Source of the DNA: Luteitalea sp. TBR-22
GTDB taxonomy: Bacteria > Acidobacteriota > Vicinamibacteria > Vicinamibacterales > Vicinamibacteraceae
DNA length: 64,000 bases
Direction of reading: 5' to 3'
Assembly (NCBI RefSeq): GCF_016865485.1
Contig: NZ_AP024452.1
Coordinates: 5,788,501-5,852,500, forward strand
Notes under the pieces: generated by a model
Database searches by the model: none
What the model was told of the DNA's origin: nothing
Seen by the model: only the letters and a program-made list of their open reading frames with translations
Part shown: positions 1 to 64,000 of the stretch, in pieces
How positions within the stretch are numbered: the first letter of the stretch is position 1
Layout: each line of letters opens with the position of its first letter
Translations under genes and position numbers: made by a program

Positions 1-229
1 GGTGGGCACGCTGGAGGTCGGCGAGCCGTCGATCGTCATCGCGGCCGTGGCGGCGCACCGGGCCGAGGCGTATGCCGCGTCGCGCTTCGCCATCGAGCGG
101 GTGAAGCAGATCGCGCCGGTCTGGAAGCGGGAGCACCTGATGGACGGCGCCTCGTGGGTCGAGGGTGCAACGGTGCACCCCGACGACCCGGAGCCGCTGG
201 CCGAAGCGTGGAGGCGGGCGTGGGCGTGA
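1..229 (+). CDS. moaE: Molybdopterin synthase catalytic subunit MoaE (5' truncated by window)
   Basis: Only the last 75 residues or so are in the window; the frame is open to the left edge, so the GTG at base 2 is probably internal. The visible part carries the MoaE C-terminal signature: a beta strand ending in GEPSIV, the AAHRAEAY segment, and PVWKREHLMDG, which contains the catalytic lysine region. MoaE with MoaD converts precursor Z (cPMP) to molybdopterin by inserting two sulfurs in the cytoplasm. Its TGA overlaps the GTG start of moaD (GTGA), so the two subunits are translationally coupled in the order moaE-moaD. Confidence 0.93.
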   Translation, partial: VGTLEVGEPSIVIAAVAAHRAEAYAASRFAIERVKQIAPVWKREHLMDGASWVEGATVHPDDPEPLAEAWRRAWA

Positions 230-459
230 CGGTGCGCCTGTTCGCGCGCTTGCGCGAGATAGCGGGCGCCGAGGAACTGGCCCGCCCCGCGGCGCCCACG
301 GTGGCCGACGTGTGGCAGGCACTCGTGGCCGAGTGGCCGGCCCTCGAGCCGTACGCCGGCAGCCTGTCATGCGCCGTCAACGCGCAGTACGCGCGGATGA
401 CGACGCCGGTGAACGACGGCGACGAGATTGCGTTCCTGCCCCCTGTGAGCGGGGGGTAG
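226..459 (+). CDS. moaD: Molybdopterin synthase sulfur carrier subunit MoaD
   Basis: A 77-residue ubiquitin-like protein. It starts with VTVRLFARLREIAG, the usual MoaD first strand, and ends in PVSGG, the required C-terminal Gly-Gly that is adenylated and thiocarboxylated before sulfur transfer to MoaE. I chose the GTG at 226 because it overlaps the moaE stop as GTGA and gives the normal family length of about 80 residues; an upstream GTG at 220 would add only two residues. The middle has the conserved AVNAQYA strand and the DGDEIAFLPP turn. It forms the small subunit of the heterotetrameric molybdopterin synthase. Confidence 0.93.
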   Translation: MTVRLFARLREIAGAEELARPAAPTVADVWQALVAEWPALEPYAGSLSCAVNAQYARMTTPVNDGDEIAFLPPVSGG

Positions 460-574
460 TTGGGGCTGGGGGTTGGGGGCAAGCCGCAGCATGCTCTGAG
501 CCCTGGGCCTTGAGCCGTCTGTTCCAAGCCCTGTGCCGGGAGCCCTCAGCCCTGAGCCTTGAGCCCTGAGCCTT
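460..574 (+). repeat. Two heptanucleotide tandem arrays between moaD and prfA
   Basis: Bases 460-480 read as three heptads of the type TGGGGGY. Bases 498-574 read as eleven consecutive heptads of consensus GAGCCCT (variants GAGCCTT, CAGCCCT, AAGCCCT, GTGCCGG) with the 7-bp phase unbroken. The second array stops 4 bp before the prfA ATG, so no Shine-Dalgarno sequence is possible. CTGAGCC/GGCTCAG is the same unit seen at 8965 and 49348. Confidence 0.85.
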
Positions 575-578
575 TCTT

Positions 579-1664
579 ATGTTGGACAAGCTCGCGTCCG
601 TCGAGGCGCAATACAACTACCTGATGGGCCTGATCGCCGACCCGGCGGTGCAGGCCGACGCGCAGGCGTACCGGACGCACACCAAGACCCTGTCGGAACT
701 GCAGGAGTTGGTGGACGCGTACCGCTCCCTCAAGTCGCTGGAGGAGCAGTTGGCGCAGGCCCGCGAACTCGCCTCCGGTGGCGATGCGGACATGGCGGCC
801 TTGGCCAAAGAAGAACTCGCCGACCTCGAGCCCCAGCACGGCAAGCTGCTCGAGCACGTCAAGTTCCTGCTCATCCCGAAGGATCCCAACGACGCCAAGA
901 ACGTCGTCCTCGAAGTGCGGGCCGGCACGGGCGGCGAGGAGGCGGCGTTGTTTGCCGCCGAACTGTTCCGCATGTACGCGCGGTTCGCCGAGCGGCAGGG
1001 CTGGAAGTTCGAGGTGATGTCGACCAGCGAGGCCGATGCCGGCGGCATGAAGGAAGGCATCGCCACCATCGAGGGCAAGCAGGTCTACAGCCACCTCAAG
1101 TACGAGAGCGGGGTCCATCGCGTCCAGCGCGTGCCGGCGACCGAAGCGGCGGGCCGCATCCACACGTCGACGGCGACCGTGGCGGTGCTACCCGAGGCCG
1201 AGGACGTCGACGTCGTGATCCACGACAAGGACCTGCGCATCGACACGTTCTGCTCGAGCGGCCCGGGCGGACAGTCGGTGAACACGACCTACTCCGCGGT
1301 GCGCATCACGCACATCCCCACCGGCGTCGTGGTGTCGCAGCAGGACGAGAAGTCGCAGATCAAGAACAAGGCGAAGGCGATGAAGGTGCTGCGGTCGCGC
1401 CTGTACGAGATGGAGATGCGCAAGCAGCAGGACGCCATCGCCAAGGACCGCAAGAGCCAGGTGGGCACCGGCGAGCGCTCGGAGAAGATCCGGACCTACA
1501 ACTTCCCCCAGAGCCGCATCACCGACCACCGCATCAACTTCACGACCCACCAGCTGTCGGCCGCCATGGACGGCGACCTCTCCGAGCTCATCGACCAGGT
1601 GACGACGTTCTACCGATCGGAGCTGCTCAAGGACGCGAGCCGGACGGAAGCGGTGGACGCCTGA
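579..1664 (+). CDS. prfA: Peptide chain release factor 1
   Basis: A 361-residue class I release factor that reads UAA and UAG in the ribosomal A site and hydrolyses peptidyl-tRNA. The tripeptide anticodon PAT is at residues 186-188 (RVPATEAAGRIHTST), which marks RF1 rather than RF2 (SPF). The catalytic GGQ is at residues 230-232 within SSGPGGQSVNTTYSAVR. The N-terminal helical domain begins MLDKLASVEAQYN, matching the family start, so ATG 579 is right although the 77 bp upstream are a heptad array with no ribosome binding site. It is followed directly by prmC, which methylates the GGQ glutamine; the pair is a common operon. Confidence 0.97.
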   Translation: MLDKLASVEAQYNYLMGLIADPAVQADAQAYRTHTKTLSELQELVDAYRSLKSLEEQLAQARELASGGDADMAALAKEELADLEPQHGKLLEHVKFLLIPKDPNDAKNVVLEVRAGTGGEEAALFAAELFRMYARFAERQGWKFEVMSTSEADAGGMKEGIATIEGKQVYSHLKYESGVHRVQRVPATEAAGRIHTSTATVAVLPEAEDVDVVIHDKDLRIDTFCSSGPGGQSVNTTYSAVRITHIPTGVVVSQQDEKSQIKNKAKAMKVLRSRLYEMEMRKQQDAIAKDRKSQVGTGERSEKIRTYNFPQSRITDHRINFTTHQLSAAMDGDLSELIDQVTTFYRSELLKDASRTEAVDA

Positions 1665-2521
1665 GCGGCGCCACGCTCCGTGACGCGGTCGGCCGGGCGC
1701 GGCAGCGCCTGCTCGGCGTCGGCTTCGACGAGGCCCACGCCCGCATCGATGCCGAGGTCCTCGCGTTGCACCTGCTCGGCTGGGACCGCACGGCGCTCAT
1801 CACCCGTCCCGACGAGGCGGTGTCGGACGCCTTCCTCGAGGCCTACGACCGCCTGATCACCCGGCGCAGCCTCAACGAACCGGTCGCCTACATCGTCGGG
1901 AGCCGCGAGTTCTACGGCCGCCCCTTCCGCGTCTCGCCGGCGGTGCTGATTCCCCGTCCCGAGACGGAACTGGCCGTCGACGCCGTCCTGGCCGCCTTGC
2001 CCGCCGATGCGTTCGTGCGGGTGGTGGACGTGGGGACCGGCAGCGGCGCCATCGCGGTGACGCTGGCCGCCGAGCGTCCGGCCTGGCACGTCGAGGCCGT
2101 GGACGTGTCGGGCGACGCCCTGCGCGTGGCGCAACGTAACGCCGAGGCGCTCGGGGTGCGCGAGCGTGTGACGTTCCTGCAGGGCGACCTGCTGGCCCCG
2201 ACCATGGGCCTGTTCGACGCGATCGTGTCCAACCCGCCCTACGTCCCGCTGCGCGACGCGGCCGGGGTCCACCCCACCGTCCGCGATCACGAGCCGCACG
2301 TCGCGCTCTTCGGCGGCGACGACGGGATGGAGATTCCCCGGCGGCTCATGGCGGAGGCCGCTCCCCGCCTCAGGCCTGGTGGCCTGTTCGTGATGGAGTT
2401 CGGCTACGGCCAGGAAGACGTCGTCTGCGCGGCGGCAACCGACGCGGGCCTGCAGGTGGTGGACATCAAGCACGACCTGCAGGGCATCGCGCGCACCCTG
2501 GTCGCTTCGCGCGCAATCTGA
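1661..2521 (+). CDS. prmC: Peptide chain release factor N5-glutamine methyltransferase
   Basis: SAM-dependent methyltransferase that methylates the GGQ glutamine of release factors. The SAM-binding loop is VVDVGTGSGAIAVTLA and the catalytic NPPY motif is in IVSNPPYVPLRD. The N-terminal helical domain (LRDAVGRARQRLLG, then RIDAEVLALHLLG) is clearly coded upstream of the first conventional start, a TTG at 1766. No ATG, GTG or TTG lies in frame between the prfA stop and that TTG. I therefore place the start at the CTG at 1661, which overlaps the prfA stop as CTGA and gives 286 residues, close to the E. coli length. Starting at 1766 would delete about 35 conserved residues. The identity is certain; the start codon is inferred. 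Confidence 0.9.
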   Translation: MSGATLRDAVGRARQRLLGVGFDEAHARIDAEVLALHLLGWDRTALITRPDEAVSDAFLEAYDRLITRRSLNEPVAYIVGSREFYGRPFRVSPAVLIPRPETELAVDAVLAALPADAFVRVVDVGTGSGAIAVTLAAERPAWHVEAVDVSGDALRVAQRNAEALGVRERVTFLQGDLLAPTMGLFDAIVSNPPYVPLRDAAGVHPTVRDHEPHVALFGGDDGMEIPRRLMAEAAPRLRPGGLFVMEFGYGQEDVVCAAATDAGLQVVDIKHDLQGIARTLVASRAI

Positions 2522-2640
2522 CATTTGGAATTTGAAATTGATTGGCGGCCGGCCTGGCGGCCGTGCCGCTCGAGGCTTCCCGAGGGGCGCCGGCGAAGCC
2601 GCGCCCCACGAGAATTTCGAATTTCGAATTTCAAATTGCC
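2522..2640. repeat. AT-armed inverted element, copy 1 (between prmC and the HIT gene)
   Basis: About 115 bp with AT-rich arms made of 7-bp units. The left arm is of ATTTGAA type and the right arm of AATTTCG/AATTTCA type. They flank a GC-rich core containing GGCCGTGCCGCTCGAGG. The core is the reverse complement of the core in the copies at 12195 and 36154, so this copy is inverted. It fills the gap between two convergent genes. Confidence 0.85.
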
Positions 2641-2644
2641 GTGA

Positions 2645-2989
2645 TCAGCCCGGCGGCCACCCCAGCCGTCGGCCGGCCAGCAGGTGCAGGTGGATGTGGA
2701 ACACCGTCTGGCCGGCGTCCGGATTGCAGTTGACCACCGTCCGGAAGCCGCCATCGGCGTAGCCGCGCTCGCGCGCGATCTGGGCGGCGCGGTACTGCAT
2801 CTGCCCGACCAGCACCGCATCCTCCGGCGTCAGGTCGTTCAGGGTGGCGATGTGCCGCCGCGGGATGACGAGGCAGTGCAGCGGCGCCTGCGGGTTGATG
2901 TCCTCGAACGCCACGAGGTCGGCGTCCTGGTAGATCACCTTCGCCGGAATCTCGCCGGCCGAGATGCGACAGAACAGGCAGCTGGACAT
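2645..2989 (-). CDS. HIT-family nucleotide hydrolase (HinT-like)
   Basis: A 114-residue histidine-triad protein. It starts [20 protein letters not shown] and holds the HIT motif HIHLHLLAG near the C-terminus; the middle His of the triad is the nucleophile. The CxxC near the N-terminus is common in this group. The family hydrolyses purine nucleoside phosphoramidates such as adenosine 5'-phosphoramidate in the cytoplasm. The length matches the HinT/PKCI type. It is convergent with prmC across an AT-armed repeat and divergent from ileS across a heptad element. The substrate in this organism cannot be read from sequence. Confidence 0.93.
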
Positions 2990-3003
2990 GGGGGGATTCT
3001 AGC

Positions 3004-3133
3004 CGGCAGTCGGCAGTCGGCGGTGGGCAGTCCCACTCGAGCACGCCGGCTGTCGCCCGCCGGGACTCCGCGAACCGCGTCGGAGGGTCGCGCGCAGGGC
3101 AGGACACGACTGACTGCCGACTGCCGACTGCCG
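3004..3133. repeat. Inverted heptad element CGGCAGT(4) ... ACTGCCG(3)
   Basis: The left arm (3004-3031) has four heptads CGGCAGT, CGGCAGT, CGGCGGT, GGGCAGT. The right arm (3113-3133) has three exact ACTGCCG heptads, the reverse complement of the left unit. Between them a hairpin (CTCCGCG from 3066, closing at 3085) is followed by GGAGGGTCGCGCG at 3082-3094. The same 13 bp follow the palindrome inside ileS. The right arm ends 2 bp before the ileS -10 hexamer. Confidence 0.85.
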
Positions 3134-3135
3134 GC

Positions 3136-3141
3136 TACAAT
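3136..3141 (+). promoter_or_regulatory. -10 hexamer TACAAT for ileS
   Basis: TACAAT lies 9 nt before the ileS ATG. A start about 7 nt downstream would leave a leader of only 2-3 nt, and no Shine-Dalgarno sequence exists. The -35 position falls inside the heptad arm. Confidence 0.6.
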
Positions 3142-3150
3142 GAACAGTTC

Positions 3151-5982
3151 ATGGCCGACTGGAAAAACTCCGTCAACCTGCCCCGTACCGACTTCCCGAT
3201 GAAGGCCAACCTGCAGGTCGCAGAACCTGCGGCGATTGCCCGCTGGGAGGCGATGGACCTGTACGGGCAGATTGCGCAGGCCCGCGCCGGGCGGCCGAAG
3301 TACGTCCTGCACGACGGCCCGCCGTACGCCAACGGACAGATCCACATCGGCCACGCCCTCAACAAGATCCTGAAGGACTTCGTCGTCAAGTCGAAGTCGA
3401 TGGCCGGCTTCGACGCGCCGTACGTGCCGGGTTGGGACTGCCACGGCCTGCCGATCGAGTTGCAGGTCGACAAGGAGCTCGGCGCGAAGAAGCGCGACAT
3501 GAGCCTGGCCGACATCCGACGCGCGTGCCGGGCGTATGCCGAGCGGCACGTCAAGGAGCAGTGCGCCGACTTCAGGCGCCTCGCCGTGTTCGGCGACTGG
3601 GACCACCCGTACCTGACGATGCAGTACGAGTACCAGGCGGCGATCGTCCGCGCCCTCGGCCGGTGCGTCGAGGAAGGCCTCGTCTACAAGGGCAAGAAGC
3701 CGGTCTACTGGTGCATCTCCGACCGCACGGCGCTGGCCGAGGCCGAGGTCGAGTACGAGCAGCACACGTCGCCGTCGATCTACGTCGAGTTCAAGCTCGA
3801 CGCGCGTGACGCCGACGCGCTCGCCGCGCGCGTGCCGGCGCTCGCCGGTCGCGACGTGTCGGTGCTGATCTGGACGACGACCCCATGGACCATCCCGTCG
3901 AACCTCGGGATCGCGTTCCAGCCCGGCTTCGACTACGCCGCGTACGACGTCGACGGCCGCCTGGTCGTCGTGGCCGAGGCGCTGGCCGAGGCGACGTTTG
4001 CCAAGGCCGGGCGCACGCCGGGAACGCCGGTCGCGCGGATGAAGGGCGAGGTCTTCGATCGCATCCGCTTCCGGCACCCGCTGTACGACCGCGAGTCGCT
4101 CGGCGTGCTGGCCGACTACGTGACGCTCGAGCAGGGCACGGGCGCGGTGCACACGGCGCCGGGCCATGGCGCCGACGACTTCAACACCGGGCAGCGCTAC
4201 GGCCTCGACACATACGCGCCGATCGGCCCCTCGGGCGAGTTCCTCGCCGACGTGGAGCTGTTCGCGGGCGTGAAGGTGTGGGACGCCAACCCGAAGGTGG
4301 TCGAGGCGCTGCGTGAACGCGGTGCGCTGTGGTTCACCGAGAAGTACGAGCACAGCTACCCGCACTGCTGGCGCTGCCACAAGCCGCTGATCTTCCTGGC
4401 GACGCCGCAGTGGTTCATCGAGATGGACCACGACGGGTACCGGGAGAAGGCGCTCGAGGCCATCAAGGGCGTCGAGTGGCTGCCGGCCTGGGGCGAGGAG
4501 CGCATCCACAACATGCTCGCCAACCGCCCCGACTGGTGCATCTCGCGCCAGCGCGCCTGGGGCGTGCCGATCCCCGCGGTCACGTGCACCACGTGCCGCG
4601 AGTCGGTGCTCACGACCGAGCTCACCGATCGCGCCGCGGCGGTGTTCCTCGAGCACGGCGCCGACGCGTGGTACGAGCGGCCCATCGAGGAGTTCCTGCC
4701 GGCTGGCTTGACGTGTGCGCACTGCGGCGGCACCGAGTTCGAGCGCGAGCGCGACATCCTCGACGTGTGGTTCGACTCGGGCACCAGCCACGAGGGCGTG
4801 CTCGCGGTGCGCCCCGAGCTGCAGTGGCCCGCCGACATGTACCTCGAGGGCAGCGACCAGTACCGCGGCTGGTTCCACAGCTCGCTGCTGGTCGCCCTCG
4901 GCACGCGCGGGCAGGCGCCCTATCGGTCAGTGATCACGCACGGCTTCGTCGTCGACGAAGAGGGCCGGAAGATGTCCAAGTCGCGGGGCAACAACGTCGT
5001 CCCGCAGCAGGTCATCGAGCAGAGCGGCGCCGAGGTGCTCCGGCTGTGGGTCGCGATGGTCGACTACACGGAGGAAGTGCGCCTCGGCAAGCAGATCCTG
5101 GCGCGCACCGTGGAGGCCTACCGCAAGATCCGCAACACGGTGCGGTACCTCGCGGCCAACATGTACGACTTCGATCCGGCCACCGACCTGGTGCCCCACG
5201 CGGAGATGCTCGAGGTCGACCGCTACGCGCTGGCGCGCTACGCCGACGCGGCGACGAAGATGCGGGCGGCGTACGAACGGTTCGACTTCCAGACGATCTT
5301 CCACGAGGTGAACCGGCTGACCGTGGTCGACCTGAGCGCCTTCTACTTCGACGTGTCCAAGGACCGGCTGTACACGTTCGGCGCCGCCTCGAAGGCGCGA
5401 CGCTCGGCGCAGACGGCGATGTACCTGATGGCCGACGGCCTGGCGCGGCTGCTCGCGCCGATCCTGCCGGTGACCGCCGACGAACTGTGGCGCGTGCTGC
5501 CCCCTGTCCACCGTAGCCTTGGCGAAGGTGGAGGGTCGCGCGAGGCCTCGGTGCACGTCGCGCTGTTCCCGGAGGGCGTCGACGCCTGGCGCGACGAGGC
5601 GCTGGTGGCGCGGTACGCGACCCGCCTCGAGTTGCGCGACGTGGTGAACGCGAAGCTCGAGGAGCAGCGGCAGGCCAAGGTGATCGGCACGTCGCTCGAG
5701 GCCGCCATCACCCTGTCGGGCACCGGCCGCTTCGCGGACGCGCTCGCCGGGCTCACGCCCGACGAGGTCGCCGCCTTCTGCATCGTCAGCGAGGCCACCG
5801 TGACGACGGCGCCGGCCGGCCAGGCGCCGGATTCGTTGGTGGTGTCGGTGTCGCGCGTCGGTGGCGAGAAGTGCCAGCGGTGCTGGCGCTACGTGCCGGC
5901 CGTCAGCACGACCGCCGACACGGAAGGCCTCTGCGGCCGGTGCGCCGAGGCGCTCGGCCTGGCCGGAGTCGTGCCCGCATGA
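3151..5982 (+). CDS. ileS: Isoleucyl-tRNA synthetase
   Basis: A 943-residue class I aminoacyl-tRNA synthetase charging tRNA-Ile with isoleucine and proofreading valine. HIGH is at residues 65-68 ([12 protein letters not shown]) and KMSKS at 607-611 ([13 protein letters not shown]). The CP1 editing domain lies between them. The C-terminus carries the zinc-binding CQRCWRY...CGRC segment of bacterial type 1 IleRS. After the anticodon-binding domain begins, about 14 residues including HRSLGEGGG are inserted where E. coli IleRS goes straight on; this matches a DNA palindrome described separately. The stop overlaps the lspA start as ATGA. The -10 sits next to the start codon, suggesting a nearly leaderless mRNA. 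Confidence 0.98.
5507..5542 (+). repeat. Palindromic element inserted in frame inside ileS
   Basis: A hairpin is formed by TCCACC (5507-5512) with GGTGGA (5527-5532) and an inner GCC-TT-GGC stem. It is followed by GGAGGGTCGCGCG (5530-5542), identical to 3082-3094. It encodes [15 protein letters not shown] in a loop between conserved IleRS blocks. Confidence 0.7.
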
Positions 5983-6557
5983 GCGACCGCACCCCGGCGG
6001 GGTCGGCGCGGGCCCAGGCAGGGCCGGCTGCCTCCGTCGGCTCCGCTCGGGGTACGCGCGCCCGGCCCGCCTGGGCGCGGCCCGAGATCTGGCTCACCGC
6101 GTTGCTCGTGGTCGCGGACCAGTTGACCAAGCTGCTGGTGCTGCAGCGCATCCCGCTGCACGCCACGGTCACGGTGATCCCCGGGGTGCTGAACCTCACG
6201 TACGTCCGCAACACCGGCGCGGCATTCGGCATGCTGAACGCGAGTGACTTCGCGTACAAGCCACTGATCGTCGCCGGGCTGGCGCTCGTCGCGTTGATTG
6301 GCATCCTCTGGTACGCGCAGAAGTTCGCAGGGGACGCCTGGCCGGCTCGCTACGGGTTCGTGCTGATCGTCGCCGGCGCCGTCGGCAACCTGATCGATCG
6401 CGTCACCCTCGGCTACGTGATCGATTTCGTCGACGTCTACGCGGGGGCATGGCATTTCTGGGCCTTCAACGTCGCCGACGCCGCCATCACGATCGGTGCC
6501 GTCCTGTTCGCCGCCGACACGCTCTTCTCGAGGCGCCATGTTCCCGAAGCTGCTTGA
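5979..6557 (+). CDS. lspA: Lipoprotein signal peptidase (signal peptidase II)
   Basis: A 192-residue inner-membrane aspartyl peptidase that cuts prolipoprotein signal peptides after Lgt modification. Family motifs are [12 protein letters not shown], then [19 protein letters not shown] and [11 protein letters not shown]. The two catalytic aspartates are in the NLIDR and NVAD blocks. Four membrane segments are visible. ATG 5979 overlaps the ileS TGA. The cytoplasmic N-terminal extension of about 35 Ala/Gly/Arg-rich residues before the first helix is longer than usual and may be dispensable. The gene overlaps lgt by 20 bp, so both enzymes of lipoprotein maturation come from one message. Many lipoprotein genes in the window are likely substrates. 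Confidence 0.96.
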
Positions 6558-7353
6558 TCTGGGGCCACTGACCGTCTACTCGTACGGCGTGCTGCTGGCA
6601 GCGGCCTACCTCGGCGGGCTGCAGCTGTCGCTGATCCGCGCCAAGGCCCGCGGGCTCGACCCGGCGCGCGTGATGGACCTCGGCATCTACATCATCGTGA
6701 GCGCGCTGGTCGGCGCCAAGCTGCTGCTGGTGCTGGTCGATGCCGACCACTTCCTGCGTGAACCGGCCGACCTGCTGTCGCTCGCGCGGTCGGGCGGCGT
6801 CTTCTATGGCGGGCTCATCCTCGCGGTGCTCGTCGGCCTGTGGTACGTGCGCAAGCACCAGTTGCCCACCTGGCGCATCGCCGATGTCATCGCCCCGGGC
6901 ATCGCATTCGGCCACGTCGTCGGCAGGATGGGCTGCTTCCTCGCCGGGTGCTGTTACGGGCACGAGACCACCGTGCCATGGGCGGTCACCTTCACCAACC
7001 CGCTGGCGCTGGAGAACGTCGGTACGCCGCTCGGCGTGCCGTTGCACCCCACGCAACTGTACGAGGCAGGCGCCGAGGCCATCATCCTGGCCCTGATTCT
7101 GGGCCTCGAGAACAAGGGCCGTCCCTTCCACGGGCGGACCTTCTGGGGGTACATGCTGGTGTACGGCCTGTCGCGGTTCGTGATCGAGTTCTTCCGCGGC
7201 GACCCGCGCGGCATGGTGGTGGACGGCCTGTCCACGTCGCAGTTCATCTCGTTGCTGATCGTGCCGCTGAGCCTGGTGATGTTGTACTGGCTCTCGCGCG
7301 CGCCGGCCGACGCCAAACCCGCTGCGCCGCGCGCCCGCGCGGCCCGGGCCTGA
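6538..7353 (+). CDS. lgt: Prolipoprotein diacylglyceryl transferase
   Basis: A 271-residue polytopic inner-membrane enzyme that moves diacylglycerol from phosphatidylglycerol to the lipobox cysteine. The Lgt signature is GRMGCFLAGCCYGHET (around residue 130). The N-terminus, GPLTVYSYGVLLAAAY, has the conserved YG of the family, and the C-terminus has RFVIEFFRGD. ATG 6538 was chosen because it starts the conserved region and overlaps the end of lspA by 20 bp; a longer reading would start inside lspA without homology. It is followed after 5 bp by rluD. Confidence 0.96.
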   Translation: MFPKLLDLGPLTVYSYGVLLAAAYLGGLQLSLIRAKARGLDPARVMDLGIYIIVSALVGAKLLLVLVDADHFLREPADLLSLARSGGVFYGGLILAVLVGLWYVRKHQLPTWRIADVIAPGIAFGHVVGRMGCFLAGCCYGHETTVPWAVTFTNPLALENVGTPLGVPLHPTQLYEAGAEAIILALILGLENKGRPFHGRTFWGYMLVYGLSRFVIEFFRGDPRGMVVDGLSTSQFISLLIVPLSLVMLYWLSRAPADAKPAAPRARAARA

Positions 7354-7358
7354 CCGCC

Positions 7359-8378
7359 ATGCACGACGAGGAGTTCGAGGACGAGGCCGTCGAGGCGGGT
7401 GAAGGCGACCCCGTGACGCTCGTGATCGGCGAGGACGAGGCCGGCCAGCGCGCCGACCAGGCGCTCGCTGCCCTGCTCCCGGGTCTCTCCCGCTCGCAGG
7501 TGCAGCGTCTGATCAAGGACGGACAGGTGCGGATCGGCGATCGGGTGCTCGCCAAGTCCAGTGAGGTGCTGGCTGCCGGCACCACCCTCGTGGTGCAGGT
7601 GCCCGATGCCGCGCCGTCCGATGCCGTGGCGGAGGACATCCCGCTCGACATCCTGTTCGAGGACGACCACGTGATCGTGGTCAACAAACCGGCGGGCATG
7701 GTGGTCCACCCGGCCGCCGGACATGCCAGCGGCACGCTCGTGAATGCCTTGCTGCACCACGCGCAGGAACTCAGCGGCGTGGCTGGCGGCGCGCGTCCCG
7801 GCATCGTGCACCGGCTCGACAAGGGGACGTCCGGCGTCATGGTCGTCGCCAAGACCGACCAGGCGCACCAGGAGCTGGCGCGGCAGTTCCACGACCGCGA
7901 GGTCGAGAAGGAGTACGTCGCCCTGGTGTGGGGGCTGGTGCACAACGGCCGGCGCATCGAGGCGCCCATCGGCCGCGACCCCAACGATCGACAGAAGATG
8001 ACGACGCGCGCCCGGCGTTCGCGCGCCGCGGTCACGCGCGTCACGTGGGCGCTCCACCTGCCCGGCGTGTCCTTGATTCGGGTGGCCATCCACACGGGCC
8101 GCACGCACCAGATCCGCGTGCACCTCAGCTCGATCGGCCACCCGGTGTGCGGCGATGCGACCTACGGCGGGATCCCTCGCCGCATCGCGCCGCACCTCAA
8201 GGCGCTGTCGTCGCTGCAGCGGCCGTTCCTGCACGCCGAGCGGTTGGTCTTCACGCACCCGACCGAGCGGCGCCGCATGGAGTTCGAGGCGCCCCTTGCC
8301 GAGGACCTCACGCTGGTGCTCGAGCAACTCGATGCCGCGGTGGCGAAGTTCGGGTACAAGACGCTGCAGAATCCATGA
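7359..8378 (+). CDS. rluD: RluA/RluD-family 23S rRNA pseudouridine synthase
   Basis: A 339-residue enzyme with an N-terminal S4 RNA-binding domain (about residues 25-85, RADQALAALLPGLSRSQVQR) and a RluA-type catalytic domain. The catalytic aspartate is in GIVHRLDKGTSGVMVVAK, and the family also shows VVNKPAGMVVHPA and GRTHQIRVHLSSIGHPV. The domain order and length fit RluD, which makes pseudouridines in helix 69 of 23S rRNA; RluC cannot be excluded by eye. The N-terminus before the S4 domain is acidic. The start ATG lies 5 bp after the lgt stop. Last gene of the ileS-lspA-lgt-rluD run. Confidence 0.92.
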   Translation: MHDEEFEDEAVEAGEGDPVTLVIGEDEAGQRADQALAALLPGLSRSQVQRLIKDGQVRIGDRVLAKSSEVLAAGTTLVVQVPDAAPSDAVAEDIPLDILFEDDHVIVVNKPAGMVVHPAAGHASGTLVNALLHHAQELSGVAGGARPGIVHRLDKGTSGVMVVAKTDQAHQELARQFHDREVEKEYVALVWGLVHNGRRIEAPIGRDPNDRQKMTTRARRSRAAVTRVTWALHLPGVSLIRVAIHTGRTHQIRVHLSSIGHPVCGDATYGGIPRRIAPHLKALSSLQRPFLHAERLVFTHPTERRRMEFEAPLAEDLTLVLEQLDAAVAKFGYKTLQNP

Positions 8379-8380
8379 TG

Positions 8381-8415
8381 ACCGGGAACTGGGGACCGGG
8401 CACCGGGCACCGGGC
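8381..8415 (+). repeat. Heptad array ACCGGGC (5 units)
   Basis: Five unbroken heptads: ACCGGGA, ACTGGGG, then three ACCGGGC. They begin 2 bp after the rluD stop. They fill part of the 72-bp gap before the Nudix gene. Confidence 0.75.
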
Positions 8416-8450
8416 CGCGAATGCGCGAGGCTGGTCGCGCCACGAGATCC

Positions 8451-8963
8451 ATGACTGAACTGTCCTCTTCGCTCGAATACACCGGGCGCGTCTTCACCGT
8501 CACCAAGGATCGCGTGCGCCTGCCGCATGGCGTCGAGACCACCATGGACATCGTGCGGCACCGCGGCTCGGTGGTGTTGATCCCGATGCCCGACGAGACC
8601 TCCCTGATCCTGATCAGGCAGTATCGCCACGCGATAGGCCAGCACGTGTGGGAGCTGCCGGCCGGCAGCCTGGACCCGGACGAAGCGCCCGACGAGGCCG
8701 CCCTCAGGGAGTGTCACGAGGAGATCGGCCAGAAGGCCAGGCAGGCGGTGCGCATCGCGTCGCTGTATCCGTCGCCGGGATACACGACCGAGGTGATGCA
8801 CTTCTACAAGCTGACCGGGCTCTACGTGCCCGACGAGGCAGCGGCCCAGGATGACGACGAGCACATCGAGCCGCGGGTCTTCACGCTGGATGAGTTGCGG
8901 GCGGCCGTCGCCGCTGGCGAGATCACCGACATGAAGACCGTCGCCGCGCTGCAGTGGCTGTAG
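8451..8963 (+). CDS. Nudix hydrolase, ADP-ribose pyrophosphatase-like
   Basis: A 170-residue Nudix protein. The Nudix box runs from GSLDPDEAPDEAALRECHEE through IG and has the full G-x5-E-x7-R-E-x2-E-E-x-G pattern that binds Mg2+. The IRQYRHAIG and VWELPAGSLD segments upstream are typical of ADP-ribose pyrophosphatases (NudF/YqkG type), which cut ADP-ribose to AMP and ribose 5-phosphate. I used ATG 8451; an in-frame GTG or ATG further upstream would add only a short nonconserved piece. Convergent with the dksA-like gene across a heptad array and a strong hairpin. Confidence 0.9.
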   Translation: MTELSSSLEYTGRVFTVTKDRVRLPHGVETTMDIVRHRGSVVLIPMPDETSLILIRQYRHAIGQHVWELPAGSLDPDEAPDEAALRECHEEIGQKARQAVRIASLYPSPGYTTEVMHFYKLTGLYVPDEAAAQDDDEHIEPRVFTLDELRAAVAAGEITDMKTVAALQWL

Positions 8964-8964
8964 G

Positions 8965-9030
8965 GGCTCAGGGCTCAGGACACTGCCGACTGCCGACTGC
9001 CGACTGCCGACTGCCGACTGCCGACTGCCG
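8965..9030 (+). repeat. Heptad arrays GGCTCAG (2) and ACTGCCG (7)
   Basis: GGCTCAG occurs at 8965-8971 and 8972-8978. Seven exact, uninterrupted ACTGCCG copies follow at 8982-9030. The array starts 1 bp after the stop of the Nudix gene. Both units recur elsewhere in the window. Confidence 0.9.
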
Positions 9031-9040
9031 ATAAAAGACA

Positions 9041-9072
9041 ACGAGCCGCTGCAGATGACTGCAGCGGCTCGT
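9041..9072. terminator. Bidirectional intrinsic terminator between Nudix and dksA-like genes
   Basis: A perfect 14-bp stem (9041-9054 with 9059-9072) closes on a 4-nt ATGA loop. On the minus strand it is followed by TGTCTTTTATC, a good terminator tail for the dksA-like gene. The plus-strand tail is weaker. Confidence 0.85.
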
Positions 9073-9097
9073 CGTCTTCAGGCAGTGGTGTTCGCGA

Positions 9098-9550
9098 TCA
9101 GCTCGCGATGTCCATGATGGCGGCGGCGGTGCCGCGGCGGGCGAAGAACTTGTCGCGCGCCTCGGCCTGCTCACGTTCCTCTTCGCAATCCTTGCAGCGG
9201 AGCGCGAAGGGCAGCGCGCGCAGGCGCGCCTCGGAGATCTCGTCCCCGCATTCGTAGCAGAAACCGTAGCTGCCCGCCTCGAGCCGTCCAATCGCCTCGT
9301 TGACGCGATTGAGGGTCTCGGTCTTCATCTGGAGGAGGGCGATCTCGATGTCCTCCTGGATGTCGGACACCGAGGCCTCTTCGGCATCCACGACCCCTTG
9401 CGCCTGGTCGGTGGGGCCGATGGCCCTGACGTCGTGGATGTGGCGGCGCAGCTCCCTGCCGAGCTCGAGCCTGCGGTGCTCGAGAATGCGGCGAAGCTCT
9501 GCGTGACGGTCTGTATTGATGGTGCGAGTGGACGTTCGGGTCGACTTCAT
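9098..9550 (-). CDS. TraR/DksA-family zinc-finger transcription regulator
   Basis: A 150-residue protein with an N-terminal coiled-coil helix pair (about residues 14-90) and a C4 zinc finger with Cys98, Cys101, Cys119 and Cys122 in a CYECG...CKDC layout. This is the DksA/TraR architecture, which inserts into the RNA polymerase secondary channel and, in DksA, acts with ppGpp. The coiled-coil tip here reads VVDAEEASVSD rather than the classic DPADRA of DksA, so its exact activity is uncertain. A strong SD (AAAGGAG) lies about 10 nt before the ATG at 9550. The rel/spoT gene nearby at 12314 would supply ppGpp. Confidence 0.9.
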   Translation of the reverse strand: MKSTRTSTRTINTDRHAELRRILEHRRLELGRELRRHIHDVRAIGPTDQAQGVVDAEEASVSDIQEDIEIALLQMKTETLNRVNEAIGRLEAGSYGFCYECGDEISEARLRALPFALRCKDCEEEREQAEARDKFFARRGTAAAIMDIAS

Positions 9551-9885
9551 GGCCTGTCCACGCTCCTTTCGGTTCGTCTCAAGTGCCGATTGACTAAGCA
9601 CGCCTCGTGCCACGGCCATGTCGGCCGCAAATGCTACGTCGCGTCGGTAGGGGAGGAGACGACTCTCGACGAGACCCCTCCAGGCCCCGCCCCCGCCGCA
9701 AGCGATTGATACAAGGCGATTTGCCTCCGCACATCGACGACAGGGCCGGAGCGCGGTCTCGGCAGTACAGCGAGTTAGACGCCCCGGCGTCCGAGATGGT
9801 TCTGCGCTGAACGACAGGCCGCAGCCCTGCCCCACCCGGCCCTGGGGCGGGTGGCCCGGTGGCGCATCCCGACGTCTGCGTGGCC
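9551..9885. other. 335-bp gap upstream of the dksA-like gene
   Basis: It holds the SD and presumably the promoter of the dksA-like gene (minus strand). I see no consensus -35/-10 pair, no coding frame with good codon use and no heptad array. Short CG-rich inverted repeats occur (for example around GGCCATGTCGGCC at 9616) but nothing I can name. Confidence 0.5.
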
Positions 9886-10470
9886 TTACTGCACGCTGGC
9901 GCGTCGACGGCGCGGCAGGACCACCCCTCGTTCGACGAGCAGCCGCTCGGTCACGCGGTCGCGTGACCGCGACCAGAGTTCGAGGGCGCGGACGAGCCCG
10001 GCGGGGGTCTGCATCTCGGCGCGCCTGCCGACTTCGCCGAGGGCATCGGCGTACTGGCTGAACCGTTCGGCCAGATCCCGGAAGATGGGGCCGAGCACGA
10101 CCGACTCCCGTCCCAGCGCGCCGTAGGCAAACCCGCCCACCTGTCGATAGTAGGTGGGGGGCAGGGCCCGGTCCGACGCATGCGGGGCGAAGTAGCCGCC
10201 AAGCAGCAGGGCCGCGTCGGCCACGTCGCGAAGGGCGCGCCCCGGGGCCGGACACCGCTCGTCCATGGCGTCGGCGAGCCGCAGCGCAAGGGGGCGGCCA
10301 TCGAGCAGGGCAACGGCTCGACTGGACGAGTCGTGACGCAGGGTGTCGACGAGGAGTTGGACGACGTAGTGGGCGGTGTCGCCGCTGGCCGGCACCTGCT
10401 GCTGGGCGAGGGCGCCCTCCACCTGATCCTTGAAGTACTCCACGAGCGATGCGCGTGCAATCACCGACAT
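9886..10470 (-). CDS. Conserved-looking hypothetical, mostly helical, 194 aa
   Basis: I do not recognise a family. The 194-residue product starts [20 protein letters not shown] and contains [34 protein letters not shown] and [13 protein letters not shown]. It has no signal peptide or membrane segment and ends in a basic RRRRASVQ tail. It looks like a cytoplasmic alpha-helical protein. The ATG at 10470 was chosen because the preceding reading lacks protein-like composition. It is divergent from the Cys-rich gene at 10732 with 261 bp between them, and lies upstream of the dksA-like gene on the same strand. Confidence 0.7.
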
Positions 10471-10731
10471 GGCGCAGACCCTCCCGGCTGGCGGGCCTGC
10501 GAGCTGGCGCCCGCCGATGGATGTGTTGCGCGACATTCTGCAGCAAAGACCGTACCCGTCAACCCCGGCTGGCACACGCGGGCGACGACTGCCAGCCCCC
10601 GGCAGGGGCACGCCGAAAACGCTGCCGACATGGCGATCGCGGGGTACGGCGCGTCTGCTGTGGCCACGGCGCCTCTGTCGGGAGTCCGGCCGCCGTTGAC
10701 GAGGCAGCCCCACTGTGGAAGGCTCGGGGCC
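10471..10731. other. Divergent 261-bp intergenic region
   Basis: This lies between two divergent hypothetical genes. GTTGACG at about 10695 could be a -35 for the plus-strand gene but no good -10 follows. No repeat array was seen. Confidence 0.4.
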
Positions 10732-11430
10732 ATGGCGGCATGTCCCTCCTGTGGGCGCGGCAAGGCAAAGCGAGGATGTCCGGCCCTGGGGCACTCCATC
10801 TGTCCCACGTGCTGCGGGTCGAAGCGCCTCGTGGAGATCGCCTGCCCGCCCGACTGCGGCTGGCTGCGGTCGTCCAACGCCCATCCCCACGCGGCGCGAA
10901 TCCGCCAGCAGGAATCGGACGCCGGGATGGTGGTGCCGCTCCTGCGCGGGCTGGACGACAGCGGCTACGAGGTACTGATGGCCTGTCTGTCGGCCGTCGT
11001 CGCGCACCGGAAGGGTGCCGAGCCGCCACCGCTCGACAGCGACCTGCAGGAAGCGGCAGCCGCACTGGCGGCGACCGCCGAGACCGCCCAGAGGGGCGTG
11101 CTGTACGAGCACCAGCCCGAAGGGCCGGTGGCGGCGCGCCTGGCGCGGGCGATGTCGGCGCCGCTGGCCGAGGCCGCCGCGGCCGGCGTGAAGCGGCTCG
11201 ACGTGGCGACGGCGCTGGCGATGCGGCGGGTGGAGGCAGAAGTGAAGCAGTTCCGTCGGCAGGGCGAACCCGCGCCGGACGCGTACCTGGACTTCCTCGG
11301 CCGTGTGCTGAAGCCGCGCCTTGCCGACGCGCAGACCGGCGCCCCGCTCTCCCCTTCCGCCGATCCGGTCCTGGCGCCCCTCGAGGGACTGACCGGTCCC
11401 GACGACGGACCGCGGATCATCGTGCCCTGA
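10732..11430 (+). CDS. Hypothetical protein with N-terminal cysteine-rich (zinc-type) domain
   Basis: A 232-residue product. The first 45 residues hold eight cysteines (4, 7, 16, 24, 27, 28, 38, 42) in [20 protein letters not shown] and CPPDCGWL blocks, which suggests one or two structural zinc sites. The rest is helical and ends in a Pro/Gly-rich tail. There is no membrane segment. I recall this N-terminal pattern from uncharacterised acidobacterial proteins but cannot assign a role. ATG 10732 starts exactly before the first Cys pair. Downstream lies a degenerate heptad array and then rpmB. Confidence 0.75.
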
Positions 11431-11431
11431 T

Positions 11432-11512
11432 CGGTCGGCCATCGGCCTGCGGCCGTCGCCTGTCGGTTCGCCGCAGTTTCGAAGGCGGAGGGCCGCATGA
11501 CGAAGGCCCGCC
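11432..11512 (+). repeat. Degenerate heptad array CCRTCGG plus GAAGGCC-type segment
   Basis: Six heptads of type CCRTCGG (11432-11473) start 1 bp after the stop of the Cys-rich gene. They are followed by ATGACGAAGGCCCGC, related to the GAAGGCC/GAATGAC units at 60588. Confidence 0.55.
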
Positions 11513-11530
11513 GTCTCGTCGAGGCTGTGG

Positions 11531-11536
11531 TACACT
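11531..11536 (+). promoter_or_regulatory. Putative -10 TACACT for rpmB
   Basis: TACACT within GTGGTACACTCGG leaves a leader of about 75 nt before rpmB. No clear -35 was found. Confidence 0.4.
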
Positions 11537-11616
11537 CGGTGGTTCGCGCGCCCGGCGGCCCCTCATGCGAGGGGTCCTGGTCACTCCAGCCCGAGGCGGC
11601 GCGTCAGCACTGAGTC

Positions 11617-11808
11617 ATGGCAAATCGTTGCGAAGTCTGCGGCAAGGGTCCCACGTTCGGCAACAACATCAGCCACGCGCACAACGTCACGTCGCGCCGG
11701 TTCAACGCGAACCTGCAGACGGTGCGGGCGCTGGTGAACGGGGCGGCGAAGCGGCTGAAGGTGTGCACGCGCTGCATCCGTTCGGGCAAGGTGACCAAGG
11801 CCGCCTAG
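11617..11808 (+). CDS. rpmB: 50S ribosomal protein L28
   Basis: A 63-residue large-subunit protein. Cys5, Cys8, Cys50 and Cys53 form the zinc ribbon of the C+ type of L28. Family blocks are [29 protein letters not shown] and [14 protein letters not shown]. The presence of the four-cysteine form means this copy depends on zinc. The gene is followed by ridA after 2 bp. Confidence 0.97.
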
Positions 11809-11810
11809 AC

Positions 11811-12197
11811 ATGGCCACGCGCGCGTCGGTCTCCTCGCCGGACGCCCCGCAGGCCATCGGTCCGTACTCCCAGGCCATCAGGGCCGGCCAGTTCCTGTTC
11901 CTGTCGGGACAGATCCCTCTCGATCCGTCGTCGGGCGAGGTGGTGGCGGGCGACGTGCGCGCGCAGACGCGCCGCGTCCTCGACAACATCGCCGGCGTGC
12001 TGTCGGCAGCGGGCGTGTCCATGGACGCCGTGGTCAAGACCACGGTCTTCCTGGTCGACATGGCCGACTTCGCGGCGATGAACGAGGTCTACGCGACCGC
12101 GTTCGAGTCGCCGGCGCCGGCCCGCTCCACCGTGCAGGTCTCGCGCCTCCCGCGTGACGTGCGCGTGGAGATCGAAGTGGTCGCCCTGCTCCCGTAA
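11811..12197 (+). CDS. ridA: RidA-family reactive enamine/imine deaminase
   Basis: A 128-residue YjgF/YER057c/UK114 protein that hydrolyses reactive 2-aminoacrylate-type intermediates released by PLP enzymes, protecting their targets. Signature segments are [41 protein letters not shown] and [20 protein letters not shown]; the Arg of PARSTV is the substrate-binding residue. The ATG lies 2 bp after the rpmB stop. Its TAA stop is the first three bases of the AT-armed repeat copy 2. Confidence 0.95.
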
Positions 12198-12316
12198 TTT
12201 GAAATTGGAAATTTGAAATTCTCGCGGGCGCGGCTTCGCCGCAGCCCTTCGGGATGCTTCGAGCGGCAAGGCCGAGGCCGGCCGCCGATCAATTTCAAAT
12301 CTCAAATTCCCAATTA
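12195..12316. repeat. AT-armed inverted element, copy 2 (between ridA and rel)
   Basis: The left arm is of AATTTGA/AATTGGA heptads and the right arm (12290-12316) has CAATTTCAAAT and CTCAAATTCCCAATTA. The core contains TTCGAGCGGCAAGGCC, as in copy 3. The element runs exactly from the ridA TAA (12195-12197) to the rel TAA (12314-12316), supplying both stop codons of this convergent pair. Confidence 0.88.
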
Positions 12317-14497
12317 CGAGGCTCTCTCCTCGGTCCGCCCCCCGCCCGTCCTGTCGACGGCGAGCACTCCCGGAATGCCCTTCACGGCGCGAATCACCTT
12401 GTCGAGGTGCTTCACGTCCTGGATCTCGACGGTCATGTCGATGAAGCCCTGCTCCTGCGCGGTGGTGGCCTCCATCGTCCGGATGTTGGTGTTGATGGCC
12501 GACACCTGGCTGCTGATCGCGGCCAGCATGCCCTTGCGATCCTCCACCTGGATGCCGAGCCGCACCGTGTAGGGCGCGCTCGGGTCGTCGCCGGTGTCCC
12601 ACTCGACGTCGATGCGGCGCTCCGGGTCGTACATCAGGTTGGTCACGTTGCGGCACGACGCCGAGTGCACCGACACGCCCTTGCCGCGGGTGATGTAGCC
12701 GACGATCTTCTCGCCCTTGATCGGGTTGCAGCACTTGGCGCGGAAGACCAGCAGGTCGTCGGCGCCGCGCACGCGGATCTTGTCCTCGCCGGCCCGCGGA
12801 CGCAGGACCTTCTTGACGGTGGCGAGCAGGCCGGTCTCGGGCGGCTTCTCCTGCAGGTCCTCGAGCGGGACCAGCTTGGACAGGAGGAGCCGGGCGGTCA
12901 GCTTGCCCCATCCGACGGCGGCCAGCAGATCGTCCACCTTCTGCATCCCCGAGTCGCTGGACACGCGCTGCCAGGCGTCGTTGGGGATGTTCTTCGGGTT
13001 GATGTCGTAGCGCCGGGCTTCCTTCTCGAACAGCTTCTTGCCGAGCTCGACCGACCGCGTCTTCTCCTCGAGCTGGATGAAGTGCCGGATCTTGTTCTTG
13101 GCGCGCGAAGTCTTGACGAAGGTCAGCCAGTCTCGGCTCGGCTTGTGGCCGCCCTGCGTGAGGATCTCGACGATGTCGCCGTTCTTGAGGAGGTGGCGGA
13201 GCGGCACCATCTTGCCGTTCACGCGGCCGCCGACGCACTGGTGCCCGACGTCGGTGTGCACGGCGTAGGCGAAGTCGACGATCGTCGCCTCGCGTGGCAG
13301 CTCCTTCAGCTCCCCGCCGGGCGTGAAGCAGTAGATCTCCTCCGGATAGAGCTCGATCTTCAGGCTGGTGATGAACTCGTGCGGATCGCGCACGTCCTGC
13401 TGCCACTCGAGGAGCTGGCGCAGCCACTTGAAGTACTGCTCGTCGCGCTGGGCGCCGACGCGGCCCTCCTTGTACTTCCAGTGGGCGGCGATGCCCTCCT
13501 CGGCGACGCGGTGCATCTCCTCGGTGCGAATCTGGATCTCGAACGGCAGGCCGCGATCGCTGATCACCGACGTGTGCAGCGACTGGTAGCCGTTGGGCCG
13601 GGGCATCGCGATGAAGTCCTTGATGCGCTCGGGCACGGGCTGCCAGGTCTGGTGGACGATCCCGAGCACCGCGTAGCAGTCCTTGACGCTGGTGACGACG
13701 ACGCGGAGGGCCACCAGGTCGTACACCTGGTCCAGATCGATGCGTTGGCGGCGCAGCTTCAGGTAGATGCTGTAGAGGCGCTTGATGCGGCCGTCGATGG
13801 ACACGACCGGCACCTGGGCCTCGGTGAGCTTGGCCTGAATCGTGCTCCGCAGTTCCTCGATCAGGCCCTGCGTGGTGCGCCGGCGCTGTTCGACCTTGTC
13901 GCGCAGCTCCTCGTACGCCCGCGGCTCGAGGGCCTTGAACGAGAGCTCCTCGAGCTCGTTCTTGACCTTGCTCATGCCGAGCCGGTTGGCGATCGGGGCG
14001 TAGATGTCCAGGGTCTCCCTGGCGATGCGCTCGCGCTTCTCGTCTGGGACGTGGCCGAGGGTCCGCATGTTGTGGAGGCGGTCGGCCAGCTTGACCAGGA
14101 TGACGCGGATGTCGTCGACCATGGCCAGGAACATCCGGCGGAAGTTCTCGGCCTGCTGGGCCTCCTTGGAGGAGAAGGGGATGCTGGAGAGCTTGGTGAC
14201 CCCCTCGACGACGTGAGCGACCTCGGGGCCGAACAGCTCGGCGACCCGCTCGATCGACGTGAGGGTGTCCTCGACGACGTCGTGGAGCAGGCCGGCGGCC
14301 ACGGCCACCGCATCGAGGCGCATGTCGGCCAGCAGGTTGGCCACCTCGAGGGGGTGCACGAGGTACGGTTCGCCGGAGTGGCGGACCTGCCCCTTGTGCT
14401 CCCGGGCGGAGAACACGTACGCCCGCCGGAGCAGCTCGAGGTCGGCGTCGGGGCTGTAGCGGCGGACCTTGTCGACCAGGTCCTCGAACCGAATCAT
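12314..14497 (-). CDS. Bifunctional (p)ppGpp synthetase/hydrolase (Rel/SpoT, long RSH)
   Basis: A 727-residue RSH enzyme that makes and degrades (p)ppGpp in the stringent response. The hydrolase HD motif is intact at residues 72-73 (AGLLHDVVEDT), with LADRLHNMRT following. The synthetase domain has RPNGYQSLHTSV and YDLVALRVVV. A TGS domain (VHTDVGHQCVGGRVNG) and a C-terminal ACT domain (VDRTGGGRTEE at the end) complete the long architecture. The intact HD site argues for a bifunctional Rel/SpoT rather than a synthetase-only RelA. It is probably the only long RSH of this locus and is convergent with ridA. A DksA-like gene lies 3 kb away. Confidence 0.96.
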   Translation of the reverse strand: MIRFEDLVDKVRRYSPDADLELLRRAYVFSAREHKGQVRHSGEPYLVHPLEVANLLADMRLDAVAVAAGLLHDVVEDTLTSIERVAELFGPEVAHVVEGVTKLSSIPFSSKEAQQAENFRRMFLAMVDDIRVILVKLADRLHNMRTLGHVPDEKRERIARETLDIYAPIANRLGMSKVKNELEELSFKALEPRAYEELRDKVEQRRRTTQGLIEELRSTIQAKLTEAQVPVVSIDGRIKRLYSIYLKLRRQRIDLDQVYDLVALRVVVTSVKDCYAVLGIVHQTWQPVPERIKDFIAMPRPNGYQSLHTSVISDRGLPFEIQIRTEEMHRVAEEGIAAHWKYKEGRVGAQRDEQYFKWLRQLLEWQQDVRDPHEFITSLKIELYPEEIYCFTPGGELKELPREATIVDFAYAVHTDVGHQCVGGRVNGKMVPLRHLLKNGDIVEILTQGGHKPSRDWLTFVKTSRAKNKIRHFIQLEEKTRSVELGKKLFEKEARRYDINPKNIPNDAWQRVSSDSGMQKVDDLLAAVGWGKLTARLLLSKLVPLEDLQEKPPETGLLATVKKVLRPRAGEDKIRVRGADDLLVFRAKCCNPIKGEKIVGYITRGKGVSVHSASCRNVTNLMYDPERRIDVEWDTGDDPSAPYTVRLGIQVEDRKGMLAAISSQVSAINTNIRTMEATTAQEQGFIDMTVEIQDVKHLDKVIRAVKGIPGVLAVDRTGGGRTEERAS

Positions 14498-14562
14498 GGG
14501 GGGCGGTGTCTAACGACCGTTACGTGGCTGTCGCTCGGGTGAATCATAGCCCACGCTCCGCC

Positions 14563-14591
14563 TTGACCGTTGCAGAGGCGGTCTTTATACT
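14563..14591 (+). promoter_or_regulatory. Sigma-70 type promoter for the TPR lipoprotein gene
   Basis: TTGACC (14563-14568), 17-bp spacer, TATACT (14586-14591). The leader is about 135 nt and contains a hairpin GCCCGCTCGTGAGCGGGC just before the SD. Confidence 0.75.
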
Positions 14592-14732
14592 CGCCATGAT
14601 TTTTCCGCCTGGAATCGACCCTGGCCGGGTGTACTCGCGGCCGATTCCCGTCCTCATGCTTGACGCACAGGGCTGACCGGGGTTCCGGGTCCGCGAGAGC
14701 CCGCTCGTGAGCGGGCGCAAGGAGTAGATGCA

Positions 14733-15737
14733 ATGTCGACGCGGTTGACCATTGTCCGGCTCGTGGCCATTGCAGGTCTCAGCGTGTCGCTGACGGCCTG
14801 CGGCAAGGTGGCGGCCCAGATGTCGTTCAAGGACGGCATCAACGCCTACCAGCAACAGAACTATCGCGAGGCCATCGCGGAGTTCTCTCAGGCGGTCGAG
14901 TACGACTTCGAGTACCGGCCGTACGCCTATTTCTACCTGGCCAACGCCCACGACAACGCGTACAAGTTCTCCCGCAAGGGTCAGCCCGAGAACGACGCGC
15001 ACCTGACCGAGGCCGAGAAGTACTACAAGCAGGCGTTCGAGGCGATCGACCCCAGCTCGCGCGAGGGCCAGGGCGCGATCTTCAAGAAGCGCGCGCTCGA
15101 ATACCTCGTCGGGCTGTACGGCCCGGAAAAGCTGAACAAGCCGGATCAGGCCGAGGAAGTCGGCAAGCAGATCGTGGCGCTCGACCCGAAGGACGTGAAC
15201 AACTACTTCGGCCTCGCCAAGCTGTACGAGGACGCCGGGCGCACCGAGGAGGCCGAGCAGATGCTGACGCGCGCCAAGGAAGTGGCGCCGCAGAACGTCG
15301 ACGTGCAGCTGCAGCTGGCCGGCTTCTACAACCGTCAGGGCAATTTCGACAAGACCATGGAAGCGTTCCAGACCCGCATCCAGCTCGAGCCGAACAACCC
15401 CGAGGCCTACCACACGGTGGCGGGCTACTTCGAGGAAAAGGTCCGCAAGGACTACACCCTGAGCCCGGCGACCAAGGCCGACTACATCAAGCGCGGCCTC
15501 GAGGCCTCCAACAAGTCGATCGAGATCAAGGACGACTACGTGGACGCCATGGTCATGAAGAACCTGCTGCTCCGCCAGCAGGCGCTGATCGAGAAGGCGC
15601 CGGCCCGGCAGCAGGAGCTGCTCAAGGAAGCCAACGCGCTGCGTGACAAGGCGATCGCCACCCGCAACCGCCTGCAGGGCGAGGCCGACGCCGCCGAGGC
15701 GGCCGCCAAGGCCAAGGCGGCCAAGAAGTCAGAGTAG
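14733..15737 (+). CDS. TPR-repeat lipoprotein
   Basis: A 334-residue secreted lipoprotein. A signal peptide with lipobox LTAC (about residues 20-23) is followed by at least five tetratricopeptide-like helix pairs; FKDGINAYQQQNYREAIAEF, YFGLAKLYEDAGRTEEAEQM and GFYNRQGNFDKTMEAF are clear units. The C-terminus is a charged Ala/Lys helix. Such proteins usually act as periplasmic scaffolds; no partner is evident. A strong promoter and AAGGAG SD precede it, and an intrinsic terminator follows, so it is a single-gene unit. Confidence 0.9.
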   Translation: MSTRLTIVRLVAIAGLSVSLTACGKVAAQMSFKDGINAYQQQNYREAIAEFSQAVEYDFEYRPYAYFYLANAHDNAYKFSRKGQPENDAHLTEAEKYYKQAFEAIDPSSREGQGAIFKKRALEYLVGLYGPEKLNKPDQAEEVGKQIVALDPKDVNNYFGLAKLYEDAGRTEEAEQMLTRAKEVAPQNVDVQLQLAGFYNRQGNFDKTMEAFQTRIQLEPNNPEAYHTVAGYFEEKVRKDYTLSPATKADYIKRGLEASNKSIEIKDDYVDAMVMKNLLLRQQALIEKAPARQQELLKEANALRDKAIATRNRLQGEADAAEAAAKAKAAKKSE

Positions 15738-15763
15738 CCGGGTCCGCGACCCAGGACACCCGA

Positions 15764-15800
15764 CGGGGGGTGGCGCCACGCGCGTCACCTCCCGTTTTTT
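15764..15800 (+). terminator. Intrinsic terminator after TPR lipoprotein gene
   Basis: A 10-bp stem with two G-U pairs (15764-15773 with 15785-15794) is followed directly by six T. Confidence 0.8.
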
Positions 15801-16032
15801 GTTCGCCCCACCCCCTCTCCGTCCTCCCGCGGCGCCTGCGGACCCCTTCCGCGCGCCCTCGGCGCCTCATCTGTTTACGCCGGCGTAACATCGCGCTGGT
15901 AGCCTGTCGGGCGGTCTAGTTTCCGCCCGTTCATCGGGGCGTGTCGACGTACCGGCCAGCCCAGGGCCGGGAGTTCCTTCCGCAGGTCAGTCCGCCACCG
16001 CCCAGGGTCCGGCGGACACGTAGGAGAGATTC

Positions 16033-19000
16033 ATGGTGAGTGCGTTTCAGCGAATGCGCGGCATGCGCAACTCGTGGTGGCGGGGGTCCGTGCTGGCTGT
16101 GGCGACCGTGCTGGCACTGGTCGGCGCCGCGCGCGAGGCAACCGCGCAGGGCGTGACGACGGGGTCGTTGGGGGGAGTGGTCACCAATGCGTCGGGTGCG
16201 CCAGTGGCTGGCGCGAGCGTGATCGCCATCCACACGCCTTCGGGCACCAACTACGAGACCACGACGCGCGAGGACGGCCGGTACTTCCTGCCGAACATGC
16301 GCGTCGGCGGTCCGTACGTGGTCACGGTGACCTACGTGGGCGGCGGCAACGCGTTCGAGCCGTACACGAACGAGAACGTCACCGTGAACCTCGGCGTGAC
16401 CACCGACGTGAACATCGAGGTCAAGGCGATCGCCGTCGAAGAGTCGGTCACGGTGACCGCGTCGACCGACACGGTGTTCAGCACGCAGCGCACCGGCGCG
16501 GCCACCACGGTCAGCCGCGACATGATCCAGACGCTGCCCAACGTCAGCAACCGCCTCGAGAACTTCACGCGCCTCACGCCACAGGCCAGCGGCACGTCGT
16601 TCGTCGGGCAGGACAACCGCCTGAACAACATCACGGTCGACGGCTCCTATTTCAACAACTCGTTCGGCCTCGGCGGCGCGCCGGGCGACCGCACGGGCGT
16701 GGCGCCGATCTCGCCGCAGGCGGTCGAGCAGATCCAGGTGAACGTGGCGCCGTTCGACGTGCGCCAGGGCAACTTCGTCGGCGCCGGCGTCAACACCGTC
16801 ACGCGCAGCGGCGGCAACCAGTTCCATGGCTCGCTGTACCGCCAGTTCCGTGACGACAGCATGGTCGGCACCCAGGCCGGCAACAACGTCGTCAACGTCG
16901 GCACGTTCGAGTTCGCCAACACCGGCGGCTGGGTGTCGGGCCCGATCTGGAAGAACAAGGCGTTCTTCTTCTTCAACGTCGAGGACGAGTCGCTGACGCA
17001 GCCCGGGACGACCTGGCGCGCCAACAACGGCGGCGAGGCAGCCGGCGGCGGCATCACGCGCGTGCTCAAGTCCGACCTCGACAACCTGAGCGCGTTCCTC
17101 GGCAACAACTTCGGCTACCAGACCGGCGGCTACGAGGGCTACGACTTCGAGACGCCGGCCCGTCGCTACCTGATCAAGGGCGACTACAACGCCAACGCCA
17201 GCAACAAGATCACGTTCCGCTACACGCACCTCGACTCGATCACCGACGTGCTCGCCTCCAACTCGGCGTCGCTCGGCTTCGGCAACCGCCAGAACCGCCA
17301 GGACGCGCTGAACTTCGCCAACTCCAACTACCAGATCAAGGAGAACATCCGGTCCGGCGTCGGTGAGTGGAACGCGACCTTCGGCAACACGATGGCCAAC
17401 TCGTTGATCGTCGGCTACACCTACCAGGACGAGAGCCGATCGGTGCGCGGCGACGGCAAGCTGTTCCCGTTCGTCGACATCCTCGACGCCGGCACGACGT
17501 ACACGTCGTTCGGCTTCGAGCCGTTCACGCCCAACAACGAGCTGCGCTACAAGACGTTCCAGGTGCAGGACAGCTTCACCAAGTTCGCGCGCAACCACAC
17601 GCTGACCTTCGGTGGCACCGCCGAGCGCTACGAGTCGGAGAACGTGTTCTTCCCCGGCTCGCAGAGCGTCTACTCCTACAACTCGCTCGCCGACTTCTAC
17701 CTCGATGCGCGCGACTACCTCGCCAACCCGAACCGCACGACGTCGCCGGTCAACCTGCGCCGCTTCCAGGTCCGCTGGAGCAACATCCCCGGCCAGACCA
17801 AGCCGGTGCAGCCGCTCGAGGTGTGGTACACGGGCGCCTACGCACAGGACGAGTGGGCGGTGCGCGACAACGTGAAGATCACCGCCGGCATCCGCCTCGA
17901 CGTGCCGCGGTTCGGCGACACGGGCTACCAGAACGCCAACGCCGATGCGCTCGTCTTCCGCGACGAGAACGGGCAGCCGGTGCAGTACCAGACGGCCAAG
18001 CTGCCGGATCCGAAGATCCTGTGGTCGCCGCGCGTCGGCTTCAACTGGGGCGTCGACAAGAACCGCAACACGCAGGTCCGCGGCGGCACGGGCATCTTCA
18101 CCGGACGCCCCGCCTACGTGTGGATCTCGAACCAGATCGGCAACACTGGCGTGCTGACGGGCTTCGAGGAACTCAACAACGTCACCAACCGGCCGTTCAA
18201 CCCCAATCCCGACGCGTACAAGCCGACCAACGTGACCGGCGCGCCGGCCGGCAGCTACGAACTCGCGCTGACCGACCCCGACTTCAAGTTCCCGCAGCTC
18301 TGGCGCACCAACGTCGCCGTCGACCAGCGCCTGTGGTGGGGGATGATCGGCACGGTCGAGTACATCTACAACAGCGACGTCAACGGCATCTACTACATCA
18401 ACGCCAACCTGCCTGCCGCGCAGGCCGCCTTCACCGGCGCCGATGCACGCCCGCGCTGGACCAGCAACCGCATCTACTCCAACGTGTCCAACGCGGTCGT
18501 CCTGAAGAACCAGAACGTCGGCGACTCCTGGAACTTCGCGACGACGCTCGCCAAGAACTTCACGGGTGGCTTCCTCAAGGGCGCCTACGCCTACGGCGAG
18601 GCGAAGAACACCGTGGACCCGGGCTCCATCGCCTTCGGGTCGTGGAACGGCAACGCGCACGCGGGTGACCCGAACAACCCGGGCCTCGGCTACGCGGCCG
18701 GCTCGCCGGGCCACCGCTTCTTCCTGACCGGCTCGTGGACGAAGGAGTGGTTCAAGTTCGGCGGCACGACGTTCTCGGCATTCTGGGAGTCGCGCACCAA
18801 CGGCGCCACCACCTACACGTTCGCCGGCGACCTCAACGGCGATGGCGGCGTCAGCAACGACCTGATCTACGTGCCGCGCGACGTCTCGGAGATGAACTTC
18901 CAGCCCTACACCGCCGGCGGCGTCCTGTTCACGGCAGCGCAGCAGGCGGCGGCCTGGGACGCCTACATCTCGCAGGACGAGTACCTCAACGGCCGGCGTG

Positions 19001-19356
19001 GCGAGTACGCCGAGCGTGGCGCGGTGTTCCTGCCGCTGGTCCACCGCCTCGACTTCAGCGTGCAGCAGGACTTCTTCGTCAACATCAAGGGCCGTCGCCA
19101 CGGCTTCCAGGTGCGCGCCGACATCCTGAACTTCGGCAACCTCCTGAACGAGGACTGGGGCGTCGGGCAGCGCCTGATCAACACGCAGCCGCTCATCGTG
19201 CCGACCGCCGCGCAGGGCGGCGCGGTCGACGCGCAGGGCCGGGCGCAGTACCGCCTCCGCGCGATCAACAACGAGCTGATGACGCGCACGCTCGAACCGA
19301 CCGCCAACCTGAGCGATACGTACCGGTTCCAGATCATGCTGATGTACCGCTTCTGA
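16033..19356 (+). CDS. Oar-like TonB-dependent outer-membrane receptor
   Basis: A 1107-residue outer-membrane protein. The signal peptide ends about ATAQG. A carboxypeptidase-regulatory-like beta-sandwich follows (GSLGGVVTNASGAPVAGASV), then a plug (QTLPNVSNRLENF, VEQIQVNVAPFDVRQGNFVG, GGNQFHGSLYRQFRDD) and a large beta-barrel ending in the C-terminal aromatic YRF. This Oar/Cna-B-plus-barrel design is expanded in Acidobacteriota and Bacteroidota, and ligands are seldom known. SD TAGGAGA lies upstream of the ATG. The neighbouring GH4 glycosidase and second receptor suggest oligosaccharide uptake, energised by the tonB-exbB-exbD operon at 26-29 kb. Confidence 0.93.
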   Translation: MVSAFQRMRGMRNSWWRGSVLAVATVLALVGAAREATAQGVTTGSLGGVVTNASGAPVAGASVIAIHTPSGTNYETTTREDGRYFLPNMRVGGPYVVTVTYVGGGNAFEPYTNENVTVNLGVTTDVNIEVKAIAVEESVTVTASTDTVFSTQRTGAATTVSRDMIQTLPNVSNRLENFTRLTPQASGTSFVGQDNRLNNITVDGSYFNNSFGLGGAPGDRTGVAPISPQAVEQIQVNVAPFDVRQGNFVGAGVNTVTRSGGNQFHGSLYRQFRDDSMVGTQAGNNVVNVGTFEFANTGGWVSGPIWKNKAFFFFNVEDESLTQPGTTWRANNGGEAAGGGITRVLKSDLDNLSAFLGNNFGYQTGGYEGYDFETPARRYLIKGDYNANASNKITFRYTHLDSITDVLASNSASLGFGNRQNRQDALNFANSNYQIKENIRSGVGEWNATFGNTMANSLIVGYTYQDESRSVRGDGKLFPFVDILDAGTTYTSFGFEPFTPNNELRYKTFQVQDSFTKFARNHTLTFGGTAERYESENVFFPGSQSVYSYNSLADFYLDARDYLANPNRTTSPVNLRRFQVRWSNIPGQTKPVQPLEVWYTGAYAQDEWAVRDNVKITAGIRLDVPRFGDTGYQNANADALVFRDENGQPVQYQTAKLPDPKILWSPRVGFNWGVDKNRNTQVRGGTGIFTGRPAYVWISNQIGNTGVLTGFEELNNVTNRPFNPNPDAYKPTNVTGAPAGSYELALTDPDFKFPQLWRTNVAVDQRLWWGMIGTVEYIYNSDVNGIYYINANLPAAQAAFTGADARPRWTSNRIYSNVSNAVVLKNQNVGDSWNFATTLAKNFTGGFLKGAYAYGEAKNTVDPGSIAFGSWNGNAHAGDPNNPGLGYAAGSPGHRFFLTGSWTKEWFKFGGTTFSAFWESRTNGATTYTFAGDLNGDGGVSNDLIYVPRDVSEMNFQPYTAGGVLFTAAQQAAAWDAYISQDEYLNGRRGEYAERGAVFLPLVHRLDFSVQQDFFVNIKGRRHGFQVRADILNFGNLLNEDWGVGQRLINTQPLIVPTAAQGGAVDAQGRAQYRLRAINNELMTRTLEPTANLSDTYRFQIMLMYRF

Positions 19357-19379
19357 GCTCGCGCAGCCTCGCAGCAACC

Positions 19380-19420
19380 AAGGGCCGTCGCTCCGACTCG
19401 GGGCGACGGCCCTTGCTGTT
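19380..19420 (+). terminator. Terminator hairpin after first receptor gene
   Basis: A 12-bp stem AAGGGCCGTCGC (19380-19391) pairs with 19403-19414. The tail GCTGTTT is only moderately T-rich. Confidence 0.65.
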
Positions 19421-19434
19421 TGGGGACTGCGCTG

Positions 19435-19467
19435 GAATGCCGCGATGCCGCGATGCCGAAATGTCGC
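19435..19467 (+). repeat. Octamer array GATGCCGC (4 units)
   Basis: Four 8-bp units AATGCCGC, GATGCCGC, GATGCCGA, AATGTCGC. The same family occurs at 51369 and, inverted, at 26263. Confidence 0.75.
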
Positions 19468-19566
19468 GCCAGGTCGGCCCACATCGCACAGCGGACGCAC
19501 GCCAACCTTGGAATAGCCGTCGCCCTTGGGCGACCGTCGTAGCGTGCCCCAGCCGCACGGGCCAAT

Positions 19567-19608
19567 GGTCAGGCGTCAAACGTCAAACGTCAAACGTCAG
19601 ACGTTATA
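19567..19608 (+). repeat. Heptad array CGTCAAA (6 units) in front of the GH4 gene
   Basis: Heptads GGTCAGG, CGTCAAA three times, CGTCAGA, CGTTATA. The last unit runs into a -10-like TATATG (19605-19610), 8 nt before the GH4 ATG. Confidence 0.8.
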
Positions 19609-19618
19609 TGCTCCGCGC

Positions 19619-21088
19619 ATGACGCAGGACGCGCCCGCTCGCCGCACGCCACGCCGGCCGAGGATCGCGATGATCGGCGCCGGATCCGTGGTGTTCTGCA
19701 AGACCCTCACGGCCGACATCCTCGCAACGCCGGCGCTGCGCGACAGCGAGATCGTGCTCATGTCGCCGACAGAGACGAAGCTGCGGCGGATGGAGGCGTT
19801 CATCGGCCGGATGATCCGCGACAACGGGCTGACCGCGACCGTGGCGGCCACCACCGACCGGCGCGAGGCGATCCGCGACGCCGACTTCGTGGTGGTGATG
19901 ATCGCCGTCGGCGGCTTCGACGCCTACGCGGTGGACTACGAGGTGCCGCTCCGGTACGGCGTGGACCAGTGCATCGGCGACACGCTGGGGCCCGGTGGCG
20001 TGTTCCGCGGCCTCCGCCACATCCCGGTGCTCGCCGGGATCGCCCGCGACATGGAGGACCTCGCGCGGCCAGGCGCGATCATGCTGCAGTACGCCAACCC
20101 GATGGCCGCCAACGGCCTGGCACTCGGGCGCGTGACCCGGGTGCCCTTCGTCGGCCTGTGCCACGGCGTGCAGACGACGCTCGACCTGATCGCGGGCTAC
20201 TGCGGCATCGCCGACAAGGACGAGATCACGTGGTCGTGCGGCGGCATCAACCACATGGACTGGTTCCTCCGCCTCGAGCACCGCGGGCGCGACCTGTATC
20301 CGGAACTGCGCGAGAAGTTCGAACGCCCCGAGTACTACAAGAACGAGAAGGTGCGCGGCGAGGTCTTCCGGCACTTCGGCTACTTCATGACCGAGTCCAC
20401 CGGCCACCTCAGCGAGTACGTGCCGTGGTTCCGGAAGCGCGCCGACGCGCTGGCGCTGTACTGCGACGAGCCGGCGTTCGGCGGCGAGAGCGGCGCCTAC
20501 TACAAGTGGGGCAAGGCGATGGCCGACAAATACGCGCGCGTCGACCCGCTGGAGTTCGAGGACACCGCCTGCGACCGCCGCAGCGTCGAGTACTGCTCGT
20601 GGATCATGGAAGCCGTCGTCACCGGGCGGCCCTTCCGGTTCATGGGCAACGTGTACAACCGCGGGTACATCGACAACCTCCCGGTCGATGCCTGCGTGGA
20701 GGTGCCGACCTACGCCGACGACACGGGACTGCACCCCGTGCGCGTCGGAGCGCTGCCCCCGCAGTGCGCCGCGGCGTGCGCCACCAACGTGATCGTGCAG
20801 CAGCTGACGGCGGAGGCCGCACTCTCCGGAGATCCGGAACACGTGGTGCACGCGCTCGCCCTCGATCCCCTCACGGCCGCGGTGTGCACGCTGAAGGAGA
20901 TCCGCGAGATGGCCACGGCGATGCTGGAGGCGCAGCGCGACTGGCTGCCACAGTTCGCGGGCCGCGCGCCGCGCGCCGTGCCGACGATCGCGATCCCCGC
21001 CGACGTCACGCCCGTCGAGGTGCCGCTCGACCCGGCGCTGGCCATCCACCAGCGCTTCGGATCGTTACTGGCGAGGAAGACCGATTGA
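19619..21088 (+). CDS. Glycoside hydrolase family 4, alpha-galactosidase (MelA)-like
   Basis: A 489-residue GH4 enzyme. The N-terminal NAD-binding site is IAMIGAGSVVFCKTL (about residues 17-31). The metal/catalytic blocks are GLCHGVQTTLDL, with the Mn2+-binding cysteine and His, and SCGGINHMDWFLRLE. GH4 enzymes use an unusual redox-elimination mechanism needing NAD+ and Mn2+. The CHxVQ and GINHM blocks fit the alpha-galactosidase/alpha-glucuronidase branch, melibiase-like best. It lacks a signal peptide, so it would act on imported oligosaccharides in the cytoplasm. No SD; a -10-like TATATG lies 8 nt before ATG. It sits between two TonB-dependent receptors, consistent with uptake followed by cleavage. 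Confidence 0.9.
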   Translation: MTQDAPARRTPRRPRIAMIGAGSVVFCKTLTADILATPALRDSEIVLMSPTETKLRRMEAFIGRMIRDNGLTATVAATTDRREAIRDADFVVVMIAVGGFDAYAVDYEVPLRYGVDQCIGDTLGPGGVFRGLRHIPVLAGIARDMEDLARPGAIMLQYANPMAANGLALGRVTRVPFVGLCHGVQTTLDLIAGYCGIADKDEITWSCGGINHMDWFLRLEHRGRDLYPELREKFERPEYYKNEKVRGEVFRHFGYFMTESTGHLSEYVPWFRKRADALALYCDEPAFGGESGAYYKWGKAMADKYARVDPLEFEDTACDRRSVEYCSWIMEAVVTGRPFRFMGNVYNRGYIDNLPVDACVEVPTYADDTGLHPVRVGALPPQCAAACATNVIVQQLTAEAALSGDPEHVVHALALDPLTAAVCTLKEIREMATAMLEAQRDWLPQFAGRAPRAVPTIAIPADVTPVEVPLDPALAIHQRFGSLLARKTD

Positions 21089-21168
21089 GCGTGCCCGAGC
21101 GCGACCAACACCGCACGACGCAGCCAATTGATGAGTTTCAGTACGCTTACCGATCCTCGATGACCGTG

Positions 21169-21197
21169 TTGACACGGATCGACTTCCGTCGCATTCT
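21169..21197 (+). promoter_or_regulatory. Promoter for second receptor gene
   Basis: TTGACA (21169-21174), 17-bp spacer, CATTCT (21192-21197), giving a leader of about 127 nt. The rest of the 243-bp gap 21089-21331 shows no other feature. Confidence 0.65.
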
Positions 21198-21331
21198 CTG
21201 CGGACCCTGAACCGGTTGCGGCCCGTCGCGCACACCGCGCGCGAGGCCGCCGAGCGTGTGAGTGGCTGAGCTGGGCCTCCCACCAGTCACCGCTGACGCG
21301 CGTGATCGTGCTTCGTCCTTCGGAGGCCACG

Positions 21332-24300
21332 ATGTCGCTCGCGATCCGTCTCGCCACCACCATGGTCCTGCTGTGGGCCATCGTCGGTGGTCGTCCCGCC
21401 CACGCGCAGGTCACCACCGGGACGCTGCTCGGCACCGTCACCGACAGCGGTGGCGTCGTCCCTGGTGCCATCGTCATCATCGTCGACGAGCGGCGCGGCA
21501 CGCGCACGACGTTCACCACCGACGAGACCGGCTCCTACACGGCCCCGTTCCTGAACCCCGGGACCTACACCGTCGAAGTCGAGATGCAGGGCTTCAAGAA
21601 ATGGTCCCGCGCCGGCATCGCGCTCGAGGTCAACCAGCGCGCCCGCGTCGACGCGCAGCTCGAGGTCGGGACGCTCGAGGAGACCACGATCGTGGTGGCG
21701 AGTGCGCCGCTGCTGAGAACCGAGTCGTCCGAGGTCGGGGCGGCGGTCGAGGAGAAGGCGATCCGCGAGCTGCCGTTGAACGCGCGCAACTTCGCGGCGC
21801 TCGTCTACCTGGTGCCGGGCGTCACGCCGGGACAGGCGGGCGAGAACCTGTCGGGCGCGAGCACCTTCAACCCGCGTGGTGCCTCGAACTTCAACGCCCT
21901 CGGCCACCAGGCCAACACCAACGGCTGGCTCATCGACGGCATCGACAACAACGAGTACACGTTCAACACCGTCATCATCACGCCGTCGGTGGAATCGGTG
22001 CGCGAGTTCAAGGTGCTGACCGGCGTGTTCTCGGCCGAATTCGGCCGCGGCGCTGGCGTGGTGTCGGTGTCGACCAAGTCGGGCAGCAACCAGTTCCACG
22101 GCACGGTGTTCGAGTTCTACCGCGACGAGAAGTTCGACGCGCGCAACTTCTTCGCTGCCAAGGCGCCGGCGCCCAAGCCGCCGCTCGATCGCAACCAGTT
22201 CGGCGGCGCCATCGGCGGGCCGGTGTTCCGCAACCGCACGTTCTTCTTCTTCGACTACGCGGCGCTGCGCGAGACGCGGGGCCTGGCGTTCGTGAACACC
22301 GTGCCCACCGCCGAGACGCGGGTCGGCAACTTCTCGAACTTCCGCGACGCGTCGGGCAACCTGATCCCGATCTACGACCCGCTCACCACGCGGCTCAACC
22401 CCGCGTTCGACTCGTCGCGGCCGGTGAGCGCCACCAATCCGCAGTTCCTGCGCGACCCGTTCCCCGGCAACGTCATCCCTGCCGACCGCCTGAACCCGGT
22501 GGGCCTGAACGTGGCGAGCATCTACCCGCTGCCCAACCAGCCGGGCAACTTCAACAACTACGTCACGACGGCCAACCGGGTCTCCGAGGACGACAACATC
22601 TCGTTCCGCGTCGACCACCGGTTCGGCGAACGCGACTCGATCTTCTTCCGGTACAACTGGGGCAGTTTCAAGCTCGACGCGCCGCAGGGGCAGGCAGCCT
22701 GCTGCCTCGAGACCCCCGCCGAGGCAGCGGCGCGGTTCGATCTCGGGCCGTACGTGGCAGGCATCCAGAACACGCGGTTGAAGACGCAGGGCGCCGGGAT
22801 CAACTACACGCGCGTGATCACCAACACGCTGGTCAACGAGCTTCGCGGCGGCTTCGCGCGGACCGTCCCCTTCACGTTCCAGTCCGACTTCGGCCGGCAG
22901 TCGGCGACCTCGCTGGGCATCCGCGGCATCAACATCACCGAGTTCGCGACCGGGTTGCCGAACATCAACATCCAGGACTTCACCGGCCTCAGCGGCGGTC
23001 CCGCCTTCCTGCCGGTCAATCCCAAGCAGACGCACTGGCAGATCGAGGACAGCCTCAACTGGGTCAAGGGCCGGCACTCGCTGAAATTCGGCTACCGACT
23101 GGTCGATCGCTTCGTCTCGCCGTTCACCAACACCGACACGCGTGGCACGCTCACCTTCAACCGGAACTTCACCAACAACCCGGTGACCAACGCCGGCGGC
23201 ACCGGCCTGGCCACCCTGCTCACCGGATACATGACCGGCGCGGCTCGCGGGTTCCTGCTCGAGCCTTACGACATGCGCACGCAGGAGCACGGCGCGTTCG
23301 TGCAGGACGATTTCAAGGTGAGCAACCGGATGACCGTCAACGCCGGCGTGCGATACGAGGTGTTCACGGCGCCGACCGAGGAGCAGAACCGGCTCGTCAA
23401 CTTCGACCCGACCGACCTGCGCCTCATCTACGCCGGCGAGAACGGCGCGAGCGACACGGTGAACCTGAAGACGCAGAAGAAGAACGTCGCGCCGCGCCTC
23501 GGCGTGACGTACCTGGTCACCGGGGACGGCCGCACCATCCTGCGGACCGGGTACGGCATCACCTACTTCCCCATCGCGGCGTCGGCGTCGAACCTGCTCG
23601 GGCAGCAGGTGCCCTACACCATCTCGCAGAACGTCAATCCTGAGGTCAACCCCACCAACTTCGCCAACGTGCGGACGATTGCCGACCCGTTCCCCGCGGT
23701 CGTGCAACTGAAGCCGCTGACCACCGCCGAGCTGAACGCGGCCAACCCGCGCGTGCTCGGCCACTCGTTCGAGAACGAGACACCGTATGCGCAGCAGTGG
23801 CACCTCGGCGTCGAGCGGCAGCTGTTCGGGCCGGTCGTCGCCGAAGTCGGCTACATCGGGAGCAAGGGCACCCACCTGCTCTTCTGCTACAACCCGAACG
23901 AGGTGCAGCCGGGGACCGGGTCGCAGCCGTCGCGGCGCCTGATCCAGCCGCTGTCGAACATGAACAACCTGATTCAGTGCGACCCGCGCAACCGGTCCAC
24001 GTACCACGGCCTCCAGACGCGCGTGAACCAGCGCTACGCCAACGGCTTCCAGTTGCTGTTCTCGTACACGTGGGGCAAGTCGCTCGACTACGGCGGCTCG
24101 GCGGCGAGCGGTGGCGGCCAGACCGGCGGTCCGCAGACGGTCACCAACCTGAATGCCGGCAAGGGGCCGTCCGGGTTCGACGTGCGGCATCGCGCGGTGA
24201 TCAGCTCGGTGTACGAGCTGCCGTGGGGGCCGAATCGCCCCTGGCTCAATCAGGGCGGGCTGCTCAGCGCGATCGTCGGCGGCTGGCAGGCGAGCACGAT

Positions 24301-24712
24301 CGTCACGGCCACGACCGGGCGGCCGTTCAACGTGAACCTCGCCGTCGGGGTCAACAACGGCGCGCCGAGCTGGCCGAACCGCGTCGGCTCGGGCAAGCTC
24401 GACGACCCGACGGTCGACCTGTGGTTCAATCCTGCCGACTTCGTTGCGCCAGCACCCAACACCTACGGCGACGTCGGCCGCGGCGTGTTGTACTCGCCCG
24501 GGCACCTGAACGTCGACCTGTCGTTGACCAAGCGGGTGTTCCTCTTCGGCGGACGCACCAATGCGCAGGTTCGCGTCGAGGCGTTCAACCTGTTCAACAA
24601 CCCCGGCTTCGGCTTCCCGAACGCGTCGATCGGCTCACCAACGGTCGGCCGCATCACCTCGACGGTGGTGGACAACCGCAGCATGCAGTTCGCCGTGAAG
24701 TTCGACTTCTAG
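21332..24712 (+). CDS. Oar-like TonB-dependent outer-membrane receptor
   Basis: An 1126-residue receptor. The signal peptide ends PAHAQ; then comes a carboxypeptidase-regulatory domain (GTLLGTVTDSGGVVPGAIV), a plug (RELPLNARNFAALVYLVPGV, GWLIDGIDNNEYTFNTVI, FSAEFGRGAGVVSVSTKSG) and a barrel ending VKFDF. ATG 21332 was chosen because SD CGGAGG is 6 nt upstream and the signal peptide starts there. It differs clearly from the first receptor, so it is not a recent duplicate. It is transcribed from its own TTGACA promoter. It probably imports a carbohydrate or polymer breakdown product together with the GH4 gene; the ligand is unknown. Confidence 0.93.
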   Translation: MSLAIRLATTMVLLWAIVGGRPAHAQVTTGTLLGTVTDSGGVVPGAIVIIVDERRGTRTTFTTDETGSYTAPFLNPGTYTVEVEMQGFKKWSRAGIALEVNQRARVDAQLEVGTLEETTIVVASAPLLRTESSEVGAAVEEKAIRELPLNARNFAALVYLVPGVTPGQAGENLSGASTFNPRGASNFNALGHQANTNGWLIDGIDNNEYTFNTVIITPSVESVREFKVLTGVFSAEFGRGAGVVSVSTKSGSNQFHGTVFEFYRDEKFDARNFFAAKAPAPKPPLDRNQFGGAIGGPVFRNRTFFFFDYAALRETRGLAFVNTVPTAETRVGNFSNFRDASGNLIPIYDPLTTRLNPAFDSSRPVSATNPQFLRDPFPGNVIPADRLNPVGLNVASIYPLPNQPGNFNNYVTTANRVSEDDNISFRVDHRFGERDSIFFRYNWGSFKLDAPQGQAACCLETPAEAAARFDLGPYVAGIQNTRLKTQGAGINYTRVITNTLVNELRGGFARTVPFTFQSDFGRQSATSLGIRGINITEFATGLPNINIQDFTGLSGGPAFLPVNPKQTHWQIEDSLNWVKGRHSLKFGYRLVDRFVSPFTNTDTRGTLTFNRNFTNNPVTNAGGTGLATLLTGYMTGAARGFLLEPYDMRTQEHGAFVQDDFKVSNRMTVNAGVRYEVFTAPTEEQNRLVNFDPTDLRLIYAGENGASDTVNLKTQKKNVAPRLGVTYLVTGDGRTILRTGYGITYFPIAASASNLLGQQVPYTISQNVNPEVNPTNFANVRTIADPFPAVVQLKPLTTAELNAANPRVLGHSFENETPYAQQWHLGVERQLFGPVVAEVGYIGSKGTHLLFCYNPNEVQPGTGSQPSRRLIQPLSNMNNLIQCDPRNRSTYHGLQTRVNQRYANGFQLLFSYTWGKSLDYGGSAASGGGQTGGPQTVTNLNAGKGPSGFDVRHRAVISSVYELPWGPNRPWLNQGGLLSAIVGGWQASTIVTATTGRPFNVNLAVGVNNGAPSWPNRVGSGKLDDPTVDLWFNPADFVAPAPNTYGDVGRGVLYSPGHLNVDLSLTKRVFLFGGRTNAQVRVEAFNLFNNPGFGFPNASIGSPTVGRITSTVVDNRSMQFAVKFDF

Positions 24713-24759
24713 CCTGGACCACGTCGCCAGGGGCCAGCGGCTGGTCCCCGGGGGCGTAG

Positions 24760-24781
24760 CGGCCGACATTCATGTCGGCCG
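24760..24781. repeat. 22-bp perfect palindrome with TC loop
   Basis: The arms CGGCCGACAT and ATGTCGGCCG enclose TC. It lies in the convergent gap after the receptor gene and could act as a bidirectional terminator hairpin. A palindrome of the same design is at 60547. Confidence 0.75.
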
Positions 24782-24870
24782 TGAAACCTGACACAGGGGC
24801 AGTGGCAGTCGCGGTGTGGCGCGGGCTCGCCTCGAGGCGGCCCGCACGCACGACGGCGCGACGGAAACGA

Positions 24871-25395
24871 TCAGGCGCCGGCCGGCCGATGTGGTGACGC
24901 GAGCGAATGCATCTCGCCGAACTCCGGCTCAGTGCCGGTCAGCCAGCCCTTGACGAACTCGTAGAGCAGGACCGGGCGCGGCTTGTCGATCTCGAGGAAC
25001 TCGGCCGCGTGCACCTGGACGGCGATGAGGACCATGCGCGGGTCGTCGGGCGTGCCGTGACGGGGATCGCCCTCGTCGGGGAACCAGGCCTTCCAATCGG
25101 ACGCATACAGCTCGTGCACCTTCGCGCGATCGCGACTGATCGTCGCGATACCCGACACCGACACCCACTCGCGGTTGCCGTCGCGGTAATACGCGAGGTT
25201 GACGTGCGGGTCGTGCGCGATCTCGTCGAGCTTCGAGGTGCCGTCGCACGTCACGAACCACAGGTCCGCGCCAGGCGCCGGCTTCTGCGTCGCCATCGCC
25301 CGCGACCGCAGATGTCCGTCGGGCCGACGCGTCGTCATCATCGCAATCTCGATGTCGTCGATGGTCTCGTACAGTTGCGCCAACGTGCCGCTCAT
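24871..25395 (-). CDS. Pyridoxamine 5'-phosphate oxidase-family FMN-binding protein (general stress type)
   Basis: A 174-residue split-barrel flavin protein similar to the general stress protein 26 group. Characteristic parts are IEIAMMTTRRPDGHLRSRAM, ADLWFVTCDGTSKLDEIAHD, VNLAYYRDGNREWVSVSGIA and the DWKAWFPDEGDP segment. The family binds FMN or F420 at a dimer interface; true pyridoxamine phosphate oxidase activity is unlikely without the C-terminal domain of PdxH. A strong SD (GAGGAGG) lies before ATG 25395. The HAD gene lies upstream on the same strand with a 116-bp gap. Confidence 0.88.
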   Translation of the reverse strand: MSGTLAQLYETIDDIEIAMMTTRRPDGHLRSRAMATQKPAPGADLWFVTCDGTSKLDEIAHDPHVNLAYYRDGNREWVSVSGIATISRDRAKVHELYASDWKAWFPDEGDPRHGTPDDPRMVLIAVQVHAAEFLEIDKPRPVLLYEFVKGWLTGTEPEFGEMHSLASPHRPAGA

Positions 25396-25511
25396 CAGGG
25401 ATCCTCCTCATCAGCGGGTGAACCGTTCCCGCGTATGGTCCCTGATCGATGCAAGGCAGACGCCGGCCCGAGCCGCGCGCCGCATCGTGCCGTTCACCCG
25501 ACGGCTGAGTG

Positions 25512-26123
25512 TCAGGCGTCGAGCCTGACGCCGAGCGCGCGCAGGTCGGCCCGGCACTGGCGCGGATCCGTGAACCGGATGGCGTGCATGCCGGCGGCGC
25601 GGCCGGCCTCGACGTTGGGCAGGCTGTCGTCGATGAAGACGGTGCGTGTCGGATCGAAGCCGGTGCGCTGCAGCGCGAGCGCGAACATGGCCGGGTCGGG
25701 CTTGGCGAGCCGCTCGACGCCGGAGATCACCACGTCCTCGAACCAGTCGAGGAACGGGAAGTGCGCCTGCGCCTTCGGGTACGTCTCGGCCGACCAGTTG
25801 GTCAGCGCCGCGAGGCGGTAGCCGCCCTCGCGCAGTTCCTGCAGCATCGCGACGCTCTCGTCGATGGCGCCGCCGAGCATCCGCGGCCACTCGCTCTGCC
25901 ACTCGGCCAGCAGGGCCGCGTGCTGGGGATAGAGGCGCGTGCGCTCCTCGATGGCCTGGGCGAACGGCTTGCCGAGATCCATCTCGTGGTTCCAGCTGCC
26001 CGGCGCGACCTCGGCGAGGAATGCCTCCATCTCGTCCTCGCTGGCGAAGCGGTCGCGGTAGTGGTTGCGGGGATCCCAGCGGATCAGGACGTTGCCGAGG
26101 TCGAACAGGAGCGCGTCAATCAT
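25512..26123 (-). CDS. HAD-superfamily phosphatase, YihX-like
   Basis: A 203-residue HAD hydrolase of subfamily IA. Motif I is LLFDLGNVLIRWDP, with the nucleophile Asp and Asn in place of the usual second Asp, as in E. coli YihX. Motif II is LAALTNWSAE, motif III the lysine of RLAKPDPAMF, and motif IV FIDDSLPNVEAGRAAGM. YihX dephosphorylates alpha-glucose 1-phosphate; the substrate here is unproven. ATG 26123 begins exactly at motif I, and the sequence before it is the GGCCTTC repeat region rather than protein. Confidence 0.9.
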   Translation of the reverse strand: MIDALLFDLGNVLIRWDPRNHYRDRFASEDEMEAFLAEVAPGSWNHEMDLGKPFAQAIEERTRLYPQHAALLAEWQSEWPRMLGGAIDESVAMLQELREGGYRLAALTNWSAETYPKAQAHFPFLDWFEDVVISGVERLAKPDPAMFALALQRTGFDPTRTVFIDDSLPNVEAGRAAGMHAIRFTDPRQCRADLRALGVRLDA

Positions 26124-26133
26124 GGCAGCAGTC

Positions 26134-26294
26134 GGCCTTCGTCTCAGTGGGGCCTTCGTCATTCGGCCTTGGTCATCGGCCTTCGTCATGCGGCCGTCGG
26201 CCTTCGTTGCCGGACCAGCGCTACGTCGCGCGCGGCGATGCTCGGAGACCGGCGCCCAGTACGACATTCCGGCATCGCAGCATCGCGGCGGCAT
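26134..26294. repeat. Heptad array GGCCTTC/GTCATTC and inverted octamer array
   Basis: At 26134-26205 GGCCTTC alternates with GTCATTC-type heptads; a 22-bp stretch within it (from 26151) recurs in inverted form at about 60594-60615. At 26263-26294 the reverse complement of the GATGCCGC octamer family ends in the GGAATGTC boundary shared with 51393. The whole 249-bp gap between the exbD terminator and the HAD gene is repeat-like. Confidence 0.7.
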
Positions 26295-26311
26295 GGCCAG
26301 TGAGCGAACGC

Positions 26312-26350
26312 GACAACGCCGGCGCCCTGTTGGGGAGCGCCGGCGTTGTC
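26312..26350 (-). terminator. Terminator of the tonB-exbB-exbD operon
   Basis: A 14-bp perfect stem (26312-26325 with 26337-26350) has an 11-nt loop. It lies 22 bp beyond the last exbD stop on the minus strand. Confidence 0.75.
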
Positions 26351-26372
26351 GTGTGTGAGCGAGCGTGTCGGA

Positions 26373-26816
26373 CTACTTGCCGCGCATGCCCTCGGTGACG
26401 ATGCCGACCTTGTCGACGCCGGCACCGCGCGCCGCGTCGATGGCCTGCACGACGTTGCCGTACGGCAGCGTCGGGGCGCCCAGGATGAACATCGTCTTCT
26501 CCTTGCGCGACTCGAAGATCTCGGCGAGTCGGCTCTGGAGGTCGCCGATCTGGACGTCCTGGTTGTTGATCGACATGCTGCGATCGGCGTTCATCGTCAA
26601 CACGATCTGCGTGTTGTCGGCGGCCGATTCGGCGCTCTTGGTCTCGAGCGGCAGGTTGATGTCGGTTCCCTTCTGGGTCATCGGGAGCGCCGCCATGAAG
26701 ATGACGAGCAGCACGAGCAGCACGTCGATCAGCGGCGTCACGTTCATGTCCGAACTGGTCTGCGGGAGCTCTCCCTTCTGGACCGTTTCGGCGCCAAGGT
26801 GCCTGTGGGCGGACAT
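26373..26816 (-). CDS. exbD: Biopolymer transport protein ExbD/TolR
   Basis: A 147-residue inner-membrane protein with a single N-terminal TM helix. It has the ExbD signature MNVTPLIDVLLVLLVIFMAA, with the proton-path aspartate in PLIDV, and a periplasmic domain. It ends KVGIVTEGMRGK. It would form the proton-driven motor with ExbB and TonB. The start is 2 bp downstream of the preceding exbD. Two tandem exbD genes after one exbB is common in Acidobacteriota, Bacteroidota and Myxococcota and may form a heteromeric motor. Confidence 0.93.
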   Translation of the reverse strand: MSAHRHLGAETVQKGELPQTSSDMNVTPLIDVLLVLLVIFMAALPMTQKGTDINLPLETKSAESAADNTQIVLTMNADRSMSINNQDVQIGDLQSRLAEIFESRKEKTMFILGAPTLPYGNVVQAIDAARGAGVDKVGIVTEGMRGK

Positions 26817-26818
26817 GG

Positions 26819-27256
26819 CTAGTCGCCTCCCCCTTCTCCGGGCTTCTTCTTGCTCTCGGTGATGAGGGCCACGTTCTCGATGCCGGCCTCGCGCAGCTTG
26901 TCCATCATCGACATGATGGCGGCGTAGGGGGCGTCGGTGTCGCCCTTGAGGTAGACGATGCGCTCCGCCTTCTCTTCGAGGGCGAACTTGATGCGGTCGA
27001 CGGCCTCGGACTCCGACACCTGGATGTTGTTGACGTACAGATTCTTCTGCGCGTCGACGTGGACAACCGTCTGTTCCTGGGTGTCAGGCTTCTCAGACGT
27101 GTTGTCCGCGTACGGCAGCTGCACGTTCACGCCCTTCTGCAACAGGGGCGCGATGAGCATCATGATGATGAGCAGCACCAGCATGATGTCCACGAGGGGG
27201 GTGACGTTGATGTCGGCCTTGATGCCGCCCTTCCCGCCCCCCATTGACATTGCCAT
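26819..27256 (-). CDS. exbD: Biopolymer transport protein ExbD/TolR, second copy
   Basis: A 145-residue ExbD with TM segment DINVTPLVDIMLVLLIIMML; the key Asp is in PLVDI. The N-terminus is a short Gly/Lys-rich cytoplasmic tail (MAMSMGGGKGGIK) and the C-terminus is Gly/Lys-rich (KKKPGEGGGD). Three closely spaced ATGs (27256, 27250, 27244) exist; SD GAGGAG fits the first. It differs substantially from its neighbour, so the two are not interchangeable copies. The gene lies 63 bp after exbB. Confidence 0.93.
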   Translation of the reverse strand: MAMSMGGGKGGIKADINVTPLVDIMLVLLIIMMLIAPLLQKGVNVQLPYADNTSEKPDTQEQTVVHVDAQKNLYVNNIQVSESEAVDRIKFALEEKAERIVYLKGDTDAPYAAIMSMMDKLREAGIENVALITESKKKPGEGGGD

Positions 27257-27319
27257 GGGAACTCTCCTCGGGAGGGGACCGCGCCGCGAGGCGTGGTCCC
27301 CGTCAGAACCAGTTCGTCC

Positions 27320-28000
27320 TTAATTGCTCTTCTTGACGAAGTAGTCGACCATCTCCGACGAGCTGTTGTCCATCTCGACGTTGAAGTACTCGAGGCGGCC
27401 CGTCAGGTAGTTGTAGAACCACACCGCCGGGATGGCCACGACGAGGCCGAGTGCCGTCTCGACGAGCGCTTCCGAAATACCGGCCGACACCGACCCGATA
27501 CCGCCCGAGCCCGTGGCCGCGATGCCCTGGAACGCCGAGATGACGCCGACGACCGTGCCGAGCAGACCGACGAACGGGGCCGTCGAGCCGATGGTCGCCA
27601 GCGAGGAGACGCCCTTCTTCAGGTCGTTGCTGGTGAGCGCCGTGGCGCGCTGGATGGCGCGACGGACCGTGTCCAGCAGGTCGTCGCGGTTGAGCGCCTG
27701 GCCGCTCTCGCTCTGGAACTGGTACTCCTGCAGCCCCGCGAGCACGACCTTCGCGAGGTGGCTGTAGCGGAAGTTCTTCGACTGCGAGAGCGCGATCGCG
27801 TCCTTGAGGCGGCCCTCCTTGAGGTGCTTGGCCACCTGCGGCGCGTAGAGCTTCGACTGCTTGCGCGCCTGCGAGAAGGTGTACCACCGCTCCACGAACA
27901 CGCCCACCGACCAGAAGGACATGAAGAAGAGGATGTAGGCCACCAGCTTGGCAACGAAGCCCATCTGCTGCCACATGTGAATCAGATTCAGATCACCCAT
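27320..28000 (-). CDS. exbB: MotA/TolQ/ExbB proton channel family protein
   Basis: A 226-residue inner-membrane protein. TM1 is around residues 15-37 (KLVAYILFFMSFWSVGVFVE). The conserved two-helix channel block follows about residues 120-190 (LATIGSTAPFVGLLGTVVGV, ALVETALGLVVAIPAVWFYN). It forms the pentameric ExbB ring around ExbD helices and powers TonB. A strong SD (GGAGGGGTGGAG) precedes the ATG. In the operon tonB-exbB-exbD-exbD it serves the two large receptors at 16-25 kb; a TolQ role cannot be fully excluded, but the adjacent tonB favours ExbB. Confidence 0.94.
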   Translation of the reverse strand: MGDLNLIHMWQQMGFVAKLVAYILFFMSFWSVGVFVERWYTFSQARKQSKLYAPQVAKHLKEGRLKDAIALSQSKNFRYSHLAKVVLAGLQEYQFQSESGQALNRDDLLDTVRRAIQRATALTSNDLKKGVSSLATIGSTAPFVGLLGTVVGVISAFQGIAATGSGGIGSVSAGISEALVETALGLVVAIPAVWFYNYLTGRLEYFNVEMDNSSSEMVDYFVKKSN

Positions 28001-28034
28001 TGCGCTCCACCCCTCCGGGGATGACTCCTGGGAC

Positions 28035-28134
28035 GCTCCCGCTCCGGGAGCACGCCCATCGTTCGTACGTGTTTAAGTGCGACCGATCGTTGTTGACGTG
28101 ACAGGCTCCGCGCCCTCGGCACCGAGGGCGCGGG
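28035..28134 (-). promoter_or_regulatory. Two intercistronic hairpins between tonB and exbB
   Basis: Stem CCGCGCCCTCGG with a 2-nt loop at 28109-28134 (12 bp, perfect), and GCTCCCG-CTC-CGGGAGC at 28035-28051. Neither has a T tract on the minus strand, so processing or partial attenuation is more likely than termination. Confidence 0.6.
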
Positions 28135-28145
28135 AACCCAGGGAC

Positions 28146-28889
28146 CTACTGCAACGTAAAGTTCACAGTGACGGTCATGATGACCGGCACCGGCACGCCG
28201 TTCAGCAGCGTGGGGGTGTACTCCCACTGCTTCACGGCGTCGAGGGCGGCCTGATCCAGCAGCGGGATGCTGCGGAGCACGCGCGCGTTCTGCACCTTGC
28301 CATTCGGACCGATCGTGGCCTCGATGATGACCACACCGGCCACGCGCGCCGACTGCGCAATCTGCGGATAGACCGGCTTGACGTCGCGGGTCTTCTTCGG
28401 CGGGGCGATGTTGCCACCCACGCGCACCGGCTGCGTCGGCGCCGGGGGCGGCGGCGGCGGAGGCGGCGCTGACGGCAGACCACCGACCACGCCACCGAGC
28501 GCTCCACCGGGGATGCCACCCTCGACACCACCGGGCACGCCCACGCCGACATTGGCGGCAGGCGGGGCCGGAGCCTCGGGCTTGATTTCCTTCGGCGGCT
28601 CGATCGGCGCGGCGTTCGGGTTGGTCACCGGCGTCGGCGTCGGCGTCGGCGCGGCCGCCGCAGGGGGCGGCGGCGGCGGCGGCGGAGGCGGCGGGGGCGG
28701 CGGCGGCGCGCCCACGAACGCCATCATGCTCGGCGTCTCGGGCAACGCGTCCATGGCCATCAAGGGGACGATGACGATCGCCCCGACGATGGCCAGGTGC
28801 ACAAGGATCGAAACGGGGACCGTGTACCACTTCTGCGACCCGACCTTGATGGACGGATCGACCACGTCCCCGAACATGTCTTTCGGCAC
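28146..28889 (-). CDS. tonB: TonB energy transducer with long polyproline linker
   Basis: A 247-residue protein. The cytoplasmic N-terminus contains KVGSQKWYTVPVSILVHLAI leading into one TM helix (about residues 25-45), then MMAFVGAP and a run of 15 prolines. A Pro/Thr/Gly-rich periplasmic linker follows, then a C-terminal TonB domain (KPVYPQIAQSARVAGVVIIE, LLDQAALDAVKQWEYTPTLL, TVTVNFTLQ). The start is GTG at 28889, chosen because SD GGAGG lies 8 nt upstream; the next ATG is four codons in. First gene of the operon, read from a consensus promoter. Confidence 0.94.
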   Translation of the reverse strand: MPKDMFGDVVDPSIKVGSQKWYTVPVSILVHLAIVGAIVIVPLMAMDALPETPSMMAFVGAPPPPPPPPPPPPPPPAAAAPTPTPTPVTNPNAAPIEPPKEIKPEAPAPPAANVGVGVPGGVEGGIPGGALGGVVGGLPSAPPPPPPPPAPTQPVRVGGNIAPPKKTRDVKPVYPQIAQSARVAGVVIIEATIGPNGKVQNARVLRSIPLLDQAALDAVKQWEYTPTLLNGVPVPVIMTVTVNFTLQ

Positions 28890-28941
28890 TGGCCTGTCCT
28901 CCTACCGACCCTGACGCTAAAGCTTCCGTCGTGAGGCGGCG

Positions 28942-28971
28942 ATTATAGCGACAGCAAAAAAACAGTGTCAA
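28942..28971 (-). promoter_or_regulatory. Consensus sigma-70 promoter of the tonB operon
   Basis: Read on the minus strand: TTGACA (28971-28966), 18-bp spacer containing a run of seven T, TATAAT (28947-28942). The leader is about 45 nt. This is the best consensus promoter in the window. Confidence 0.85.
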
Positions 28972-29194
28972 CGAACTCCGATGTCCTCTTTGACACCGGT
29001 TTTCGGGATTCGGCACATGGTCGCGCCGAATATTTTTCCCGCCGCGCCCCGCCCCATCCATCGGCATGCCACGCGCGTGGTCACCACCCCGTCACACGAC
29101 AGGTTTCCCGACGCGCGCCCCGCCTGAGGTCGCAGATCGCCGATCGTATGCGCGCCGCCGCGCGCATGTCAAAACCCGGCCGTTGATCGGCGCG
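28972..29194. other. Gap between tonB promoter and DUF502 gene
   Basis: With the promoter and leader this makes about 305 bp without a gene. At 29008-29037, ATTCGGC pairs with GCCGAAT and is followed by ATTTTT on the plus strand. This has terminator shape but no plus-strand gene is upstream. Nothing else was recognised. Confidence 0.45.
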
Positions 29195-29887
29195 TCACGC
29201 CAGGCCGGACGGCGGCCGTCGCGCCTCGCCCTGGTCCGTTCGCGGCGCCGTGATGGCGGGGGGCAACGCCATGCCGCCGGTGAGGAACACCCGCACGCCT
29301 TCCTCCACAGACAGGTCGGGAAACCGGACGCGGGCACGCCGGTAGAGCAGGATGTCGCCCAAGTACAGGTGATTGGTCGGCACGTACACCGCCACCCACG
29401 CCTCCGGCTGCCCCGCCTCGTCGGGCACCGTCAGCTCGCGCGTGAGAAAACCCAGCACCATGCCGCGCTGCGGCTCCTCCACCAGGACCACGCGCTTGAA
29501 GCCCGAGTCGTTCTGCGGATTGAACGCCCACACCAGTTGCTTGACCGGCGCGTAGATGGACCGGAAGAGCGGCACGAGCATGAGGTAGTACTCGGCCCGC
29601 TGCAACAGGCGCCGCCCGACGACGTTGGCGGCGAAGAACCCCACCACGAGGATGCCCACCGCCGTGGCGGCGATGCCGAGCCCCGGTACTCGCCTGCCGA
29701 ACGCGCGCTCCACCAACGGCGAGGTGAGCGCATCGGCGACGCCGAAGATCCACACCAGCGCCGCCAGGCTGAGCGCCAGCGGCACGGTGACGAAGAAGCC
29801 CGCCACGAACCGGCGGCGCAGGTAGCTCCACACCAGCGGATGCTCCCGAAAAGGCACGCGCGCCGCGATCGGGACCGCGGCGCGCAT
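29195..29887 (-). CDS. DUF502 family membrane protein
   Basis: A 230-residue protein with two TM helices near the N-terminus (about residues 25-50, FFVTVPLALSLAALVWIFGV, and 70-92, GIAATAVGILVVGFFAANVV). The family domain follows: LVPLFRSIYAPVKQLVWAF, FKRVVLVEEPQRGMVLGFLT and VYVPTNHLYLGDILLY. The function of DUF502 is unknown. It lies 36 bp after secF on the same strand, so it may be the last gene of the tgt-yajC-secD-secF operon and membrane-located. Confidence 0.85.
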   Translation of the reverse strand: MRAAVPIAARVPFREHPLVWSYLRRRFVAGFFVTVPLALSLAALVWIFGVADALTSPLVERAFGRRVPGLGIAATAVGILVVGFFAANVVGRRLLQRAEYYLMLVPLFRSIYAPVKQLVWAFNPQNDSGFKRVVLVEEPQRGMVLGFLTRELTVPDEAGQPEAWVAVYVPTNHLYLGDILLYRRARVRFPDLSVEEGVRVFLTGGMALPPAITAPRTDQGEARRPPSGLA

Positions 29888-29923
29888 GGAGGTGCACGGC
29901 GAGTGGCCGCCGTGCGGCCGACG

Positions 29924-30898
29924 TCAGGCGTTACGACGTTCGCGGCGGCGCGGACGGTCGCCGGCCGCGCGTGCCGGCGCCGCCGGGGCGACGGGCGTCG
30001 TCTCGTTCTTGCTGAGCATGATCGCGATCGCCGATGCGATGAACACCGTCGAGTAGGTGCCGCTGATGATGCCCACCAGCATGGTGAACGCGAAGCCCTC
30101 GAGCACCTCGCCGCCGAAGATGTACAACGCGAGCACGGAGAGGAACGTCGTGCCGGCCGTGATGATCGTGCGGCTCAGCGTCTGGTTGACCGCCGTGTTG
30201 ACCTGCGACTCCAGCGAGGCGCCGCGCATGGTGCGGAAGTTCTCGCGGACGCGGTCGAAGATGACGATGGTGTCGTTGACCGAGTAGCCGGTGATCGTGA
30301 GGATCGCCGCGATGATGTTCAACGACAGCTCGTAGCCGAAGAACGTCAGCACCGCGAGCGTGACGATCACGTCGTGCAGGGTGGCGGCGATGGCGCCGAC
30401 CGCGAAGGACAGGCGGAAGCGGAAGGCGATGTAGAGCGTGATGCCGAGGATGCTCGCCAGGGTCGCGTAGACGCCCTTGCGCTGCAGGTCCTTGCCGATG
30501 ACCGGCCCGACGATCTCGGTGCTGATCGGCTCGAAGGCGCCGATGTTGGCCGCGCGCACCGCGTCGACCACCTGGCGGGCGCCCTGCTCGAGGCTGGTGC
30601 CCTGCTCGGTGGCCTGCGCCTGCGGCAGACGGATCAGCACCTCGTTGGCGCTGGCCGCGCCATACTGCTGCACCACCTTCTCGCCGGGGATGCGGTCGAG
30701 CGCCTTGCGCACCACCTCCTCGGAGGTCGGCTGCTGGAACTTGAGCACGACGATCGTGCCGCCGGAGAAGTCGATGCCGAGCGGCAGGCCGTTGCGGGCG
30801 ATCTGCACCAGACCGAGCACCACGATCAGCGCCGAGAAGGCGATCGCGTGCCAGCGCCACTTGGTGAAGTTGTAATTGGCGTTCGAGAACAGGTCCAT
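29924..30898 (-). CDS. secF: Protein translocase subunit SecF
   Basis: A 324-residue inner-membrane protein. It has an N-terminal TM helix, a periplasmic P1-like domain with GIDFSGGTIVVLKFQ, and five further TM helices with ITGYSVNDTIVIFDRVREN, the SecF hallmark. The C-terminal tail is basic and Ala/Pro-rich. With SecD it uses the proton gradient to pull preproteins through SecYEG from the periplasmic side. ATG 30898 lies 7 bp after the secD stop. Confidence 0.96.
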   Translation of the reverse strand: MDLFSNANYNFTKWRWHAIAFSALIVVLGLVQIARNGLPLGIDFSGGTIVVLKFQQPTSEEVVRKALDRIPGEKVVQQYGAASANEVLIRLPQAQATEQGTSLEQGARQVVDAVRAANIGAFEPISTEIVGPVIGKDLQRKGVYATLASILGITLYIAFRFRLSFAVGAIAATLHDVIVTLAVLTFFGYELSLNIIAAILTITGYSVNDTIVIFDRVRENFRTMRGASLESQVNTAVNQTLSRTIITAGTTFLSVLALYIFGGEVLEGFAFTMLVGIISGTYSTVFIASAIAIMLSKNETTPVAPAAPARAAGDRPRRRERRNA

Positions 30899-30905
30899 GG
30901 CGCCC

Positions 30906-32471
30906 TCAGATGCTCAACTTCGCGGCCTGCGGGCGACGCGACAGGATGAGTTCGAACAGCGTGCGCGACACGAACACGGCCGTGAACACGTTGGACAGCA
31001 AGCCGAAGAACAGGGTGGTGGCAAAGCCGCGAATCGGGCCGGTGCCGAACTGGAACAGGAACGCCGCCGAGATGAGCGACGCGACGTGCGTGTCGAGAAT
31101 GGTGAGGAACACGCGGTCGAAGCCGGCGGCCACCGCGGCGCGCGCCGACTTGCCCGACCCCATCTCCTCCTTGATGCGCTCGAAGATGAGCACGTTGGAG
31201 TCCACGCCCATGCCGATCGTCAGGATGAAGCCGGCGATGCCCGGCAGCGTCATGACGGCGCCGATGTAGGCCATGAAGCCGAGCAGGATGAGCAGGTTGA
31301 GGCTGATCGAGAGCAGGGCGTTGAAGCCCGTGAGCTTGTAGTACGCCAGCATGAACAGCGTCACGAACCCCAGCCCGATGAGCGAGGCCATGACGCCGGC
31401 GCGGATGGAGTCGGCGCCGAGCGACGGGCCCACCGTGCGCTCCTCGAGGTAGGTGAGGCTGGCCGGCAGCGCACCGGAGCGGAGCGTCAGCGACAGATCC
31501 TGCACTTCCTGCTGCGTGAAGCTGCCCGAGATGCGTCCCTGGTCGTAGATGCGCCCCTCGATGGTCGGCGCGCTCTGCACCCGCCCGTCGAGGATGATCG
31601 CCAGCTGGCGGCCGATGTTCTGGGCGGTGAGCTGGCTGAACTTGTCGGCGCCCTGCTGGTTGAGCGAGAAGCCGACGGCGGGCTGGTTGTTCTCGTCGAG
31701 CGAGGGACGGGCATTGCGCAGGTCGCGGCCGGTGATGCCCGCTACCCGCTTGACGAGGTAGTAGACCGGCCCGGTCCCCTGGGCGTTGCCGGCCTCGGCG
31801 GCGCCGGGCACGATCTCGAGGTCGGGCGGCACCTGGCCGCCGCGGGCCGCGAGCAGCGCCTCGCGCGTCGGGGCCGGACCGTCCTCGACGATCTTCAGCT
31901 CGAGCAGCGCGGTCGACCGGATGATCTCCTTGGCACGGGCGACGTCGGTCACGCCGGGCATCTGGACGAGGATCTGGTCGCCATCGCCGTGCGGCGCGAC
32001 GATCGGCTCGGCAACGCCGAGTTCGTTGACGCGCCGCTCGATGGTCTGCAGCGCCTGGGCCACCGCTTCCTGTCGCAAGCGGGTGATCTGGGCCGACTTC
32101 AGCGTGAAGGTGTAGGAGCCGCCGACGCCCGAGGCGCGGTCGAACACCTGGCCCACCCACTCGTCGGCGATGCGGCGGAAGTCGGCGTCGCGGTCACCAG
32201 GCACGCCGTCGACGCGGAACGACCGCACGTCCTGTGGCGTGACGGCGCCGATCGAGACGCCCTGCCGCGACAGCTCGTCGCGCAGCCGCTCGGCGCTGGT
32301 CTCCGTCTCGAGCTTCAGCGCATCGTCGGTCTGGACGCGGAGCACGAGGTGGACGCCGCCCTTGAGGTCGAGGCCGAGCTTCACCTTGTCCTTGGGCGGA
32401 TAGAAGGCCGCGACGGCCAGTGCGACCACCACGAGGATGGCGATCACTTTCCAGCGAAGGTTGCTTGTCAT
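30906..32471 (-). CDS. secD: Protein translocase subunit SecD
   Basis: A 521-residue inner-membrane protein. TM1 is near the N-terminus, followed by DKVKLGLDLKGGVHLVLRVQ, a large periplasmic domain (VNELGVAEPIVAPHGDGDQI, ILDGRVQSAPTIEGRIYDQG) and a C-terminal helical bundle with FILTIGMGVDSNVLIFERIKE. The conserved Asp and Arg of SecDF proton conduction lie in the D-x-N-x-x-I-F-E-R segment. It works with SecF and YajC; the gene lies 6 bp after yajC. Confidence 0.96.
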   Translation of the reverse strand: MTSNLRWKVIAILVVVALAVAAFYPPKDKVKLGLDLKGGVHLVLRVQTDDALKLETETSAERLRDELSRQGVSIGAVTPQDVRSFRVDGVPGDRDADFRRIADEWVGQVFDRASGVGGSYTFTLKSAQITRLRQEAVAQALQTIERRVNELGVAEPIVAPHGDGDQILVQMPGVTDVARAKEIIRSTALLELKIVEDGPAPTREALLAARGGQVPPDLEIVPGAAEAGNAQGTGPVYYLVKRVAGITGRDLRNARPSLDENNQPAVGFSLNQQGADKFSQLTAQNIGRQLAIILDGRVQSAPTIEGRIYDQGRISGSFTQQEVQDLSLTLRSGALPASLTYLEERTVGPSLGADSIRAGVMASLIGLGFVTLFMLAYYKLTGFNALLSISLNLLILLGFMAYIGAVMTLPGIAGFILTIGMGVDSNVLIFERIKEEMGSGKSARAAVAAGFDRVFLTILDTHVASLISAAFLFQFGTGPIRGFATTLFFGLLSNVFTAVFVSRTLFELILSRRPQAAKLSI

Positions 32472-32477
32472 GAGGGA

Positions 32478-32831
32478 TTACGCGACGCCCTGGTCGGGGA
32501 CGACGGGGTCCTGGCCCTGCAGGCCGCCGACGGCCGCACGGGCGACGTCGATGCGGACCTGGGGCGCGATCTGCAGTTGCACGTGCTGCTCGCCGAGGCG
32601 GGTGATGGTGCCGTAGATGCCGCCGGTGGTGATGACCTTGTCGCCCACCTTCAGCCCCGACTGGAAGTCGGCGACCTTCTGCTGCCGCTTCTTCATCGGC
32701 AGCAGGACCATCACGTAGAAGATGCCCAGGATGATGACGAAGGGCAGCAACGACAGCCACGGGCTGGCGTTGGGATCGGCCGGCGCCGACAGGGCGACCA
32801 GCGAACGGGCGAACAGGCTCGGGGAGGGCAT
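32478..32831 (-). CDS. yajC: Preprotein translocase subunit YajC
   Basis: A 117-residue protein with one TM helix (LSLLPFVIILGIFYVMVLLP, about residues 25-45). The YajC core follows: MKKRQQKVADFQSGLKVGDK, then VITTGGIYGTITRL. It associates with SecDF. The ATG overlaps the tgt stop as ATGA on the minus strand, so translation is coupled. The extended N-terminus (MPSPSLFARSLVALSAPADP) is slightly longer than in E. coli. Confidence 0.94.
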   Translation of the reverse strand: MPSPSLFARSLVALSAPADPNASPWLSLLPFVIILGIFYVMVLLPMKKRQQKVADFQSGLKVGDKVITTGGIYGTITRLGEQHVQLQIAPQVRIDVARAAVGGLQGQDPVVPDQGVA

Positions 32832-33994
32832 CAGGAACTCGGGGCGGTCCGGGAGAAACGGCGGTGGAACTCCTGTCGAAACTGCTCGAACAACCCGAAA
32901 CCGATAGCCTGTCGGATCCTCCGGAGGGTGTCAAGGTAAAAGACGAGATTATGGATGCTCGCCAGGGTGCCGGCGTTCATCTCCTTGTTGTGGAACAGGT
33001 GACGCAGGTAGGCGCGCGAATGACGGCGGCAGGTGTCGCAGGGACACTGCGCGTCGATGGGGCGTTCGTCGCGCGCGAAGCGCGCGTTGCGCAGGTTCAG
33101 CGGTCCGTCGGGCGTGAAGACCTGCCCGTTGCGGGCGTTGCGGGTGGGCAGCACGCAGTCGAACATGTCGATGCCGCGCGCGACGCACTCCACCAGGTCG
33201 TCGGGCATGCCGGTGCCCATCAGGTAGCGCGGGCGGTCCTCCGGCAGCAGCGGCGTCGTGTACCCCACCACCTCGTACATCGTCTCCACCGACTCGCCGA
33301 CGCTCAGGCCGCCGATCGCATAGGACTCGAAGCCGATCTGCTGGAGCGCCTCGGCGCTCCTGGCGCGCAGGTGGGGATACACGCCGCCCTGCACGATCCC
33401 GAACTGCGCCTGGCCCGGGTTGGACACGGTCACGCCGGCGACCGGCCCGGCCTGCAGTTGCAGGAAGCGATCGCGTGCCCGCCGCGCCCAACGGAGAGTG
33501 AGGTCGAGCGAGGCCGCCGAGGCCGCCTCGCTGGCCGGGGCGGCGAGGCACTCGTCGAGCACCATGGCGATGTCGGGGCCGAGCTGCGCCTGGATGTCGA
33601 CCACCTTCTCCGGCGTCAGCTCGTGGCGGGACCCATCCAGGTGTGACTGGAAGCGGGCGCCCTCCTCGGTGATCTTCACCAGCGGGCCGAGGCTGAAGAT
33701 CTGGTAGCCGCCGCTGTCGGTCAGGATCGGGCCGGGCCAGCCGATGAACCGGTGCAGGCCGCCGCGCTCGGCAATCAGGTCGTCGCCGGGCCGCAGGTAC
33801 AAGTGATAGGTGTTGGCGAGGACGATCGAGGCGCCGGCGTCCTCGAGGGCCCGCTGCGTCACCCCGCGCACCGCCCCGCGGGTGCCGACCGGCATGAACG
33901 CCGGGGTCTCGACGACGCCGTGCGGCGTCTGCAGGCGCCCGGTGCGCGCCTGCCCGTCCCGGCCCGTCAGCGTGAACGCGAAGGCCCCGGGCAT
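32831..33994 (-). CDS. tgt: Queuine tRNA-ribosyltransferase (tRNA-guanine transglycosylase)
   Basis: A 387-residue TIM-barrel enzyme that exchanges G34 for preQ1 in tRNAs with GUN anticodons. Active-site blocks are PILTDSGGYQIFSLG (general acid/base Asp), GPDIAMVLDEC and GIDMFDCVLPTRNARNGQVF (nucleophile Asp in MFDCVLPTR). The zinc site is CPCDTCRRHSRAYLRHLFH. First gene of tgt-yajC-secD-secF, the same order as in E. coli. The ATG at 33994 faces the ddl promoter region. Confidence 0.97.
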   Translation of the reverse strand: MPGAFAFTLTGRDGQARTGRLQTPHGVVETPAFMPVGTRGAVRGVTQRALEDAGASIVLANTYHLYLRPGDDLIAERGGLHRFIGWPGPILTDSGGYQIFSLGPLVKITEEGARFQSHLDGSRHELTPEKVVDIQAQLGPDIAMVLDECLAAPASEAASAASLDLTLRWARRARDRFLQLQAGPVAGVTVSNPGQAQFGIVQGGVYPHLRARSAEALQQIGFESYAIGGLSVGESVETMYEVVGYTTPLLPEDRPRYLMGTGMPDDLVECVARGIDMFDCVLPTRNARNGQVFTPDGPLNLRNARFARDERPIDAQCPCDTCRRHSRAYLRHLFHNKEMNAGTLASIHNLVFYLDTLRRIRQAIGFGLFEQFRQEFHRRFSRTAPSS

Positions 33995-33999
33995 TCGGC

Positions 34000-34005
34000 T
34001 ATACT
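34000..34005 (+). promoter_or_regulatory. -10 TATACT for ddl
   Basis: TATACT lies 49 nt before the ddl start; no -35 consensus was seen. It is located 5 bp upstream of the divergent tgt ATG. Confidence 0.5.
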
Positions 34006-34054
34006 ACGGCATCCATCCGGCCCTCCCGGCCGCCTCCCGTACTCCAGGAGACCC

Positions 34055-35212
34055 TTGAAGAAACTGCGCGTGGGCGTCATTTATGGTGGCCGCTCGGGCG
34101 AGCACGAAGTGTCGGTCGCCTCGGCTGCCGCCGTCATGGCCAACCTCGATCGGACCCGCTACGAGCCGGTGCCGATCCGCATCGATCGCGACGGGCGGTG
34201 GTCGCTGGCCGACAAGCCGCCGACGGCGGCTTCGGCCTCGGAGGTGATCGAGCAGACGCGCATCGAGGTCAAGGCGGTGCGGGCCGGTCGCGAGGTCCAC
34301 CTGCTGCCGCGCCCGAGCGAGGAGACGATCCTGGCCATCGACAGGACCGCCCACCGGGGCGAGGACGAGGCGCGGGCGCTGGTGCACGGCGTCGGCCTGG
34401 ACGTCATCTTCCCGGTGCTGCACGGCCCGCACGGCGAGGACGGCACGGTGCAGGGCCTGCTCGAGCTCGCCAACGTGCCCTACGTCGGGTGCGGCGTGCT
34501 GGCCTCGGCGGTCGGCATGGACAAGGCGCTGATGAAGACGGTCTTCGGCGCGCGCGGCCTGCCGCAGTGCGCCTACGAGGTCCTGCTGCGCCGCCAGGTG
34601 CTGGCCGACCCCGAGGCGATGGCCGACGGGCTGCTGTCGCGCCACCCGCTGCCGCTCTTCGTCAAGCCCGCCAACCTGGGATCGAGCGTCGGCATCTCGA
34701 AGGCACGGACCCGCGACGAACTGGTGGAGGCGCTGAAGCTGGCCGCCGACTACGACCGCAAGGTGGTGGTGGAGGTGGCCGTGCCCAACGCACGCGAGAT
34801 CGAGGTGGCGGTGCTCGGCAACGACGAGCCGCTCGCCTCGGTGCCCGGCGAGATCGTGCCGTCGCGCGAGTTCTACGACTACGAGGCCAAGTACCTCGAT
34901 GGCGCCAGTCGCCTGGCGATCCCGGCCGACCTGCCGGCCGAACTGGGCTCGCGCCTGCAGGCGCTGGCGATCGAGGCGTTCCGTGCCATCGACGGCGCCG
35001 GGCTGAGCCGCGTCGACTTCCTCGTCGACGGCGCCTCGGGCGCGGTGTACGTCAACGAGATCAACACGATGCCGGGCTTCACCACGATCAGCATGTACGG
35101 CAAGTTGTGGGCGGCGACGGGACTGGCCTACGCCGAGCTCGTCGATCGCCTGGTGCAGCTCGCGCTCGAGCGTCACGCCGAGAAGCAGCAGCTGCGCGTC
35201 TCGGCCTTCTGA
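34055..35212 (+). CDS. ddl: D-alanine--D-alanine ligase
   Basis: A 385-residue ATP-grasp enzyme making D-Ala-D-Ala for peptidoglycan. Blocks in order: VIYGGRSGEHEVSVASA (N-terminus), FPVLHGPHGEDGTVQGLLEL, FVKPANLGSSVGISKA (ATP-grasp loop) and YVNEINTMPGFTTISMYGKL (Mg2+ ligands and substrate). The start is TTG 34055, chosen because SD AGGAG is 5 nt upstream and the conserved KKLRVGVIYGG follows at once. The length is slightly longer than E. coli DdlB, as in the DdlA group. It stands alone, followed by a strong terminator. Confidence 0.96.
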   Translation: MKKLRVGVIYGGRSGEHEVSVASAAAVMANLDRTRYEPVPIRIDRDGRWSLADKPPTAASASEVIEQTRIEVKAVRAGREVHLLPRPSEETILAIDRTAHRGEDEARALVHGVGLDVIFPVLHGPHGEDGTVQGLLELANVPYVGCGVLASAVGMDKALMKTVFGARGLPQCAYEVLLRRQVLADPEAMADGLLSRHPLPLFVKPANLGSSVGISKARTRDELVEALKLAADYDRKVVVEVAVPNAREIEVAVLGNDEPLASVPGEIVPSREFYDYEAKYLDGASRLAIPADLPAELGSRLQALAIEAFRAIDGAGLSRVDFLVDGASGAVYVNEINTMPGFTTISMYGKLWAATGLAYAELVDRLVQLALERHAEKQQLRVSAF

Positions 35213-35238
35213 GTTCCCGCGCGCCGGCGCGGCCACCG

Positions 35239-35270
35239 GTCGGCGCCCCTGCGGCGCCGACGAATTTTTT
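35239..35270 (+). terminator. Intrinsic terminator of ddl
   Basis: A 9-bp stem GTCGGCGCC (35239-35247) pairs with GGCGCCGAC (35253-35261); then comes GAATTTTTT. Confidence 0.9.
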
Positions 35271-35271
35271 C

Positions 35272-35579
35272 TAGGGCCTCTCCCCGAGAACGACGACCGT
35301 CGCGCCCGTCATCGCGTCCCCGACGCGCCCGCGGATGCGTCGGCGCGCGCCGACGCGACGGGCCGCTGATCGGGTCGCGTGTTGCTTACCGGTATCGACG
35401 TCCCCGGCGCGGAAGCCCCTGCAAAGACCGTGGGGAAACCTGGCGCGCCGGCGCCCTCCGCAGGTAAGTGTCCGGTTTGATTTGTCAAGTTTGACAAGCC
35501 CTGGACTTTGCGCTAGCCGGCTCTTCCAAGGGGTCGTCGAGGCGGGTGGAAAATTTTGACAAGCACGGTTTCTTTGTGC
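35272..35579. other. Gap with structured GC-rich block and TTGACAAG motifs
   Basis: A nested inverted repeat lies at 35304-35363: the outer arms GCCCGT...CGCGTC pair with GACGCGACGGGC, and the inner 20-bp perfect palindrome is at 35337-35356. Further on, the region turns AT-rich and holds TTGTCAAG (35482), TTGACAAG (35491) and TTGACAAG (35556). A third TTGACAAG at 35580 is the -35 of the following promoter. No convincing ORF was found. Confidence 0.55.
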
Positions 35580-35607
35580 TTGACAAGGCAATTTTCTCAT
35601 CCATAAT
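35580..35607 (+). promoter_or_regulatory. Promoter of the Lys/Ala microprotein gene
   Basis: TTGACA (35580-35585), 16-bp spacer, CATAAT (35602-35607); TAATCT two bases later is an alternative -10. The leader is about 90 nt and ends in GAGGAGGAAGA, a near-perfect SD. Confidence 0.75.
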
Positions 35608-35701
35608 CTACATCTTGTGTGAGGCAGGGTAGCTCAATCCACCTGTAGTGATGGGCCAATGACGGCTCACGGGGCGAGCACCGCCAGCCAGAGGAGGAAG
35701 A

Positions 35702-35791
35702 ATGGCGAAGAAGGCAGCCAAGAAGGCCGCGGCCAAGAAGCCGGCAGCAGCCAAGAAGCCGGCCGCGAAGAAGGCCGCGAAGAAGCGCTAG
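35702..35791 (+). CDS. 29-residue Lys/Ala/Pro protein, histone H1-tail-like
   Basis: A complete tiny gene. The ATG is followed by 28 codons for only Lys, Ala, Pro and Arg, built on KKAA and KKPAA units and ending KKR, then TAG TAG. SD GAGGAGGAAG lies directly upstream, and a strong promoter with a 90-nt leader precedes it. The composition resembles the C-terminal tails of bacterial histone H1-like and HU-like proteins, which bind DNA without specificity. Nothing else is coded in this 1-kb gap. An alternative is that it is the remnant of a longer H1-like tail, but the intact SD and promoter argue for a working gene. Confidence 0.65.
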   Translation: MAKKAAKKAAAKKPAAAKKPAAKKAAKKR

Positions 35792-36153
35792 TAGCGGTCG
35801 CGGCAACGGCGCTTCGTCGCCAGGCCGCAAAACGGACGCCGCCTCCGGGTGGTGTCCGTCAGTTGGACATGCGGCGGCTGCCAGGCTCGATCGGCGGCCG
35901 CCGGCCATTTCCGGCCGCAACGAACGGCTGTCCTGTCCCGCCACTCACGGGTCGTGGGCGCGGGACGCAGCGTTGCGAGCGCACGCGCGAGCCTGCGAGC
36001 GGCCGGGCCGAGTAGACCACCTGGAAAGGGGGTAGACGCCGGCACCCAGGAGGCCGGCCGCGAAGCAAGCGGCCAAAGGAGCGGTAGGCGGTGTCGCCCG
36101 GTCACACACACCGCAAGGGGCGCGGCATTCCGCGCCCCTTTACTGTTTGCAGG
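35792..36153. other. Gap downstream of the microprotein gene
   Basis: A stem-loop at 35832-35859 (ACGGAC...GTCCGT) may end the microprotein mRNA. Bases 36054-36087 resemble the 3' end of the microprotein gene (shared CCGGCCGCGAAG, then a similar purine-rich run ending GGTAG) but carry an indel, so a decayed copy is possible. No other gene was seen. Confidence 0.45.
36115..36149 (+). terminator. Terminator hairpin
   Basis: An 11-bp stem AAGGGGCGCGG (36115-36125) pairs with 36130-36140 around CATT, followed by TACTGTTTGC. Confidence 0.65.
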
Positions 36154-36275
36154 CAATTTGAAATTGGAAATTTGGAATTGCGGAGGCGCGGCTGCGCCGC
36201 CGCCTCTCGGGATGTCTCGAGCGGCAAGGCCGACAGGCGGCCGCCGAACAATTTCAAATTTCGAATTTCAAATTA
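36154..36275. repeat. AT-armed inverted element, copy 3
   Basis: The left arm is of heptads AATTTGA, AATTGGA, AATTTGG; the right arm has CAATTTCAAAT and TTCGAATTTCAAATTA. The core contains CTCGAGCGGCAAGGCCGA, matching copy 2 in the same orientation. The last three bases are the TAA stop of the HEAT-cyclophilin gene. Confidence 0.88.
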
Positions 36276-38420
36276 CTGAGGTGCGGTCACGCCGTCCCAC
36301 ACCCGCACCCGCGTGATCGTGTCGCCCACCTCGAGCTGGTCGACCACTTCCATCCCCTTCACCACCTGCCCGAAGACCGTGTAGCGTCCCTCGAGGTGCG
36401 GCTGCGGCGCGTGCGTGATGAACCACTGGCTGCCGCCCGTGTCCGGGCCCGACAGCGCCATGCCCACCGTGCCCCGCAGGTACGGGCGATCGTTCAGCTC
36501 GTCGCGGATGCTGTAGCCCGGACCGCCGGTGCCGTCGCCGCGCGGATCGCCGTCCTGCACCACGAAGGCCGGCACCACGCGGTGCAACTGCAACCCGTCG
36601 AAGTAGCCGCGCCGCGCCAGGGTGACGAAGTTCTCCGCCGTCAGCGGCGCGTCGAGCACCGCGAGCTCGATTTGCACGGTGCCCTTGGCCGTCTCCAGGT
36701 ACACCTGCGGGGAGTACGGGGGCGAGACCAGCCGCGCCGCCTCGTACAGCTCCGCCGCCACGGTCACCGGCGCCGGGCGGATGCGGGTGAGGGCATCGCT
36801 CGACGCGTCACGCGCCACCAGCCAGCGCGCGGCACGCAGGCGCATCGCCCAGTCGCGGTCGGCCAGCGTCTCGGTCATCGGACCGGTGGCCGCCGCCGGA
36901 TCGATCGCTGCCACTGCCAGCAACGTCGCCCACCGTGCGTCGTCGGCCGTGTCGCCGCGCGAACGCTCCCACGCGGCGAGCAGCGGCTCCTTGAGCGCCG
37001 CGATCTTCTGCTGCGCCGCAATCGAGGCGGCCTCGGCCCGGATCGCGACGTCCTCGCGGGCCAGCGCCGCGACGAGGTGTTTCTCCAGGCCGGGCAGCTT
37101 CAGCGTGCCCCAGGCCCGCAGCGCCGACGGCAGGACTCGCGCGTCCTTGTCGGCCATCAGGCGCTCGAGCATGGGCGTCGCGTTCTCCGGCGACAGCGTC
37201 GTCAGCGCGTCGGCCATCGCCGCCCGGACCCGCCAGTCGCCGTCGGGATCGAGCCCCGACAGCACCGTCGTGAAGGTGAGGGAGTCGACGCGCGCCAGCG
37301 TCCGCAGCGCCGCGGCCCGCAGCAGCGGCGATCGCGACGTCAGCCGATCCACCAGATCCGGTTCGGCCTCCCGTGCGCCGATCTGCGACAGCGCCGCGAG
37401 GATCTCGAGTTCGAGGCCCTGCGGCACGCCCTTCTGGCGCAACAGCCCGAGCAGCGCGGGCGTGGCCCGAGCGTCCTTGATCTGCCCGGCGGCGCGCACC
37501 GCCGACACGCGCACCTGCGGGTGCACCTGGCGCGTCGGCTCGAGCAGTGGCAACAGCGTCGGCACGGCCGCCGTCGCACGGCGCTCACCGAGGCCGCGCA
37601 CTGCATAGCCGGCCGTGAAGGGTGAGGGCGAGGAGACGAGTTCGAGCAACGCCGGGACGGCGCGATCGTCGCCGACCCGCGACAACGCGGCAGCGATCGG
37701 CCACCAGGCGCTGCGCGGACGCCCTGCAGCATCGAGGACGGCGGTGGCCAGACCGTCGTAGGACTTGAGGGCCGCCAGCGCCGCCAGGCCGCGCCGGACC
37801 GCCTCGGCGTCGGCACTGCCGCTGGCCGCCTCGTCGCCGGGCGGCGTCGCGATCGCGCCGGCCTCGACGAGTCCTCGCACCATCTGCGCGATCGACGCGG
37901 CGGCCGCGCCGGCCTTCTCCGCCCCGAGCAGGCCGAGTGCCTGCGCGGCACGGCCCTTCACGAGGGGGTTCGGGTCACCAAGCGCAGCCGTGAGCGGCTC
38001 GGCGGCACTCGCCTCACCCAACAGGCCGAGCGCAAACGCGGCCATCGCGCGCACCTCGGCATCGCTGTCCTGCAGGCGGGCGACGAGCGGCGCCACTCCA
38101 GCGGGCAGGCCGACGCGGCCGACCGCCAGCGCGGCGCGACGACGGACGCGCGCGTCCGTGTCGCCGAGCAGGCTGATCAGGTCGAGCGCCGGCGGCGGGG
38201 GCGGCGTGGCGACCACGCGACCCCGCGTGTCGATCACGGGCGGCGGCGCGGGCACGGCGCGCGAACGCGCATCTTCCAGCACCCGATGGTCCTCGAGGCG
38301 GTGGATGCTCGCGATCTTGGCTTCGTAGGGCGGGGCCACGACCGGCGGGGGCGGCGGCGGCGCCGACGCACAGGCGGTGACCAGCGCCAGTCCGATGAGG
38401 GGCAACAGGCGACGCGTCAT
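36273..38420 (-). CDS. HEAT-repeat lipoprotein with C-terminal cyclophilin peptidyl-prolyl isomerase domain
   Basis: A 715-residue protein. The signal peptide has lipobox VTAC (about residues 15-18). A Pro-rich linker follows, then roughly ten HEAT-like units (LLGDTDARVRRRAALAVGRV, LQDSDAEVRAMAAFALGLLG). The last 160 residues are a cyclophilin: TAKGTVQIELAVLDAPLTAE, NFVTLARRGYFDGLQLHRVV, FVVQDGDPRGDGTGG, GSQWFITHAPQPHLEGRYTV. The catalytic Arg (HRV) and the FxxQ region are present, so activity is likely. It probably sits in the periplasm, anchored to the outer membrane, as a folding factor with a protein-binding solenoid. ATG 38420 was chosen at the start of the signal peptide. Confidence 0.9.
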   Translation of the reverse strand: MTRRLLPLIGLALVTACASAPPPPPPVVAPPYEAKIASIHRLEDHRVLEDARSRAVPAPPPVIDTRGRVVATPPPPPALDLISLLGDTDARVRRRAALAVGRVGLPAGVAPLVARLQDSDAEVRAMAAFALGLLGEASAAEPLTAALGDPNPLVKGRAAQALGLLGAEKAGAAAASIAQMVRGLVEAGAIATPPGDEAASGSADAEAVRRGLAALAALKSYDGLATAVLDAAGRPRSAWWPIAAALSRVGDDRAVPALLELVSSPSPFTAGYAVRGLGERRATAAVPTLLPLLEPTRQVHPQVRVSAVRAAGQIKDARATPALLGLLRQKGVPQGLELEILAALSQIGAREAEPDLVDRLTSRSPLLRAAALRTLARVDSLTFTTVLSGLDPDGDWRVRAAMADALTTLSPENATPMLERLMADKDARVLPSALRAWGTLKLPGLEKHLVAALAREDVAIRAEAASIAAQQKIAALKEPLLAAWERSRGDTADDARWATLLAVAAIDPAAATGPMTETLADRDWAMRLRAARWLVARDASSDALTRIRPAPVTVAAELYEAARLVSPPYSPQVYLETAKGTVQIELAVLDAPLTAENFVTLARRGYFDGLQLHRVVPAFVVQDGDPRGDGTGGPGYSIRDELNDRPYLRGTVGMALSGPDTGGSQWFITHAPQPHLEGRYTVFGQVVKGMEVVDQLEVGDTITRVRVWDGVTAPQ

Positions 38421-38472
38421 CACTCGGGCGCATGCTAGCACGCGCGACTGGACGCCCCTCGAAGCCCGTCGC

Positions 38473-38478
38473 TATACT
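38473..38478 (+). promoter_or_regulatory. -10 TATACT for the deoxynucleoside kinase gene
   Basis: TATACT lies 10 nt before the GTG start at 38489. No SD is present, so the mRNA would have a leader of about 3-4 nt. Confidence 0.55.
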
Positions 38479-38488
38479 GCGCGCCATC

Positions 38489-39124
38489 GTGGACGCGCGC
38501 TACCTCGCCATCGAGGGCCCTCCCGGCGTCGGCAAGGCAGTGCTCGCGGAACGGCTCGGCCAGCGCCTCGACGCCAGCCTCGTCCTCGACGACGTCGAGA
38601 ATCCGTTTGCCGCCGATCGGAAGGCGCGAACCACCGGGGCGGCCTTCCAGGCCCAGCTCTTCCATCTGCTGGCCAGGCATCGCCAGCAGGAAACGCTCAG
38701 GCAGGGCGACCTGTTCGCACAGGTCACGGTGTGCGACTACCTGTTCGACAAGGACCGGATCTTCGCCTACCTCACCCTCGACGACAACGAGCTGTTCATC
38801 TACCAGCGCCTGTACGAACTCCTGGCGCGCGACCTCCCCACTCCCGACGTGGTCGTGTACCTCCAGTGCCCGACCGACCGGCTGCGCAAGCGGCTCCGCG
38901 AGCGCGACCGGCGCGCCGCCGCGCGCCGCGGCGACGAGGAGGACATCGGCGAGCTGAACGACGCGTTCAACCACTTCTTCTTCCACTACACCAGCGCCCC
39001 GCTGCTCGTGGTCGAGACCTCCTCGCTCGACCTCGACTGGCAGGACGAGGACGTCGAGGACCTGCTCCGGCAGGTCGAGCACATGCAGCAGGGCACCCAG
39101 TACTACGTGCCACGTCAGCGGTGA
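38489..39124 (+). CDS. Deoxynucleoside kinase (deoxyadenosine/deoxyguanosine kinase type)
   Basis: A 211-residue P-loop kinase. Walker A is EGPPGVGKAVLAERL near the N-terminus. The family block DYLFDKDRIFAYLTLDDNEL carries the catalytic and base-recognition region, and RLRKRLRERDRRAAARR is the LID. It phosphorylates deoxyribonucleosides for salvage; dAdo/dGuo specificity is inferred from similarity to Bacillus Dck/Dgk. GTG 38489 was chosen because it immediately precedes ARYLAIEGPPGVGK and lies just after a -10 hexamer. accD follows after 37 bp. Confidence 0.9.
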   Translation: MDARYLAIEGPPGVGKAVLAERLGQRLDASLVLDDVENPFAADRKARTTGAAFQAQLFHLLARHRQQETLRQGDLFAQVTVCDYLFDKDRIFAYLTLDDNELFIYQRLYELLARDLPTPDVVVYLQCPTDRLRKRLRERDRRAAARRGDEEDIGELNDAFNHFFFHYTSAPLLVVETSSLDLDWQDEDVEDLLRQVEHMQQGTQYYVPRQR

Positions 39125-39161
39125 TACCCTAGTCCCTTCGCCTGCACGGCAGGCGCCCCTC

Positions 39162-40007
39162 ATGGCCTGGTTCAAGCGCGTCCCGAAGCCCATCGCCCCG
39201 GCACAGAAGACCAGCCGCATCCCCGAGGGTGTGTGGGTCAAGTGCCCCGACTGCGGGCAGGCCCTGTACAAGAAGGACCTCGACGACAACCTGCAGGTCT
39301 GCCCGAAGTGCGCCCACCACTTCCGGCTCGGCGCCGCCGACCGCCTGGCGATGCTGTTCGACGGGCCCTGGGTCGAGCACGACCGCGACCTCGCCTCCAC
39401 CGACCCGCTCGCGTTCATCGACACCAAGCCGTACTCGCAGCGCCTCCGCACGGCGCAGGAAGCCAGCGGTCTCAAGGACGCCATCATCTGCGGCACCGGG
39501 ACGATCGAGGGCATCGAGACCGAGGTCGCGGCGATGGAGTACTCCTTCATCGGCGGCAGCATGGGCGTCGTGGTCGGCGAGAAGATCACGCGCGCCATCG
39601 AGCGCGGCCTGCAGCACCGACGCCCCGTCGTGGTGGTGTCGTGCTCGGGCGGGGCGCGCATGATGGAGGGCACGCTCTCCCTGATGCAGATGGCCAAGGT
39701 CAGCGCCGCGCTCGCGCGCCTCGATCGCGCCGGCCTGCCCTACCTCTCGGTGCTCACCGATCCCACCACCGGCGGCGTCACCGCGAGCTTCGCGATGCTG
39801 GGCGACCTCAACATCGCCGAGCCCAAGGCGCTCATCGGGTTTGCCGGCCCCCGCGTCATCGAGCAGACGATCCGCCAGAAGCTTCCCGAAGGCTTCCAGC
39901 GCGCCGAGTTCCTCGTCGAGCACGGCATGGTCGACATGATCGTCGACCGCCGCAAGCTGAAGGGCGCCATCGCCGCCGCGCTGAGGTTCATGCACACGCC
40001 GGCATGA
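39162..40007 (+). CDS. accD: Acetyl-CoA carboxylase carboxyltransferase subunit beta
   Basis: A 281-residue subunit transferring the carboxyl group from carboxybiotin to acetyl-CoA, the first step of fatty-acid synthesis. The zinc ribbon uses Cys28, Cys31, Cys47 and Cys50. The carboxyltransferase core shows YSFIGGSMGVVVGEKITRAI, VVSCSGGARMMEGTLSLMQM and LTDPTTGGVTASFAMLGDL. It overlaps folC by ATGA, the same accD-folC order as in E. coli. Confidence 0.97.
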   Translation: MAWFKRVPKPIAPAQKTSRIPEGVWVKCPDCGQALYKKDLDDNLQVCPKCAHHFRLGAADRLAMLFDGPWVEHDRDLASTDPLAFIDTKPYSQRLRTAQEASGLKDAIICGTGTIEGIETEVAAMEYSFIGGSMGVVVGEKITRAIERGLQHRRPVVVVSCSGGARMMEGTLSLMQMAKVSAALARLDRAGLPYLSVLTDPTTGGVTASFAMLGDLNIAEPKALIGFAGPRVIEQTIRQKLPEGFQRAEFLVEHGMVDMIVDRRKLKGAIAAALRFMHTPA

Positions 40008-41311
40008 CGCCGCAGCAGCGCCTCGCCACCCGCGAGTTCTTCGGCATCAAGCTCGGGCTCGACACCATGCGGGCGCTGATCGGCGCCCTCGACCACCCCG
40101 AGCGCAGCTTCCTCCCCATCATCGTCGCGGGCACCAACGGCAAGGGCTCGGTCACCGCGATGGTCGCGCGCGCCCTGCGCGCCGCGGGGTTGCGCACCGG
40201 TCGGTACACGTCACCGCACCTCACCCACCTCACCGAACGCTTCGCCATCGACGACCGGGATGTCGACGACGAGGCGCTCGACGCGGCGCTGGCAGCCGTG
40301 TTCGAGGCCGAGGAGCGGCTCCTGGCGGCAGGCGCCCTGCCGGGCCCGGCCACGTACTTCGAGCTGACCACGGCCGCGGCGTTCGTGATCTTCCGTGCGG
40401 CCGGGGTGCGGGTCGCCGTCGTGGAAGTGGGCCTCGGCGGCCGGCACGACGCCACCAACGTGGTGGAGGCGCCGTGGGCCGCGATCACCTCGATCGGCAT
40501 GGACCACATGGCGCAACTCGGCAACACGCTGGCGCTCATCGCCGCCGAGAAGGCCGGCGTGATCATGCCGGGCGCCACGGTGGTGAGTGGAGTCACCGAG
40601 GACGAGCCCGCGACCGTGATCGCCGAGACGTGCGCGGCACGTGCGGCGACGCTGATCCGCGCCGGCGAGCAGGCGCGTCTGGAGGTGGAGGAGGACGACG
40701 GCGACTGCGTGGTGGCCATCGACACGCCCAGGCGCCGCTATCGGCGCGTCCGGCTCGCCTTGCGCGGCCGTCACCAGGCGGCCAACGCGCTGGTCGCCGT
40801 GCGCCTGCTCGAGGCACTCGAAGCCGCCGGCATCGGCGGCGGCGCCGAGGCGATCGTGACGGGCCTGGCCGACGCCCGCTGGCCGGGACGCCTCGAACGG
40901 CAGGTGATGCCCGGAGGCTCGACCGTCGTGCTCGACGGGGCACACAATCCCGCCGGCGCCGAGGCCCTGGCCACCTGGTGGCGCAGCGCCGGCTTCGCCC
41001 CCGCGACGCTGGTCACCGCGTGCATGCGCGACAAGGACGTCGAGGGCCTGCTCCGCCCGCTGCTGCCGCTTGCCGACGCCGTGATCGCGACCGCCGTGCC
41101 TTTCGCTCGCGCGCTCCCCGCGGCGGAGCTCTCCGAGCGCATCGCGGCGCTCGCGCCCGCCCTCGCCGTGACGGTCGCGCCCTCGCCGGCCGAGGCGATG
41201 GCCGCGGCCGCCGAGCGGCATGCGCGGGTGGTCGTCGCCGGCTCGCTGTTCCTCGTCGGCGCGGCGCGTGAGTGGCTCGCGCGGCAGGGCGGGCCGTCGC
41301 AACCTGCGTGA
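40004..41311 (+). CDS. folC: Folylpolyglutamate synthase / dihydrofolate synthase
   Basis: A 435-residue Mur-ligase-like enzyme adding glutamate to dihydropteroate and folates. The P-loop is VAGTNGKGSVTAM. Other blocks are GRYTSPHLTHLTERFAI, VAVVEVGLGGRHDATNVV, ITSIGMDHMAQLGNTLALIA and VVLDGAHNPAGAEAL. ATG 40004 overlaps the accD stop. Whether it has both DHFS and FPGS activities cannot be told from sequence, but a single folC in bacteria usually does both. Confidence 0.95.
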   Translation: MTPQQRLATREFFGIKLGLDTMRALIGALDHPERSFLPIIVAGTNGKGSVTAMVARALRAAGLRTGRYTSPHLTHLTERFAIDDRDVDDEALDAALAAVFEAEERLLAAGALPGPATYFELTTAAAFVIFRAAGVRVAVVEVGLGGRHDATNVVEAPWAAITSIGMDHMAQLGNTLALIAAEKAGVIMPGATVVSGVTEDEPATVIAETCAARAATLIRAGEQARLEVEEDDGDCVVAIDTPRRRYRRVRLALRGRHQAANALVAVRLLEALEAAGIGGGAEAIVTGLADARWPGRLERQVMPGGSTVVLDGAHNPAGAEALATWWRSAGFAPATLVTACMRDKDVEGLLRPLLPLADAVIATAVPFARALPAAELSERIAALAPALAVTVAPSPAEAMAAAAERHARVVVAGSLFLVGAAREWLARQGGPSQPA

Positions 41312-41351
41312 TATTCTGCGGGTCGCCACGCTCGCCCCCCATCACCAGCCC

Positions 41352-43661
41352 GTGCACTCGACCAACACGCTCCGTGTCCTCGCGCTCCTGTTCGCCCTGA
41401 CGACGCTGCTGCCGGCAGCGGGACGCGCGCAGCAGGTGCCGGGCTTCAAGGTGACCAAGCAGCTGAAGATCGAGATCAGCGGCAACACCTACCACCTCGA
41501 GGGCCAGGTGGAGATGGAGCAGGGCAACCAGAAGTTCTACGCCGATCAGGTCGACTACGACACGGGCACGCGCGTGATGGTGGCGACCGGCAACGTCGTC
41601 TACACGTCGCCGCAGACGCGCATCGCGGCCGACAAGCTCGAGTACAGCCTCGACACCAAGATCGGCATCTTCCACAACGCAACGGGCTCGACCTACCTCG
41701 GCGAGAAGGTCGACAAGAGCTTCTTCGGCACGCAGGAGCCCGACGCGCTGTTCTACGGCGAGAAGATCGAGAAGGTCGGGCCCAAGCGCTACAAGATCAC
41801 GCACGGTGGCTTCACCAGCTGCGTGCAGCCGACGCCGCGGTGGGAGCTCGTGTCGAGCACCGCGCTGGTGGAACTCGACGAGTACGCGGTGCTGACCAAC
41901 ACCACCCTCAAGGTGAAGGGCGTGCCGATGTTCTACCTGCCGGTCATGTACTACCCGATCCAGAGCGACGATCGGGCGACCGGCTTCCTCCTGCCGACCT
42001 ACGGATCGTCGACGGTGCGCGGGCAGAGCATCAGCAACGCGTTCTTCTGGGCGATCAACCGCAGCCAGGACGCGACCATCTACCACGACTGGTTCACCAA
42101 GCGCGGCCAGGGGGTCGGCGCGGAGTATCGCTACGTCGCAGGCACCGGCTCGCAGGGCTCCTTCACCACCTACTACCTCAAGGAGAAGGAAGCGAGCTAC
42201 GACACCTCGACCGGCCCGGTGACGACGCCGGCCGCCACCAACTACGAGATCCGCGCCAACGTGGCGCAGGTGCTCCCGTTCAACCTGCGGGCCCGCGGCA
42301 ACATCGACTACTTCTCGAGCATCGTCACGCGGGCGACGTTCAACCAGAACCCGTACGACTGGTCGTCGCGCACCCGCAGCATGCGCGGCAACCTGTCGGG
42401 CACCTGGGGCCGCCAGAGCCTGAGCGCCACCTACGACACGACCGAGCTGTTCTACTCGGAGACCTCGTCGAGCCTGCAGGGCGGCACGCCGCGCCTCTCG
42501 TACAACCTGGCGCAGAGCCGCATCGGCGAGACGCCCTTCTACTACGCGCTGGGCTCGGAGTGGGTGGCGCTGGCCCGCGTCGACACGGACACCAACCGCG
42601 AGTTCGACCAGTCGCTGCAGCGGTTCGACGTCACGCCGACGCTGCGGGTCCCGTTCAACAAGTGGCCGTTCCTCACGTTCAACTCGTCGGTGGCGTACCA
42701 CTACACGCGGTGGAGCGAGAGCTACGTCAAGGACGCCAACAACCGCGACGTGCAGGCCGAGGTGCCGATCACCCGCAGCTACTTCGACCTGCGCACCGAC
42801 ATCGTCGGGCCGAAGTTCACCAAGGTGTGGGACACGCCCGACAACGGCTACGCCGAGAAGTACAAGCACACGATCGAGCCGATCTTCACGCTGCAGCGCC
42901 TCACCGCGTTCGACGACTTCGACCGCATCGTCAAGCTCGAGGGCTACGACTTCACCTACGGCGGCACCACCCGCATCGCCTACGGCCTGGTCAACCGGTT
43001 CACCGCCAAGCGCCGGTCTGGCGAGTCGGCGGCGCGGACCCGCGACTTCCTGACGCTCGGCATCACGCAGAGCTACTACAGCGACCCGCGGGCCAGCCTG
43101 TACGACTTCGGCGCGTACCCGCTGAACTACTTCGGCCGGTTGCCGAGCAACTTCTCGCCGATCAACTTCAGCGCGCAGTTCTCGCCCAACCCGCGCACCA
43201 ACGTCACGACGCGTCTGGACTGGGACGATCGCGCCGGCGAGTTCCAGAGCATCCGCCTCAACGGCCAGTACGGGCTGAGGGAGTGGCTGGACGTGAGCGG
43301 CGGCTGGAGCCAGCGCAAGTTCTCGTTCTTCCCGGATCGGCCCGACAAGTTCTTCAACGCCAGCACGACGTTCAAGACGCGCGCGAACCGGTTCGGCGGA
43401 ACCTACGCGTTCTACTACGACATCGGCCGGTCGGTGATGATGGACCAGCGCATCGTGGGCTACTACAACGCCCAGTGCTGCGGCGTGGTGGTCGAGTTCC
43501 AGCAGTACAACTTCCCGCAGTATTCAACGTTCGCCGTGCCGCAGGACCGTCGCTTCAACATCGGGTTCACCCTGGCGGGCCTCGGCACGTTCTCGAACTT
43601 CCTCGGCGCGTTCGGCGGCAACACCGGGCGCACGGGCAGCTTCGGCAGCCGGTCGTTCTGA
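41352..43661 (+). CDS. lptD: LPS-assembly protein LptD
   Basis: A 769-residue outer-membrane protein that inserts LPS into the outer leaflet with LptE. A signal peptide (LRVLALLFALTTLLPAAGRAQ) leads into an OstA/LptA-like jellyroll (IEISGNTYHLEGQVEMEQGN, QTRIAADKLEYSLDT), then the barrel. The conserved disulfide cysteines are present: a Cys in GGFTSCVQPTP and the adjacent pair in YYNAQCCGVVVEFQQYN near the C-terminus. GTG 41352 was chosen as the start of the signal peptide; no SD is visible, and a -10-like TATTCT lies 34 nt upstream. It is followed after 1 bp by the epimerase gene. Confidence 0.94.
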   Translation: MHSTNTLRVLALLFALTTLLPAAGRAQQVPGFKVTKQLKIEISGNTYHLEGQVEMEQGNQKFYADQVDYDTGTRVMVATGNVVYTSPQTRIAADKLEYSLDTKIGIFHNATGSTYLGEKVDKSFFGTQEPDALFYGEKIEKVGPKRYKITHGGFTSCVQPTPRWELVSSTALVELDEYAVLTNTTLKVKGVPMFYLPVMYYPIQSDDRATGFLLPTYGSSTVRGQSISNAFFWAINRSQDATIYHDWFTKRGQGVGAEYRYVAGTGSQGSFTTYYLKEKEASYDTSTGPVTTPAATNYEIRANVAQVLPFNLRARGNIDYFSSIVTRATFNQNPYDWSSRTRSMRGNLSGTWGRQSLSATYDTTELFYSETSSSLQGGTPRLSYNLAQSRIGETPFYYALGSEWVALARVDTDTNREFDQSLQRFDVTPTLRVPFNKWPFLTFNSSVAYHYTRWSESYVKDANNRDVQAEVPITRSYFDLRTDIVGPKFTKVWDTPDNGYAEKYKHTIEPIFTLQRLTAFDDFDRIVKLEGYDFTYGGTTRIAYGLVNRFTAKRRSGESAARTRDFLTLGITQSYYSDPRASLYDFGAYPLNYFGRLPSNFSPINFSAQFSPNPRTNVTTRLDWDDRAGEFQSIRLNGQYGLREWLDVSGGWSQRKFSFFPDRPDKFFNASTTFKTRANRFGGTYAFYYDIGRSVMMDQRIVGYYNAQCCGVVVEFQQYNFPQYSTFAVPQDRRFNIGFTLAGLGTFSNFLGAFGGNTGRTGSFGSRSF

Positions 43662-43662
43662 C

Positions 43663-44619
43663 GTGCGCGGCCCGGTCCTGGTCACTGGCGCTGCCGGGTT
43701 CGCCGGCGGACACCTGATCCCGCTGCTGCTGGCCGACGGCCCGGTGGTGGGGTGGTACCGTCCGGGCGTGCCGCCGTCGGCGACGTCGCTGGCACTCGGC
43801 CCCGGCCTCACCTGGGCCGCCGTGGACCTCACCGACGCGCGTGCCGTTGACGAGGCGATCGCGGCCCTCCGTCCGACCGCGATCTACCACCTGGCCGGCG
43901 CCGCCAACCAGGGCGCGGCGTGGACGCAGTCCGACGTGACGCTGGACCTCAACGTGCGCGTGACGCACGTGCTCCTCGGCGCGGTCGCCAGGCACGCGCC
44001 CGCCGCGCGCGTGCTGGTCACCACGTCGGCGGCCATCTACGCCGCCTCGCCATCGCCGCTGCGCGAGGACGATCGCCTCGCCCCGGCCACGCCGTATGGC
44101 GTCAGCAAGCTCGCGCAGGAGATGGTGGCGCTGGATGCCGCGCGCGACGATGGGCTCGACGTGGTCGTGGTGCGCCCCTTCAACCACATCGGCACCGGCC
44201 AGGATCCCGGGTTCTTCGCGCCGGCCTTCGCGCGCCAGATCGCCCGCATCGAGGCGGGCCTCGATCCCGGACCGATGCGCGTCGGCAACCTGACGCCACG
44301 CCGCGACCTCTGCGACGTGCGCGACACGGTGCGCGCCTATCGCCTGCTGGTGCAGCGCGGCGAACGCGGCGGCATCTACAACGTGTGCCGCGGCGAGGCG
44401 ATCGGCATCGGCGCGCTGCTCGACATGCTGCGCGCGCACTCGACGGTGCCGATCGAGGTCGAGGTCGATCCCGCGAGGCTGCGGCCCGTCGACGTCCCGG
44501 TGCTCGTGGGTGATCACGGGCGGCTCACGGCCGCCACCGGCTGGACGCCGGTGATCCCGCTGGAGCGCACCCTCGACGACCTGCTCGACGAGCAGCGACG
44601 GTTGGTCGGCGACAGGTAA
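43663..44619 (+). CDS. NAD(P)-dependent epimerase/dehydratase, GDP-6-deoxy-mannose reductase-like
   Basis: A 318-residue extended SDR. The NAD(P) site is VLVTGAAGFAGGHLIPLL at the N-terminus. The catalytic motif is YGVSKLAQEM, preceded by TTSAAIYA. The block VVVRPFNHIGTGQDPGFFAP resembles GDP-4-keto-6-deoxy-D-mannose reductase (Rmd), which makes GDP-rhamnose or relatives for surface polysaccharide. Starts with GTG 1 bp after lptD, so a role in cell-envelope sugar synthesis fits the context. The exact substrate is inferred. Confidence 0.88.
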   Translation: MRGPVLVTGAAGFAGGHLIPLLLADGPVVGWYRPGVPPSATSLALGPGLTWAAVDLTDARAVDEAIAALRPTAIYHLAGAANQGAAWTQSDVTLDLNVRVTHVLLGAVARHAPAARVLVTTSAAIYAASPSPLREDDRLAPATPYGVSKLAQEMVALDAARDDGLDVVVVRPFNHIGTGQDPGFFAPAFARQIARIEAGLDPGPMRVGNLTPRRDLCDVRDTVRAYRLLVQRGERGGIYNVCRGEAIGIGALLDMLRAHSTVPIEVEVDPARLRPVDVPVLVGDHGRLTAATGWTPVIPLERTLDDLLDEQRRLVGDR

Positions 44620-44620
44620 C

Positions 44621-44734
44621 TGCAGAATTTCAGAATTTCAGAGTTTCAGAATTTCAGGATTTCGTCACCGGCACCAACCTTCGAGGCGCTGTGGCGCTGA
44701 TGCAATTCCGAGATTCCTGAAATTCTGAAATTCC
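44621..44734. repeat. AATTTCAG octamer inverted element, copy 1
   Basis: Four octamers AATTTCAG, AATTTCAG, AGTTTCAG, AATTTCAG (44626-44657) face CTGAAATT, CTGAAATT (44717-44732). The core holds TGCAATTCC followed by ATTCCTGAAATT, shared with copy 2 at 47645. It fills the convergent gap between the epimerase and acyltransferase genes. Confidence 0.85.
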
Positions 44735-45850
44735 CTAGACCTTCAGGAACGTGCCGTTCTTGTACAGGTAGTCCAGGAAGATCCAGCGCGCGGCCACGGC
44801 GCCGAGGGCCAGTAGCACCGGCCCCGCACCGCCCACCAGCGACGCGACGCCCCCGAGGAAGAACTTCGAGATGTCCGGGAAGTTGATGAACTCCTGGGCG
44901 ACATAGATGGTGATCGCGTTCATCCCGATCACCACGAAGAAGTACGCCCAGCGTCGCGCCCCGTGGATGTCGATCAGCCAGTAGAACAGCGCCACGAGCA
45001 GCAGGCTCCAGCCGGCCGCGATCATCACGTACGAGCCGGTCCAGAGGTTCTTGATGATCGGGAACACCGTCGACCACGCCAGCCCGACGACCAGGCTCGC
45101 GATGCCGGCGAGCACCAACCCGCGCACCTTGGCCATCGCCGGCCGCGCCTGCGTCAGCCACCACCCCGTGAGCACTCCCAAGAGGCACGTGCTGATTGCC
45201 GGGATGTTCGAGAGCAGGCCCTCGTTGTCGCCGTACGGATAGCAGCAGAACTTGCCGGGGATCAGGAGGCGATCCACGTAGCCCACGAGGTTGCCCTCGG
45301 GAGAGAGGTCGTAGGCGCGGAAGCCGGGCGCCGGCACGAACGCGAGCAGCGCCCAGTACCCGAGCAGCAGGCCGGCCGCGAGGATCGCCTGCCCGCGGGC
45401 CTTGAGGTGCAACACCGCGAGGGCGGCAAACAGGTAGCAGATGGCGATGCGCTGCAGCACGCCCGGCCAGCGCATCTCGGCGAAATCGAACTGCAGCAGC
45501 CCCCAGTTGATCCAGCCGAGGACCATCAGGAGCACGAACCGGCGCAGGATGCGCGGGTAGGCGGCCGACGGGTTGCCCTCGTAGCGCCTGAGGGACATCG
45601 GCAGGACGATGCCGACGATGAAGACGAAGAGCGGGAAGATCAGGTCGTAGAAGACGAACCCTTCCCACGGGCGATGCTCGAAGTGGTAGTCGAGCCAATG
45701 CCAGCCCAGCCATGCCGCCAACGCGCGGCACAGGAGGTCGCCGCCGGTGATCCAGAACATGTCGAAGCCCCGCAGGGCGTCGATGAACAGGAGCCGGGGC
45801 GACCCAGCGGGTGCAACCGCGACGGCGGCCTGGCGCGACGGGGCAGGCAC
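44735..45850 (-). CDS. DUF5009/HGSNAT-like multi-pass acyltransferase-type membrane protein
   Basis: A 371-residue inner-membrane protein with about ten TM helices. The N-terminal signature RLLFIDALRGFDMFWITGGD matches the bacterial relatives of heparan-alpha-glucosaminide N-acetyltransferase (DUF1624/DUF5009 group). Other blocks are DLIFPLFVFIVGIVLPMS and WPGVLQRIAICYLFAALAVL. These proteins are thought to acetylate sugars across the membrane; the substrate here is unknown. It starts 4 bp after the stop of the secreted protein gene upstream, so the two form an operon. Confidence 0.88.
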   Translation of the reverse strand: MPAPSRQAAVAVAPAGSPRLLFIDALRGFDMFWITGGDLLCRALAAWLGWHWLDYHFEHRPWEGFVFYDLIFPLFVFIVGIVLPMSLRRYEGNPSAAYPRILRRFVLLMVLGWINWGLLQFDFAEMRWPGVLQRIAICYLFAALAVLHLKARGQAILAAGLLLGYWALLAFVPAPGFRAYDLSPEGNLVGYVDRLLIPGKFCCYPYGDNEGLLSNIPAISTCLLGVLTGWWLTQARPAMAKVRGLVLAGIASLVVGLAWSTVFPIIKNLWTGSYVMIAAGWSLLLVALFYWLIDIHGARRWAYFFVVIGMNAITIYVAQEFINFPDISKFFLGGVASLVGGAGPVLLALGAVAARWIFLDYLYKNGTFLKV

Positions 45851-45854
45851 GCGC

Positions 45855-46541
45855 TCAGGACTTGCGCGTCGCCGACCACGACCCCGCGTTGCCCGCGATG
45901 TCGTAGTTGCCCTTGACCAGCTTGCCGTCCTCGAGGGTCGCCTTCACCGTGCCCGACGCGGCATCGGAGCTGACGTTCAGCGAGAGCGCGTTGCCCTCCA
46001 GGCTGCCCTTGACTGGCAGTTCCATGCCGTCGGGGCTCTTGAGGAACCCGGTCACGGCCGAGCCTTCCTGCTTCAGGTTCAGCGACCAACCGCCGCCCCC
46101 GTCGCCGGTGATGTCCCACACGCCCGCCACGCCGGCGGCGGCGCTGGTGCTGGCGCTGGCGGCCGCACCGGCGCGCGTGCCGCTGAAGTCACCCGAGGCC
46201 GCGCCGCCCGCGTAGTCGACGGCGCCCTTGATCTCGGCGCCCGTGACCTTGCCGGTCATGACGATGTCGATGGGCTGCCCCTGGTAATCGATGGCGAACG
46301 AGATCTTCACGCCGGAGTCGGTCGGGGCGATGGTCGGCGTTCCCACCAGCGGCAGGCCGGTCGCGGTGGCCACCAGCTTGCCGGCGTCCTCCTTGACGTC
46401 CATCGTCATCGGGTGGGTGCCCTGGGGCGAAGTCAACGTGAGGTTCCACGTGCCGACGAGGTCGTTGGCCGTGGGCGCCTGCGCATACGCGGCACCGGCA
46501 CACAGGACGGCGGCCGCGGCGACGAACGCGCGGAACTGCAT
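45855..46541 (-). CDS. Secreted two-lobe beta-rich hypothetical protein
   Basis: About 228 residues (start at the ATG at 46541, or five codons earlier at 46556). The signal peptide ends GAAYAQ. Two similar lobes follow: DLVGTWNLTLTSPQGTHPMT with GKLVATATGLPL, and AGVWDITGDGGGGWSLNLKQ with SAVTGFLKSPDG. The repeated G-x-W-x-h-x-h start suggests two small lipocalin-like beta barrels joined by an Ala/Ser/Thr linker. No family name or activity can be given. It is co-transcribed with the acyltransferase-like gene. Confidence 0.75.
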   Translation of the reverse strand: MQFRAFVAAAAVLCAGAAYAQAPTANDLVGTWNLTLTSPQGTHPMTMDVKEDAGKLVATATGLPLVGTPTIAPTDSGVKISFAIDYQGQPIDIVMTGKVTGAEIKGAVDYAGGAASGDFSGTRAGAAASASTSAAAGVAGVWDITGDGGGGWSLNLKQEGSAVTGFLKSPDGMELPVKGSLEGNALSLNVSSDAASGTVKATLEDGKLVKGNYDIAGNAGSWSATRKS

Positions 46542-46603
46542 GGTGTTGATGGGCATGACCCGTCAAGTCTACCCGAAACGTCGAGCCCGCCAATCGCCCC
46601 GGC

Positions 46604-46632
46604 TTGACCTGTCGCGGCAGACCGCCCACAAT
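46604..46632 (+). promoter_or_regulatory. Promoter of the radical SAM gene
   Basis: TTGACC (46604-46609), 17-bp spacer, CACAAT (46627-46632), with the ATG 19 nt downstream. Confidence 0.65.
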
Positions 46633-46651
46633 CGAAGAAAAAGCGAAACCC

Positions 46652-47644
46652 ATGGACACCCAACTCGCCCTCTTCGAGCGGGCACTCACCACGCGCGGCG
46701 TGGCCGACCTCGTGAAAGCACACGGCGTGGAGGCGCTGACCGCCGCCCAACGACGCGCCGACGACGCGCGCTACCAGGAGGTGGTGTGCCGCTCGGCGCT
46801 GAACCGCACGAAGGGCATGCCTTTCCGCTGGACCCTGAACCCCTATCGCGGATGCACGCACGCGTGCCAGTACTGCTTCGCCCGGCGCTACCAGACGCAG
46901 CTGGAGATGGGGGCCGGCGACCAGTTCTCCTCGTACATCTTCGTGAAGCGCAACGTCGCCGACGTGCTCGCCCGCGAACTGGCGCGCCCGTCGTGGCGCC
47001 CCGAGCTCGTGGCGGTCGGGACGGCCACCGACCCGTACCAACCCATCGAGGGCCGCTACCGGCTCACGCGCGCGTGCCTCGAACACCTCGACCGCGCCGA
47101 CACCCCCATCGGCCTGGTCACCAAGGGACCGCTGGTCGTGCGCGACGCCGACATCCTGGCTCGCCTCTCGGCTCGCGGTCTGGCCACCGTGTACGTGAGC
47201 GTCCCCACGGTCGACGATGCCTGGGAGCGGCTCGAGCCGGGCACGGCGCCGCCGATGCAGCGCCTGCGGGCGGTGCGGCGACTGCTCGACGCGGGAGTCA
47301 GGGCCGGGGTGCTCATGAGCCCGCTGGTGCCCGGGTTCACCACGCATCCGTCGCGCATCGAGGCGACCCTGCGCGCGATGGCGGATCTGGACGTGCCGCT
47401 GCTCGGCGGCAACGTGCTGTACCTCGAGGACGGCAGCCGAGACCACTTCCTGCAGTTCCTGGAAGCGGAGGCTCCGCACCTGCTCGAGAAGTACGGACGG
47501 CTCTACGTGCGCAAGTACCCCGACCCGTCGTATGCCGCGCAGGTCAAGGGCGTGCTCGCGGCGCTGCGGGCCCGATACGCGAACCGCCGCACGCCCGGCG
47601 AGGACGTGCGGCGGCAAACGGACTGGATTGCCGATGAACTGTGA
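46652..47644 (+). CDS. SplB-like / PA0069-type radical SAM protein
   Basis: A 330-residue radical SAM protein. The 4Fe-4S motif is NPYRGCTHACQYCFARRYQ, with cysteines in a CxxxCxxC layout. The further blocks VAVGTATDPYQPIEGRYRLT and SPLVPGFTTHPSRIE are typical of the SPL-photolyase-related Rv2578c/PA0069 family. Its reaction is unknown; true spore photoproduct lyase is not expected in a non-sporulating Gram-negative. The ATG at 46652 was used; a second reading from an ATG at 46604 would start in the promoter. Convergent with htpX. Confidence 0.9.
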   Translation: MDTQLALFERALTTRGVADLVKAHGVEALTAAQRRADDARYQEVVCRSALNRTKGMPFRWTLNPYRGCTHACQYCFARRYQTQLEMGAGDQFSSYIFVKRNVADVLARELARPSWRPELVAVGTATDPYQPIEGRYRLTRACLEHLDRADTPIGLVTKGPLVVRDADILARLSARGLATVYVSVPTVDDAWERLEPGTAPPMQRLRAVRRLLDAGVRAGVLMSPLVPGFTTHPSRIEATLRAMADLDVPLLGGNVLYLEDGSRDHFLQFLEAEAPHLLEKYGRLYVRKYPDPSYAAQVKGVLAALRARYANRRTPGEDVRRQTDWIADEL

Positions 47645-47789
47645 CGAATTCAGAAGTTCAGCATTTCAGAAGTTCACCGCGTCTCAGACAGCCGAAGCGC
47701 ACCACCAGCCAACCGCAGAACCGTCCGTGCCGGCACGCCTTCCATGCCGTTCGCGATGGTGGTGCAATTCCTGGAATTCCTGAAATTTA
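47645..47789. repeat. AATTTCAG octamer inverted element, copy 2
   Basis: The left arm is of degenerate 8-bp units around AAGTTCAG and CATTTCAG. The right arm is GTGCAATTCC, GGAATTCCTGAAATTTACAG. The TTA at 47787-47789, within the right arm, is the TAA stop of htpX. Its core differs from copy 1 except near the right end. Confidence 0.75.
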
Positions 47790-48629
47790 CAGGTTTCTTC
47801 CCATGAGGGCGTTGATCCGCTGCTCGGTCGGCGGGTGGGTACTGAACAGCGAGAACAGCCCGCGCACGCTGAACGGCTTCATGATGTACATGTGCGCCAT
47901 GGCCGGGTTGGAGTCCATCGGCACCCGCTGGCTGTAGGCCTCGATCTTGCGCAACGCGCTGGCCAGCCCCACCGGCGACCCGGCGATGGCGGCGCCGCCG
48001 GCGTCGGCCGCGAACTCGCGCGACCGCGAGATCGCCGTCTGGATCAGCATCGCCGCGATCGGCGCCACGAAGATGCCGACCAGCAACGCGATCGGGCTGT
48101 TGCCCTCTCCATCGTCGGACCGCGAGTGCCCGCCGAACATGCTGGCAAACTGCGCCATGCGCGCCACCATCATGATCGCGGCGGCGATTGTCGCGGCAAC
48201 CGAGCTGATCAGGATGTCGCGGTGCTTGACGTGCGCGAGCTCGTGCGCCATCACCCCCGCGAGCTCGTCGCGGCTGAGCACGCGCATGATGCCTTCGGTG
48301 GCCGCCACGGCTGCGTGCTGCGGGTTGCGTCCCGTCGCGAAGGCGTTGGGCGACTGGTCGGGGATGACGTAGACGCGGGGCATCGGCAGCTGCGCGCGCT
48401 GCGCCAGTTCCGCCGTCAGTTGGTGCAACGGGTGGCCGGGCCCCACCTCCTTGGCCTGGTGCATGGCCAGGACGATGCGGTCGGAGAACCAGTACGACCC
48501 GAAGTTCATGACCATGGCGAACAGGAAGGCGATGATCAGCCCGCTCTGCCCGCCCATGAGCTGGCCGAGGTACAGGAAAAGCGCGCTGAGCAGGCCCAGC
48601 AACGCGGCAGTCTTCAAGGAACTGGACAT
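47787..48629 (-). CDS. htpX: Membrane zinc metalloprotease HtpX
   Basis: A 280-residue inner-membrane M48 protease that degrades misfolded membrane proteins. Two N-terminal TM helices (TAALLGLLSALFLYLGQLMG and the next) precede the HExxH zinc site in LAGVMAHELAHVKHRD. Two further TM segments follow (ISSVAATIAAAIMMVARMAQ), then the third zinc-ligand Glu in SREFAADAGGAA and the THPPTEQRINAL C-terminus. The length and motifs are normal for HtpX. Confidence 0.95.
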   Translation of the reverse strand: MSSSLKTAALLGLLSALFLYLGQLMGGQSGLIIAFLFAMVMNFGSYWFSDRIVLAMHQAKEVGPGHPLHQLTAELAQRAQLPMPRVYVIPDQSPNAFATGRNPQHAAVAATEGIMRVLSRDELAGVMAHELAHVKHRDILISSVAATIAAAIMMVARMAQFASMFGGHSRSDDGEGNSPIALLVGIFVAPIAAMLIQTAISRSREFAADAGGAAIAGSPVGLASALRKIEAYSQRVPMDSNPAMAHMYIMKPFSVRGLFSLFSTHPPTEQRINALMGRNL

Positions 48630-48667
48630 TCGTTGGCCTCAGTCTAGGGCGCGACACGCCCTCTCCG

Positions 48668-48673
48668 TACAAT
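48668..48673 (+). promoter_or_regulatory. -10 TACAAT placed for a leaderless start
   Basis: TACAAT, then seven bases, then the ATG at 48681. Transcription starting 7-8 nt after the -10 would begin at or next to the A of the ATG. Confidence 0.6.
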
Positions 48674-48680
48674 AAGACGC

Positions 48681-49328
48681 ATGACGCGCGTGATCGAGCT
48701 GACCGTTTGTCTCACGCTGCTGGGCGCCGCCGCGGTCGCCGGCCAGCCGCGCCCCCAGACGCCGCCGCCCCCGCCGCCGTCCACCCGCGGCACGGGAGCG
48801 ACCTCCGCGCCCCCCGGGCCGCAGGCGCCTGCGACCCGACCGGCCCCGACCACTGCCGCGCCCACGCCGACCACCACCGCCGCCGCACCCGGCACGTCGA
48901 CGCCCGCGACGGCCGCCCCGCGGCAGGTCCAGACCCTGTCGGCCAACGCCGCGGGGAGCGAACCCGCCCCTACCGAGGCTCAGCTGGGGCTGCCCATCTA
49001 TCCGGGGGCGAAGTTCCTGCGCTCCTACGACGCCGGCCAGGGGCAGCGGTACTACCTGTTCGGATCGACGGCGACCTTCGGCGAGCTGGTGATGTACTAC
49101 CGCACCCAACTGAAGGACAAGGGCGACCTGGTGTACGACGTGCCGCCGGTCCACATGTTCGAGGTCGGCAAGTTCCGGGAGGAGACGATGGCGTTCCCCC
49201 CGGGCGTGACGATCAAGGACTACACGTCCGGCGGCGGCAAGGGCTACCTCGTGCCGACGCCCGGCGCCAACCCGAGCCGGTACCCGACGGTCATCCAGAT
49301 CGTCCCCGTCACCGCGGCCAACAGGTAG
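48681..49328 (+). CDS. Secreted hypothetical protein with Pro/Thr/Ala linker
   Basis: A 215-residue product. A signal peptide (RVIELTVCLTLLGAAAVAGQ) is followed by about 70 residues of Pro/Thr/Ala low complexity and a globular C-terminal domain of about 120 residues starting LGLPIYPGAKFLRSYDAGQG. Further blocks are RYYLFGSTATFGELVMYYRT and GKGYLVPTPGANPSRYPTVI. The domain looks like a small alpha/beta fold common in acidobacterial secreted proteins, but I cannot name it. The ATG comes 7 nt after a TACAAT -10 and has no SD. Convergent with thiC. Confidence 0.75.
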   Translation: MTRVIELTVCLTLLGAAAVAGQPRPQTPPPPPPSTRGTGATSAPPGPQAPATRPAPTTAAPTPTTTAAAPGTSTPATAAPRQVQTLSANAAGSEPAPTEAQLGLPIYPGAKFLRSYDAGQGQRYYLFGSTATFGELVMYYRTQLKDKGDLVYDVPPVHMFEVGKFREETMAFPPGVTIKDYTSGGGKGYLVPTPGANPSRYPTVIQIVPVTAANR

Positions 49329-49347
49329 GACGGCGCCTCCGGCCATC

Positions 49348-49427
49348 GGCTCAGGGCTCAGGGCTCAGGGCTCAGAGAGCACCCTCCTGAACGATTGTTC
49401 TGAGCCTTGAGCCTGATGCCTTGAGCC
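49348..49427. repeat. Symmetric heptad element GGCTCAG(4) ... CTGAGCC(4)
   Basis: The left arm (49348-49375) is four exact GGCTCAG heptads. The right arm (49400-49427) is CTGAGCC, TTGAGCC, TGATGCC, TTGAGCC, the reverse complement with a few changes. The loop is 24 nt. The element ends 3 bp from the thiC stop. Confidence 0.9.
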
Positions 49428-49430
49428 GGC

Positions 49431-53792
<4,362 letters not shown>

Positions 53793-53797
<5 letters not shown>

Positions 53798-53856
53798 GGC
53801 GCGGTCTCCGACCGCGCCGTCCAACCAACGGCGGGGTGGGACACCCCGCCCTACCT
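53793..53856. repeat. GTAGGGC double-hairpin element, copy 1
   Basis: GTAGGGC...GCCCTAC ends enclose two 8-bp hairpins: GGCGCGGT (53798) with ACCGCGCC (53811), and GGCGGGGT (53830) with ACCCCGCC (53843). The hrpB TAG is part of the left GTAGGGC. Half of this element recurs, inverted, at 58852. Confidence 0.85.
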
Positions 53857-53866
53857 CTATGGCTGC

Positions 53867-55051
53867 CTACCCCGCGCGGCGCAGCACGAAGCACTTCAGG
53901 TAGTACGTCTCCGGCACGCCGAGCAGCACGGGATGATCGCGGGCCTGCATCCGCTTCTCCACCACCACGACCGGAATCTGCGCGTCGGTGGCCGCCGAGA
54001 GGATGATGCTGCCGAACATGCCCTCGTCGACGTGCGCCGAGCAGGTGCACGTGATCAGGTGACCGCCCGGCTTCAGCAGCCGCAGCGCGCGCAGGTTGAT
54101 GTCCTTGTAGCCGCTGACCGCCTTGGGGATCGCGCCCTTGTGCTTGGCGAAGGCCGGCGGGTCGAGCACGATCGTGTCGAACCGCTCGTCGCCGCGCTCG
54201 AACTCGCGCAGCGCGTCGAAGACGTTGGCCTCGCGCGCCTCGACGTTGCCGAGGCCCTGCCGCGACGCGTTGGCGGCGATCGCCGCGACGGCGTCGGCCG
54301 AGGCGTCGAGCGCCAGCACGTGCTCCACATGCGGCGCCATCCGCAGCGCGAAGCCCCCGTGGTAGCTGAAGGCATCGAGCGCACGGCCGCGGGCGTAGCC
54401 GGCCGCCACCGCGTGGTTCTCGCTCTGGTCGAGGAACAGGCCGGTCTTCTGGCCGTGCCAGGGGTCGACCAGGTACCGCACCGGCCCCTCGCGCACCTCC
54501 ACCTGTGGCGGCACCTCGCCGTAGGCCAGCGTGACCTCCTGCGGCAGTCCCTCGAGGGTGCGCACCTTCGGGTCGTTGCGCAGCAGCACGCCGCGGGGCT
54601 GCAGCAGCTCGACCAGCAGCTCGACGATGAGGTCGCGGTGGGCGTCGGTGCCTTGCGACAGCGTCTGCGCGACCAGCACGTCGTCGTAGCGGTCGACGAT
54701 CAGCGACGGGAGGAGGTCGGCCTCGCCGTGCACGAGTCGCATGGCCGTGGCGTCGATCGCGAGCCGCTCGCGGACCGCAATCGCCGCGGCAAGGCGGCCG
54801 CGCCAGAACGCCCGGTCCACGGGCGTCGCGTCGCGGGTGAGCATCCGCAGCGTGATCTGCGACTCGCTCGACGACAGCGCGCGGCCGAGGGGCGCGCCTC
54901 GACCGTCACGGACCTCGACGACGGCGCCCGGCTCGGCTTGCAGGTCGGTGACGTCGGAGCGGTAGATCCAGGGGTGGCCCGCGCGCACGCGGTCTGCCCC
55001 CTTGCGGGAGAGGACGGCGAGGTTCGAACGGGGCGAGGGTGCGGAGGACAT
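53867..55051 (-). CDS. RlmI-like 23S rRNA cytosine-C5 methyltransferase (PUA + SAM domains)
   Basis: A 394-residue protein of the COG1092 group. An N-terminal PUA domain (AVLSRKGADRVRAGHPWIYR, VVEVRDGRGAPLGRALSS) is followed by a central domain and a Rossmann methyltransferase (GRALDAFSYHGGFALRMAPH, TIVLDPPAFAKHKGAIPKAV, LITCTCSAHVDEGMF). The catalytic cysteine of the family fits the CTCSAH block. E. coli RlmI methylates C1962 of 23S rRNA; the orthology is likely but not proven. ATG 55051 begins the PUA region. Divergent from rpiB with 54 bp between starts. Confidence 0.92.
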   Translation of the reverse strand: MSSAPSPRSNLAVLSRKGADRVRAGHPWIYRSDVTDLQAEPGAVVEVRDGRGAPLGRALSSSESQITLRMLTRDATPVDRAFWRGRLAAAIAVRERLAIDATAMRLVHGEADLLPSLIVDRYDDVLVAQTLSQGTDAHRDLIVELLVELLQPRGVLLRNDPKVRTLEGLPQEVTLAYGEVPPQVEVREGPVRYLVDPWHGQKTGLFLDQSENHAVAAGYARGRALDAFSYHGGFALRMAPHVEHVLALDASADAVAAIAANASRQGLGNVEAREANVFDALREFERGDERFDTIVLDPPAFAKHKGAIPKAVSGYKDINLRALRLLKPGGHLITCTCSAHVDEGMFGSIILSAATDAQIPVVVVEKRMQARDHPVLLGVPETYYLKCFVLRRAG

Positions 55052-55091
55052 GGGAGGGGTGAACCGGCCGGAATGGGCGGGATCCGTATAG

Positions 55092-55097
55092 TACAAT
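55092..55097 (+). promoter_or_regulatory. -10 TACAAT for rpiB-glyA
   Basis: TACAAT lies 8 nt before the rpiB ATG; an overlapping TATAGT is 5 nt further upstream. No SD is visible. Confidence 0.55.
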
Positions 55098-55105
55098 TCG
55101 GCCCT

Positions 55106-55555
55106 ATGCGCGTGGCGCTGGGCGCGGATCATGCAGGCGTCCACCTCAAGGAAGCGGTGCACTCGCTGCTGCAGTCACGCGGCATCGACGTCCACGACTT
55201 CGGCACGGTGGGCGAAGCCTCGGTCGACTATCCGGACTACGCGGCGAAGGTCGGTCGCGCCGTGGCGTCGGGCGAGGCCGACCTCGGCATCCTGGCCTGC
55301 GGCACCGGCCTCGGGATGGCGATCGCGGCCAACAAGATCGCGGGCGTGCGTGCCGCGCCCGTCGTCGACCTCGAGAGCGCGCGATTGGCGCGCGAGCACA
55401 ACGACGCCAACGTCCTGGCGCTGGGGGCGCGGGTCACTTCGCCCGAGATGGCGCTGCAGATCGTGGCGATCTTCCTCGACACTTCCTTCGCGGGCGGGCG
55501 CCACCAGCGCCGCCTGGACAAGATCACGGCGCTCGACAACGACCGTCATTGCTAG
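55106..55555 (+). CDS. rpiB: Ribose-5-phosphate isomerase B
   Basis: A 149-residue LacA/RpiB isomerase interconverting ribose 5-phosphate and ribulose 5-phosphate. The N-terminus MRVALGADHAGVHLKEAVHS and the active-site segment GILACGTGLGMAIAANKIAG, with its catalytic Cys, are typical. REHNDANVLALGARVTSPE completes the signature. The ATG at 55106 was chosen from the conserved N-terminus and the -10 placement. glyA follows after 18 bp, a frequent rpiB-glyA pairing. Confidence 0.95.
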   Translation: MRVALGADHAGVHLKEAVHSLLQSRGIDVHDFGTVGEASVDYPDYAAKVGRAVASGEADLGILACGTGLGMAIAANKIAGVRAAPVVDLESARLAREHNDANVLALGARVTSPEMALQIVAIFLDTSFAGGRHQRRLDKITALDNDRHC

Positions 55556-55573
55556 GCCGTCAGGTTCACACGC

Positions 55574-56842
55574 ATGTATCACCTCACGCCCCTCCACCTG
55601 CGCCCGCTGGCCCAGGTCGACCCCGACATCGCCGAGGCGATCGCCAACGAGACCACCCGGCAGAACCTCGGGCTCGAGCTGATCGCGTCGGAGAACTTCG
55701 CGAGCACGGCGGTGATGGCGGCCGCCGGCTCGGTGATGACCAACAAGTACGCCGAGGGGTACCCGGGCAAGCGGTACTACGGCGGCTGCGAGTTCGTCGA
55801 CGTCGCCGAGTCGCTGGCCATCCAGCGCGCCAAGGACCTGTTCCAGGCCGAGCACGCCAACGTGCAGCCACACTCGGGCGCGCAGGCCAACATGGCCGTG
55901 ATGCTGTCGTTCCTCGCGCCGGGCGACACCATCCTCGGCATGAACCTGGCGCACGGCGGGCACCTGACGCACGGCCACCCGCTGAACTTCTCGGGCAAGC
56001 TGTACAACATCGTCCCGTACGGCGTGCGTGAGGACGACGAGCGCCTCGACTACGAGGAAGTCGAGCGACTCGCCCACGAGCACAAGCCGAAGCTGATCGT
56101 CGTCGGGGCGAGCGCGTACCCGCGCATCATCGACTTCGAACGGATCTCGAAGGTGGCCAGGGCCGTCGGGGCGCGGATGCTCACCGACATGGCGCACATC
56201 GCGGGCCTGGTGGCCGGCGGCGTGCATCCGAGCCCGGTGCCGCACAGCGACTACGTCACGACGACCACGCACAAGACGCTGCGCGGCCCCCGCGGTGGCC
56301 TGATCCTGTGCAAGCAGGAGTACGCCAAGGACATCGATCGCTCGGTGTTCCCCGGCGTGCAGGGCGGCCCGCTGATGCACATCATCGCCGCCAAGGCCGT
56401 GTGCTTCCGCGAAGCGATGGAGATGAGCTTCCGCGCCTACCAGGCGCAGGTGGCCAGCAACGCCAAGCGCCTCGCGCAGTCGCTCCGCGACGAGGGTTTC
56501 CGCCTCGTGAGCGGCGGCACCGACAACCACCTGATGCTCGTCGACGTGTTCTCGAAGGAACTCACCGGCAAGCAGGCGGAAGCCGCGCTCGGCCGGGCCG
56601 GGATCACCGTCAACAAGAACGCCATCCCGTTCGACAAGAACCCGCCCATGGTGGCCTCCGGCATCCGCATCGGCACGCCGGCCGTCACCACGCGCGGGAT
56701 GACCGAGCCCGAGATGGACCGCATCGCCGACCTCATCTCGGCGGCGCTGCAGGTGCCCGAGAACGAGACTGCCCTGGCCAAGATCAAGCTGGAAGTGGAA
56801 GAGCTGTGCCGGGAGTTCCCGCTCTACCCGCCCCCAGCCTGA
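55574..56842 (+). CDS. glyA: Serine hydroxymethyltransferase
   Basis: A 422-residue PLP enzyme making glycine and 5,10-methylene-THF from serine. It has [40 protein letters not shown], the tetrahydropyridine-pocket region [20 protein letters not shown] and the PLP-lysine motif [15 protein letters not shown]. Length is normal. It overlaps or abuts the helicase gene downstream. It supplies the one-carbon pool served by folC. Confidence 0.97.
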
Positions 56843-56850
56843 TCGACGGC

Positions 56851-58809
56851 GTGCGGCGCGCCCTCGGCCCCGGGGGCGCGCTCGCGACCGTGCTCGACGG
56901 CTTCGAGCCGCGCGAGAGCCAGCAACAGATGGCCGAGGCGGTGGCGCGCGTCGTCGGCGACGGCGGCGTGCTGCTCGCCGAGGCCGGCACCGGCACCGGC
57001 AAGACCCTCGCGTACCTCGTCCCCGCCATCCTGTCGGGCCGCAAGGTGCTCGTCTCGACCGGGACGCGCAACCTCCAGCAGCAGCTGATCGACAAGGACA
57101 TCCCGCTGCTGCAGAAGGCGCTCGGGCCGTTCCGCGCCACCTGCATGAAGGGGCGGGGCAACTACCTGTGCCTGCACCGGTTCGAGCAGGCGCTGACCGA
57201 CGATCGGCCGCGCGACGACGAGACGCGCGTCGCCATGGCGCTGATCGAGCACTGGGCGCCGCGGACGCAGACCGGCGACCGCGCGGAGCTGTCGGACCTG
57301 CCCGAGGAACTGCCGTTCTGGCACGGCATCGCCGCGACGACCGACAACTGCCTGGGCAGCGAGTGCCCGCGCTACACCGACTGCTTCGTGACGCGGATGC
57401 GCCAGGAGGCCGCCGACGCCGACGTGGTGATCGTCAACCACCACCTGCTGTGCGCCGACGCGGCGGTGCGCCGCCACACGTTCGGGGCCGTCATCCCCGA
57501 ATGCCAGGTCGGCATCGTCGACGAGGCACACCAGCTCGAGGACGTCGCGACCCAGTATTTCGGCGTCGCGGTGAGCAACTACCGCGTCGAGCAGCTGTTC
57601 ACCGACGCGGCCGCCATCCGCACGTCGCCGCTGTTCGTGCCGGCGCAGGAGGCCGAGGCGGTGGCGCGCGCCATCGAGCGCCTGGCGACCGCCTCGCGGG
57701 CGTTCTTCCTCGACCTCCAGACGCGCCGGCCGGGCGTCCGCCAGGGCGGCGCGCCGGAGCCTGGCGCGACGCTGTTCGACGAGCGACTGCGGGTGACCGG
57801 CGAGGCGCTCGCCGAGGCAGCGGGCGAGAGCGGCCTCGAACTGCTCGGCGCGCTCTCGGCCCTCGAGGAAGCCCTCGCGCTGCTGAAGGACGCGCCCGAG
57901 GACCTGCGGGCACTGGCCAAGCGGGCTGGCGAGGTTCGTGACGACCTGCGTTTCCTGCTGCGCGCTGAAGCCGAGGAGTACGTGTATTTCCTCGAGCTCC
58001 GGGGGCGGCAGGTCGCGCTGCGCGCCGCGCCCATCGACGTGTCGCACATCATCCGCGACGTGTTGATCGACAGGCTGCCGTCGCTGGTGCTGACCTCCGC
58101 GACGCTCTCGATCGGCGGATCGTTCGCCTATGCGCGGGCCCGCCTCGGCATCGGCGAGGCGCTCGAGGTGCGCGTGCCCTCCGAGTTCGACTACCGCACG
58201 CAGGCCCTCGTCTACCTGCCGCGCCGCATGCCCGACCCGCGGACGCGCGAGTACGCCGAGGCCTTCGCCGCCGAAGCCGAGCGACTGCTCACCGCCAGCG
58301 AGGGGCGCGCGTTCCTCCTGTTCACGAGTTACGCGGCGCTGCGCGACGCGCACGCGCGCCTGTCCACGCGCCTGCCGTACCCCATGCTGGTGCAGGGGAC
58401 GATGCCGCGCGGGGTACTGATCGACCAGTTCCGGAAGACGTCGAACGCGGTCCTGTTCGGCACGTCGAGCTTCTGGCAGGGCGTCGACGTGGTCGGCGAG
58501 GCCCTCAGTTGCGTGATCATCGACCGCATCCCGTTCGCCTCGCCGGGCGATCCGGTCGTGGCCGCGCGCATCGAGGCGCTGCAGCGGCGCGGCATCGACG
58601 CGTTTGCCGGCTTCCAGGTGCCGCTCGCGATCCTCACGCTGCTGCAGGGCGTCGGGCGACTCATCCGGCATCGCCAGGATCGCGGCGTGATCGCGTTGCT
58701 CGATCCGCGCCTGCAGTCGATGGGCTATGGGCGACGCTTCCTGAACGCGCTGCCGCCCGCGCCGGTCACGCGTCGCCCGGAAGAGGTCGTGAAGTTCTTC
58801 CAGGGGTAG
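56851..58809 (+). CDS. dinG: DinG/XPD-family ATP-dependent helicase
   Basis: A 652-residue superfamily 2 helicase. Walker A is LLAEAGTGTGKTLAYL. Four cysteines that would bind a 4Fe-4S cluster are at CMKGRGNYLC and CLGSECPRYTDC. The Walker B-like box is VGIVDEAHQLEDVA. Motif VI region is LQGVGRLIRHRQDRGVIALL. DinG/XPD proteins unwind damaged DNA, R-loops or D-loops 5' to 3'. The start is GTG 56851; a CTG at 56839 overlapping the glyA stop as CTGA would add four residues and cannot be excluded. The TAG stop lies in the second GTAGGGC element. Confidence 0.92.
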   Translation: MRRALGPGGALATVLDGFEPRESQQQMAEAVARVVGDGGVLLAEAGTGTGKTLAYLVPAILSGRKVLVSTGTRNLQQQLIDKDIPLLQKALGPFRATCMKGRGNYLCLHRFEQALTDDRPRDDETRVAMALIEHWAPRTQTGDRAELSDLPEELPFWHGIAATTDNCLGSECPRYTDCFVTRMRQEAADADVVIVNHHLLCADAAVRRHTFGAVIPECQVGIVDEAHQLEDVATQYFGVAVSNYRVEQLFTDAAAIRTSPLFVPAQEAEAVARAIERLATASRAFFLDLQTRRPGVRQGGAPEPGATLFDERLRVTGEALAEAAGESGLELLGALSALEEALALLKDAPEDLRALAKRAGEVRDDLRFLLRAEAEEYVYFLELRGRQVALRAAPIDVSHIIRDVLIDRLPSLVLTSATLSIGGSFAYARARLGIGEALEVRVPSEFDYRTQALVYLPRRMPDPRTREYAEAFAAEAERLLTASEGRAFLLFTSYAALRDAHARLSTRLPYPMLVQGTMPRGVLIDQFRKTSNAVLFGTSSFWQGVDVVGEALSCVIIDRIPFASPGDPVVAARIEALQRRGIDAFAGFQVPLAILTLLQGVGRLIRHRQDRGVIALLDPRLQSMGYGRRFLNALPPAPVTRRPEEVVKFFQG

Positions 58810-58884
58810 GGCACGGTGCCCGCACCGCGCCCTTCGGCATGGCCGCTGGTTGAACGGCGCGGTCGGAGATCGCGCCCTACCTGT
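58806..58884. repeat. GTAGGGC element, copy 2
   Basis: It begins GTAGGGCACGGTGCCC, whose TAG is the dinG stop. Its right half (58854-58884) is the reverse complement of the left half of copy 1 with one mismatch in 31 bp, and ends GCCCTACC. The central part differs. Confidence 0.85.
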
Positions 58885-58897
58885 TAGCCTGACGCGC

Positions 58898-60475
58898 ATG
58901 TCCAGTCCCGGCCCGTCGCGCCGCCGCCTGCCGATGTCGGCCCTGCTCGTCGCGGCGACGCTCCTGCTCGCCCACCTGCTGACGCTCGGCCGCTACGGCA
59001 TCTTCCGCGACGAGTTCTACTACCTTGCCAACGCCCGCCACCTTGCGTGGGGCTACGTCGATCACCCGCCGCTGGTCGCCGGGATCGCCTGGCTCACGAC
59101 ACACACGCTCGGCACCAGCGTCTACGCGCTGCGCCTGCCGATGCTGCTGCTGCTGGTCGGCGTCCTCGCGGTGGTCGCCGGCCTGGTCAGGCGGATGGGC
59201 GGCGGCGGCGTTGCCGTGACGGTGGCGTGGCTGGCCTTCGCGCTGAGCCCCTATTACCTGTACACGTTCCATTACCTGTCCATGAACGCGCCGGAGGTAC
59301 TCCTGTGGAGCGCCGCGGCGCTGCTGCTGTCGGACGCCACGTCGGATCGCGACTCCGCGACGGCAGCGTCCGGAGAGCGGGCACTCCCCGCCGCGCCCCC
59401 TGATCCGCGACGTGCCTGGCTGCTGTTCGGGTTGGTGATCGGCCTGGCCGCGCTCACCAAGGTGTCGGGGCTCGTGTGGGGCGCAGCCCTGGTCGTCGGC
59501 ATGGTCCTCACGCCGGCTCGGCGCCACCTGCGCTCGCCCTGGGCCTGGGCCTCCGTGGGGCTCGCCGTGCTGCTCTTCCTCCCGCACGTGTGGTGGCAGC
59601 ACGCGAATGGCTGGCCAACTGCCGAGTTCGTCCGCAACGCGCAGCGCGACAAGATCACGGTGCTTTCTCCGGGGGCCTTCCTCCTCGAGCAGGTGAGCCT
59701 GCTCGGCCCCGTCGGGACCGTCGTGGTGATCGCGGCGTTCGCGGGGCTCGTCAGGCCCCGCGCCCCCTGGCGCAGCCACGCGGTCGCCTGGCTGTTCGTC
59801 GTGGGGGTCTTCATTGCGCAGCGGTCCAAGCCGTACTACGTGATGCCCGCGTATCCGGTGCTGCTCGCCGGAGGTGCGGTGGCCCTCGAGCGCTGGGCGC
59901 CGTGGCGTTTCTGGTGGGGACGGCTCGCGCAGTCTCCCGTGATCCTCCTCGGCGTGCTGCTCGTGCCGGTCACGCTGCCGGTGCTCTCGCCGGAGCGATT
60001 GCAGGTGCACCTGGCGCGGCTGGGCATCTCCGTCGAGTCCGGCGAGCGCCACCGCAAGGGCGTGCTGCCGCAGCACTACGCCGACATGTTCGGCTGGGAG
60101 ACGCTGGCCGACGACGTCGCGCGGGCGGTGGCGACGCTCTCGCCAGCCGAACGCGCCGCCGCGAAGATCTTCACGCAGAACTACGGCGAGGCGGGCGCGC
60201 TCGAGTACTACGGCCCGTCACGCGGGCTGCCGCCGGTCATCTCCGGGCACAACGCCTACTGGCACTGGGGTCCCGGCGCCGACACGGGCGGCCCGCTGAT
60301 CGTCGTCGGCGGCGAGGCCGACGACCATCGCCAGGTGTTTACCGACGTGCGGGTCGTCGGGCGCACGACGTGCACGCTGTGCATGCCGTACGAGCAGGGC
60401 TTGCCGATCTACGTGTGCCGACGGCCGACGCGTCCGCTGCGCGAGTTGTGGCCAGCCGTCAGGCACTTCGGGTAG
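58898..60475 (+). CDS. GT39/ArnT-like membrane glycosyltransferase
   Basis: A 525-residue protein with about ten TM helices, followed by a soluble C-terminal domain of about 170 residues. The first periplasmic loop has GRYGIFRDEFYYLANARHLA with the catalytic Asp of GT-C dolichyl/undecaprenyl-phosphate-dependent transferases (PMT/ArnT). YVDHPPLVAGIAWLTTHTLG is also characteristic. It would transfer a sugar from a polyprenyl carrier to an unknown acceptor on the periplasmic face. No SD; the ATG lies 13 bp after the GTAGGGC element. Function beyond the superfamily is not assigned. Confidence 0.87.
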   Translation: MSSPGPSRRRLPMSALLVAATLLLAHLLTLGRYGIFRDEFYYLANARHLAWGYVDHPPLVAGIAWLTTHTLGTSVYALRLPMLLLLVGVLAVVAGLVRRMGGGGVAVTVAWLAFALSPYYLYTFHYLSMNAPEVLLWSAAALLLSDATSDRDSATAASGERALPAAPPDPRRAWLLFGLVIGLAALTKVSGLVWGAALVVGMVLTPARRHLRSPWAWASVGLAVLLFLPHVWWQHANGWPTAEFVRNAQRDKITVLSPGAFLLEQVSLLGPVGTVVVIAAFAGLVRPRAPWRSHAVAWLFVVGVFIAQRSKPYYVMPAYPVLLAGGAVALERWAPWRFWWGRLAQSPVILLGVLLVPVTLPVLSPERLQVHLARLGISVESGERHRKGVLPQHYADMFGWETLADDVARAVATLSPAERAAAKIFTQNYGEAGALEYYGPSRGLPPVISGHNAYWHWGPGADTGGPLIVVGGEADDHRQVFTDVRVVGRTTCTLCMPYEQGLPIYVCRRPTRPLRELWPAVRHFG

Positions 60476-60546
60476 GCGCTGACGCGGAGCGCGCGCCTGT
60501 TCCAGGTGGACCGCAGTGTCCGAACGACGAGACCCGACAGTCGTGG

Positions 60547-60568
60547 GCGTCGACCTTCAGGTCGACGC
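60547..60568. repeat. 22-bp perfect palindrome with TC loop, second example
   Basis: The arms GCGTCGACCT and AGGTCGACGC enclose TC, the same 10-2-10 design as at 24760. Located in the convergent gap between the GT39 and DUF885 genes. Confidence 0.75.
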
Positions 60569-60587
60569 GCGTGGGCCGTCGGGCCAC

Positions 60588-60615
60588 GAAGGCCCAAGGC
60601 CGAATGACGAAGGCC
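60588..60615. repeat. Heptads GAAGGCC/GAATGAC (4 units)
   Basis: GAAGGCC, CAAGGCC, GAATGAC, GAAGGCC in 7-bp phase; the reverse complement of the array at 26134, sharing a 22-bp identical stretch. Confidence 0.7.
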
Positions 60616-60631
60616 GACCGGGAGATGCGCG

Positions 60632-62437
60632 TCAGCGCGCCGACTCGCGCCTGATGAACGCGTCGATCTGCTGCTCGAGCACCGGCAGCGGCACGGAGCC
60701 GTTGGCAAGGACGGCGTCGTGGAACCGGCGCACGTCGAACTTCGGGCCGAGCACCTGCTCGGCCTTCGCGCGCAGTTGGCGGATCTTCAGCTCGCCGATC
60801 TTGTACGACAGCGCCTGCCCCGGCCAGCTGATGTAGCGGTCGGTCTCCGTCGTGCACTCGTGCAGCGACAGCGCGGTGTTGCTCGCCAGGTAGTCGATCG
60901 CCTGCTGCCGTGTCCAGCCCTTCATGTGCAGGCCCGTGTCCACCACGAGACGCGCGGCACGCCACATCGCGTACGTCAGTCGCCCGAAGTCGCTGTACGG
61001 ATCGGTGTAGAAGCCTGCCTCGACGCCGAGCCACTCCGAGTACAGACCCCACCCCTCGCCGAACGCGGAGATGTAGGAGTAGCGACGGAAGTCGGGCACG
61101 CCCTGCGCCTCGTTGGCCAACGCGATCTGCAGGTGATGCCCAGGCACGGCCTCGTGGAGCGTGAGCGCCTCGAGGTTGTAGAGCGGCCGCGTCTCGAGCG
61201 CATGCGTGTTGAGCCAGTAGTAGCCAGGCTCGGTGCCGTCGGGCGGGTTGCCGTTGTAGCGGCCCGCGGTGTACTTCGGCGCCAGGTAGTCGGGCACGGG
61301 CGCGACGCCGTAGGGTTGCCGCGGCAGGCGGCCGAACAGCGAGGGGAGCTTCGCGTCCATGCGCTTGGCGATGTACGCGCCTTCCTTGAGCAACTGCTCG
61401 CCGGTCTTCGGGTAGAAGCGCGGATCGGTGCGCAGCATCGTCAGGAACGCCGCGAAGTCGCCGGTGAAGCCCGTCTTGCGCATCACCTGCTCCATCTCGG
61501 CCCGGATGCGCGCCACTTCGCGCAGCCCGGTCTCGTGCACCTGGTCGGGCGTGAGCGGCAGCGTGGTGAAGCGCTTGACGAGGAGCTGATAGAACGCCGC
61601 GCCGTCGGGCAGGGCGCTGGCCCCGAGCGTCTCCCTCGCGCCGGGGATGTATTCCCTGGCCAGGAAGTCTCGGAAGCGCGCATAGGCCGGCGTCACCGCC
61701 TCCGCGATGGCCGCCCTGCCTGCTGCCTCGATGCGCGCGCGCTCGGCAGCCGGCAGCGTGGCCGGGAGCCTCTTGAATGGCGAATACAGCGGACTGGCAG
61801 TCGGATCGGCCGGCATGAGCGGACCGACCGCCGCGTCGGCGCCGGCCAGCGCGACCCTCGGCACCGTGATGCCCGCCTTCAGGCCTTCGCGCATGCGCCC
61901 GATGTGCTCGTCCACGTAGCGCGGAAATGCGCGCAAGCGTGCCAGGTAGTTGTCGTAGTCCGGCGCGTCCCGGAGGCGCAGCGTCTGCGGCATCAGCGCG
62001 AAACCGGAGTGGAACCCCGAGTCGGCGTTGATCGGCAGCAGGTACTCGCGGAAACGGAAGGCCGCCAGCCGGTCCTCGAGTTCGCCCCGGAACATGTCGA
62101 GCGTGATGCGGTCGGCGTCAGGCAACGACGCGCCATCGAGCTTGCTGGCGGCGTCGAGGAACCGTTGGGTGTCCTGGGCGCGGCGCTGCTCGTCGGCGAT
62201 GGACTCCTTCGAGAGCTGGCCGTCGAACCGGTGGTCGCCGACCGTGGTGGCAAACTGCGGGTTCTCCCGCAGCCGCCACTCCCACTCGGCGTCGAGCAGG
62301 GCGGCCAGCTCGCGCTGGGTCGGCGTCCTGGCGTCTCCGGCACCGGCGGACGAGGGCGTGGTCGTCGCCTCCCGGCAGGCGCTGGCGGCCAGCAGCAGGA
62401 CGACGAGGACGGGCGGGACGAGGAGGTTGGGGCGCAT
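60632..62437 (-). CDS. DUF885 family lipoprotein (putative zinc metallopeptidase)
   Basis: A 601-residue secreted protein. The signal peptide has lipobox ASAC (about residues 18-21). The DUF885 domain spans nearly all the rest. It has LHEAVPGHHLQIALANE, a metal-binding HExxxGHH that resembles M3/M32-type peptidases, and ISAFGEGWGLYSEWLGVEAG, which supplies a further Glu. Family members in Acidobacteriota and Xanthomonadales are annotated as hypothetical or peptidase. It would act in the periplasm, anchored in the outer membrane. Divergent from the TPR gene at 62634. Confidence 0.88.
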   Translation of the reverse strand: MRPNLLVPPVLVVLLLAASACREATTTPSSAGAGDARTPTQRELAALLDAEWEWRLRENPQFATTVGDHRFDGQLSKESIADEQRRAQDTQRFLDAASKLDGASLPDADRITLDMFRGELEDRLAAFRFREYLLPINADSGFHSGFALMPQTLRLRDAPDYDNYLARLRAFPRYVDEHIGRMREGLKAGITVPRVALAGADAAVGPLMPADPTASPLYSPFKRLPATLPAAERARIEAAGRAAIAEAVTPAYARFRDFLAREYIPGARETLGASALPDGAAFYQLLVKRFTTLPLTPDQVHETGLREVARIRAEMEQVMRKTGFTGDFAAFLTMLRTDPRFYPKTGEQLLKEGAYIAKRMDAKLPSLFGRLPRQPYGVAPVPDYLAPKYTAGRYNGNPPDGTEPGYYWLNTHALETRPLYNLEALTLHEAVPGHHLQIALANEAQGVPDFRRYSYISAFGEGWGLYSEWLGVEAGFYTDPYSDFGRLTYAMWRAARLVVDTGLHMKGWTRQQAIDYLASNTALSLHECTTETDRYISWPGQALSYKIGELKIRQLRAKAEQVLGPKFDVRRFHDAVLANGSVPLPVLEQQIDAFIRRESAR

Positions 62438-62592
62438 CGGCGAGATTCCCCGGTCGGGCTTGACCGAACGGCTGCCAGCCTACTGCATCCGGCCGCCACC
62501 CCGCCCCATCGTCAGAAGGGGAGGACGCGCGGGACCGGTGCCCCGGCCTGCCGGCGCCCGCCGCCCCTGTAGGCCGAGGGCGCTGATGGCGA

Positions 62593-62598
62593 TACACT
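62593..62598 (+). promoter_or_regulatory. -10 TACACT for the TPR gene
   Basis: TACACT in GCGATACACTGC, with a 35-nt leader containing SD CGGAGGAA before the ATG at 62634. No clear -35 was found. Confidence 0.5.
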
Positions 62599-62633
62599 GC
62601 AAGGTCGGACGCTCGGTCGTCCCGGAGGAACAC

Positions 62634-63587
62634 ATGTCTGCACTCAGGTTCGGCGCGCGCCTCGTGGCGGCGGCCACGATCGCGGTCGCATTCGTCCTGG
62701 CGGGAACTCCCGCCGCTGCCCAGACCACCGGCGCCATCAGGGGCAAGGTGGTCGACGGCAAGGGTCAGCCGGTCGACAAGGCCGTGGTGACGATCGAGTT
62801 CAAGGGCGGCACCGCCCAGGTCCGTGAGGTCAAGACCAACAAGCGTGGCGAGTTCACGCAGGTCGGCCTGCAGCCCGGTCCCTACTACGTCGTCGTGAAG
62901 GCCGATGCCGGCCAGGCGGCCGACCAGATCCAGGTCCCGGTCGGCAACGCGCAGGAGATGAGCTTCACGCTCAAGCCGGCCTCCAAGGGCATGTCGGCCG
63001 AGGAGACCGCCTTCCGCAAGACGTTCGACGAGGGCGTGACGGCGCTCGGCGCCAAGAAGCACGACGAGGCGATCGCGAAGTTCAACGAGGCCATCAAGAT
63101 GCAGGCCGACTGCTACGCCTGCTACATGAACGTCGGCTCGGCGCACTACGAGAAGAAGGAACTCGACAAGGCCGAGGCCGCCTTCAAGAAGGCCGCCGAG
63201 CTCAAGCCCGACGACCCGAAGCCGGTGACCGTGCTGGCCGACCTGTACAACAGCCAGGGCAAGCGCGAGGAAGCCGCGGCCATGGCCACCAAGGCGGCGG
63301 CGCTCGGCGCGGCCGGTGGCGGCGGCTCGGCGCAGGACAGCTACAACCAGGGCGTGATCCTGTGGAACGCCGGCAAGATTGCCGAGGCCAAGGCCCAGTT
63401 CGAGGCAGCCGTGAAGGCCGATCCGAACTACGCCGAGGCCAACTACTGGGTCGGCATGTCCAACCTCAACGGCGGCAACATGCCGGAGGCCCTGAAGTAC
63501 TTCGAGAACTACCTGAAGCTCGCCCCCAACGGCCCCATGGCCGCCCAGGCCAAGGGCATCGTCGACCAGCTGAAGCCGAAGGAGTGA
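62634..63587 (+). CDS. Secreted carboxypeptidase-regulatory-domain plus TPR protein
   Basis: A 317-residue protein. The signal peptide ends TPAAAQ. A carboxypeptidase-regulatory-like beta domain (about residues 38-115: TGAIRGKVVDGKGQPVDKAV, VGLQPGPYYVVVKADAG) precedes at least three TPR units (FDEGVTALGAKKHDEAIAKF, YNQGVILWNAGKIAEAKAQF and AMNYW-like NYWVGMSNLNGGNMPEALKY). It probably acts as a periplasmic scaffold. SD CGGAGG is 8 nt upstream of ATG 62634. The stop TGA overlaps the yggS ATG (TGATG), so the two are coupled. Confidence 0.88.
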   Translation: MSALRFGARLVAAATIAVAFVLAGTPAAAQTTGAIRGKVVDGKGQPVDKAVVTIEFKGGTAQVREVKTNKRGEFTQVGLQPGPYYVVVKADAGQAADQIQVPVGNAQEMSFTLKPASKGMSAEETAFRKTFDEGVTALGAKKHDEAIAKFNEAIKMQADCYACYMNVGSAHYEKKELDKAEAAFKKAAELKPDDPKPVTVLADLYNSQGKREEAAAMATKAAALGAAGGGGSAQDSYNQGVILWNAGKIAEAKAQFEAAVKADPNYAEANYWVGMSNLNGGNMPEALKYFENYLKLAPNGPMAAQAKGIVDQLKPKE

Positions 63588-64000
63588 TGGCGGACGCGCT
63601 GGATACCGGGATTGCCGGGCGGCTGGCCGCCATCCGGCAACGCGTCGCCAGCGCCGCGATCCGCAGCGGACGGTCTCCCGAGGCCGTCCGCCTCGTCGCC
63701 GTCAGCAAGACGTTCGGCCCCGAGGCGGTGCGAGCCGCCCATGCCGCCGGGCAGCTGGATTTCGGTGAGAACCGGGTCCAGGAGGGCCTAGCCAAGCAGG
63801 CCGCCACCGCCGACCTCCCCCTCCGGTGGCACCTGATCGGCCACCTGCAGTCCAACAAGGCCAACAAGGTGCCGGGCGTGTTCGCCTCGGTGGAGTCGGT
63901 GGACAGCATCGACCTGCTCGAACGGCTCTCACGCGCCGCCGCGCAGGGGCGCCGCCCGCTCTCGGTCCTGATCCAGGTCGACCTGGCGCACGAGGCCACC
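63587..64000 (+). CDS. yggS: YggS/PROSC pyridoxal-phosphate homeostasis protein (3' truncated by window)
   Basis: The first 138 residues are present and open to the right edge. The PLP-binding lysine is in LVAVSKTFGPEAV (about residue 41). The alanine-racemase-like barrel continues with FGENRVQEGLAKQ, WHLIGHLQSNKANKV and SVLIQVDLAHEAT. YggS binds PLP without known catalysis and balances vitamin B6 and amino-acid pools. ATG 63587 overlaps the preceding stop. Confidence 0.94.
   Translation, partial: MADALDTGIAGRLAAIRQRVASAAIRSGRSPEAVRLVAVSKTFGPEAVRAAHAAGQLDFGENRVQEGLAKQAATADLPLRWHLIGHLQSNKANKVPGVFASVESVDSIDLLERLSRAAAQGRRPLSVLIQVDLAHEAT

Follow-up and report, generated by a model that had tools for sequence, protein, structure and literature searches.

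A 30-bp insert in ileS of Luteitalea sp. TBR-22 is probably a copy of a small REP-like mobile hairpin

The ileS gene of Luteitalea sp. TBR-22 (class Vicinamibacteria, Acidobacteriota; genome of 6,468,984 bp in one contig) carries an extra segment that is probably one copy of a small, non-autonomous, REP-like mobile hairpin of exactly 30 bp. The unit is dispersed, it has fixed ends and it has empty sites; no movement itself was seen, and mobility is read from these patterns. The gene lies in a window, the 64-kb stretch of DNA that was analysed, and its product matches the Pfam families tRNA-synt_1, Anticodon_1 (residues 690-853) and zf-FPG_IleRS as well as bacterial IleRS in the PDB (E 7.7e-269). 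The parts of the insert are listed in Table 1.

Table 1. Coordinates of ileS, of the inserted unit and of its parts in the window.
Feature	Position	Strand	Basis
ileS, isoleucyl-tRNA synthetase, 943 aa	3151..5982	+	Open reading frame; Pfam; PDB
Inserted 30-bp unit, residues 785-794, frame 0	5503..5532	+	30-bp difference from relatives
CCTG, 5' tag of the unit (family: C(T/C)TG)	5503..5506	+	CTTG or CCTG in 182 of 350 family matches
Outer arm TCCACC, pairs with GGTGGA at 5527-5532	5507..5512	+	Sequence; covariation of the pair in the family
GTA, left side of the conserved GnA/GnA mismatch, opposite GAA at 5524-5526	5513..5515	+	Family comparison
Inner stem GCC-TT-GGC	5516..5523	+	Sequence; covariation of the innermost pair (C-G/T-A) across the family
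Outer arm GGTGGA	5527..5532	+	Sequence; family comparison
GGGTCGCGCG, native ileS outside the repeat	5533..5542	+	Aligns with ileS of relatives; follows no other copy in the collected DNA

Judged from the alignment with related genes, the extra segment is an insertion. An IleRS match was obtained from 29 relatives, ranging from the same genus to the same order, and 27 of them (L068 included) were readable at the site; the pieces of L067 and L069 stop short of it. The ten residues are missing from all 27, four of which belong to the same genus. At the nucleotide level the difference from the relatives is 30 bp, takes in CCTG on the left side and falls between ...CTGCCC and GGGTCGCGCG..., and ten residues are likewise missing at this place from the closest IleRS of known structure. 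A sequence-only reading of the window had placed about 14 extra residues in the anticodon-binding domain and had proposed the alignment of relatives as a check. The insert is indeed in frame and within Anticodon_1, at 10 residues (30 bp) instead of 14, and it is specific to TBR-22 among the 27 readable relatives. The broader proposal, that a palindromic repeat had entered an essential gene in frame, agrees with its presence in TBR-22 and its absence from four other Luteitalea species. The outcome that had been set against it, an insert conserved in IleRS throughout the phylum, was sought in the 29 relatives and is absent from the 27 readable ones. Residues 785-794 would be a tolerated loop of the anticodon-binding domain, presumably without a function of their own.

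The two hairpin arms that had been described in the insert are present (Table 1), whereas the claim that GGGTCGCGCG is the tail of the repeat fails. These ten bases are native ileS and align with GGGCCGCGCGAGGCC in L044, and among 401 matches to the family pattern (up to four substitutions, duplicates included, in the collected DNA) GGGTCGCG follows the ileS copy only; the two comparisons together rule the tail out. The supposed kinship with a hairpin at 3082-3094 comes down to one shared 13-mer, GGAGGGTCGCGCG, which is present at four places in the genome with unrelated surroundings. Two exact copies of it in 64 kb exceed the expected 0.07, and none of 100 shuffles held two; a search for a common element behind the two copies in the window found none. 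In the same region upstream of ileS (window 3010-3140), inverted GGCAGTC-like heptamers flank about 90 bp, and heptamer runs similar to GGCAGTC adjoin several family copies of the TBR-22 genome.

Isolated from its surroundings, the 30-mer of ileS folds as a hairpin (-6.3 kcal/mol). Within a 66-nt stretch of ileS and under DNA parameters, the predicted fold differs from the hairpin and is no better than that of shuffled sequences (z 0.03). An Rfam search of positions 2900-6100 with E up to 1 returned no family at the insert and one sub-threshold match at 4007-4092.

The ileS copy belongs to a repeat family with the consensus C(T/C)TG-TCCnCC-GnA-GCnTTnGC-GnA-GGnGGA. A core pattern that leaves six positions free was derived from the ileS copy and its presumed relatives. 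It had 12 perfect matches in the TBR-22 genome, where 17 of 24 loci (L010-L033) were judged by eye, flanks included, to be real. For wider searches we used a 26-base pattern, TCCnCCGnAGCnTTnGCGnAGGnGGA, with the reversed pattern as the control. It matched eight times in TBR-22 and 62 times exactly in G001, a genome of the same genus (7,480,314 bp; 116 matches with up to one mismatch). Across the phylum there were 189 matches in 25 of 396 genomes and none to the reversed pattern. Besides G001, the genomes G210 and G299 are element-rich, with 22 and 28 copies respectively and a single Y1 gene in each. A scan of GTDB gave at least 116 stretches with family matches, and 106 of those listed carry at least 27 phylum-rank names (12 Patescibacteria lineages and 15 others by our own sorting). 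Judging by their titles, the listed stretches are mostly metagenome-assembled; records of Bradyrhizobium, Mesorhizobium, Geomonas, Niastella, Flaviaesturariibacter and Agaribacillus are not marked as such. IMG/VR contributed 72 further stretches with family matches, and a search of plasmid and phage collections with one variant of the 30-mer and the BLAST low-complexity filter on gave no match at E 0.01.

In the contexts that we examined the unit mostly stands alone, and partial copies in tandem also occur (GGCGGA, then AGCCTTGGCGAA). At four loci of the TBR-22 genome (L012, L013, L016 and L029) the unit is directly followed by a second, CGTAGCCGTCGCCCTTGGGCGACGGTC-like hairpin (GTGG in L029); this pairing of the unit with a GTAG-like REP recurs as a composite. 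Elsewhere in the window, positions 15991-16016 of the minus strand match the family with three substitutions and have TG before the match, which may be a degenerate copy or chance.

Allowing up to four substitutions, we obtained 350 matches against seven for the reversed control in 2.1 Mb of DNA that had partly been collected with the same pattern. These were thinned to 280 non-redundant copies and tested for covariation. Changes on both sides that keep a standard pair were found at positions 0/25 in 31 copies (3.4 expected from independence), at 3/22 in 86 (27.5 expected) and at 11/14 in 80 (24.5 expected). The middle of GnA showed no covariation beyond expectation (26 against 23.3), and the mismatch itself is conserved, with G.A kept in 264 and A.G in 272 of the 280 copies. 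Isolated 30-mers of the family fold as the drawn hairpin, and GTAG is absent from the 15 commonest tags before the stem. Tandem G.A pairs that enclose a free base form stable structures in DNA. Because a palindrome that is read as double strand by a dimer needs no GnA mismatch, the folded strand is probably the form that is read.

Paired filled and empty sites define the ends of the unit a second time. We sought one REP type (TTGCGAG...AGCAATCC) in the collected loci and found six filled REPs, all in Bradyrhizobium loci (L124, L143, L146, L159, L167 and L173), and 12 unfilled REPs with short loops. Four of the latter have the arms of the filled copies (L089, L143 and L167 of Bradyrhizobium and L112, a Rickettsiales MAG), and both forms are present in L143 and L167. 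Four filled and three unfilled REPs align with one clean 30-base gap. The unit there consists of C or T, TTG and 26 bases, and that in ileS of CCTG and 26 bases, so that its ends are identical in two settings. Comparison of filled and empty sites gave no evident target duplication at ileS or at the Bradyrhizobium REPs.

In these REPs, which are of CGTC type and whose arms we read as CGTC-1, the unit sits near the 3' end of the loop, 3' of the REP's own CGTC. Two further REP-like hairpins from Alphaproteobacteria (L100 and L113) also contain the unit. Flanks able to form a stem of at least 6 bp surround 19 of 113 non-redundant copies (L074-L218), compared with 2.2% on random re-pairing of the flanks (maximum 6.3% in 500). 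The loops of hairpins are therefore a favoured place, beyond chance, for a minority of the copies.

One alternative is that the unit is a new sequence type of the published GTAG or CGTC REP superfamilies and is moved by its cognate RAYT. Its size, imperfect palindrome, one-sided tetranucleotide tag and copies within genes fit such membership, as do the unusual loops noted in passages of PMC3733652 for the CGTC-1 REPs of Bradyrhizobium. A Y1_Tnp match is also commoner in element-bearing genomes (22 of 25) than in the others (236 of 371; Fisher p 0.015, uncorrected for relatedness). However, the tag is C(T/C)TG, the second stem pair is not A-T, the unit is an insert inside a CGTC-type REP instead of being that REP, and it does not lie beside Y1_Tnp genes: one of 31 Y1_Tnp loci, some of them overlapping, had a nearby copy, with two substitutions. 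We consider this alternative unlikely. The two Y1 transposases of the TBR-22 genome were rejected as carriers, as their loci hold no copy within three substitutions. One of these genes (L008) is bracketed by different, GTAG-tagged REPs, GTAGGGCGCGG...CCGCGCC (L008 1130-1260, beside the Y1_Tnp match at 6430954). One of the L008 REPs carries CTTGCCCTGAGCGAAGTCGAAGGGA at its apex; this segment is CTTG-tagged and is possibly a sister module.

The unit might instead be copied through RNA, or through repair or template switching in which the hairpin primes synthesis or is captured, with no dedicated transposase. No enzyme is linked to the unit, and G-T pairs occur at one stem position in 32 of the 280 copies, as RNA allows. 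The 62 exact copies of G001 likewise show no replication-strand bias (15+/19- on one arm against 11+/17- on the other, p 0.80), a result for one genome with the origin set at base 1 (a dnaA-like open reading frame) and the terminus at half its length, in which old copies may have been inverted. Nevertheless, fixed ends in two unrelated settings and one and the same unit across phyla argue for a specific recognition step, and we hold such a route to be improbable to about the same degree as membership in the published superfamilies.

Copies within protein genes extend beyond ileS. Open frames of at least 150 codons contain 125 of 259 distinct copies, a count that means little because the DNA is GC-rich. 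We therefore picked 30 open reading frames by hand from the 125 candidates and scanned them against Pfam. For 12 of the 30 proteins, domain matches enclose the unit or stand on either side of it: UvrD of Bradyrhizobium frederickii, PheT, AlaRS, TGT, LigA, ClpB, RarA/MgsA, a kinase-AAA protein, a TPR protein, a DUF255 protein, a phage portal protein and a phage-type primase. In the other 18 it lies neither within nor between domain matches, or the protein gave no domain match. Copies in genes occur in both orientations. The unit is open in all six frames, or in five of six with GTA on the left, and since 30 is divisible by three an insertion adds about ten residues without a stop. The expectation that the same peptides would recur in unrelated proteins was borne out in the translated family copies.

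We compared eight proteins, among them IleRS, with solved structures. In IleRS, TGT, AlaRS, LigA and UvrD the unit is in or at a stretch, mostly of more than ten residues, that is missing from the solved homologue. RarA has a net gain of about six residues, and ClpB (L185) and the PheT of a Patescibacteria genome (L155) are hardly or not at all longer than their solved homologues. The latter protein (L155:233-2584:-, from a MAG) also has an NlpC/P60 domain (343-412) between B3/4 and B5, which is either real or an assembly fault.

Within the TBR-22 genome we take the copies in ileS, pheT and a dnaE gene to be in genes, the latter two with Pfam matches that flank or span the unit; for the others, the codon-bias signal for a position in a gene resembles that of read-through frames. 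The pheT copy is in reverse orientation in the linker before B3/4, and 14 aligned relatives lack it. The gene differs from that of two congeners by a net 36 nt. A direct repeat of 7 nt flanks the unit in pheT and may be a target duplication. In a second DnaE-type polymerase gene, which we infer to be dnaE2, the linker is about 110 residues longer and holds about four degenerate copies, as counted by eye. In L024 (about 1400-1760) the linker of a DnaE-type gene is expanded by repeat-like DNA, and the copies there have longer apical loops, as though the apex had received a further insert.

These settings bear on the possibility that the family spreads by homologous recombination or gene conversion between unit-bearing repeats and not by transposition of its own. 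The filled Bradyrhizobium copies share REP arms and could have been copied whole, and the tandem partial copies could also have arisen in this way. Gene conversion needs homology outside the unit, so ileS and the other settings count against it: the same 30 bp stand in other REP types (L100, L113) and, in both orientations, in unrelated protein genes, and by eye the 50-base flanks of the ileS insert resemble those of no other copy in the genome. We rate spread by recombination as quite unlikely. That the insert is an old functional loop of IleRS, palindromic by chance, would suit a segment that is in frame and translatable, but this is refuted for the sampled relatives, all 27 of which lack it, and the same DNA family stands in unrelated genes and between genes, leaving the idea next to no credence.

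We accordingly return to the mobile hairpin as the probable identity of the ileS insert. The unit would move as a folded single strand, because, with its conserved mismatch, it is poorly palindromic as a double strand. It would be cut and joined by an enzyme acting in trans, for which a HuH/Y1 transposase of the TnpA-REP kind is our leading guess, held with somewhat less than even confidence. The E. coli TnpA acts on single-stranded REPs, requires GTAG and a bulge, and cuts at a CT beside the hairpin, as set out in parts of PMC8266576. The higher frequency of Y1_Tnp matches in element-bearing genomes speaks weakly for this guess; the 30 of 31 Y1_Tnp loci that have no copy nearby and the lack of strand bias in G001 speak against it. 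Single-strand transposition of the IS200/IS605 kind would predict a strand preference at replication. An insertion into a gene would then be tolerated and translated as about ten extra residues.

We put at an even chance the wider proposal that C(T/C)TG-tagged, GnA-mismatched 30-bp mobile hairpins from many phyla and viral contigs form an undescribed superfamily, with CTTGCCCTGAGCGAAGTCGAAGGGA as a sister module. Its members would be parasites that favour REP loops and, because their length is a multiple of three and nearly all their frames are open, enter essential genes in frame. If so, they would be among the smallest mobile DNA units known to us, with sharp ends in paired filled and empty sites, and the spread of REP-like hairpins would become directly testable. 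Unrelated core proteins would also be seen to acquire the same ten-residue peptides repeatedly in this way. For annotators, RSLGEGG, SAEALAKA, FAKATADK and RLRQGFGGQ would be repeat-borne peptides and not signs of homology.

The unit behaves like the Rickettsia palindromic elements and like REPs, and it fits no family that we checked. The sequence strings and peptides of the unit were found in no paper in the searched open literature text, a search that covered neither figures, supplements nor closed journals. Set beside a MITE, which has terminal inverted repeats and target-site duplications, the unit has arms of 6 bp, no evident duplication at the ileS and REP sites, and a 7-nt direct repeat at pheT. 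A Bradyrhizobium repeat described in parts of PMC5082802 is a different one.

GTAG REPs, known from REPtrons and REPINs, are likewise hairpins of 20-50 nt preceded by a tetranucleotide, and in E. coli TnpA is active on REPs only if they have a mismatch bulge (PMC8266576, in part); the unit has its conserved mismatch. In contrast to them, the unit has no GTAG tag and is near-identical across phyla. A GTAG REP is expected to have a cognate RAYT gene flanked by the same repeat, whereas a copy of the unit was near one of 31 Y1_Tnp loci and the L008 gene has other REPs around it. REPINs are REP doublets (PMC3116915, in part), and the unit is mostly single.

CGTC REPs such as CGTC-1 of Bradyrhizobium are also short hairpins with a one-sided tag, and in Bradyrhizobium they are physically joined to the unit. 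According to sections of PMC3733652 they have a CGTC (TGTC, CCTC) end, A-T as first and second pairs and a CCA tail. In the unit the first pair is mostly T-A and the second C-G, the stem begins with TCC and not AT, and there is no conserved CCA tail.

Passages of PMC3733652 place published REPs inside genes, among them those for tRNA synthetases and DnaE2, and describe Rickettsia palindromic elements that are likewise palindromic and in frame in protein genes that are probably still functional. The likeness to the Rickettsia elements drawn in the sequence-only reading therefore extends to behaviour and stops at sequence and tag: by their description in that source, RPE-4 and RPE-6 have CGTC at their end and RPE-1 exceeds the unit in length, whereas the unit is 30 bp long with a C(T/C)TG tag, has the GnA/GnA mismatch and occurs under at least 27 phylum-rank names among the listed matches.
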